A DNA stretch of 36,914 nucleotides, taken from assembly GCA_903903975.1 (NCBI GenBank), contig CAIVAS010000134.1, positions 1 through 36,914 on the forward strand. Direction: 5' to 3'. Both the position numbers and the translations under genes were made by a program. Under the pieces are notes generated by a model. The model worked only from the letters and a program-made list of their open reading frames with translations. It was not told the DNA's origin and searched no databases. This stretch comes from an uncultured Burkholderiales bacterium (GTDB lineage Bacteria; Pseudomonadota; Gammaproteobacteria; Burkholderiales; Burkholderiaceae_E). Positions 1 to 36,914 of the stretch are shown here, piece after piece (position 1 is the stretch's first letter; each line of letters begins with the position of its first letter).

Positions 1-212
1 CGCTCGGCTTCCGCGCGCTGGATCCAGCGCCGGCCGAGGCGCCGCTCGCCGATCATCACGTAAAGCACCGCCCCGACCATCGGCACCAGCAGAATCACCA
101 GGATCCAGGCCATCGCCACGCCGGGAGGATTGCGCCGCGACAGGATGCGCAGGGTCATCGCGAGGCAGACCGCGACATGAGACAGAACGGACAGCGGGAC
201 TGCGATTGGCAT
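1..212 (-). CDS. cls: Cardiolipin synthase / phospholipase D-family protein, N-terminal fragment
   Basis: Cardiolipin synthases join phosphatidylglycerol units in the inner membrane, using two HKD (phospholipase D) motifs. Only the first 70 codons are inside the window; the gene runs off the left edge. The visible part has the PLDc_N layout: a short hydrophobic segment, then RILSRRNPPGVAMAWIL, a second hydrophobic segment ending LVPMVGAVLYVMIGERR, and a basic stretch (RRLGRRW). The arginine, the NPPG turn, the conserved P-x-x-G-x-x-x-Y and the trailing G-x-R are typical of the family's N-terminal membrane anchor. The start is the ATG read leftward from 212, with no good ribosome binding site. 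The gene is divergent from the CDF transporter. The HKD motifs lie outside the window, so another PLDc_N protein cannot be excluded. Confidence 0.72.
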   Translation of the reverse strand, partial: MPIAVPLSVLSHVAVCLAMTLRILSRRNPPGVAMAWILVILLVPMVGAVLYVMIGERRLGRRWIQRAEAE

Positions 213-282
213 GTCCGGGGAGTCTAAGCCAATCTCCGCGGCCAGGTTGGCTGACATCAATCGCCTCAGGCTGAACGCAATT

Positions 283-295
283 GGCGATAATCGCC
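283..295. promoter_or_regulatory. 13-base palindrome overlapping a -10-like hexamer, just before the CDF start
   Basis: GGCGAT-A-ATCGCC is a perfect inverted repeat with one central base, ending two bases before the ATG at 298. Inside it lies GATAAT (286-291), a 5 of 6 match to the -10 consensus, at a distance that would put the transcript start at or next to the ATG. No convincing -35 was seen. It could be an operator, a leaderless promoter, or chance. Confidence 0.3.
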
Positions 296-297
296 GG

Positions 298-1353
298 ATG
301 CCAGGACCGACGCATTCCGCCCCGCACGACCATGATCACGACCACGGCCATGCCCACGATCATGGCCAGGCTGACGGCCAGACTCATCGCGGCCATGTCG
401 ATCGCCACCCGGTTCATGGCGGGCATGCGCATGCCGGCCATACTCACGCCGGCGGTCATGGGCATCACCCGTCGCCTGACGGGCACGGCCGGCTGTTCCT
501 CGCAGCCATCGTCCTGAATACCGGCTTTGTTGTCATCGAAGCGGCTGCCGGCTGGCGCGCCGACTCGATGGCGCTGCTGTCGGACGCCGGACACAACCTG
601 GGCGACGTGCTGGCGCTGGCGCTGGCCTGGCTTGGTGCCTGGGCCGCCCGCCAGCCGACGAGTCCGCGCTTTACCTGGGGCTGGCGACGCGCTGCCCTGC
701 TGGCCGCCCTGGTCAATGCCGCGCTGCTGCTGGCCGCAGCCGGCGCGATTGCGGTCGAATCGATCACCCGACTGGCCGCGCCGGTGGCGATCGACTCGAC
801 GCTGGTCACCGTGGTGGCAGGCACCGGCATCCTGATCAATGGCCTGACCGCCTGGCTCTTCATGCGCGGCCAGCGTGATGACGTCAATCTGCGCGGCGCC
901 TTCCTGCACATGCTGGGCGATGCCGCGATCTCGGCTGCGGTGGTCATCGGCGCACTCGCCGTGTCGGCCACCGGATGGCTGCGCATCGACCCGGCGCTGA
1001 GCCTTGCGGTCTCGCTCTTCATCGGATGGAGTGCGTACCGGCTGCTGCGCGATGCGCTGTCGGCAGCGCTCGATGGCGTGCCGGCCGGCATCGATCCTGA
1101 CGCAGTCCGCCAGCATCTGCTGTCGATGCCCGGTGTGGCCGGATTGCATGACCTGCACATCTGGCCGGTCGGCTCGAGTGGCGCCAGCCTGAGCGCCCAC
1201 CTGGTGCTTCCGCAGGGCCATCCGGGCGATGCCTTTCTGGTCAGCGCCCATGCCACGCTGCGCAGCCGTTTCGGTATCGAGCACACCACGCTGCAGATCG
1301 AAACCGGCGACGCCACGCACGCCTGCCTGCAGGACTGTTCAAGCAGCCACTGA
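298..1353 (+). CDS. Cation diffusion facilitator, probable zinc/proton antiporter (CzcD/ZitB type)
   Basis: CDF proteins export divalent metal from the cytoplasm in exchange for protons. The 351-residue product opens with a very histidine-rich segment (about 20 His in the first 64 residues, e.g. HDHDHDHGHAHDHG), then six predicted membrane helices and a cytoplasmic C-terminal domain. Both transport-site motifs are visible: HNLGD in the second helix and HMLGD in the fifth. The HxxxD/HxxxD pairing is the arrangement known from zinc-selecting members such as ZitB, so zinc is the likely substrate. The reading frame is open back to 211, but that start would overlap the divergent cls start. The ATG at 298 gives the normal short lead into the His-rich tail. 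There is no Shine-Dalgarno sequence; a -10-like hexamer lies directly upstream. Family assignment is firm, metal specificity inferred. Confidence 0.9.
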   Translation: MPGPTHSAPHDHDHDHGHAHDHGQADGQTHRGHVDRHPVHGGHAHAGHTHAGGHGHHPSPDGHGRLFLAAIVLNTGFVVIEAAAGWRADSMALLSDAGHNLGDVLALALAWLGAWAARQPTSPRFTWGWRRAALLAALVNAALLLAAAGAIAVESITRLAAPVAIDSTLVTVVAGTGILINGLTAWLFMRGQRDDVNLRGAFLHMLGDAAISAAVVIGALAVSATGWLRIDPALSLAVSLFIGWSAYRLLRDALSAALDGVPAGIDPDAVRQHLLSMPGVAGLHDLHIWPVGSSGASLSAHLVLPQGHPGDAFLVSAHATLRSRFGIEHTTLQIETGDATHACLQDCSSSH

Positions 1354-1422
1354 CCCGAGCGGGGCGCTGTCGGACAGGGAGCGGATGCTATGCTCGTCTG
1401 ATCTCCACCCTCGATCGCCTCA

Positions 1423-2736
1423 ATGGATCTGTTGCTTTTGCTGCTGCTCGTCTTGCTGAACGCCCTGTTCGCAATGTCCGAGATGGCAGTGGTCTCGGCC
1501 CGCAAGGCCCGACTCCAGCGTATGGCCGACGACGGCTACCCCGGATCGACTGCAGCCCTGGCGCTCAGTGAAGAACCCGGCGGATTCCTCTCGACGATCC
1601 AGGTCGGCATCACGACCATCGGCATCCTCAGCGGTATCGTCGGCGAAGGACTGATTGCCGCGCCCATCGCGCGCTGGTTGTCGCAATTCGATCTGTCCGA
1701 GCCCTATGTGAAAGGCTTCTCGGTGGCGATTGCGGTCGCGATCATCACCTATCTGTCGGTGGTGATCGGCGAGCTGGTGCCCAAGCGGCTGGCATTGCGC
1801 GCACCCGAGCGGATTGCCTCGGCCGTGGCGCGCCCGATGGGCTGGTTCTCGCGGGTCACCCGTCCGCTGGTCTGGTCGCTTTCATCGTCGAGCAACATGC
1901 TGCTGCGACTGCTCGGCGCACGCGGGACCGGCGAGCCACCGGTGACCGACGACGAGATCAAGGTCCTGATGGGACAAGGCGCCGAGGCCGGCATCTTCCA
2001 TGAGAGCGAGCAGGCAATCGTCTCGAACGTGCTGCGCCTGGATGAGCAGCGCATCGGCGCGATCATGACGCCGCGCATGGATATCTATGCCATCGATCTG
2101 GAGGACGGCGATGCGGCCGTGCGCATCCAGATTGCCGAAAGTCAGCACACCCGGGTGGTGGTATGCCGGGGCGGGCTCGAGCACATCCTGGGCGTGCTGC
2201 GCCTGGTCGATCTGCTGCGACCGGCACTGCAGGGCGAGCCGCTGGAGGTCGAGCGGCATCTGAGCCCGGCGCTCTATCTGCCCGAGACCATCAGCACCAC
2301 GCAGCTGCTCGAGAGCTTTCGCCGCGAGCGGGTTCAGTTCGGTCTGATCGTCGATGAATACGGTGACCTCAAGGGCCTGGTGTCGCTGACCGATGTGCTG
2401 ACCTCGATCGTCGGCGAACTGCCGGAGCACGACTCGACCACCGACACCGACGTGGTTCGACGCGAAGACGGTTCGCTGCTGGTGGATGGCTCGATCGGTC
2501 TTGAGCGGCTCAAGGCCGTGCTCGATATCGACGAGTTGCCCGCCGAGGAAGAGCGCAGCTTTCATACCGTCGGCGGCTTCGCGATGCATTGCCTCGGCCG
2601 TATTCCGTCGGTGGCCGATCATTTCGATGCCCAGGGTTATCGCTTTGAAGTGGTCGACATGGACCGCAACCGCGTCGACAAGGTGCTGATCGCGAAGCTG
2701 CCCGAGCAGCCGGCGGCGACGAATTCACGCGACTGA
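1423..2736 (+). CDS. HlyC/CorC-family membrane protein (DUF21 - CBS pair - CorC_HlyC)
   Basis: A 437-residue integral membrane protein with three regions in order. Residues 1-180 form a DUF21 membrane region with NALFAMSEMAVVSARKARL near the start. Residues about 200-330 hold two CBS repeats, recognisable by MTPRMDIYAID and VDEYGDLKGLVSLTDVL. A C-terminal CorC_HlyC domain covers about 350-430. Proteins of this layout (CorC, TlyC, YfjD, YoaE types) are linked to magnesium or cobalt efflux and salt tolerance; the 'hemolysin' name is historical and not evidence of toxin activity. The gene starts 69 bases after the CDF transporter on the same strand. A TATGCT hexamer at 1389-1394 could be part of a weak promoter. 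The exact ion cannot be read from the sequence. Confidence 0.88.
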   Translation: MDLLLLLLLVLLNALFAMSEMAVVSARKARLQRMADDGYPGSTAALALSEEPGGFLSTIQVGITTIGILSGIVGEGLIAAPIARWLSQFDLSEPYVKGFSVAIAVAIITYLSVVIGELVPKRLALRAPERIASAVARPMGWFSRVTRPLVWSLSSSSNMLLRLLGARGTGEPPVTDDEIKVLMGQGAEAGIFHESEQAIVSNVLRLDEQRIGAIMTPRMDIYAIDLEDGDAAVRIQIAESQHTRVVVCRGGLEHILGVLRLVDLLRPALQGEPLEVERHLSPALYLPETISTTQLLESFRRERVQFGLIVDEYGDLKGLVSLTDVLTSIVGELPEHDSTTDTDVVRREDGSLLVDGSIGLERLKAVLDIDELPAEEERSFHTVGGFAMHCLGRIPSVADHFDAQGYRFEVVDMDRNRVDKVLIAKLPEQPAATNSRD

Positions 2737-2848
2737 GCGCACGGCAAGACCCGCGCGACGGCTCCGCGTGAAGGATCAGTGCAACCGAGCGCGCGACGCG
2801 GTCTCGACGTATCATCACCGCCACCTCGACCATTCGATAAAGACCGCC

Positions 2849-3892
2849 ATGCTGCAGCGCATTGTTCGATCCCTTGGCAGACTCGACGCATTCCGAACAG
2901 AATCGGGCGGAGCGTTCCGGCCGTCAGCGTTTGCGAACCGGCGCCAGGCGATCGCAGCCAGCCTCGTCTCCCTTGCCGCGCTGCTTGCCGCAGCACCCGC
3001 AGCGGCTCAGATCGATACCCTCAAAATGATGATCGGCGCCAACCCGGGCGGTGGCTTCGATCAGACCGGCCGCAGCATCGCCGCCGCCATGCAGGCCGCG
3101 GGCTCGGTGCGCAATGCCACCTTCGAAAACAAGGGCGGCGCCGGCGGCACGATCGGGCTGGCGCAATTCGTGAACACCGAAAAGGGCAATCCGAATGCCC
3201 TGATCGTGACCGGTGCGGTGATGGTCGGCGCGATCGAAATGAGTCATCCGCCGGTGACCCTGAAAAACGGCACGCCGATTGCACGTCTCTTTGCCGATGC
3301 CATGGTGCTGGTGGTGCCAACCAGCTCGAAGATCCAGTCGATGGCCGATCTGATCGCGATGCTCAAGGCGAATCCGGGGTCGGTATCGTGGGCCGGCGGC
3401 TCGCGCGGATCGACTGACCACATGCTTGCCGGGCTGATTGCCAAGGAGTCGGGCGTCGAGCCGGCCAAGGTCAATTACATCCCGTTTGCCGGTGGCGGCG
3501 AAGCCACCGCGGCCATTCTGGGCAATCAGGTCACCGTCGGCATCGCCGGTGTTTCCGAATTTCTGCCTTTCGTCAAAGACGGCAAGATGCGCGCACTCGC
3601 GGTGTCATCGAGCTTTCCGGTGCAGGGCATCAAGTCGCTCAAGGATCTCGGCGTGAATGTCGAGATGTACAACTGGCGCGGTGTCTGGGGCCCGCCGGGC
3701 ATCACGCCCGAGCAGCAGAAAGTGATGATCGATGCAGTGGTCAAGGGCACCCAGACCCCGCAGTGGAAAGACACGCTGGCGCGCAACGAATGGGCGCCCT
3801 TCCTGCAGACCGGCGCCGAATTCGGCAGCTATGTCGAGTCGGAGTCCAAGCGTCTGGGCGGCATCCTTCGCGATCTCGGCCTGGCCAAGTAA
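2849..3892 (+). CDS. tctC: Tripartite tricarboxylate transporter substrate-binding protein (TctC/Bug family)
   Basis: Periplasmic solute-binding protein of the TTT family, which captures carboxylates or related small acids for the TctAB membrane pair. The 347-residue product has a basic N-terminus, a hydrophobic stretch (SLVSLAALLAAAPAAAQ) with a signal peptidase I site at about AAA-QID, then the Bug hallmarks: MMIGANPGGGFDQTGR near the mature N-terminus, ENKGGAGGTIG, and the late VWGPPGITPEQ segment. The frame is open back to a GTG at 2768, but the ATG at 2849 gives a signal peptide closer to usual length; even so the lead before the hydrophobic core is long. It is first in a three-gene cluster. 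Bug proteins are greatly expanded in Burkholderiales and their ligands cannot be predicted from sequence. Confidence 0.9.
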   Translation: MLQRIVRSLGRLDAFRTESGGAFRPSAFANRRQAIAASLVSLAALLAAAPAAAQIDTLKMMIGANPGGGFDQTGRSIAAAMQAAGSVRNATFENKGGAGGTIGLAQFVNTEKGNPNALIVTGAVMVGAIEMSHPPVTLKNGTPIARLFADAMVLVVPTSSKIQSMADLIAMLKANPGSVSWAGGSRGSTDHMLAGLIAKESGVEPAKVNYIPFAGGGEATAAILGNQVTVGIAGVSEFLPFVKDGKMRALAVSSSFPVQGIKSLKDLGVNVEMYNWRGVWGPPGITPEQQKVMIDAVVKGTQTPQWKDTLARNEWAPFLQTGAEFGSYVESESKRLGGILRDLGLAK

Positions 3893-3932
3893 TCCCGGTC
3901 ATTGCTGCGCTGACGGTTCAGAGTCGATCCGC

Positions 3933-4415
3933 TTGAAACACGGTATTGCGATCGGCGTGGCGGTCATCGGACTGTCGGTCGCCTTCGGCATCGGGCTGAT
4001 CGACATCGACGGCGCCGGTGGCTACTCGGGACTGTCGCCCCGCTTCATGCCGACCCTGGTCGCCCTCGGCCTGCTGGTCTGCGGCGTGATGATCCTGGTG
4101 AATGCCGTGCGCGGCCGCTTTGTGGCCGGTGACGACGAGCTCGAGGCGTCGGGCGAAGCCCTGCCGCTGTCGCCCTCCGCCGGTATCGACCTGCTCTGGC
4201 TGATCGCCGGCCTGCTGTTGCACATGATCCTGATCGGCTGGGTGGGGTTCATTGCCGCCAGCACGCTGCTGATGGTGTTTGTTGCGCGCGGCTACGGCAG
4301 TCGCAAACCGATTCGTGACGCGCTGGTCGCGCTGGCGGTGACCGTGCCGATCTGGGCGCTCTTCTCGCAGGTCATGGGCATCTCCTTGCCGCTGCTGCCG
4401 CTGCTGAAAACATGA
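3933..4415 (+). CDS. tctB: Tripartite tricarboxylate transporter small membrane subunit (TctB)
   Basis: About 160 residues with four predicted membrane helices, the size and topology of TctB, the small subunit that partners TctA. Visible features are the first helix ([19 protein letters not shown]), then [18 protein letters not shown], where the P-R-x-x-P turn is typical, an acidic cytoplasmic loop around residues 65-80, and two closing helices. The frame is open far upstream, but the codons before 3933 translate to a non-membrane, arginine-rich sequence overlapping tctC. The TTG at 3933, which gives a start at LKHGIAIGV, is therefore the best start. The gene ends in a 4-base ATGA overlap with tctA, indicating translational coupling. 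Confidence 0.82.
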
Positions 4416-5917
4416 TCGACACCCTCACCGCGCTGATGGGTGGTTTTGCGGCGGCGGTCTCGCCGGTCAACCTTGCCTGGGCGCTGGTCGGCTGCTTCAT
4501 CGGTACGGCCATCGGGGTGCTGCCGGGAATCGGGCCGGCGCTGACGGTGGCGATGCTGCTGCCGATCACCGCCAAGGTCGACCCGTCGTCCGCGCTGATC
4601 ATGTTCGCCGGCGTCTACTACGGCGCGATGTTCGGCGGCTCGACGACCTCGATCCTGATGAACACACCGGGCGAGTCGGCCACCATGGTCACCGCCATGG
4701 AAGGCAACGCCATGGCGCGCAGCGGCCGCGCGGGGCCGGCGCTGGCCACCGCTGCCATCGGCTCATTCGTTGCGGGCACCATCGCCACGCTGCTGCTGAC
4801 GCTGTTTGCGCCGCTGCTGGCAGGCTTTGCGCTCAATTTCGGGCCGGCCGAATACTTCATGATCATGGCGCTCGCCTTCACGACGGTATCGGCAGTGATC
4901 GGCCAGTCGGTTCTCAAGGGCATGACCAGCCTCTTCGTGGGCCTGGGCATCGGGCTGATCGGCATCGATGCGGTGTCGGGCATCACCCGCTATACGCTGG
5001 GTGTGCCCGAACTCTTCGACGGCATCGATGTCGTGGTGGTCGCGGTGGGCCTCTTTGCGGTCGGCGAAGCGCTTTATGGGGTGATCTATCGCGGCGCCGA
5101 TGCCACCATGAACCGCATGAGCTCGACCCACATGAGCCGGGACGACTGGCGCCGTTCGATTCCGGCCTGGCTGCGCGGCACGCTGATCGGCTTTCCCTTC
5201 GGACTGATCCCGGCCGGCGGCGCCGAAATTCCCACGTTTCTTTCCTATGCCGCCGAGAAAAAACTCTCGAAGCATCCCGACGAGTTCTCGCCCAATGGCG
5301 GACCGGGCGCCATCGAAGGCGTGGCCGGTCCTGAGGCCGCCAACAACGCCACCGTCACCGCCGCGCTCGCACCGCTGCTGACACTCGGCATCCCGACCTC
5401 GGCCACCACCGCGATCCTGCTGGCGGCTTTCCAGAACTACAACCTGCAGCCCGGACCGGCGCTGCTGCAGACATCGGGCCCGCTGGTCTGGACGCTGATC
5501 GCCTCGCTCTACATCGGCAATGTCATGCTGCTGGTGCTCAACCTGCCTCTGGTCGGCCTATGGGTGCGCGTGCTGCGCATTCCAACGCCGCTGCTCTATG
5601 GCGGCATCCTGATCTTCTCGACGCTCGGCGCCTACAGCCTGCGCCAGTCAACCTTCGACCTGATGCTGCTCGGCATCATCGGGCTGATGGGATTGGCCAT
5701 GCGTCGCTATGGCTTTCCGGTGGCGCCGGTCATCGTCGGCATGATCCTGGGGCCGATGGCCGAAAAGCAGCTGCGCAATGCGCTCTCGATTTCGCAGGGC
5801 GACTGGTCGGTCTTCCTGACCCGGCCGCTGTCGCTGACACTGCTGTGCGTAATGCTTGCGGTGCTGGTGATTCCGCGGTTCCTCAGGCGCCGGGCGACGG
5901 CGTCAGCGCCGGGCTGA
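4412..5917 (+). CDS. tctA: Tripartite tricarboxylate transporter large permease subunit (TctA)
   Basis: 501-residue, highly hydrophobic protein with about ten or more membrane helices. It carries the family glycine/proline-rich motifs: [21 protein letters not shown] near residue 30-50, [20 protein letters not shown] near 70-90, and the second-half repeat [18 protein letters not shown] around 330. TctA is the transport channel that works with TctB and a TctC binding protein, driven by ion gradients. Its start overlaps the tctB stop (ATGA). The gene is followed 9 bases later by an ABC exporter, so the whole set may be one transcript. Substrate unknown. Confidence 0.93.
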
Positions 5918-5926
5918 TCAAGGTCG

Positions 5927-7693
5927 ATGACGCAGCGATTCACCGCCCGCGCGTGGGGGCTGATCAAGCCTTATTTCACCAGCGATATGCGCTGGCAGGC
6001 GATCGGACTGCTGACTGCAGTGGTCGCCCTCAACCTGATCACGGTCTATGTCGACGTGCTGCTCAACGAGTTCCAGCGCGAATTCTTCAACTCGCTCGAA
6101 TCGCGCGACTATGCCGAATTCAGGCACCAGCTATGGCGATTCAGCGCGCTGGCCGCAGCCTTCATCGTCGTGGCGGCTTACAAGTTCTATCTCACCCAGC
6201 TCTTCGAGATGCGCTGGCGCGCCTGGCTGACCGCGCGCTACATCGACGGGTGGTTCTCGCAACGCGCTTATTACCGCCTGGAGCTTGCCGCCACTGGCAA
6301 TGCCTCAACTAACGCACCGGCGGACAATCCCGATCAGCGCATCGCAGAAGACGTGCGCCTGTTCACCGAATTCACGGTGTTTCTGTCGATGGGGCTGCTC
6401 AACGCGGTGGTGACGCTGGGTTCTTTCATCGCGATCCTGTGGACGGTCTCCGGGCCGCTCACGGTCATGCTGGGCGCCAGCGAATTCACGATTCCGGGCT
6501 ATATGGTCTGGGTGGCGGTGCTCTATGCGATTGCCGGCAGCTGGCTCACCCATGCGATCGGCCGCCCGCTGATCGGGCTGAACTTCCAGCAGCAAAAGCT
6601 CGAGGCCGATCTGCGTTACGGCATGGTGCGGGTGCGCGAAAACGCCGAGAGCATCGCGCTCTACCACGGCGAAGGCACCGAACGCACAAGCCTGCTCGAT
6701 CGCTTCGGCAGGGTCATCACCAACTACTGGACGCTGATCCGGGCGCAGAAAAAACTGATCTGGGCGCAAAGTTTCTACGGGCAGCTGGCGGTGATCTTCC
6801 CGTTCGTGGTGGCCGCGCCGCGCTACTTCAACGGGCCGCTCAAGCTCGGTGATCTGATGCAGATCTCCAATGCCTTCGGTCAGGTGCAAAGCGCGCTCTC
6901 ATGGTTTGTCGATGCCTATTCGAGCGTGGCGATCTGGAAAGCGACCACCGATCGACTCCTGAGCTTTGACGACTCGCTGCAGCACCTGCATGGCGAAGCC
7001 GGCACGCTGCTGCATGCGGTCGAGGGCGCATCGCCGGCACTTCGTGGCGTGCGCCTCGATACACCGGGTGGCGTACCGATCGTGGCCGACGCGACGCTGG
7101 TTGTTGCCGCCGGCGACCGGCTGCTGCTGACCGGCCCATCGGGCAGCGGCAAGAGCACGCTGTTCAGGGCGCTGGCCGGGATCTGGCCCTATGGCAGCGG
7201 GGTGATCGAGCAGCCGCAAGGCAAGCTGCTCTTTCTGCCGCAAAAGCCCTATCTGCCGATCGGCACCCTTCGGGCCTGCGTGAGCTATCCGGCGCCGCCC
7301 GGCGAATTCAGCGATGACGCGATCAGAACTGCGCTTCGCGAGTGCCGGCTGCCGCAGCTGGTCGAGCAGCTCGATGAATCGAGTGCCTGGGACCGGCGCC
7401 TGTCACCCGGCGAACAGCAAAGACTCGGGTTTGCCCGGGCGCTGCTGAACCGTCCGCAATGGCTCTTCCTGGACGAAGCGACCTCGGCACTCGACGAGGC
7501 GACCGGCAAGGCGCTCTATCAGCTGCTGATCGAGCGTCTGCCGGATGCCGCGGTGATCAGCATCGCCCACGATCCGTCGGTCGCACCCTTCCATCAAATT
7601 CGTCGCCATCTGACGCCGGCCGAAGGCGGCGCGCATCTTGGCGCTGCAGTGAGCATTTCGTTGAGCGATCCGGTTCAGCCGCCTGCCCCCTGA
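5927..7693 (+). CDS. ABC transporter with fused permease and ATPase, SbmA/BacA-YddA type
   Basis: 588-residue half-transporter. The N-terminal ~350 residues hold the SbmA/BacA-like membrane domain, recognisable by the pattern around NEFQREFFNSLESRDY and the following FEMRWRAWLTARYI. A C-terminal ATPase follows: Walker A GPSGSGKST at about 403-411, ABC signature LSPGEQQRLGFARAL at about 492, and Walker B LFLDEATSALDE. The family (YddA, Rv1819c, human ABCD4) is associated with vitamin B12 or peptide movement, but substrates vary. An AAGG sequence lies a suitable distance before the ATG. The start is 9 bases after tctA, suggesting co-transcription with the TTT cluster, which is unusual company. 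The last ~20 residues are a proline-rich tail without a recognisable role. Confidence 0.9.
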   Translation: MTQRFTARAWGLIKPYFTSDMRWQAIGLLTAVVALNLITVYVDVLLNEFQREFFNSLESRDYAEFRHQLWRFSALAAAFIVVAAYKFYLTQLFEMRWRAWLTARYIDGWFSQRAYYRLELAATGNASTNAPADNPDQRIAEDVRLFTEFTVFLSMGLLNAVVTLGSFIAILWTVSGPLTVMLGASEFTIPGYMVWVAVLYAIAGSWLTHAIGRPLIGLNFQQQKLEADLRYGMVRVRENAESIALYHGEGTERTSLLDRFGRVITNYWTLIRAQKKLIWAQSFYGQLAVIFPFVVAAPRYFNGPLKLGDLMQISNAFGQVQSALSWFVDAYSSVAIWKATTDRLLSFDDSLQHLHGEAGTLLHAVEGASPALRGVRLDTPGGVPIVADATLVVAAGDRLLLTGPSGSGKSTLFRALAGIWPYGSGVIEQPQGKLLFLPQKPYLPIGTLRACVSYPAPPGEFSDDAIRTALRECRLPQLVEQLDESSAWDRRLSPGEQQRLGFARALLNRPQWLFLDEATSALDEATGKALYQLLIERLPDAAVISIAHDPSVAPFHQIRRHLTPAEGGAHLGAAVSISLSDPVQPPAP

Positions 7694-7718
7694 CAGCCAT
7701 CGGGCGGCTGCGCGCCCG

Positions 7719-7724
7719 TACAAT
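7719..7724 (+). promoter_or_regulatory. -10-like hexamer directly before glk
   Basis: TACAAT is a 5 of 6 match to the sigma-70 -10 box and ends 7 bases before the glk ATG, so a transcript from it would begin at about the start codon. CTGACA at 7690-7695 resembles a -35 but the 23-base spacer is too long for a standard promoter. Weak evidence. Confidence 0.3.
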
Positions 7725-7731
7725 CGAGCGG

Positions 7732-8784
7732 ATGAATCAACGCGGCCAGACCCTTCATGACGAACGCAGCGAGCATGTCGTGCTGGCCGGCGACGTGGGC
7801 GGCACCTTCGTTCGGCTGGTACTGGCTCGCAACGGGACGCTGCTCGGTGTGCCCCAGGAACTCGCCCGCGAGCGCTTTACCGATCTGGCCGACGCCTGCG
7901 GCGATTTTCTCGATCGGCATGCCGCCGGGCTGCGGGTCGATGGCGTCTCGTTCGGTGCCGCAGGACGCCTGCAGCAGGGCCAGATCGCACTCACCAACGG
8001 CAACTGGCTGATCGATCCGCAGGCGCTCGCCGATGCGCTCGGCTTGCGCCCGGGGCGGGTTCATCTGCTCAATGATTTTGCTGCGCTGGCCTGGGCCCTG
8101 CCCACCCTGCAGGCGGATGAACTCATCGCCGCACCCGGCAGTGCGGCAGAGCTTGCCGGCCGCGGGCGCCCGGTGGGCCCGACCGATGGCAATCGGGTCG
8201 TGGTCGGCCCGGGCACCGGGCTGGGGGTGGCCGCGATGATCCGCTCGACGGGCAGCTGGCATCCGCTGGCCACCGAGGGCGGGCATGTCACCTTCGCTCC
8301 CGAGACGCCCTTCGAAAGCGCCGCAGCGCAGCTTGCGGCAGCGCGCTTCGGACATGTCTCATGGGAGCGGCTGTTGAGCGGGCCGGGCCTGGCGCTTTTG
8401 CGCGATGCGGCCCTGATCGAGGCAGGCATGGCACCCGATACCATCGATTCGGCCATGGTCATCGACACCATCGGCCGGGCAGACGCCGCCTCGATCAAGG
8501 CCGCCCGCAGCTTCATTGATTTGCTCGGCGCCTTTGCCGGTGATCTGGCCCTGCTCTATGAGGCCAGCGGCGGCGTCGTGATTGCCGGCGGGATCATGCC
8601 CCGGCTTGCCCGCGTTTTGCCGCTCGAGGGCCTGCGAACTCGCTTCGAGGCCAAGGGCCGTTACCGCGCCTGGCTTGCCGGCGTGCCGCTCGATCTGATG
8701 GCGTCGCCCTGGGCGGCATTGCGAGGCGCGGCCGCAGCCTATATCGGCTCAGCGCCACACGATCAGAAAAGCCCTACCGCCTGA
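7732..8784 (+). CDS. glk: Glucokinase
   Basis: Phosphorylates glucose with ATP to glucose 6-phosphate in the cytoplasm. The 350-residue protein belongs to the proteobacterial Glk family rather than ROK, as no ROK zinc motif is seen. Visible motifs are the phosphate-1 loop LAGDVGGTFVRL at residues 18-29, the catalytic-loop LLNDFAALAWALP with the Asp that activates the sugar hydroxyl, VVGPGTGLGVA, the substrate-contact segment TEGGHVTFAP, and the C-terminal adenosine motif GGVVIAGGIMPR. The frame is open well upstream into the ABC gene, but the ATG at 7732 leaves a 15-20 residue lead before the first motif. There is no clear ribosome binding site. It is separated from its left neighbour by 38 bases and from ccmI by 86. 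Confidence 0.92.
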   Translation: MNQRGQTLHDERSEHVVLAGDVGGTFVRLVLARNGTLLGVPQELARERFTDLADACGDFLDRHAAGLRVDGVSFGAAGRLQQGQIALTNGNWLIDPQALADALGLRPGRVHLLNDFAALAWALPTLQADELIAAPGSAAELAGRGRPVGPTDGNRVVVGPGTGLGVAAMIRSTGSWHPLATEGGHVTFAPETPFESAAAQLAAARFGHVSWERLLSGPGLALLRDAALIEAGMAPDTIDSAMVIDTIGRADAASIKAARSFIDLLGAFAGDLALLYEASGGVVIAGGIMPRLARVLPLEGLRTRFEAKGRYRAWLAGVPLDLMASPWAALRGAAAAYIGSAPHDQKSPTA

Positions 8785-8870
8785 TTGGTTGCGCTCCTGA
8801 CGGCGTGGGAGAATCGCCCCGCCGCCGTCCGGGCGTGCGCGACCCTCACTGGTAACCATCTGCCTCAGCC

Positions 8871-10172
8871 GTGTCCGAGTCCCTCCTTCTCCTGCTGATC
8901 CTGCTGCTGGTAGCCCTCCTGGTGGCAGCCTATGTGCTGCGCCCCCTGATCGCCAGACCCGCCTCGCGGGCCGAGCCCGATGCCGCCGCCGTCGCGCTGG
9001 CGGTCCTGCGCGAGCGCCGCAGCGAGCTTGAGGCCGCGCTCGTGCATCTGCCGGCCGATTCGCCCGAGCGGCGCGCAGCGCTGGCCGAATTCGCGATGCA
9101 GGCCGAATCCGAGCTGCCAGGCGAAGCCGTCGATCCGGATCCGGCGCAAGCAAAACCCTCGCGCCAGCCGATGCTGGCGGCACTGGTCGCGCTGTTGCTG
9201 GTCGTGCCGACCTTCGGGCTCTATCTGCTTGTCGGCCTGCCCGAAGCGGCATCGCCCGAGCTCAGAGCCATGCGCGAACCGGCGAGCATGGAAGAACTCA
9301 TCGACCGGCTGCGCACCCGCCTGCGCGACTCGCCCGCCGACCTCGAAGGCTGGCAGATGCTGGGGCGCGCCGAACTGGCGCAGGGAAAGGCGCAAGCGGC
9401 GCGCGAGGCCTTCGACAAGGCGCTTTTGCTCGCACCTGATAATGCCCAGATCAAGGTCGACCTTGCCGACGCGATCGCACAGAGCCAGGGTTCGGTGCTG
9501 GATGGTCGTCCGATCGCGCTGATCCGCGAAGCCCTCGTCAAAGAGCCGCGCAATCCCAAGGCGCTCGCGCTGGCGGGCGCCTATGAGGTTCGACAGGGCA
9601 ATACCGCCGGGGCACTGAGCCACTGGAAGACCCTGCTGACGGTGCTGCCGCCCGACTCCGATCAGGCGCGCCAGATCGTCGGTCTGATTGCCGACCTCGA
9701 AGCCGGCCGCGCGCCGCGTGTCGGCCCGGCCGCGGCAACGCCGTCCGCCCCGGCCAACGCAGCCGCCCAGGCACCGTCGGCCAGCACCGCATCCGCCGAT
9801 CCCGCGGCCAGCGCACTGAGCGGTCGCATCGAACTCGATGCAACACTTGCTGGCAAGCTGCGCCCGGATGACACGCTCTTCGTCGTGGCCCGCAGCCTTG
9901 ATGCGCAGGGCCAGGCGTCCGGGCCGCCCCTGGCGGTGTTGCGGGCACGCGGCGCCGATCTGCCACTGGCCTTCACGCTCGACGACCGGCTTGCGATGAG
10001 CCCCATGGCCAAACTGTCCACTGTGGCGCCGGGCGCTCAGGTAAGAGTGATCGCCCGGCTCTCGCGGTCCGGCGAGGCGGCCACCCGCAGCGGCGATCTG
10101 CTGGGCAACTCCGATCCGGTCAAACCCGGCACCAGCGGCATGAAGGTCGTGATCGGCAAGGAAGCGCCGTGA
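8871..10172 (+). CDS. ccmI: Cytochrome c maturation protein CcmI (CycH), TPR apocytochrome chaperone
   Basis: CcmI binds the C-terminus of apocytochrome c in the periplasm and hands it to the CcmF/CcmH ligation complex. The 433-residue product begins from GTG with a membrane helix (SLLLLLILLLVALLVAAYVL), a cytoplasmic segment with the typical LRERRSELEAAL heptad-like stretch, and a second membrane helix near 105-122. A TPR region follows (LEGWQMLGRAELAQGKAQAAREAFDK and later repeats), then a linker rich in Ala and Pro (about 285-315) and a C-terminal beta-rich domain (LFVVARS, GPPLAVLR, VRVIARLSRSG). This is the full-length two-part CcmI form. Its TGA overlaps the GTG of ccmA, so it is translationally coupled to the ccm operon. 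Its place at the front of the operon is unusual. Confidence 0.88.
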   Translation: MSESLLLLLILLLVALLVAAYVLRPLIARPASRAEPDAAAVALAVLRERRSELEAALVHLPADSPERRAALAEFAMQAESELPGEAVDPDPAQAKPSRQPMLAALVALLLVVPTFGLYLLVGLPEAASPELRAMREPASMEELIDRLRTRLRDSPADLEGWQMLGRAELAQGKAQAAREAFDKALLLAPDNAQIKVDLADAIAQSQGSVLDGRPIALIREALVKEPRNPKALALAGAYEVRQGNTAGALSHWKTLLTVLPPDSDQARQIVGLIADLEAGRAPRVGPAAATPSAPANAAAQAPSASTASADPAASALSGRIELDATLAGKLRPDDTLFVVARSLDAQGQASGPPLAVLRARGADLPLAFTLDDRLAMSPMAKLSTVAPGAQVRVIARLSRSGEAATRSGDLLGNSDPVKPGTSGMKVVIGKEAP

Positions 10173-10894
10173 GATCTGGCGCCACACCGATTGGCGTCGA
10201 GTCATTCGGTGGCCTCAAGGCAGCCTCGCTCGCGCTCGTCAGGGGTGAGCGCACGCTCTTCGTCGATCTGTCTTTCAGACTGGCGCCCGGCGAACTGCTG
10301 CGGCTCCTGGGCCCCAATGGCTCGGGCAAGAGCAGCCTGCTGCGAGCCCTGCTCGGCCTGACGCCGCTGGCCCGCGGGCAGCTGTTTGCCGGGCCCGCCG
10401 ATTCGCCGGTCCTGCCTCGTGAGCTGTGCGAACAGGCGCTCTATCAGGGCCATGCCCATGGCGCCAAAGGCGAGCTGACCGCCATCGAAAACCTTACGCT
10501 TGCGGCCACGCTCGATGGCAGTCTGACCGCCGATGACGCCGGGCCGATCCTTGAGGCTGCGCTCGACGAGGTCGGCCTCACACGTCAGCGCCATATCGAC
10601 ACCCGACGCCTGTCGCAGGGTCAGAAGCAGCGGCTCAATCTGGCACGCTTTGCGATCGCGCTGCGTGCCGCAGATCGGCCGCTGTGGCTGATGGATGAGC
10701 CGAGTGCCGCGCTCGATGCAAGCGGGCTGGCGGTGCTCGAAGCGCTGCTCGGCCGTCACCTTGCCCGCGGCGGCGCGGCAATCGTCGCCACCCACCTGCC
10801 GATCGCGCCGCACCAGGGCGTTGTGCGCGACCTGCACCTCGACGCCTTCGCGCCGCGCCGCGTGCGGGAGGGTCTGGCCGAGCTCGCGCAATGA
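10169..10894 (+). CDS. ccmA: Heme exporter ATP-binding protein CcmA
   Basis: ATPase of the CcmAB(CD) complex, which uses ATP to release holo-CcmE from CcmC after heme loading. 241 residues with the Walker A loop GPNGSGKSS at about 48-56, signature LSQGQKQRLNLARF, Walker B LWLMDEPSAALD and a switch histidine in IVATHLP. The GTG start at 10169 overlaps the ccmI stop by four bases; it leaves a leader of about 15 residues longer than many CcmA proteins, so a slightly later start is possible. It overlaps ccmB by four bases at its 3' end. Confidence 0.93.
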   Translation: MRSGATPIGVESFGGLKAASLALVRGERTLFVDLSFRLAPGELLRLLGPNGSGKSSLLRALLGLTPLARGQLFAGPADSPVLPRELCEQALYQGHAHGAKGELTAIENLTLAATLDGSLTADDAGPILEAALDEVGLTRQRHIDTRRLSQGQKQRLNLARFAIALRAADRPLWLMDEPSAALDASGLAVLEALLGRHLARGGAAIVATHLPIAPHQGVVRDLHLDAFAPRRVREGLAELAQ

Positions 10895-11565
10895 CCGAGT
10901 TTGGCGCCATCGCCTGGGCGCTGCGGCGAGATCTCACGCTCGCGATGCGACGCCGCGGCGACATCCTCAACGTGCTCGGCTTTTTCGTGCTGGCCTGCTC
11001 GATGTTTCCACTGGCCATCGGCCCGCAGCGCGAATGGCTGCAACGCATCGGGCCCGGGGTGATCTGGGTGGCCGCGCTGCTGTCGGTCATGCTCGCACTG
11101 CCGAGGCTCTTCGAGCACGACCATGCCGACGGCACCCTCGATGCCATGGTGGCCAGCGGCCGCCCCCTGTGGGCGCTTGTCGCGGGCAAGATGATCGCCG
11201 CCTGGCTGGTCACCGCCCTGCCGCTGCTCGCCCTGTCGCCCGCGCTCGCGCTGGCCTTCAACCTGCCGACCTCGACCCTGTCGGTGCTGGTGGGCTCGCT
11301 GCTGCTGGGCACGCCGGTGCTGATCGGCATCGGGGCGATCACCGGCGCGCTGGCACTCGGCCTGAAGTCGGGTCCGGTCCTGATGACCCTGCTGTGCCTG
11401 CCGCTCTATGTCCCGGTGCTGGTCTTCGGTGCCGGCGCGGTCGAAGCCCAGGCGGCCGGACTGTCGCCACTGGCCCATCTCGCGCTGCTGGGCGCTGGTA
11501 TGCTGGCGGTCCTGCTGCTGGCACCGTTCGTTGCCGCGCTGGCCCTGCGTATCTCGGTCGAATGA
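10891..11565 (+). CDS. ccmB: Heme exporter membrane protein CcmB
   Basis: 224 residues, six predicted membrane helices, the permease partner of CcmA. The N-terminus (AWALRRDLTLAMRRRGDILNVLGFF) matches the family's start, with an arginine-rich cytoplasmic segment before helix one. The conserved LPRLFEHDHADGTLD segment, typical of CcmB, lies after the second helix. The start codon overlaps the ccmA stop (ATGA). CcmB together with CcmA forms an ABC module required for release of heme-loaded CcmE. Confidence 0.93.
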   Translation: MTEFGAIAWALRRDLTLAMRRRGDILNVLGFFVLACSMFPLAIGPQREWLQRIGPGVIWVAALLSVMLALPRLFEHDHADGTLDAMVASGRPLWALVAGKMIAAWLVTALPLLALSPALALAFNLPTSTLSVLVGSLLLGTPVLIGIGAITGALALGLKSGPVLMTLLCLPLYVPVLVFGAGAVEAQAAGLSPLAHLALLGAGMLAVLLLAPFVAALALRISVE

Positions 11566-11575
11566 CCCTGCCCGG

Positions 11576-12301
11576 ATGAACCCCTTTCGATTCGCCGCCC
11601 CGCCTGTTTTCTATCCGCTCGCCGGACGTCTGCTGCCCTGGTTCACGGCGGCCGCGGTATTGCTGGCGGTGGCCGGTCTTTACGTCGGATTCGGCATCGC
11701 ACCGACCGACTTCCAGCAGGGTGAGGTCTATCGGATCATCTTCATCCATGTGCCGACCGCCTGGATGGCGATGTTCATCTATGTGGTGATGGCCGGCTAC
11801 GCGGTGCTGACCCTGGTCTGGCGCTCGAAGCTGTCGGCGATGATGTGCCGGGCACTGGCACCCACCGGCGCAATCATGGCGGTGATCGCCCTGCTCACCG
11901 GCGCGATCTGGGGCAAGCCCACCTGGGGCGCCTGGTGGGTCTGGGACGCCCGACTGACCTCGACCCTGATCCTGCTCTTTCTCTACCTCGGCTACATGGC
12001 GCTGGTGGCGGCCATCGACGACACCACCCGCGCCGACCGTGCCGGCGCGCTGCTGCTGCTGGTCGGTGTGGTCAATGTGCCGATCATCTATTTTTCGGTG
12101 CGCTGGTGGAACACCTTGCATCAGGGGGCAAGCGTCAGCCTGACCACCTCGCCCAAGATGGCCAGCACCATGCTGACCGGCATGCTGCTGATGAGCCTGG
12201 CCGCCTGGATGTACTCGATCGCCGCAGCGCTGCACCGGGTGCGCTCGATCATCCTTCAACGTGAGCGTCACACCCGCTGGGTGCGGCAGCTCTTTGCCTG
12301 A
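11576..12301 (+). CDS. ccmC: Heme handling protein CcmC
   Basis: CcmC presents heme to CcmE at the periplasmic face of the inner membrane. The 241-residue protein has six membrane helices and the heme-handling WWD signature WGAWWVWDARLTS (about residues 116-128). It also has the two flanking histidine segments that supply axial ligands, IFIHVPTAWM and WNTLHQGASV. The frame is open upstream into ccmB, but the ATG at 11576, ten bases after the ccmB stop, gives the expected short N-terminus (MNPFRFAAPPVFY). ccmD follows after 15 bases. Confidence 0.95.
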   Translation: MNPFRFAAPPVFYPLAGRLLPWFTAAAVLLAVAGLYVGFGIAPTDFQQGEVYRIIFIHVPTAWMAMFIYVVMAGYAVLTLVWRSKLSAMMCRALAPTGAIMAVIALLTGAIWGKPTWGAWWVWDARLTSTLILLFLYLGYMALVAAIDDTTRADRAGALLLLVGVVNVPIIYFSVRWWNTLHQGASVSLTTSPKMASTMLTGMLLMSLAAWMYSIAAALHRVRSIILQRERHTRWVRQLFA

Positions 12302-12316
12302 GCCGCACATCCCGAT

Positions 12317-12505
12317 ATGTCCGACTCGCATCTGAGCTATCTTGCGGTGGCCTACGGCTTTACCGCCCTGGCGATTGCGATCGAGTGCGTGGCCTTGCTG
12401 CGCACCCGGCGCCAGTCCATCGACCAGGTCCAACGCGAGCGCGATCTTGATCTTGACGATCACGAGTCGATCGCCGACCCACGCAACGAGGCAGCCAAAT
12501 CATGA
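12317..12505 (+). CDS. ccmD: Heme exporter accessory protein CcmD
   Basis: 62-residue single-pass membrane protein between ccmC and ccmE, matching CcmD in size, topology and position. It has a short periplasmic lead ([15 protein letters not shown]), one helix ([13 protein letters not shown]), then a basic, charged cytoplasmic tail ([18 protein letters not shown]). CcmD stabilises CcmE with CcmABC. It ends in an ATGA overlap with ccmE. CcmD is poorly conserved, so much of the call rests on context. Confidence 0.87.
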
Positions 12506-12984
12506 GTGCCATCCAGGCAAAACTCCCGTCCGGCCCGACGATCCGCCGCAAGCGCCTGGTGTGGATTGCCATCGGGCTGGCGGTTCTGGCGGTTGCCATC
12601 GGGCTGGTGCTCTATGCCCTGAAGTCGAACATCGTCTTTTTCTTCACACCCACCCAGATCGCTGCCAATGAGGCGCCGCAGGGTCGCGCGTTCCGGGTCG
12701 GCGGCATGGTCGAAACCGGCAGTGTGGTGCGCGATGGCCTCGAGGTGCGCTTTCGGGTGACCGATACCGTCAAGACCATCCCGGTGATCTATCGCGGCAC
12801 CCTGCCCGACCTGTTTCGCGAAGGCAAAGGTGTCGTGGCGCAGGGTAAGGTCGGTCCGGACGGCGTGTTCAAGGCCGATGAGGTGCTGGCCAAGCACGAC
12901 GAAAACTACATGCCCCCGGAAGCCGCCGAGGCGCTCAAGCGCGCCGGCAAGCCGATCGGCGCCGGCACGGTCTCGCAGCCATGA
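12502..12984 (+). CDS. ccmE: Heme chaperone CcmE
   Basis: Periplasmic heme chaperone that binds heme covalently through a histidine and delivers it to CcmF. It is 160 residues: a basic cytoplasmic N-terminus with the RRKRL motif, one membrane helix (about 19-40), then the OB-fold domain ([37 protein letters not shown]). The active-site motif [13 protein letters not shown] carries the heme-binding His132 and the nearby Tyr136. This is the His-type CcmE, not the Cys variant. The gene overlaps both neighbours by four bases. Confidence 0.96.
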
Positions 12985-14987
12985 TCGCCGAGCTCGGTCA
13001 CTTCGCGCTCTGGCTGGCGATGGCGCTCGCCCTGGTGCAGGCGGCAGGCGGCCTCGCGGGCGCTGCGCGGGCTGATGCCGCCTGGATGCGCGCCGGCGGC
13101 AATGCGGCCAATGCCCAGTGCCTGATGGTGGTGCTCGCCTTCGCGGCGCTCGCCACCTCGTTCATCGACAACGATTTCTCGCTGGTCAATGTCGCCAGCA
13201 ACTCCAACTCGCAGCTCCCAGTCCCTTACCGCTTTGCGGCCACCTGGGGCTCGCACGAAGGCTCGCTGCTGCTGTGGGCACTGATGCTGGCCGGCTGGAC
13301 GGCCGCAGTCAACGCCTTCGGCACGGCCTTGCCGACCGTGTTTCGGGCGCGGGTGGTCGGTGTGCTGGGTCTGGTAGCCACCGGCTTTCTGGCCTTCATG
13401 CTCTTTACCTCCAATCCCTTCATGCGCCAGCTGCCCGGGCCGGCCGATGGTCGCGACCTCAATCCGCTGCTGCAGGACCCGGGCATGGTCATCCATCCGC
13501 CCATGCTCTACATGGGGTATGTCGGTTTCTCTGTGGCCTTCGCCTTTGCGGTGGCCGCGATGCTGGGCGGTCGGGTCGATGCCGCCTGGACCCGCTGGGC
13601 GCGCCCCTGGACCACCGCCGCCTGGTGTTTCCTCACGATCGGCATCGCGCTGGGCAGCGCCTGGGCCTACTACGAACTAGGCTGGGGCGGCTGGTGGTTC
13701 TGGGACCCGGTTGAAAACGCCTCGTTCATGCCCTGGCTGGTCGGCACGGCGCTGATCCACTCGCTCATCGTGACCGAGCGGCGCGGCGGTTTTCGCGCCT
13801 GGACCATGCTGCTGGCAATTGCCGCCTTCAGCCTGTCGCTGCTTGGCACCTTTCTCGTTCGCTCGGGCGTGCTCACCTCGGTCCATGCCTTTGCCAGCGA
13901 CCCGACCCGCGGGATCTTCATTCTGGCCTTTCTGGTGGCGGTGGTCGGCGGCTCGCTGATCCTCTTTGCGCTGCGCGGCCCCGGCATCGCCGGCAACCAG
14001 ACACCAGTGAGCTTCGCGCCAAGTTCGCGCGAAGGCTATCTGCTGGCCAACAACCTGCTGATGGTGACCGCAGCCGGGTCGGTCCTGCTCGGCACGCTCT
14101 ATCCGCTGGTGCTCGATACCCTGGGCCTGGGCAAGATCTCGGTCGGACCACCCTATTTCGAAGCGGTGTTCTTTCCGCTGATGGCGCCTGCCGCCTTCCT
14201 GATGGGCATCGGGCCGATTTCGCGCTGGCGCGAATCGCCGCTGCCACAGCTGGCAGCACGCCTGAAATGGGCCTTCGGCATCGCGGTGGCCGCGGCCGTG
14301 CTGATCACCGTCACCAGCGGTCGGCTCGGGTCCCAGACCTCGGTGCTGGGTGGCCTCGGATTTGCGATCGGCCTCTTTCTCGGCCTGTGGCTGATCGCGG
14401 CAAGCGGCGTCGCGATCTATGAGCGGGCCGGGCAGGTCAAGGCCGCGAGCTGGCCGGCGCGCCTGCGGTCGATGCCCGGCGGTTTCTGGGGCATGATCCT
14501 CGCCCACACCGGAGTCGGCGTCTTTTGCATCGGCGTGGCCTGCGTCAAGGCCCTCGACCTCGAGGTCGACGCCGCGCTCGGTGCCAATCAGTCGGTCGAG
14601 GTCGGCGACTACACGCTCACGCTGCGCGACATCCGCGAGATCACCGGCCCCAACTATCGGGGCGTGCAGGGCGTCGTGCAGGTCTCGCGCGACGGCAAGC
14701 AGGTGCTCGAACTCAATCCCGAAAAGCGCTTCTATCCGACCACCCAATCGGTCATGACCGAAGCCGCGATTGATTCCGGCCTGACCCGTGACCTCTATGT
14801 TGCACTCGGCGAACAACTGCCCGACGGTCGCTGGACGCTCAAGACCTGGGTCAAACCCTTCATCGACTGGATCTGGGGGGGCTGCTTCATGATGGCGCTT
14901 GGCGGATTCGTTGCGATCAGCGATCGCCGCTATCGTGCCGCCCGGCGCTCGGCGGTCGATGACCGCAAGGTCACGGCCTCGGCCTGA
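12981..14987 (+). CDS. ccmF: Cytochrome c heme lyase subunit CcmF
   Basis: 668-residue membrane protein with more than ten helices, the core of the heme ligation complex. It takes heme from CcmE and attaches it to apocytochrome CXXCH motifs. The WWD motif [20 protein letters not shown] is at about residues 234-253. Other family segments are [18 protein letters not shown] near 75, [12 protein letters not shown] near 172 and [21 protein letters not shown] near 290. A periplasmic domain lies near the C-terminus, followed by a last helix and a basic tail. Its start overlaps the ccmE stop (ATGA). Length and motifs match complete family members. Confidence 0.97.
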
Positions 14988-14998
14988 ACCACACCGGC

Positions 14999-15535
14999 AT
15001 GCGCTCGCTTCGTTTCATTCTGCCGGCGCTCGCTTTTGCGGTCATCGCCGCCTTCCTGCTGCTCGGGCTCAAGCCCGGACGCGATCCGCGCGAAATTCCC
15101 TCGCCGCTGATCGACAAGCCGGCGCCAGCGTTCAATCTGCCCCTGCTTGCGCAGACCGATCAAACCTGGTCGCCCGACAAGATGCGCGGCCAGGTCTGGC
15201 TGCTCAATGTCTGGGCCTCGTGGTGTGCACCCTGCCTGGTCGAGCATCCCGAACTGCTCAAGCTCGCGCGGACCAAGGCCTTGCCGGTGGTCGGATTCAA
15301 CTACAAGGACGAGCCGGGCGCGGCCACGGCCTGGCTCGACAAACACGGCAATCCCTATGCCACGGTCGTCGCTGACCGCAATGGTCGGATCGCTTTCGAT
15401 TACGGCGTCTATGGTGTGCCCGAGACCTTTCTGATCGATCGCAATGGCACGATCCGCTACAAGCATGTCGGCCCGCTCACTCCCGAGGTGATTGCCGACA
15501 AGCTCCTGCCGCTGGCACAGGCACTCGCCCGATGA
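14999..15535 (+). CDS. ccmG: Thiol:disulfide interchange protein CcmG/DsbE
   Basis: Membrane-anchored periplasmic thioredoxin-like protein that reduces apocytochrome and CcmH disulfides. The 178-residue product has an N-terminal helix (about 5-24) and then the thioredoxin fold with the active site ASWCAPCLVEHP (Cys76, Cys79). The conserved GVPETFLID cis-proline segment and the family's VVGFNYKDEPGAA loop with an acidic residue are also present. It starts 11 bases after ccmF and overlaps ccmH by four. Confidence 0.95.
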   Translation: MRSLRFILPALAFAVIAAFLLLGLKPGRDPREIPSPLIDKPAPAFNLPLLAQTDQTWSPDKMRGQVWLLNVWASWCAPCLVEHPELLKLARTKALPVVGFNYKDEPGAATAWLDKHGNPYATVVADRNGRIAFDYGVYGVPETFLIDRNGTIRYKHVGPLTPEVIADKLLPLAQALAR

Positions 15536-16128
15536 CGACCCGCCTCGCCATCATTGCCGAGCAATCACGAGCTGCCGGCAAGTGGCTCGCCCGGCAGTGC
15601 ACGGCAGCGCTGATCGCCGGATTGCTGACCTGCAGCCTTGCGAGCGCGGCCCCAGCGACTGCCCAAGCGACTGCCCAAGCGGGTGCAATACCGGGTTCTT
15701 CAGTGGCCGATGCCCCAAGCAGCACCCTCGCCGACCCGTCGCCCGAGCAGGCCCGCGAGCTGCTGCAAAGCGACCGCTTCCGGCGACTGGCGTCAGAGTT
15801 GCGCTGCCTGGTTTGCCAGAATCAGACGCTGGCCGACTCAAACGCCGACCTGGCCACCGATCTGCGCAACGAAGTCCTGCGCCAGATGGCAGCAGGCCGG
15901 GACGACACGCAGATCAAGGACAACCTTGTCGCACGCTACGGCGAATTCGTGCTCTATCGGCCGACCTATTCGGGCCGCAATCTGGCGCTGTGGGCAGGCC
16001 CTGCGGTTCTGCTCGCGCTGGGCGCGTTCATGGTGTGGCGAATCAGCCGCACGCGGCGGACATCGGCGACCGTCGCCGTCGACGAGGCGCAACTGAAACG
16101 CGTCGACGAACGACTCAACGATCGCTGA
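15532..16128 (+). CDS. ccmH: Cytochrome c maturation protein CcmH
   Basis: Thiol-disulfide component of the heme ligation complex. The 198-residue product has a long N-terminus containing a signal-like helix (about 22-45), then the mature domain with the redox motif LRCLVCQNQTLADSNADLA (Cys92, Cys95) and the segment ARYGEFVLYRPTYSGRN. A C-terminal helix (LWAGPAVLLALGAFMVW) and a basic tail close the protein. This is the short CcmH form, consistent with a separate ccmI in the same operon. The N-terminal region is longer than typical, Ala/Gln-rich, and contains a small DNA duplication at 15655-15678. It is the last ccm gene. Confidence 0.93.
   Translation: MTTRLAIIAEQSRAAGKWLARQCTAALIAGLLTCSLASAAPATAQATAQAGAIPGSSVADAPSSTLADPSPEQARELLQSDRFRRLASELRCLVCQNQTLADSNADLATDLRNEVLRQMAAGRDDTQIKDNLVARYGEFVLYRPTYSGRNLALWAGPAVLLALGAFMVWRISRTRRTSATVAVDEAQLKRVDERLNDR
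15655..15678 (+). repeat. Two tandem copies of a 12-base unit within ccmH
   Basis: GCGACTGCCCAA occurs twice head to tail, followed by a degenerate third start. It is in frame and encodes ATAQATAQA in the linker after the signal-like helix of CcmH. It looks like a recent slippage duplication in a tolerant region. Confidence 0.7.
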
Positions 16129-16170
16129 TCGATCGCTTGGAAAAAAAGATTTTCTGACCCTGAAAATACA

Positions 16171-16193
16171 AACGCCCCGATTCACGGGGCGTT
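16171..16193 (-). terminator. Rho-independent terminator of the HU gene
   Basis: AACGCCCCG-ATTCA-CGGGGCGTT forms a perfect 9-base-pair stem with a 5-base loop. Read leftward it is followed by a T-rich run (TTTGTATTTTC), as expected for a terminator of the leftward HU gene ending 86 bases earlier. On the rightward strand no T run follows, so it is not a good ccm terminator. Confidence 0.85.
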
Positions 16194-16279
16194 GCTGGCG
16201 AGACGACTGAGGTCGACCCGGCGAGATCATTGTCCTGATGCGCGGCCAGTCAGTTCTGGCACACGCCCGGGCAGAATGC

Positions 16280-16567
16280 TTACTTCGCTTTCTTCTTGTT
16301 GACCGAGGCCTTGAAGGCGGCGCCCGCAGAGAACTTGGGAACCGTGGCAGCTGCGATCTTGATCTTTTCGCCGGTACGAGGATTTTTTCCGACTCGCGCC
16401 AGACGCTTGCTCGAAAAGAAGGTGCCGAACCCGACCAGGGTCACGCGATCGCCCTTGGTCACAGCCTTGGTCACAGTCTCGATGATCGAATTGAGGGCGC
16501 GTTCAGCAGCAGCCTTGCTGATATCAGCCTCCGTTGAAACGGTTTCGATCAGTTCACTCTTATTCAT
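16280..16567 (-). CDS. hup: HU-family DNA-binding protein
   Basis: Small nucleoid protein that binds and bends DNA as a dimer. The 95-residue product starts MNKSELIETV, has the HU dimer core (KAAAERALNSIIETVTKAV), the G-F-G-T-F turn, and the DNA-binding arm with GKNPRTGEKI, where the Pro intercalates. It ends with a basic tail (NKKKAK). The ATG at 16567 is preceded by a near-perfect ribosome binding site, which decides the start over the longer open frame reaching 16651. It is the only leftward gene between the ccm operon and the transsulfuration gene and has its own terminator. HU rather than IHF is supported by the MNKSELI start and the lack of IHF-specific sequence. Confidence 0.95.
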   Translation of the reverse strand: MNKSELIETVSTEADISKAAAERALNSIIETVTKAVTKGDRVTLVGFGTFFSSKRLARVGKNPRTGEKIKIAAATVPKFSAGAAFKASVNKKKAK

Positions 16568-16571
16568 GCAG

Positions 16572-16580
16572 TCACCTCCT
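16572..16580 (-). promoter_or_regulatory. Strong ribosome binding site of hup
   Basis: Read leftward the sequence is AGGAGGTGA, complementary to the 16S rRNA tail, with the GGAGG core 7 bases before the ATG. It is the strongest Shine-Dalgarno sequence I noticed in this window and fits high expression of HU. Confidence 0.85.
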
Positions 16581-16676
16581 GGTGTTCGAACGTTATCTGG
16601 CGATGGTTTTGAACTTTGACCTGTTCGGGCTGCAACACAGAGCGCAATCACAATCTCTGGGAGCCCGACCTGCCGA

Positions 16677-16696
16677 ATTTTACTAAGTCAGCTGAC
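16677..16696 (-). promoter_or_regulatory. Possible hup promoter element and palindrome
   Basis: On the leftward strand TAAAAT (16677-16682) is a 5 of 6 match to a -10 box, about 110 bases before the hup start. Just upstream lies the perfect 10-base palindrome GTCAGCTGAC (16687-16696). No good -35 was found. Tentative. The rest of the 246-base gap between hup and the next gene shows only a short GC hairpin at 16734-16748. Confidence 0.25.
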
Positions 16697-16813
16697 CCAG
16701 CGGACGGCGGATCGGGCATTCTGTCATAAAGACGCCCGCACAGCGGGCATTCCAGGGCGATGAGGCAAAAGAAACACAGCCCCTTAACGCCCTCGTCCTA
16801 GTCCCCATGAGTC

Positions 16814-18016
16814 ATGTCCTCCAAACCGCCACTTCATCTCGATTCACGCCTGCTGCACGCCGATGACGCACTGCACGAAGGCAGCTCACTCACGCCGCCA
16901 ATCCCATGGTCAGCCACCTTTCTGGCCGACGATGCGAGCGCCTTCGCGCAGATGGCGTCAACGCCGATGCATCAGCGCTACTACACCCGCTACGGTAATC
17001 CCTTGCATCAGCGGGTGGCTCGCATCGTGGCCGACCTCGAAGGTGCTGCCACCGGACTGGTCACCGCAAGCGGCATGGGAGCCATCTCGACAACGCTGCT
17101 CGGACTGCTTCGCGCTGGTGACCATGTTGTGGCGCAACGCAATCACTACATGGGCACCACCCGCCTGCTGTCCGATCTGCTCGAACGCTTTGCGGTCACT
17201 TGCGAGTTCGTCGATCAGACCGACAACCAGGCCTTCGCGCGGGCGCTGCAACGCCCCACCGCGGTGGTCATGCTGGAGAGTCCGACGAATCCCGACTGCA
17301 GCCTGACCGACATCGCGACAGCCGCCCGTCTGGCGCATGCCGCAGGCGCGCTGGTGGTGGTCGACAACACCTTTGCCACACCCCTGAACCAGCAGCCGCT
17401 TTCCATCGGTGCCGATCTGGTGGTGCACAGCGCGACCAAATACCTCGGTGGCCATCATGATCTGACTGCGGGCGTGGTCGTCGGCAGCCAAGCACTCATC
17501 GAACGCCTGTGGTCAACGCAGATCGTGATGGGTGCCACCCTGTCGCCGATGGATGCCTGGCTGCTGCTGCGAGGACTGCGCACCCTGTCGGTGAGAATGG
17601 CGCGCATCAATGCCTCGGCCCTGACGGTCGCGCGCGCACTGGCGGCCCACCCTGCGGTGGCATCCGTGTCTTATCCGGGTCTGTCCGATCATCCGCAACA
17701 TGCGCTCGCGCTCGAGCAGATGACCGGCTTCGGTGGCGTGATGGGAGTGAGGCTGACGTTTGACTATGCAGGCACCGCGGCATTCGTGAGCAAGCTCGCG
17801 CTCGCCCAGCAGGCGGTCAGCCTGGGCGGCGTCGATACGCTGGTGGTCCATGCTGCCGCCATGTGGGCCGGCAGTCTCGATGACGCGCAGATGCGCCAGT
17901 CGGGCATCGAGCCCAACCTCGTCAGGTTGTCGATCGGGCTCGAACACCCTGATGACCTGATTGCCGACCTGCAGCACGCCCTTGATGCCGGCATGAGCTC
18001 ATTGCATTCCGGTTAA
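16814..18016 (+). CDS. PLP-dependent Cys/Met metabolism (transsulfuration-family) enzyme
   Basis: 400-residue fold-type I PLP enzyme of the cystathionine gamma-synthase / beta-lyase / methionine gamma-lyase family. Visible family features are the YYTRYGNPLHQRV segment, the cofactor phosphate-binding ASGMGAIS, LESPTNPDCSLTDI, the Asp of VVVDNTFATPLNQQPL that contacts the pyridine nitrogen, and the Schiff-base lysine in HSATKYLGGHHD (Lys209). The C-terminal LVRLSIGLEHPDDLIADL is also typical. Which reaction it catalyses cannot be told from sequence alone. An in-neighbourhood partner for methionine or cysteine synthesis is missing. The start at 16814 is preferred over the ATG at 16807, which is out of frame. 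A protease gene follows within 45 bases and may be co-transcribed. Confidence 0.88.
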   Translation: MSSKPPLHLDSRLLHADDALHEGSSLTPPIPWSATFLADDASAFAQMASTPMHQRYYTRYGNPLHQRVARIVADLEGAATGLVTASGMGAISTTLLGLLRAGDHVVAQRNHYMGTTRLLSDLLERFAVTCEFVDQTDNQAFARALQRPTAVVMLESPTNPDCSLTDIATAARLAHAAGALVVVDNTFATPLNQQPLSIGADLVVHSATKYLGGHHDLTAGVVVGSQALIERLWSTQIVMGATLSPMDAWLLLRGLRTLSVRMARINASALTVARALAAHPAVASVSYPGLSDHPQHALALEQMTGFGGVMGVRLTFDYAGTAAFVSKLALAQQAVSLGGVDTLVVHAAAMWAGSLDDAQMRQSGIEPNLVRLSIGLEHPDDLIADLQHALDAGMSSLHSG

Positions 18017-18045
18017 ACTGCACTCCGACATGAATTGCCGCAAAC

Positions 18046-18050
18046 GGAGG
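18046..18050 (+). promoter_or_regulatory. Ribosome binding site of the protease gene
   Basis: GGAGG lies 8 bases before a TTG at 18059 and 14 bases before the ATG at 18065. The spacing favours the TTG as initiation codon; the protein differs by only two residues. Confidence 0.55.
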
Positions 18051-18058
18051 TCCCTGTT

Positions 18059-19687
18059 TTGCTGATGCGTCCGGGCGCCGCACTGCGCGCCGTTGTGCTG
18101 CCCGGTCTGATCACCTTGCTGGCGATCACCCTGGTGGGCTGCAGCAACAGCAGCAACAGCAGTGCGCCATCGAGCACCATCTCGGCCGGCAAGAATTGCG
18201 ACCTGAGCTACAGCCTCACGCAAAGCCCGGTGCTCACCGGGCCTGACCCGCTGCTCGGCGATCAGTGGCACCTCACCAATACCGGACAAAACGGCGGAAC
18301 ACCCGGCGAGGACTTGCGCGCAGCGGGTGCCTGGCCGGTGACCCGCGGCAGCGGGGTGAGGGTGGCCGTGATCGACGACGCCGTCGAAGTCACGCATCCC
18401 GATCTCTACCCCAACCTGGTCGAGGGCGCGAGTCGCAGCTATCGCAACGGCAATCGCGGCAGCGTGTGGCCGGTGCCCTGCATCAAGGCCGACGACGATC
18501 ACGGCACTGCGGTCGCCGGCCTGGTGCTCGCACGAGACGGCAATGCGATCGGTGTCGTAGGCGTGGCGTCGCGCGCGTCGCTGGTGGCCTACGATGCCTT
18601 GTCGACCTCCTACGATATCGACATCGCCGATGCACTGACGCGCGACAGTCAACTCAACTCGATCTACCAGAACAGCTGGGGGTCCCCCGACGACGGGCAT
18701 CTGCATACAGCCGACGCGGCTTTCACCGCCGCCATCACCAGCGGACTCGTCACCGGTCGCCAGGGCAAGGGCTCGGTCTATGTCTTTGCCGGCGGCAACG
18801 GCGGCTGCTACCTGATCGATTCGGCGACACAGAAATGTCAGGTCGACAATTCGAACTTCGATGGCTATGTCAATCAGCGCGGCATCGTGACGGTCTGCGC
18901 GGTCGACAACAAAGGCGTGAGCCCCTGGTATGGCGAGCCCGGCGCGACGCTGACGGTGTGTGCGCCGTCGTCTGGCTCGAACCCGGTGGGCGTGACCACC
19001 ACCGCGCTCAATGGCAGCTACGAATCGACCTTCAGCGGCACATCGGCCAGCACGCCGATGGTCTCGGGCGTGATCGCCCTGATGCTGTCGGTCAACCCAG
19101 CCCTCACCTGGCGTGATGTGCGGATCATCCTCGCCCAGTCGGCACGACGCAACGACCCGACCGACGCCGGCTGGCTGCCGGCTGCAGACGGGCTGAAGTT
19201 CAACCACAAATACGGCTTCGGTGTTGCCAATGCCCAGGCCGCGGTCGCCATGGCCGGCACCTGGGCCTCAGTCGGCGGTAGCGCGAGCTTAAAGACTTGC
19301 GATTCTCCGCTGCGCGCCCCCAATCTGCCGCTACCCGATACCAGGTCAGACGGCACGTCGACGCCGGTCTCGGACAGCCTGTCGATGGCAGGCTGCAACA
19401 TCACCAGCATCGAGTTCGTCGAAATCTTTTTTACTGCCTCGCATACCTACAGTGGCGATCTGAAAGTGACTGTCACCAGCCCGGCAGCCGCGGTCAGTCA
19501 GCTCGCCAATGCGCGCATCTGCAAGGGCGCCGGCGATGCCTGCGGGGCCTACAGCAATTGGCGATTCGGCTCGATGCGGCATCTGGGCGAAGCGGCCAAT
19601 GGCAACTGGACCATGACCGTGACCGACATGGGGCCGGGCGACACCGGTCGATTCGATGCATGGAGCCTGAAAATCTATGGCCACTGA
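18059..19687 (+). CDS. Kexin-like (S8B) serine protease, predicted outer-membrane lipoprotein with P-domain
   Basis: Secreted subtilase of the proprotein-convertase branch. Numbering from the Met at 18065, residues 1-25 are a lipoprotein signal with lipobox LVGC (Cys26). The next residue is Ser, not Asp, so the Lol rule predicts outer-membrane sorting. The catalytic domain begins almost at once (DPLLGDQWHLTNTGQNGG at about 61-78). Triad: Asp104 in VAVIDD, His146 in DDHGTAVAG, Ser327 in FSGTSASTPM; oxyanion Asn245 in AGGNGG. The kexin signature NSWGSPDDG is at 203-211. The C-terminal ~130 residues are a P/Homo-B domain with TYSGDLKVTVTSP, then NGNWTMTVTD and a closing WSLKIYG. Several cysteines fit periplasmic disulfides. 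Only about 35 residues separate the lipid Cys from the catalytic domain, so there is no room for the usual propeptide; the next gene may supply it. Substrate unknown. Confidence 0.88.
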   Translation: MLMRPGAALRAVVLPGLITLLAITLVGCSNSSNSSAPSSTISAGKNCDLSYSLTQSPVLTGPDPLLGDQWHLTNTGQNGGTPGEDLRAAGAWPVTRGSGVRVAVIDDAVEVTHPDLYPNLVEGASRSYRNGNRGSVWPVPCIKADDDHGTAVAGLVLARDGNAIGVVGVASRASLVAYDALSTSYDIDIADALTRDSQLNSIYQNSWGSPDDGHLHTADAAFTAAITSGLVTGRQGKGSVYVFAGGNGGCYLIDSATQKCQVDNSNFDGYVNQRGIVTVCAVDNKGVSPWYGEPGATLTVCAPSSGSNPVGVTTTALNGSYESTFSGTSASTPMVSGVIALMLSVNPALTWRDVRIILAQSARRNDPTDAGWLPAADGLKFNHKYGFGVANAQAAVAMAGTWASVGGSASLKTCDSPLRAPNLPLPDTRSDGTSTPVSDSLSMAGCNITSIEFVEIFFTASHTYSGDLKVTVTSPAAAVSQLANARICKGAGDACGAYSNWRFGSMRHLGEAANGNWTMTVTDMGPGDTGRFDAWSLKIYGH

Positions 19688-19733
19688 TCGAATCACGGTG
19701 TGTGACGCTTCCCGAACGCGCACACCGGGTGTG

Positions 19734-20312
19734 ATGTCGCGGATTACAGCCTTTTTTGCCGCCCTCGCAGTGGCGGGTGTCGTGGCCCTCCTCGGCGCGG
19801 CGTCGACAGCGCTCGCCCAGCCTGCACCAGGCCCGATCGACACCTCGCGCATCGAAACCGCCAGCAAGCGTTCATCGATCGCCGTGAAGTCAGTGCAAGC
19901 AACTCATGTCTGGCACGACGGCGCCTCCGCTCGCATGCTGACCCTCGACGAGACACTCGAGGCGCACTTCCCGGGCGGACTTCTGCCTGAAGGCAAGGTA
20001 CTGCGCCCCGCGGGCAGCACCGACCGCGGGCAGGCCGCACAGATCTCCCCGGTGCTGCGCGACGAATCGGGCCGACCGCGCAGCCTGCCCGGTGGCGTGG
20101 TGGTGGTGCTTAAAGCCCCAATGGACGAGACCAGTGCGCGAGCGCTGATCGGCCAGGCAGGCGCCACACCGCTGCAAGCGCTGACTGACAGGCTCTGGCT
20201 GGTCCAGGGACCGATCGGCCTGGGGTCGCTCAGACTCGCCAACCAGTTGCAGGCGGCAGGGGTCTTCGAGTCGGCACAACCCAATTGGTGGATGCCCCGA
20301 ACCCGCAAGTAG
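19734..20312 (+). CDS. Secreted protein resembling a stand-alone subtilase propeptide
   Basis: 192-residue exported protein: signal peptide MSRITAFF...ASTALA with cleavage before QPAPG (about 28/29), a low-complexity middle, and a C-terminal domain from about 119. The order of predicted elements there is strand (GGVVVVLK), helix (DETSARALIG), strand (DRLWLVQG), helix (GSLRLANQLQAAG), strand (FESAQPNWW). That matches the ferredoxin-like propeptide fold of subtilases (I9/fervidolysin prodomain), and endings like AQPNWW are typical just before a mature subtilase domain. The frame is open back to an ATG at 19677 that overlaps the protease stop; the ATG at 19734 is preferred because it gives a standard signal peptide. 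What I see is the pattern; the propeptide-like role (folding helper or inhibitor of the upstream protease) is inferred. Confidence 0.7.
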   Translation: MSRITAFFAALAVAGVVALLGAASTALAQPAPGPIDTSRIETASKRSSIAVKSVQATHVWHDGASARMLTLDETLEAHFPGGLLPEGKVLRPAGSTDRGQAAQISPVLRDESGRPRSLPGGVVVVLKAPMDETSARALIGQAGATPLQALTDRLWLVQGPIGLGSLRLANQLQAAGVFESAQPNWWMPRTRK

Positions 20313-20418
20313 GGTTTGGTCAACCCGGCAAGCTGTGCCGCAACGCGACATTCGTCGCGCGGGTCGCGTAGCGCGGCGGACTACAATCGACGGCTCGCCG
20401 ACTGCAGGACCATCGATC

Positions 20419-23085
20419 ATGCGCACCGACCAGCCGGTCACGCTTCAACGTCTCGACTACACGCCCCCGGCCCACACGGTCGATACGATCGCGCTGGCCT
20501 TCGACCTCGACCCGCAGCGCACCCGCGTCACCGCCACGATGCAGTTGCGGCGCCTGCCTCATGCCGCTGCCGATGCGCCGCTCTGGCTGGATGGCGACGG
20601 CCTGACATTGCTGAGCGCCTCGATCGACGGTCAGCCGGTCGACGCACAGCGGCTCCATGCCGATGCCCACGGACTGCGCATCGACGCGCCGCCGGCAGCC
20701 TTCACGCTGGTCACCGAAGTGATGTTCTGCCCGGCCGACAACACCGCGCTCAACGGACTGTATGTGTCCAATGGCAGCTTCTACACCCAGTGCGAGGCGC
20801 ATGGCTTTCGGCGCATCACCTATTTTCCCGACCGCCCCGATGTCATGGCGCGCTACACCGTCGACATCATTGCGGACGCCTCCCGATGGCCGGTGCTGCT
20901 GTCCAACGGCAATCTGATCGAGACGCTCACCCTGCCCGATGGCCGCCAGCGCGTGCGATGGGTCGATCCGTTTCCGAAGCCGAGCTATCTGTTCGCCCTG
21001 GTCGGCGCCAATCTGCAGGCCCGTGAAGAGCGCATCCAGACCGCCTCGGGGCGCGACGCCCTGCTGCAGGTCTGGGTCGAACCCGGCAACCTCGATCGCA
21101 CCGAACACGCCATGGCCTCGCTGATCCGCTCGATCCGATGGGATGAGGAGCGCTACGGCCTGGAGCTCGATCTCGACCGCTTCATGATCGTGGCGGTCGG
21201 CGACTTCAACATGGGCGCGATGGAGAACAAGGGTCTGAACATCTTCAACACGAAATACGTGTTCGCCCATCCGCATATCGCCACCGATGCCGATTTCGTC
21301 CATGTCGAATCAGTCGTGGCTCACGAGTATTTTCACAACTGGACCGGCAACCGGGTGACCTGTCGCGACTGGTTTCAGCTCACGCTCAAGGAGGGCCTGA
21401 CGGTCTTTCGCGACCAGGAGTTCTCGGCCGATGTCATGGCTGCGGCCTGCCCCGATGAGGCCAGCGCGCAAAGCGCACGGGCGGTCAAGCGAATCGCCGA
21501 TGTCCGCGTCCTGCGTGCCATGCAGTTCGCGGAAGACGCCGGCCCGATGGCCCATCCGATCCGCCCCGACAGCTATCAGGAAATCAACAACTTCTACACC
21601 GTCACCGTCTACGAGAAAGGCGCCGAGGTCATCCGGATGCTGCAGACGCTGGTCGGCCGTGAAGGCTTCAGACGTGCGATGGCGCTCTATTTCGAGCGCC
21701 ATGACGGGCAGGCAGTGACCTGCGACGACTTCGTCGCCTGCGTGGCCGATGCCAACGGCCGAGACCTGGATCAGTTCAAGCGCTGGTATTCGCAGGCCGG
21801 CACGCCACGGGTCCATGCCCAGGGACGCTACGACGCACAAAACCGGCGCTATACCCTGACGCTTCGCCAGTGGTGTCCGCCCTCACCCGGCCAGCCCGAC
21901 AAGCTGCCCTTTCACATCCCTGTGGCGGTCGGCCTGATGGGCGGGGACGGCGCCGAACTCGCGCAAGTCACCCTCGAACTCACCGACGCGTCGCAGACCT
22001 TCGTGTTCGACGATATCGTGCCGCGCGCCGATGCCGACGGTCAGGTCCGGGTGGTCGCCTCGCTGCTGCGCGATTTCAGCGCGCCGGTCATCCTCGACTA
22101 CCAGACCGACGATGCCACGCTCGCCTTCCAGATTGCCCACGACACCGATGCCTTCAATCGCTGGGAGGCGGCTCAGCGGCTGGCCATCTCGGCAATCCTG
22201 CGCGTACTCGAAGGCATGCCGGTGACTGAGGCAAGCGCCGGGCTCAATCGCGCGCTCGCCCGTGCCATCGCGGACCAGAGTCTGAACCCTGCCCTGCGTG
22301 CGCAATTGCTGGCGCTGCCCTCCGAGGGCTTCATCGCCGAGCAGCTTGAGGTTGTCGAACCGGTGGCCTTGCGCAGGGCGCGCAACGCGGTGCGCGATGC
22401 GATGGCGCGGGCACTCGCCACCGAGCTGCGAAAGCTGCTCGACGCGCCGCACCTGCGGGCCCCCTATTCACCCGACCCGGTCTCGGCAGGCCGGCGCAGC
22501 CTGCACAATGCCGCGCTCGCCTTGCTGGTCGAAGCCGGCATCGAAGGCGCCGACCGACTGGCACAGGATCAGATCGACCATGCCGACAACATGACCGACC
22601 GGCTCGGTGCGATCTCGGCGCTGGTGCAAAGTGCCTCGCCGCTACGCGAGCCGGGGCTGGCCGCCTTTGCAAGCCTCTTTGATGCCGAGCCGCTGGCCAT
22701 GGATAAATGGTTCACGCTGCAGGCCACCATGCACCGGCAACCGGGCGATGCACCGGTACTCGAACGGGTGCGCTCGCTGATGACCCACCCCCTGTTTTCG
22801 CTGCGCAATCCCAATCGGATCCGCTCGCTGATCACCAGTTTTTGCGGCGGCAATCTGGCCGAATTCCATGCGGCAGACGGTTCGGGCTATCAGTTCTGGG
22901 CCGAGCAGGTGGTGGCGCTCGATGCGGTCAATCCGCAGATCGCAGCCCGCCTTGCGCGGGCCCTCGACCGCTGGCGCAAGTTCGATGCGACACGCCAGCC
23001 ATTGATGCGGGCCGCACTCGAACAGGTCGCAGCCAACGCCCAATCACCCGACGTTCTTGAAGTCGTCGGCAAGGCACTCGCCTGA
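20419..23085 (+). CDS. pepN: Aminopeptidase N (M1 family)
   Basis: Cytoplasmic zinc aminopeptidase that trims N-terminal residues in the last steps of peptide breakdown. The 888-residue length is right for the bacterial PepN type. Key residues are visible: exopeptidase motif MGAMENKG (GAMEN at 266-270), and zinc site HEYFH at 302-306 followed after 18 residues by Glu325 in LKEGLT. The transition-state tyrosine is in [16 protein letters not shown]. The C-terminal half is the helical domain typical of the family (DUF3458). The frame is open to 20335, but the ATG at 20419 ([14 protein letters not shown]) matches the usual N-terminus. TACAAT at 20382-20387 could be a -10 box. fbp starts 22 bases downstream. 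Confidence 0.96.
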
Positions 23086-23107
23086 TGGCGCCCACAAGGA
23101 AACCAAG

Positions 23108-24118
23108 ATGAAAAAACAGATCAGCCTCACGCAATACCTGGTCGAGAAACAGCGCGAAAAGAACCTGATCCCGGCCGAATTGCGGCTCTTGCTCGAGGTG
23201 GTGGCCCGCGCCTGCAAGCGGATCAGCTATGGCGTGGGCAAGGGTGACCTGGCCGGCATCCTGGGCGAGGCCGGCTCCGAGAACATTCAGGGCGAAGTGC
23301 AGAAAAAGCTCGATGTGATCGCCAACGAGACCCTGCTTGAGGCCAACGAATGGGGCGGCCATCTGGCCGCGATGGCCTCCGAAGAAATGGACCATCCCTA
23401 CACCATCCCTAACCGCTATCCGAAGGGCGAATTTCTGCTGCTCTTCGATCCGCTCGATGGCTCGTCCAACATCGACGTGAATGTCTCGATCGGCACGATC
23501 TTCTCGGTGCTGCGCCTGCCCGAGGGGGTGCATGTGCCTGAAGAAAAATCTTTTTTGCAGACCGGCTCGCATCAGCTTGCCGCCGGCTATGCGGTTTATG
23601 GCCCCTCGACGCTCCTGGTGCTGACCGTGGGCGACGGCGTGGCGTGCTTTACCCTCGATCGCGAAACCGGCTCCTGGTGGCTGACCACCGACGCCATGAT
23701 GATTCCGCATGACACCAAGGAATATGCGATCAATGCGTCGAACGCGCGGCATTGGCATGAGCCGGTCAAGCAGTATGTCGCCGATCTGAACGCCGGCCGC
23801 GACGGCCCGCTCGGCAAGGACTACAACATGCGATGGGTCGCGTCGATGGTCGCCGACATCCATCGGATCATGACCCGCGGTGGCATCTTCATGTATCCGG
23901 CCGACGGCCGCGAGCCGGGCAAACCCGGCAAGCTTCGCCTGCTCTACGAGGCCAATCCGATGGGCTTTCTGGTGGAGCAGGCTGGCGGCATGGCCACCAA
24001 CGGGCGGGAGCGGATTCTCGACATCCAGCCGGCCGCCCTGCACGAACGGGTGGCGGTGTTCATGGGCTCACGCAATGAGGTCGAGCGCGTGACCGGCTAT
24101 CACAGCCGGAAGCCCTAA
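23108..24118 (+). CDS. fbp: Fructose-1,6-bisphosphatase, class I
   Basis: Hydrolyses fructose 1,6-bisphosphate to fructose 6-phosphate in gluconeogenesis. 336 residues with the N-terminal [15 protein letters not shown], the metal-binding segment [23 protein letters not shown], the substrate loop NYNMRW-like [15 protein letters not shown], and GGIFMYPAD followed by [20 protein letters not shown] good AAGGAA ribosome binding site precedes the ATG at 23108. The location 22 bases after pepN suggests one transcript. Together with glk elsewhere in the window it covers opposite ends of hexose metabolism. The stop codon lies in the first of three GCCCTAA-type repeats. Confidence 0.96.
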
Positions 24119-24132
24119 GCCCTAAGCCCTAG
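24112..24132. repeat. Three tandem 7-base units over the fbp stop codon
   Basis: GCCCTAA-GCCCTAA-GCCCTAG. The TAA of the first unit is the fbp stop. The array occupies most of the 23-base convergent gap between fbp and the SGNH hydrolase gene. CCTAAG (24121-24126) and CTTAGG (24141-24146) also form a short inverted repeat there. No clear terminator is seen between the converging genes. Confidence 0.75.
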
Positions 24133-24141
24133 GCTCTGGAC

Positions 24142-25389
24142 TTAGGCCATCCCCCGCCGCCGCACCAGCGCGACTGCCAGTAAGGCGCCACCGGCCACCA
24201 GCGGCAGCGTGCCCGACACCGGCAAGGTCTCTGCCGCGACCCGCTGCAGCATCAGCGCCTGCGATGAAGTGATTCCCAGATCCCTGGCGGCCTGCTCGTT
24301 GGCACCGAGCATCATCGGGTTCAGGCCGGTCAGGGAACCGAAGAGTGTCAGTGCACTGAGATAGGAGCCAAAGAGGCTTGCGTGGGTGCGATCGAGCCAC
24401 CACAGATCGATGGTTCCGTCGGGCGGTGCGCGATAGACACCATTGGCATCGTAAAAGCCGCTGCCCAGCACCAGCCCCTGATCGACCGCCCGCTGAAAGG
24501 CATCACCGACCGGTACCACGCCAGTAAAACCGCTGTTGCTGGCCGCCTTGTTGTAGAACGAGTTATGCAGGTCGGTGGTCATGCCAGAGAGCTTGTTGTA
24601 GTAGAGCGTCGCCTGGCCGCCTGCGGCACTGGTATCGACGATCGGCGCACCATTGGCGGTGGTCTTGTCGGGCGTGGTGATTTTGTGCGCCTCGACCATG
24701 TCGGGCCTGGCCCAGGACTGCTCGAGATAGACCTGGGTTTTCGCGCTGGCATAGGGGTTGGCCGCAATCACACGGGAGGTATTGCAACTCGTCTTCGTCA
24801 GTCCGGTGGCCATGCAGTTCGACTCACTGCCGAACAGCTGGGTCTCGGTATAAGTTTGCGCGGCGCCGTTATGAATGAAACGCTCGAACTTGTCGGCATA
24901 GGCATTGAAAGTGGCCAGATTGGCGTTCTTTCCCATACCCGGGGGCAAGGCCGCATCGCTTTGCTCCTGCAGGACCACCTTGTCCCAGGTCTGGGTTGCC
25001 ACGTTTTCACGCAGTTTCCAGTCGCTGTTGGCGGTATTGAGGAATTGCCCGCGCAACGATGCGGCATTGCGGGTCGACATCGCCACGTCGTAATTCAGAC
25101 CGACCTCATCGGTCATCTTCTTGAAGATGCCGGCTACACCGCCCCAGGGATGCGGCTCGAAGTAACCTTGCCCGGCGGTGCCGGTCGGGTAGCTGTTGGT
25201 ACCCGTGGGGTTGGTGGCATTGAAGCCCGCCGTCAGGTCGCGGACATTGGCGCTGTTGTAGCTCAGCACCGGATCGACCCGGCCAAAGGTGTAGCTGTTG
25301 CCGACAAAGAGCACCGAGGTCGGTTCGGCGTTGGCGGACAGACAGGCCAGCGCCAGACATGGCACGGCCAACAGGGCAAAACGGTTCAT
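24142..25389 (-). CDS. Exported SGNH/GDSL-type hydrolase with PEP-CTERM-like C-terminal tail
   Basis: 415 residues: signal peptide (MNRFALL...LSANA, cleavage near residue 21), then an SGNH hydrolase-like domain. Block I is VLFVGNSYTFG, with the nucleophile Ser32. A WDKVVLQEQSDAALP segment is typical of this hydrolase group. The late motif WLDRTHASLFG supplies the likely Asp333 and His336. The last 27 residues have sorting-signal architecture: LPVSGTLPL, a hydrophobic helix, then RRR and three more residues. This is close to PEP-CTERM tails (exosortase substrates) of betaproteobacteria, but with SG in place of the usual EP. A GGAGA ribosome binding site supports the start at 25389. It is last in a leftward gene series but has its own candidate promoter. 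Substrate unknown; an acyl or acetyl ester is plausible. Confidence 0.78.
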   Translation of the reverse strand: MNRFALLAVPCLALACLSANAEPTSVLFVGNSYTFGRVDPVLSYNSANVRDLTAGFNATNPTGTNSYPTGTAGQGYFEPHPWGGVAGIFKKMTDEVGLNYDVAMSTRNAASLRGQFLNTANSDWKLRENVATQTWDKVVLQEQSDAALPPGMGKNANLATFNAYADKFERFIHNGAAQTYTETQLFGSESNCMATGLTKTSCNTSRVIAANPYASAKTQVYLEQSWARPDMVEAHKITTPDKTTANGAPIVDTSAAGGQATLYYNKLSGMTTDLHNSFYNKAASNSGFTGVVPVGDAFQRAVDQGLVLGSGFYDANGVYRAPPDGTIDLWWLDRTHASLFGSYLSALTLFGSLTGLNPMMLGANEQAARDLGITSSQALMLQRVAAETLPVSGTLPLVAGGALLAVALVRRRGMA

Positions 25390-25473
25390 GAGGTCTCCGG
25401 CAGAAAGTCGCTTACTTTTCGCGCTTGTCTTTCGGGCCCGGGGTGTCGGTCGGAGCCGCACGACCTCGAAAAA

Positions 25474-25489
25474 CGTGACGAAAGTCACA
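25474..25489 (-). promoter_or_regulatory. CRP-like palindrome upstream of the SGNH hydrolase gene
   Basis: Leftward reading TGTGA-CTTTCG-TCACG matches 9 of 10 half-site positions of the CRP/Vfr consensus TGTGA-N6-TCACA. It lies just downstream of a -10-like element, about where transcription would start, so a bound protein would more likely block than activate. CRP-family binding is inferred from sequence only. Confidence 0.5.
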
Positions 25490-25496
25490 TCTGTCG

Positions 25497-25505
25497 ACTA
25501 TAGCA
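25497..25505 (-). promoter_or_regulatory. Extended -10 promoter element for the SGNH hydrolase gene
   Basis: Leftward reading TGC-TATAGT matches the extended -10 pattern TGn-TATAAT at 5 of 6 core positions. TTGAAT further upstream is too close (12 bases) to be a standard -35, which fits an extended -10 promoter. The predicted start falls at about 25490. Confidence 0.5.
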
Positions 25506-25516
25506 GTGCTGCCGAT

Positions 25517-26314
25517 TCAAGGCATGGCACGCCGCAGCATCGCCTCCACCGCCCAGGCTGCGGCAGCCAGTCCCATCGCAGCCGTCACCATGACGGTCGA
25601 GCCATAGCCCGAGCAGGCCAGCGGTGCGCCGGGCGCAGTGCCGGCCTGCCCCTCGCCTTCGACACGGACCTCGCGGCCCGACGCCCCAGGCGGCGACGGC
25701 GACCAGATCGCCTCGACACCAAAGCGATTGGCCTTTTCGCGGGTGAAGCCATGCTCGCGTCGCAGGCGCGCGCGCACCGATGACACCAGCGGATCGCCGC
25801 GCACTTCGGTGAGGTCTGCCCGCCGAAGCGCCAGCGGATCAACGCGTCCACCGGCCGCACCGCACACGATGATCGGCTGGGCGCGCGCCGCGCACAGCGC
25901 GATAACAGCCGCCTTGGCGCGCGGCGCATCGATCGCATCGATCACCACATCGGCATCGGGTGAGACCATCGCCTGCGCAGTCTCGACCGTCACGAAGTCG
26001 TCGATCAGATCGACCCGGATATCGGCCGAAATATCGGCGATTCGCGCGGCCATCACCGCAATCTTCGAAGCGCCGAGCGTCGACCCCAGGGCATGCACCT
26101 GGCGATTGACATTCGACTCGGCGACATGGTCCATGTCGATCAGGGTCAGGCGACCCACGCCGCAGCGGGCGAGCGCCTCGGCGGCCCAGGAGCCCACCCC
26201 GCCGATGCCGATGACGACAACATGGGCAGCCCGAATCCGGTCGGCCGCCGCATCGCCATACAGGCGAGCCACGCCGCCGAAGCGGCGAGCCGACTCGCCG
26301 GTTGAGTCAGACAA
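25517..26314 (-). CDS. tcdA: tRNA threonylcarbamoyladenosine dehydratase (TcdA/CsdL)
   Basis: E1-like enzyme of the MoeB/ThiF fold that uses ATP to cyclise the t6A modification at position 37 of ANN-decoding tRNAs. 265 residues with the nucleotide loop VVVIGIGGVGSWAAEALAR (GIGGVGS at 36-42), the acidic LIDMDHV, the conserved ESNVNRQ and the central DVVIDAIDAPRAKAAV. The C-terminal CSGYGSTVMVTAAMGLAAAAW is typical of TcdA. The MoeB/ThiF-style paired CXXC zinc motifs are absent, as expected for TcdA. It starts 3 bases after the quinone oxidoreductase stop, so the two are probably co-transcribed. Confidence 0.92.
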   Translation of the reverse strand: MSDSTGESARRFGGVARLYGDAAADRIRAAHVVVIGIGGVGSWAAEALARCGVGRLTLIDMDHVAESNVNRQVHALGSTLGASKIAVMAARIADISADIRVDLIDDFVTVETAQAMVSPDADVVIDAIDAPRAKAAVIALCAARAQPIIVCGAAGGRVDPLALRRADLTEVRGDPLVSSVRARLRREHGFTREKANRFGVEAIWSPSPPGASGREVRVEGEGQAGTAPGAPLACSGYGSTVMVTAAMGLAAAAWAVEAMLRRAMP

Positions 26315-26317
26315 GGC

Positions 26318-27286
26318 TCAGTGCAGCAGGACCGTCGATCCGGTGGTCTTGCGACCTTCGAGATCGCGGTGGGCCTGGACCACATCGGCGAGCTTGTAGC
26401 GCTGATCGATCTCGATGCTGACCTTGCCCGACGACACCATCTTCATCAGGTCGCCGGCAATCTCGAGCAGGTTTTCGCGCTTTTCGGTGTGCGGCGCCAG
26501 CGACGGCCGGGTGATGTAGAGCGTGCCCTTGAGCGCGGTCAGCGGCAGCGGCGGCACCGGACCCGAGGCGTTGCCAAAGCTCACCATCAGGCCGAAGGGC
26601 TGCAGGCAATCGAGCGAGGCCGCAAAGGTGTCCTTGCCCACCGAGTCATAGACCACCGGCACCATCGCGCCCTTGGTGATCTCGCGCACCCGCTCGACGA
26701 TGTTTTCCTTCTTGTAGAGGATCACATGGTCGGCACCGTACTTGCGTGCCAGCGCGGCTTTTTCGGGCGAACCCACCGTGCCGATCACGGTCACGCCAAG
26801 CGCCTTGGCCCACTGCATCGCGATCAGGCCGACACCGCCGGCGGCCGCATGAAACAGGATGGTCTGGCCTTTTTGCAGCTTGTAGGTGCGACGAAACAGG
26901 TATTGCACCGTCATGCCCTTGAGCATCATCGCCGCGCCGGTCTCGTAGCTGATCTTGCCGGGCAGCTTGACCAGACGGTTGGCCGGCATGTTGCGGATTT
27001 CGGCGTAGGAGCCGGCCGCACCGCCGGCATACGCCACCCGGTCACCGACCTTGACGTCGGTCACGCCGGCGCCGACTGCCACCACATCGCCCGCGCCTTC
27101 CTGGCCCAGACCGGAGGGCAGCGCCATCGGATAAAGGCCGCTGCGAAAGTAGCAGTCGATGAAGTTGACGCCGATCGCCTGATGGCGCACCTGGGCCTCG
27201 CCGGGGCCGGGTGCACCGACCTCGACGTCGACATACTCCATGACTTCGGGACCGCCGTTCTTCTGGATTCGGATGGCTTTTGACAT
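26318..27286 (-). CDS. qor: NADPH:quinone oxidoreductase (zeta-crystallin type)
   Basis: Medium-chain dehydrogenase/reductase family member lacking zinc-ligand cysteines, as in QOR. 322 residues: N-terminal MSKAIRIQKNGGPEVMEYVDV, the substrate-domain segment AIGVNFIDCYFRSGLYP, GQEGAGDVVAVGAGV, and the NADPH loop HAAAGGVGLIAMQWAKALG. YDSVGKDTF and the C-terminal DVVQAHRDLEGRKTTGSTVLL complete the family pattern. It would reduce quinones by one electron with NADPH in the cytoplasm. The open frame continues upstream, but the ATG at 27286 has a GGAG ribosome binding site and the expected N-terminus. Confidence 0.93.
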   Translation of the reverse strand: MSKAIRIQKNGGPEVMEYVDVEVGAPGPGEAQVRHQAIGVNFIDCYFRSGLYPMALPSGLGQEGAGDVVAVGAGVTDVKVGDRVAYAGGAAGSYAEIRNMPANRLVKLPGKISYETGAAMMLKGMTVQYLFRRTYKLQKGQTILFHAAAGGVGLIAMQWAKALGVTVIGTVGSPEKAALARKYGADHVILYKKENIVERVREITKGAMVPVVYDSVGKDTFAASLDCLQPFGLMVSFGNASGPVPPLPLTALKGTLYITRPSLAPHTEKRENLLEIAGDLMKMVSSGKVSIEIDQRYKLADVVQAHRDLEGRKTTGSTVLLH

Positions 27287-27369
27287 GACAACTCCAATGC
27301 GAGGTGGGGTAAGAGGAATCAAAAAAGGGGCTGCCTGAAACGCGACAGCGGGGTCAGCAGGAACCGGGA

Positions 27370-28149
27370 TCAGTAGGTACCAGGATAGGCGCCGCCATCG
27401 AGCAGCACATTCTGGCCGGTGAAATAGGAGGCCTGTTCGCTGCACAGGTAGGCGCACATCTGGCCAAATTCGAGCGCATTGCCGAAGCGCTTTGCCGGAA
27501 TCAGCTGGCGACGCTGCGCGGCAATATCGTCAGGCGACTTGCCAAGACTTTTTGCAGTGGCCGCGGTGGTGTTGCGCAGCCGATCGGTGTCGAACTGGCC
27601 GGGCAGCAGGTTGTTGATGGTCACATTGTGTTCGACGGTCTTGCGGGCCAGCCCGGCGACAAAACCAGTGAGGCCGCTGCGTGCACCGTTGGACAGGCCG
27701 AGGATCTCGATCGGGGCCTTCACCGAACTCGAGGTGATATTGACGATGCGCCCGAAACCCCGGGCGATCATCGGGTCGACGGTCGCCTTGATCAGCTCGA
27801 TCGGGGTGAGCATGTTGGCATCGAGTGCCGCGATCCAGTGCTCGCGCGTCCAGTTGCGAAAGTCACCCGGCGGCGGTCCACCGGCATTGTTGACCAGGAT
27901 GTCGACCTGCGGGCAGGCGGCCAGCGCCGCGATGCGCCCGGCCTCGGTGGTGATGTCGCAGGCGACTGTCCTGACCTCGACGCCGGTCTCGGCCCTGATC
28001 GCCGCACCCGCCGCAGTGAGCGCCTCGGCGGTGCGGGCATTGATCACCAGATTGACGCCTTCGCGCGCCAAAGCCAGCGCGCACCCGTAGCCCAAGCCCT
28101 TGCTTGCGCCGCAGACCAGCGCCCATTTACCCGCTATGCCCAAATCCAT
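27370..28149 (-). CDS. Short-chain dehydrogenase/reductase with atypical active site
   Basis: 259-residue Rossmann-fold SDR. The dinucleotide loop is CGASKGLGYG (a variant of TGxxxGxG) and the NNAGG motif is intact. The catalytic Ser is in ITSSSVKAP. Where the classical YxxxK would be, the sequence reads SNGAR in the context LGLSNGARSGLTGF, so the general-base Tyr and the Lys are both absent. The C-terminal YFTGQNVLLDGG is normal. SDRs with LSNxxR at this place form a recognisable subgroup, often annotated only as SDR or 3-oxoacyl-ACP reductase-like; their reaction is not established to my knowledge. A GGAGA ribosome binding site precedes the start. It lies between the EamA permease and quinone oxidoreductase genes. 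Confidence 0.85.
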   Translation of the reverse strand: MDLGIAGKWALVCGASKGLGYGCALALAREGVNLVINARTAEALTAAGAAIRAETGVEVRTVACDITTEAGRIAALAACPQVDILVNNAGGPPPGDFRNWTREHWIAALDANMLTPIELIKATVDPMIARGFGRIVNITSSSVKAPIEILGLSNGARSGLTGFVAGLARKTVEHNVTINNLLPGQFDTDRLRNTTAATAKSLGKSPDDIAAQRRQLIPAKRFGNALEFGQMCAYLCSEQASYFTGQNVLLDGGAYPGTY

Positions 28150-28173
28150 GAATCGTCTCCGGTGAGGGTCAGT

Positions 28174-29121
28174 TCAGCGCAGTCGCGCTGTCAGGACGAA
28201 GATCCCTGCAATCACGATGGCGGTGCCGATCAGTTGCACCGGATCGACCGCTTCGCCCAGAAACATCGCGCCCATGCCGATGGTAGCAGCCGGTCCGATC
28301 ATGCCGAGTTGCGAGGCCACCGGCGTGCCGATCCGCTCGACGCCCATCATCGTGAGAAAGACCGGCATGACGGTACACAGCACCGCATTCATCATCGACA
28401 GTTGGTACACAGCTGCCGGCTGGGAAAACAGCACCGCAGGCGCCAGGATCAGTGCCTGCGCGATGCAGGCGATGCACGAGACGATCATGGCCCAGGCCAT
28501 CAGCCGGATCGCGCCCAGGCGCCTGACCATCTCGCCACACGACACCAGGTAGATCGAGTAGGCGACGGTGCTGCCGAAGACCAGCGCGCTGCCCAGCGGC
28601 ACATCGGCGCCACTTGCCGACAGGTCGTGCCAGAAGACCAGGATCACGCCGCAGTAGGCGATCGACATGGCCAGCCATTGGCGCCGGCTGATCGGGCGTC
28701 GCAAGGCGATGGCCGAGATCAGCAGCACCAGGGTCGGATTCAGATACAGGATCACCCGCTCGAGCCCGACGCTGACATATTGCAGACCGAGAAAGTCGAG
28801 ATAGCTGGCGAGGTAATAACCGAGCAGTCCCAGGCCGATCACCCGCCAGACGTCATTGGTCTGCCAGGGCGATTGGCTGGCCACCCCGTCGGCCGGCGTG
28901 CGATGGCCGACCCAGGCTGCAGCGATCAGAAAAAACGGCAGCGAAAAGACCATCCGCAAAGCGATGAGGGTCTGCGCATCCACCCCATGCCGGTAAATGA
29001 GCTTGGCCACGATGCCCTTGCCGGCAAAGAGCACCGCGCCGCTAGTGGCCAGCGCGACCCCGGCCAGCCAGGTGGCACGCGCCGACAGGTCTGCCGCTGT
29101 TGCGGCTCGCACGTCGGTCAT
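28174..29121 (-). CDS. EamA/DMT-family permease
   Basis: 315 residues with about ten predicted membrane helices in two EamA repeats, the layout of drug/metabolite exporters. The first repeat contains GAVLFAGKGIVAKLIY and LRMVFSLPFFL. It also has the end-of-repeat segment LERVILYLNPTLVLLISAIAL followed by RRPISRRQWLAM, a common DMT pattern. The second repeat ends GMIGPAATIGMGAMFLGEAVDPVQLIGTAIVIAGI-like. Substrate cannot be predicted. It starts 18 bases after the DUF853 gene and is followed by the SDR gene after 24, so it sits inside a leftward operon-like run. Confidence 0.88.
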   Translation of the reverse strand: MTDVRAATAADLSARATWLAGVALATSGAVLFAGKGIVAKLIYRHGVDAQTLIALRMVFSLPFFLIAAAWVGHRTPADGVASQSPWQTNDVWRVIGLGLLGYYLASYLDFLGLQYVSVGLERVILYLNPTLVLLISAIALRRPISRRQWLAMSIAYCGVILVFWHDLSASGADVPLGSALVFGSTVAYSIYLVSCGEMVRRLGAIRLMAWAMIVSCIACIAQALILAPAVLFSQPAAVYQLSMMNAVLCTVMPVFLTMMGVERIGTPVASQLGMIGPAATIGMGAMFLGEAVDPVQLIGTAIVIAGIFVLTARLR

Positions 29122-29139
29122 CGGCGCACCGCCGCAGAA

Positions 29140-30681
29140 TCAGCGTCGACGTGAGCCCCCGCCCAGCAGCGTGCCGAGCACACCGCGCAGCAGTTCGCGC
29201 CCGGCAGCCGAGCCGATCGAGCGCGCCGCGCTCTTGGCCATCGCCTCGACAATCGAATCCTTGCGCCCGGTCGATTTCGACAGGTCATTGAGCGAGCCGC
29301 GCAGCGATTCGGTCCAGTTGCTCTCATCCGGCACCGGGGCTGTTGCCGCAGGCCCGCCGCGACCGGCACCGGCACCCGTGCGGCCCGCACTCGGTGCAGA
29401 GGCTGCGGATCGCGCGGTCAGCAATTCATAGGCCGATTCGCGATCCTCGACCGTATCGTAGACCCCCGCCACCACCGACGAGGCGATCAGCGCCTTGCGC
29501 TCAGCGGCATCGATCGGACCGATGCGCGAGCCGGGTGACACAACGAAGCCGCGCTCGACCATCGAGGGCCGACCCTTTTCGTCGAGCATCGACACCAGCG
29601 CCTCGCCCACGCCCAGCTCTGAAATCGCGGTCTCGACATTGAATGCCGGATTGGCGCGCATGGTCTGCGCGGCCGCCTTGACCGCCTTCTGATCGCGCGG
29701 CGTGAAGGCTCGCAGCGCATGCTGAACGCGGTTGCCGAGTTGCCCGAGCACCGAGTCAGGAATATCCAGCGGATTCTGGGTCACGAAATAAACGCCCACG
29801 CCTTTGGAGCGAACCAGCCTGACCACCTGCTCGACTTTTTCGAGGAGCGGGCGCGGTGCTTCGGCAAACAGCAGATGCGCCTCGTCAAAGAAAAAGACCA
29901 GCTTGGGTTTGTCGCGATCACCGACCTCCGGCAGTTTTTCGAAGAGATCGGACAGCAGCCACAACAAGAAGGCGGCGTACAGCCTGGGCGCGTTCAGCAG
30001 CCGGTCAGCCGCCAGGATGTTGACGATGCCCCGGCCATTCGCGTCGGTCTGCATCAGGTCATCGAAATTGAGCATCGGCTCGCCGAAGAAGCGATCAGCG
30101 CCCTGCTGATCAAGCGAGACCAGCCCGCGCTGGATCGCACCGATCGAGGCCGCCGAAATGTTGCCGTACTCGGTGGTGAACTGCTTGGCGTTGTCGCCCA
30201 CATGCTGAAGCATCGCGCGCAGATCCTTGGCATCGAGCAGCAGCAGGCCACGATCATCGGCAATCTTGAAGACCAGGTTGAGCACGCCCTCCTGAGTCTC
30301 ATTGAGGCTGAGCATGCGTGACAGCAGCATCGGCCCCATGTCGGAGACCGTGGCTCGCAGCGGATGACCCGACTCGCCATAGACATCCCACAGCGTCACC
30401 GGACTGGCCGCGAAGCTCGGCTCGGGAAGCCCGTGGGCGGCAATATGCTTGGTGAGCCGCTCGGTCGCCAGGCCTTTTTGCGAAATGCCGACCAGGTCGC
30501 CCTTGACGTCGGCCATGAAGACCGGCACGCCGATCGACGAGAAGCGTTCGGCCATGACCTGCAGGGTCACGGTCTTGCCGGTCCCGGTCGCGCCGGTGAT
30601 CAGACCGTGCCGATTGGCCAGGGCCGGCAGGAGGCACAGATCGGTGTCGGCGGTGCGGGCAATCAATAAGGGATCGGGCAT
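29140..30681 (-). CDS. HerA-like P-loop ATPase (DUF853, YjgR type)
   Basis: 513-residue ATPase of the FtsK/HerA superfamily. It has Walker [15 protein letters not shown] at about 28-41, then [19 protein letters not shown], and Walker [14 protein letters not shown] sensor-like [32 protein letters not shown] also matches HerA helicases. The C-terminal ~100 residues are a Gly/Ala-rich linker and a short conserved tail. Family members are widespread single-copy proteins of unknown role. There is no nuclease or SIR2 partner next to it, so a defence role is not supported here. The start at 30681 ([10 protein letters not shown]) is chosen over the longer open frame, which is arginine-rich and lacks conservation features. 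The gene is divergent from yebC. Confidence 0.87.
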
Positions 30682-30760
30682 GGCAGCTCTGATGGGGGGA
30701 GGTCGACGAAACCGGCGATGGTAAGATCCGGACGCTTGTCGCTCGCGCATTGCAACATGA

Positions 30761-30800
30761 TTGCCGCAGCAGCGGCAAGCCGCCTGCGCCAATTGCGCAG
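30761..30800 (+). other. Two consecutive stem-loops in the yebC leader
   Basis: TTGCCGC-AGCA-GCGGCAA (30761-30778, 7-base-pair stem, 4-base loop) is followed after 5 bases by CTGCGC-CAATT-GCGCAG (30784-30800, 6-base-pair stem). Both arms are perfect. They lie 60-100 bases before the yebC start in the 179-base divergent gap. Neither is followed by a T run. They may be a structured RNA leader or protein-binding sites; the role is unknown. Confidence 0.5.
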
Positions 30801-30860
30801 CCCGATGTCGGCATCTGGCTCGCAGCGCACGACAGCCATCAGCATGAGGTCTCAATCGTT

Positions 30861-31586
30861 ATGGCCGGTCATTCCAAATGGGCCAACATCCAGCACCGCA
30901 AGAACCGCCAGGACGAAAAGCGGGGCAAGCTCTTCACGCGCCTGATCAAGGAGATCACCGTAGCAGCGCGCATGGGCGGGGGTGATATATCGGCCAATCC
31001 GCGGCTGCGCCTGGCCATCGAGAAGGGCTCCGACGCCAATATGGCCAAGGACACCGTGCAGCGCGCGATCCAGAAAGGCATCGGCGGGCTTGATGGCGTC
31101 AACTACGAAGAAATCCGCTACGAGGGCTATGGCATTGCCGGCGCGTCGGTCATCGTCGACACCCTGACCGACAACCGCGTCCGAACCGTTGCCGAAGTTC
31201 GCCATGCCTTCTCGAAATACGGCGGCAATCTGGGCACTGATGGCTCGGTGGCCTTCATGTTCCGGCACTGCGGGCAATTTTTGTTTGCCCCCGGCACCTC
31301 CGAAGACAAGGTGATGGAAGTTGCGATCGAGGCCGGCGCCGATGATGTGATGACCGACGATGAAGGCGGCATCGAAGTGCTGTGTGAGCCGCCGGTCTAT
31401 GCGCAGGTCAGAGCGGCGCTCGAGCAGGCCGGCCTGAAAGCCGAGGTCGCCGAAATCACCATGAAGCCGATGAACGAGATTGTTCTCGAAGGTGACGACG
31501 CCGCCCGCATGCAAAAGCTGCTCGATGCCATCGAAAATCTCGATGATGTCCAGCAGGTCTTCACCAGCGCCGTGATCGACGAATGA
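30861..31586 (+). CDS. yebC: YebC/PmpR-family protein
   Basis: 241-residue cytoplasmic protein. The N-terminus [28 protein letters not shown] is the family hallmark, followed by [21 protein letters not shown] and, near the centre, [13 protein letters not shown]. Family members have been described as transcription regulators (PmpR) and, more recently, as factors that help ribosomes through difficult sequences such as proline stretches. The ATG at 30861 is clearly right because the conserved MAGHSKW starts there; a GAGGT sequence precedes it by 11 bases. It overlaps purD by four bases (ATGA). Confidence 0.96.
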
Positions 31587-32881
31587 AAATCCTGGTCGTC
31601 GGTTCGGGAGGACGCGAACACGCCATTGCCTGGCGAATCGCACAATCGGGTCGGGTGCAGACGGTGTTCGTGGCCCCCGGCAACGGTGGCACGGCGCGCG
31701 AGCGCGGCCTGCAGAATTTTCCGGTGACTGATATCGAAGTGCTGGCGGCGTTTGCCGAGCGCGAATCGATTGCCTTCACTGTGGTCGGCCCCGAAACGCC
31801 CTTGTCGGAAGGCATCGTCGACCTGTTTCGCAGCCGCGGGCTCAAGATCTTCGGCCCCACGCAGGCTGCGGCCCAGCTCGAATCGTCGAAGGATTTCGCC
31901 AAGGCCTTCATGACGCGCCATGGCATTCCGACCGCGCAGTACAGCACCTTCACCGATGCGACGGCCGCTCACGACTATGTGAACCAGCGCGGTGCACCGA
32001 TCGTCGTGAAAGCCGACGGACTGGCGGCCGGCAAAGGCGTGGTCGTGGCGCAGACCCTCGATGAGGCGCATGCCGCCATCGACATGATGCTGCTCGACAA
32101 CCGCATGGGTGCCGCCGGCGCGCGCGTGGTCATCGAAGATTTCCTGGCCGGCGAAGAAGCCAGCTTCATCGTGATGTGTGATGGCCGCAATGTGCTGGCA
32201 CTGGCCTCGAGCCAGGATCACAAGCGCCTGGGCGACGACGATACCGGCCCGAACACCGGCGGCATGGGCGCGTATTCGCCGGCGCCGGTGGTGACCCCCG
32301 AAGTGCATGCCCGGGTGCTGCGCGAAATCATCATGCCGACCGTGCAGGGCATGGCCGCCGAGGGCATCATTTACACCGGCTTTCTCTATGCCGGGCTGAT
32401 GATCGACCCGCAGGGCAATGTCAAGGCGCTCGAATTCAACTGCCGCATGGGCGACCCCGAAACCCAGCCGATCATGGCGCGCGTCAAGAGCGACCTCACC
32501 GAGGTGTTCGAGCACGCGATCGCCGGCACCCTTGACCAGATCGAGATCGACTGGGACCGACGCACCGCGCTCGGTGTCGTACTGGCCGCCCACGGCTATC
32601 CCGATGCACCGCGCAAAGGCGACGTCATTGACGGGCTGAGTGCGCGCACCGCACCGAACGACGACTGCCTGGTTTTTCATGCCGGCACGCAATTGAACGA
32701 TGGTGTGGTCACGACTGCCGGCGGGCGCGTGCTGTGCGTCACCGCCATGGGCGACTCGGTCAAGGTCGCCCAGTCGCGGGCTTACGCCATGATCGACACC
32801 ATCCGGTTCGACGGCATGCAATACCGGCACGACATCGGTCACCGTGCGATTGCGCGCCGGCGCCCGTCAAAGAAAGCCTGA
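31583..32881 (+). CDS. purD: Phosphoribosylamine-glycine ligase
   Basis: Second step of de novo purine synthesis: phosphoribosylamine + glycine + ATP to GAR. 432 residues of the ATP-grasp fold. It has the N-terminal [19 protein letters not shown], the [16 protein letters not shown] segment, and the ATP-binding [16 protein letters not shown]. The conserved [27 protein letters not shown] and the metal-site [15 protein letters not shown] are also present. Length is normal and no domain fusion is seen. Translationally coupled to yebC, with hemF 27 bases downstream. Confidence 0.97.
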
Positions 32882-32908
32882 GCTGCACGCCAGGTTTCAG
32901 GAGGCCTC

Positions 32909-33862
32909 ATGAATCACCCGACACCCTCATCGGCCGAATCGGTCGATACCGCCGCCGTCCGTCACTACCTGCAAGGACTGCAGCAGCAGATCGTCGCCGG
33001 CCTCGAGTCCGTTGACGGTGGCAGCTTCATCACCGACGCCTGGGAGCGCGCAGAAGGCGGTGGTGGCATCAGCCGTGTGATCGAAGACGGCCATGTCTTC
33101 GAGCGCGCCGGCGTCCTTTTTTCGCATGTGACCGGCAATCATCTGCCACCCACCGCCTCGGCGACCCGCCCCGGCATGGCCGGACGCTCCTTCGAAGCGA
33201 TGGGCGTGTCGCTGGTGCTGCATCCGCGCAATCCGCATGTCCCGACCGTGCATCTGAACGTGCGCTGTTTCATTGCCGCACCGCGTGCCGGTGCCGCGCC
33301 CGACAGCCCAGATGGCCAGCCGGTCTGGTGGTTCGGCGGCGGCATGGACCTCACGCCCTATTACGGCGTCGAGGACGATGCGGTCCATTTCCATGCCACC
33401 TGCAAATCGGCACTCGCGCCTTTCGGGCCTGACTACCACCCGCGCTTCAAGAAGGCCTGCGATCAGTACTTCTTTCTGAAGCATCGGGGCGAGGCGCGCG
33501 GCATCGGCGGCATCTTCTTCGATGACTTCTCGGAGCTTGGCTTCGAGAAGTCCTTCGCATTGACCCGCAGCGTGGGCGACGCGTTTCTCGAGGCCTATCT
33601 GCCGCTCGTGCGTCGCAATGTCGATCGGCCTTACACCGAGCGCGAGCGCGATTTCCAGGCCTATCGCCGCGGGCGCTATGTCGAATTCAATCTGGTCTTC
33701 GACCGCGGCACCCTCTTCGGGCTTCAGTCGGGCGGGCGCACCGAATCGATCCTGGTCTCGATGCCGCCGATCGTGAAATGGCGTTACAGCTGGCAGCCTG
33801 AGGCCGGGTCGCCCGAAGCCCGGCTCTATGAGCATTTTTTGCCGGCACGCGAATGGGTCTGA
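32909..33862 (+). CDS. hemF: Oxygen-dependent coproporphyrinogen III oxidase
   Basis: Converts coproporphyrinogen III to protoporphyrinogen IX with O2, late in heme synthesis, which feeds the ccm operon in the same window. 317 residues with [28 protein letters not shown], and the active-site signature [19 protein letters not shown]. The late [31 protein letters not shown] is also typical. A strong AGGAGG ribosome binding site (32899-32904) precedes the ATG. It indicates an organism that makes heme aerobically. Co-oriented with purD and nadD. Confidence 0.97.
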
Positions 33863-33913
33863 GCCTGCCGGTGACAACCGACGACAAGGCAGCGACGCGT
33901 CGATTGGTGAGTC

Positions 33914-34582
33914 ATGAGCTCCGATAGGCGCAGGCGGATCGGCATACTGGGTGGCACCTTCGACCCTCCGCATGTCGGCCACCTTGCGCTGGCCCGGTCG
34001 GCCCGCATTGCGCTGCAGCTTGATGAAGTGCGCCTGATGCCCACCGGCCATTCATGGCAAAAGAGCGCGACCGGCGTCAGTGCGCAGCAGCGGCTCGAGA
34101 TGGTCCGGCTCGCGCTGCGTGATGTCAGTCCGGCTGAAGGACTCGCGGTCGACGACCGCGAAGTGGTCCGCGGCGGCCAGACCTATACCGTCGACACGCT
34201 TTGCGCCCTGCGCGACGAGCTTGGCCCCGATGTCATGCTGGTGCTGATCGTTGGCAGCGATCAGCTGCGCAACCTGGCCACCTGGCGACACTGGCAAGGG
34301 CTCTTCGATCTGGCCCATCTTGCGGCGACTCAACGCGAGTTGATCGCCCTCGATGATCTGCCCCCCGAGGTGGAGGCCGAGGTCGCCAGGCGCGGCCGTG
34401 ATGCCCTGCCCGATGCGCCGGCCGGCAGCATCGTCTTTTTCAGAATGCCCGCGGTGGCCGTGTCGGCCACCGGACTTCGTGCCCAACTGGCCGCAGGCGA
34501 GCGCCCCGATGCGCTGTCACCCCCTGCGGTTCTCGACTATATTCAATCGCACCGCCTCTATCGACGGTCGCCACGGAACTGA
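33914..34582 (+). CDS. nadD: Nicotinate-nucleotide adenylyltransferase
   Basis: Makes deamido-NAD from nicotinate mononucleotide and ATP. 222 residues with the nucleotidyltransferase signature GILGGTFDPPHVGHLALAR near the N-terminus, MPTGHSWQKS, the central VLIVGSDQLRNLATWRHW, and the C-terminal VSATGLRAQLAAG corresponding to the family ISSTxIR motif. The last segment DYIQSHRLYR is typical. It sits 51 bases after hemF and only 2 bases before rsfS, an old conserved pairing. Confidence 0.95.
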   Translation: MSSDRRRRIGILGGTFDPPHVGHLALARSARIALQLDEVRLMPTGHSWQKSATGVSAQQRLEMVRLALRDVSPAEGLAVDDREVVRGGQTYTVDTLCALRDELGPDVMLVLIVGSDQLRNLATWRHWQGLFDLAHLAATQRELIALDDLPPEVEAEVARRGRDALPDAPAGSIVFFRMPAVAVSATGLRAQLAAGERPDALSPPAVLDYIQSHRLYRRSPRN

Positions 34583-34584
34583 CA

Positions 34585-34956
34585 ATGGATCTCACCAAAC
34601 AGCAACGCCTGGTCGTCGACGCACTCGAGGATGTCAAAGCCCATGACATCAAGGTCTTCGACACCACGAAACTCACCGGTCTCTTTGACCGGGTCATCAT
34701 CGTCAGCGCCACCTCCAACCGGCAGAGCAGAGCGCTTGCGGCAAGCGTTCGGGACAAGGTCAGGGACCATGGCGGCCATGTGATTTCGGTCGAAGGCGAA
34801 GACACCGGCGAATGGGTGCTGGTCGATCTGGGCGACATCGTCGTCCACATCATGCAACCGGCAGTCAGGGCCTACTACAACCTCGAAGAACTCTGGGGCG
34901 GTAAACCGGTGCGGGTCAAACTCGCCACCGCGAGCATTGCCCGCGCCAGCACCTGA
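34585..34956 (+). CDS. rsfS: Ribosomal silencing factor RsfS
   Basis: Binds ribosomal protein L14 and prevents subunit joining when nutrients are short. 123 residues: VDALEDVKAHDIKVFDTTKLTGLFDRVIIVSATSNRQ is the family N-terminal region, and GEDTGEWVLVDLGDIVVHIM leads to the conserved RAYYNLEELWGGKPV. Normal size. It starts 2 bases after nadD. The stop codon lies within the first unit of a tandem repeat (34947-35014) that fills most of the gap to rlmH. Confidence 0.95.
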   Translation: MDLTKQQRLVVDALEDVKAHDIKVFDTTKLTGLFDRVIIVSATSNRQSRALAASVRDKVRDHGGHVISVEGEDTGEWVLVDLGDIVVHIMQPAVRAYYNLEELWGGKPVRVKLATASIARAST

Positions 34957-35014
34957 TTGCCAGCACCTGATTGCCAGCACCTGATTGCCAAACCTGATTG
35001 CCAAACCTGATTGC
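34947..35014 (+). repeat. Tandem repeat (3 x 14 and 2 x 13 bases) across the rsfS stop
   Basis: Three units of CAGCACCTGATTGC (34947-34960, 34961-34974, 34975-34988) are followed by two of CAAACCTGATTGC (34989-35001, 35002-35014). The TGA within the first unit (34954-34956) is the rsfS stop. The last units share a one-base deletion and a base change. The array lengthens the rsfS-rlmH gap to 93 bases. Confidence 0.92.
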
Positions 35015-35049
35015 CGCTGTCGGCACGCTTTCACCCGGCTCACACTGAC

Positions 35050-35520
35050 ATGCTGCTGCGGGTGATCGCTGTCGGCACCCGGATGCCGGCCTGGGTCGAT
35101 CAGGCGGTTGACGATTTTTCTCGCCGTATGCCCGCCGAGTTGCGCATCGACTGGAAACCGGTCAAGGCCGAGCCGCGTGCCGCCGGCGGCAGTGCGGCCC
35201 AGTGGAAAAGCCGCGAGGCCCAGCGCATCCAGGACGCCCTGCCCTCAGGTGCCCGGATGGTGCTGCTCGATGAGCGCGGTGCCGATCTCGACAGCACCCG
35301 ACTGGCCGCAAGGCTGACCGCCTGGCAGCGCGACGGCCAGCCGGTGGCCATCGTGATCGGCGGCCCGGACGGTGTCGACGACGCGATCCGGTCGCAGGCC
35401 GCCGAGACACTGCGCCTGTCATCGCTGACGCTGCCGCATGCGCTCGCCCGGGTGCTGCTGGCCGAGCAGCTCTATCGGGCCTGGTCGATCAATGCCGGCC
35501 ATCCCTATCACCGCGAATGA
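35050..35520 (+). CDS. rlmH: 23S rRNA pseudouridine-1915 N3-methyltransferase RlmH
   Basis: SPOUT-fold methyltransferase that modifies pseudouridine 1915 in helix 69 of 23S rRNA on assembled ribosomes. 156 residues with [20 protein letters not shown] at the start, [12 protein letters not shown], the SAM-binding [10 protein letters not shown]-like [13 protein letters not shown], and the C-terminal [18 protein letters not shown] followed by HPYHRE. A TTG further upstream at 35011 is in frame but lies in the repeat; the ATG at 35050 matches the known N-terminus. maf starts 10 bases after the stop. Confidence 0.96.
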
Positions 35521-35530
35521 GACCGGCCCG

Positions 35531-36208
35531 ATGACCTGCGTCGACACCTCTGCCAACACAGCCCTTGAAGCGCGATCGCCAGGCTTCGTCTGGCTTGCGT
35601 CTCAAAGCCCTCGCCGCCAGGAACTGCTGCGCCAGATCGGTGTGCGCTTCGAGCTGCTGGCGCCCGGCCCGGACGAAGACGCCGAATCCCTCGAAGCGTT
35701 TCGGGTCGGCGAGTCGCCAACGCAATACGTCGAACGGGTGGTGCTGGCCAAGGCCGCTGCCGCAAGTGAGCGGCTGGCGCGTCGCCGCGGCGAACCGGCA
35801 GCAGGGCCTGCAGCACCGATCCTGGTGGCCGACACGACGGTGGCCATCGGCGGCAGGATGCTCGGCAAACCAGCCGACGATACCGAGGCGCGCGCCACGC
35901 TCGAGGCCCTGTCAGGTCGCAGCCATCGGGTCCTGACCGCGGTGGCGGTGGTGCGGGGCGGTCGTCTGGAGCACACCATCAGTGTGTCGCGGGTGCGCTT
36001 CGAGCGCCTGGCGCCGGCGGTCATCGATGCCTATGTCGCCAGCAAGGAGCCCTTCGGCAAAGCCGGCGGCTATGGCATCCAGGGCATGGCGGCCGCCTTC
36101 ATCAGGCGCATCGAGGGCAGCTACTCCGGGATCATGGGGCTGCCGCTGCACGAGACCGCCAGACTGCTCAAGCGGGCAGGACTTGCCAGCGGCGCGACCG
36201 CGTTATGA
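35531..36208 (+). CDS. maf: Maf-family nucleotide pyrophosphatase
   Basis: Hydrolyses non-canonical or excess nucleoside triphosphates; the YhdE type acts on dTTP and UTP. 225 residues, slightly long because of a 15-residue N-terminal lead and a small Ala/Gly/Pro insertion near 95-100. Motifs are [33 protein letters not shown] with the catalytic Asp, [15 protein letters not shown], and [19 protein letters not shown] followed by [14 protein letters not shown]. The KAGxYGIQG form favours the YhdE-type subfamily. The start at 35531 follows the rlmH stop by 10 bases; the longer open frame upstream overlaps rlmH and is not conserved in character. Confidence 0.92.
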
Positions 36209-36293
36209 TCGACCGCACGGTGGGTTGGCGACGACCTCCTGGCATTTGAAATTTCCAACGACCGCGACAGATGCTTCCGGACGACTGCCAGCC

Positions 36294-36914
36294 ATGACCG
36301 AAGAGATCCTCGTCAACGTCACCCCTTTCGAAGTTCGCGTCGCGCTGGTGCAGCAGGGCGCGGTCCAGGAATTTCATCTCGAGCGCGAGGTGACCCGCGG
36401 GCTGGCCGGCAACATCTACCTCGGCAAGGTGTCGCGCGTCCTGCCGGGCATGCAGTCGGCGTTCATTGACATCGGTCTTGATCGGGCAGCCTTTCTGCAT
36501 GTGGCTGATCTCTGGCAATCGCGCGGCGGCGGCCAGCCGGTGCCGATCGAAAAAACCTTGTATGAAGGCCAGTCACTGCTGGTACAGGTGATCAAGGACC
36601 CGATCGGCACCAAGGGCGCACGCCTGTCGAGCCAGGTCAGCATCGCCGGCCGAATGCTGGTCTACCTGCCGCAGGATCCGCACATCGGTGTGTCGCAGCG
36701 GATTGCCAGCGAAAGCGAACGCACGATGCTGCGAGAGCGCATCCGACAGCTGATGCCGCCCGATGAGAAGGGCGGCTTCATTGTCAGGACGATGGCCGAA
36801 GAAGCCGATGACAACGCGCTTGCCGCCGACATCGGTTATCTGGGCACGCGCTGGCGGCAGATCCTTGAGGCGAGCAAATCAAAATCCGCCCCCTCGCTGC
36901 TTTATCAGGAGCTC
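36294..36914 (+). CDS. rng: Ribonuclease G, N-terminal part
   Basis: Endoribonuclease of the RNase E/G family that matures the 5' end of 16S rRNA and helps mRNA decay. 207 codons are visible; the frame is still open at the right edge. The start MTEEILVNVTPFEVRVALV is typical of RNase G. An S1-like domain follows with GNIYLGKVSRVLPGMQSAFIDIGLDRAAFLH, then PIGTKGARLSSQVSIAGRMLVYLP and the 5'-sensor region GFIVRTMAEEA. The catalytic Asp residues and zinc-link CPxC motif lie beyond the window. RNase G rather than E is supported by the N-terminus and by its position directly after maf. Confidence 0.94.
   Translation, partial: MTEEILVNVTPFEVRVALVQQGAVQEFHLEREVTRGLAGNIYLGKVSRVLPGMQSAFIDIGLDRAAFLHVADLWQSRGGGQPVPIEKTLYEGQSLLVQVIKDPIGTKGARLSSQVSIAGRMLVYLPQDPHIGVSQRIASESERTMLRERIRQLMPPDEKGGFIVRTMAEEADDNALAADIGYLGTRWRQILEASKSKSAPSLLYQEL

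Follow-up and report, generated by a model that had tools for sequence, protein, structure and literature searches.

Kexin and furin are eukaryotic enzymes with an N-terminal propeptide that carries an internal cleavage site. A bacterial protease of the same S8B type, encoded in the stretch of DNA analyzed here (the window, which is the whole of contig C134, 36,914 nucleotides, from a genome of 3.95 Mb in 270 contigs), has no such propeptide, and the locus raises the question of whether the gene directly downstream supplies it. The protease gene lies at 18065..19687 on the forward strand and encodes 540 residues from an ATG at 18065; an in-frame TTG at 18059 would give two more. Following a hydrophobic stretch is a lipobox, LVGC (residues 23–26, 18131..18142), recognized by eye and by pattern, and by this criterion the protein is a bacterial lipoprotein with predicted lipidation. 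A linker of 34 residues (18143..18244) occupies the normal place of a propeptide, and the motif DPLLGDQWHL begins at residue 61, 35 residues past Cys26. The S8 catalytic domain (18347..19222) carries Asp104, His146, Asn245 and Ser327, together with Asp209 and Asp266, which we take to be the S1 acids, and Asp105, which we take to serve S2, these roles being carried over from furin and kexin. It is followed by a proprotein convertase P domain (19415..19675).

Pfam searches recognized Peptidase_S8 (residues 95–386, E = 2.3e-39) and P_proprotein (residues 451–537, E = 3.5e-17) in the protease and nothing besides these two at an E-value of 5. The best PDB matches were Kexin (5.5e-61, 210 bits) and Furin (5e-47), with the Aeromonas protease ASP (3hjr) at 1.6e-27 (100 bits). 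The original prediction of an S8B-type enzyme in which the catalytic domain follows lipobox Cys26 after ~35 residues is therefore upheld by sequence, Pfam and PDB alike. As in kexin and furin (MEROPS S8B), an S8 domain precedes a P domain and the triad, the oxyanion Asn and the S1 and S2 acids are present, whereas a same-chain N-terminal propeptide is absent. Conservation of these residues extends through the window's GTDB family: Asp-His-Asn-Ser is intact in 80 of 80 near-full-length proteases, both S1 acids are present in 79 and Asp105 in 69.

The family proteases resemble that of the window at their N-termini. Of 91 protease stretches from the family, some of them truncated at the start, 69 contain a strict lipobox pattern, and in those 69 the distance from the lipobox Cys to QWHL is 23–133 residues (median 49). 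Three profiles, built from fused propeptides, family partners and wider partners, detected a propeptide at E ≤ 1 in 0 of the 91 N-terminal stretches; in the same comparison, the fused-propeptide profile matched 55 of 57 family partners at this threshold, with a best value of 4.7e-9. Two loci, L018 and L020, were considered as protease–partner fusions and rejected, the long frame at the partner being merely open across the protease, which is read in another frame.

The downstream partner gene can be read in two forms, both on the forward strand. A gap of 46 bases behind the protease, as described earlier, holds for the shorter form (P0002, 19734..20312, 192 residues), which starts at the ATG at 19734, but not for a longer form (19677..20312, 211 residues), which begins in frame at an ATG (19677) that overlaps the stop codon of the protease. 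Because an ATG at the same offset as 19677 is the only ATG in the partner ORF of six relatives (L036–L040 and L044; GTG or TTG starts are possible), the two genes probably overlap and are translationally coupled. A scan of 17900–20500 returned 0 promoters and 0 terminators. In the shorter form, a predicted signal peptide (19734..19817) ends in ALA before QPAP and is presumably of the Sec type, judged by eye against the consensus. An N-terminal extension (19818..20081) with W-x-DG...R-x-L and SPVLRD motifs, conserved in the partner alignments A2 and A3, leads into a propeptide-like domain of the PF22148 type (20082..20309, residues 117–192 of P0002), assigned with hhalign. The C-terminus of the partner reads AQPNWWMPRTRK, and its tail (20280..20309) is P183-NWWMPRTR-K192, with Lys last. 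The protein had been thought to end in AQPNWW; it actually continues past PNWW with MPRTRK, and its last residue is nearly invariant among relatives.

Taken alone, the window partner falls in no database family: searches of Pfam (E 5), NCBIfam and PDB gave no match, and the PF22148 model itself did not match it. This would suit an unrelated secreted protein that shares the transcription unit and resembles a propeptide by chance, a reading to which we give very little credence in view of the alignments. When the C-terminal domain was compared by hhalign with 14 fused propeptides of the PF22148 type, as had been suggested for the N-terminal regions of fused subtilases, the match ran end to end over 73 columns (95%, score 43.3), against scores of at most 18.9 and at most 8.9% in 100 column shuffles and at most 2.3% in other controls (the reversed alignment, the N-terminal part of the partner and 18 protease windows). 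The last ~76 residues, of which ~75 had been called propeptide-like, are thus homologous to these propeptides. PF22148 at E ≤ 1 matched 8 of 20 members of A3 (best 2e-5) and 3 of 29 members of A1 (best 0.0023), and besides the family partners mentioned above, the fused-propeptide profile matched partners of other families, where the pairing is conserved (best 1e-8 in a small search set). Comparison of the wider partner alignment (A3) with the pro-regions of six fused subtilases, some of them S8B-like (L177, L178, L180, L197, L198 and L201), gave 97% and 8.4e-11 in a run without shuffle control. Together, these comparisons indicate that the window partner's family is related to the PF22148 Fervidolysin_NPro-like domain. 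In fused bacterial subtilases this domain is part of the protease chain, whereas the window partner is a separate gene product with a fixed basic last residue.

In a joint alignment, the end of the partner falls immediately ahead of the first residues of the mature chain in the fused enzymes. The joint profile aligned in register with the prosegments of subtilisin E and BPN' in PDB, weakly (E = 0.048 and 0.063), and an unrelated protein scored higher at 0.014. The fused-propeptide alignment was drawn from 14 of 24 loci with a fused PF22148 match, with L106, L147, L154 and L157 trimmed by hand; L148 was omitted deliberately, a wrong ORF was chosen for L151 and L162, the trimming rule failed for L161, and no ORF was picked for L149, L150, L156, L158, L164 and L165. 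A further PF22148 match, L107 (G066), was set aside: the gene is lipoprotein-like, and none of the ORFs at its locus encodes a protease.

Co-occurrence of the two genes in related genomes, another check put forward with the original prediction, was surveyed in 74 genomes of the window's GTDB family (partner match at E 1e-3, protease match at E 1e-15). The protease was matched in 66 and the partner in 60; both genes were found in 59 genomes, the protease only in seven (G020, G024, G029, G061, G068, G070 and G074), the partner only in one (G083) and neither in seven. A Fisher test that ignores kinship gave 1.4e-5, and the counts are not independent because the genomes are related and many assemblies incomplete. 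Linkage is tight: for 67 of 68 family partner copies in the loci retrieved, a protease match on the same strand ends at most 336 bases upstream, the one exception being L135, with no protease on its stretch. Since the pair recurs across the family, its arrangement in the window is not due to chance. Protease and partner trees share the same nearest row in 29 of 57 cases and their distances correlate at 0.81 (at most 0.16 in 1000 shuffles), a correlation that shared species history can explain. Named relatives (31 loci) are Burkholderiales, Betaproteobacteria or unclassified assemblies, including Lautropia dentalis and Zeimonas arvi. One locus titled Bordetella parapertussis (L034) is a metagenome assembly with the same contig as G001, a member of the window's genus, and looks mislabeled.

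Viewed from the protease side, a partner adjoins 60 of the 80 near-full-length family proteases and is absent beside 20. Two of these lie near a contig end (L087) or before a masked stretch (L091), ten are extra copies in tandem arrays, L141 and L142 are separate second copies, four belong to one genus (L098 and L138–L140), and L101 and L144 are distant. No ORF ending in the tail signature, as a diverged partner might, was found at the 13 of 13 loci inspected beside unpartnered proteases.

The tandem arrays are found at L077 and in the Lautropia-like genus g2 (L094, L096, L097, L130, L131, L132 and L134/L143). Each has at least two and up to about six kexin-type proteases, for which no more than one or two partners were recognized, and the near-full-length protease copies examined keep their catalytic residues.

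The position of the last residue also argues against a coincidental likeness to propeptides. Of 66 untruncated family copies of the partner, 65 have Lys as the final residue, at a spacing of exactly 10 residues from the Pro of PN-W. In the remaining copy, L117, a Lys occupies that position and is followed by seven more residues; L136 and L137, truncated by contig ends, were left out of the count. For comparison, 2.2% of the residues in 57 family partner frames are Lys and 14.3% are Arg. Outside the family, the last residue is basic in all 11 distinct copies and has the same spacing (Arg in ten, Lys in one). A 53-residue partner remnant at L206 (G300), whose last residue is not basic, was not among the 11. 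Being related, the copies do not represent independent events. At L171 and L173, both partnered and outside the family, the protease has lost the S1 acids and the partner still ends in Arg. A search for covariation between the S1 acids and the last residue yielded nothing usable: within the family there is almost no variation in either, and L171 and L173 argue against close coupling. We found no description of a fixed basic last residue in the literature excerpts examined.

From the homology of the partner to fused propeptides, the co-occurrence and linkage of the genes, the fixed basic C-terminus and the intact catalytic and S1 residues, we consider it probable that the two genes together encode a single proenzyme in two pieces, with the partner as the detached propeptide of the S8B protease. 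The principle of a split propeptide is already published. According to the available part of one report, activation of nascent ASP of Aeromonas sobria requires ORF2, encoded just downstream; ORF2 ends in Gln, Pro and Lys, of which the Lys seems to contact the catalytic center, and similar operons occur in Vibrio, Shewanella, Chromobacterium and Pseudoalteromonas (PMC5638518). In the accessible sections of a 2022 survey of subtilases, ASP is listed in S8B without an N-terminal propeptide and is called the exception to the same-chain propeptide rule and, elsewhere, one of two propeptide-deficient subtilases (PMC9549277). The window pair shares with ASP/ORF2 (PDB 3wqb and 2mk4) an S8B-type protease without propeptide, a small secreted protein encoded downstream and a C-terminal Lys on the latter. 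It differs in that ASP is described, in the text available, as an extracellular enzyme, whereas the window protease has a lipobox, and in that the partner is recognizable at the family level as a propeptide of the PF22148 type, whereas its relation to ORF2 is limited to a remote and unsure profile match. The lipid-anchored family with a recognizable propeptide is new: we found no paper on a lipid-anchored or Burkholderiales version in a search that covered mostly journals open without subscription.

By analogy with ASP and ORF2, the partner would most likely act as an external chaperone and temporary inhibitor, with its last residue held in the S1 pocket like that of a cleaved propeptide. Severed from the protease at the pro/mature junction and secreted as a protein in its own right, the propeptide would pair in the periplasm with the lipid-anchored protease. 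Like a normal propeptide, it would template folding of the catalytic domain, and it would cover the active site. The substrate cleft would be occupied by its C-terminal tail, whose last residue, the P1 Lys, would fill the acidic S1 pocket formed by Asp209 and Asp266. Placed like the end of an already cleaved propeptide, the tail would therefore need no autocatalytic cleavage, and degradation or displacement of the partner would free the mature protease.

Propeptide domains inhibit as well, and stand-alone inhibitors of the I9 type, such as the yeast proteinase B inhibitor, likened here by description only, also supply a propeptide fold in trans; these act on proteases that have their own propeptide. 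The partner could accordingly be an inhibitor or immunity protein only, derived from a propeptide and merely guarding the cell envelope from a protease that folds alone. A basic C-terminus suits an S1-directed inhibitor, and ORF2 itself inhibits ASP with an IC50 of 84.3 nM (PMC5638518, from the part available). The outnumbering of partners by proteases in the tandem arrays fits such a role, as do four genomes of one genus (G029, G061, G068 and G074) in which the catalytic residues are intact and no partner was found even at E 0.1. The proteases of this genus (L098, L138, L139 and L140) are likewise without propeptide, with a lipobox seen in three and L098 cut at the start; its fifth genome, G014, has both genes. 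It had been held that relatives active without such a neighbor would speak against a split propeptide. The four genomes go part of the way: their proteases are partnerless, have intact catalytic residues and may be active. Against a purely inhibitory role stands the absence of an own propeptide from the family proteases, combined with the statement, in the excerpts at hand, that folding is supported by the N-terminal propeptide in subtilases other than ASP (PMC9549277). We therefore judge this alternative improbable and retain the detached propeptide as the preferred reading. Counted against the latter are the four partnerless genomes, the distant proteases of G020 and G070, which likewise have no partner at E 0.1, the excess of proteases in tandem arrays, the lack of any Pfam or PDB match for the window partner by itself, L171/L173, L206 and a C-terminal Gln in Vibrio, described below.

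Beyond the family, the protease was matched at E 1e-30 in 13 of 274 genomes of the class, its own included. A partner lies downstream in nine fetched class loci (L170–L173, L175, L176, L181, L183 and L185), whereas the most distant protease matches (L177, L178 and L180) have a fused pro-region in its place. Two other arrangements were each seen once outside the family. At L169 the partner lies upstream of the protease, in the order of the fused form, and in G144 the genes are unlinked: the 15 kb stretch that holds the single partner found in this genome by A3 contains no protease, and two proteases occur on a different contig, with no partner in the 6 kb fetched. A3 had matches in 15 of the 274 genomes of the class, and in six of these the match was to a fused subtilase; in a scan of 398 genomes of the phylum at E 1e-6, it matched its own genome and no others.

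Whether this split and that of ASP/ORF2 have a common origin was approached with profiles and trees. Partner profiles searched against PDB with HMMER did not reach ORF2, and when propeptide alignments were compared with ORF2-type sequence by hhalign, 11 of the 12 runs gave 0.1–13.9%. The twelfth, between A3 and a two-row ORF2-type alignment, gave 42% and a score of 30.3 over 95 columns in the same order, including the N-terminal motif, against at most 19.9 in 60 shuffles, and is a lead rather than proof. A Vibrio campbellii locus encodes an ASP-type enzyme without propeptide and a 148-residue neighbor that ends in Gln, not Lys, and has ORF2 as its best PDB matches (0.039 and 0.054); relatives of this neighbor were not found in 369 class genomes, in a search without positive control. 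In a tree, the Vibrio enzyme neighbors the split clade, with 84/68 support and a long branch. Fused relatives fall outside the split clade with an SH-aLRT of 92, and only 70/32 in a smaller tree, a position compatible with one cut without proving it.

An independent, convergent split, the mechanism of which may differ in detail, is a possibility we put somewhat below even. It concerns origin and can hold alongside the detached-propeptide explanation. The greater likeness of the window protease to kexin than to ASP (210 versus 100 bits), the profiles that miss ORF2, the 11 low hhalign values and the weak, long-branched placing of the ASP-type enzyme favor it, whereas the A3 match to ORF2-type sequence and that same placing next to the split clade point the other way. 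Under a common origin, which we offer with similar reserve, one ancient cut at the cleavage site would have given two branches, ASP/ORF2 and the lipid-anchored family, and the detached piece would be a mobile, shared foldase. With a stop codon at the point of autocatalytic cleavage, the propeptide would therefore be born already cleaved. If so, the Lys or Arg carboxylate would be a product-like plug of S1, and the piece would be free to sit downstream, upstream or unlinked and to serve several tandem proteases. The lipid-anchored family would add a large second set beside ASP, with sequence-level homology to ordinary propeptides, and suggests a route from fused to split. Natural pairs in other gene orders offer test cases for how folding works in trans, whether a partner is shared among clients and what the last residue does.

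Other loci showed further variation. At L187 (G172), the gene after an S8 protease encodes 224 residues, and its product looks propeptide-like by eye and is unrecognized by the partner profile; this is possibly a second, diverged split pair. Outside the family, the partners at L172, L173, L175, L185 and L207 have lipobox-like signals by eye, and both halves may be lipid-anchored there.

In the window, the pair is preceded by cytochrome c maturation genes (9096–16125; CycH, CcmF, a redoxin-domain protein and CcmH) and followed by genes for an M1 aminopeptidase and a fructose-1,6-bisphosphatase (20419–24118). A gene on the reverse strand (24142–25389) encodes a protein with a hydrolase-like VLFVGNSYTFG near its start and no Pfam match at 1e-5, which ends in a hydrophobic stretch and an Arg-rich tail, PEP-CTERM-like by eye.
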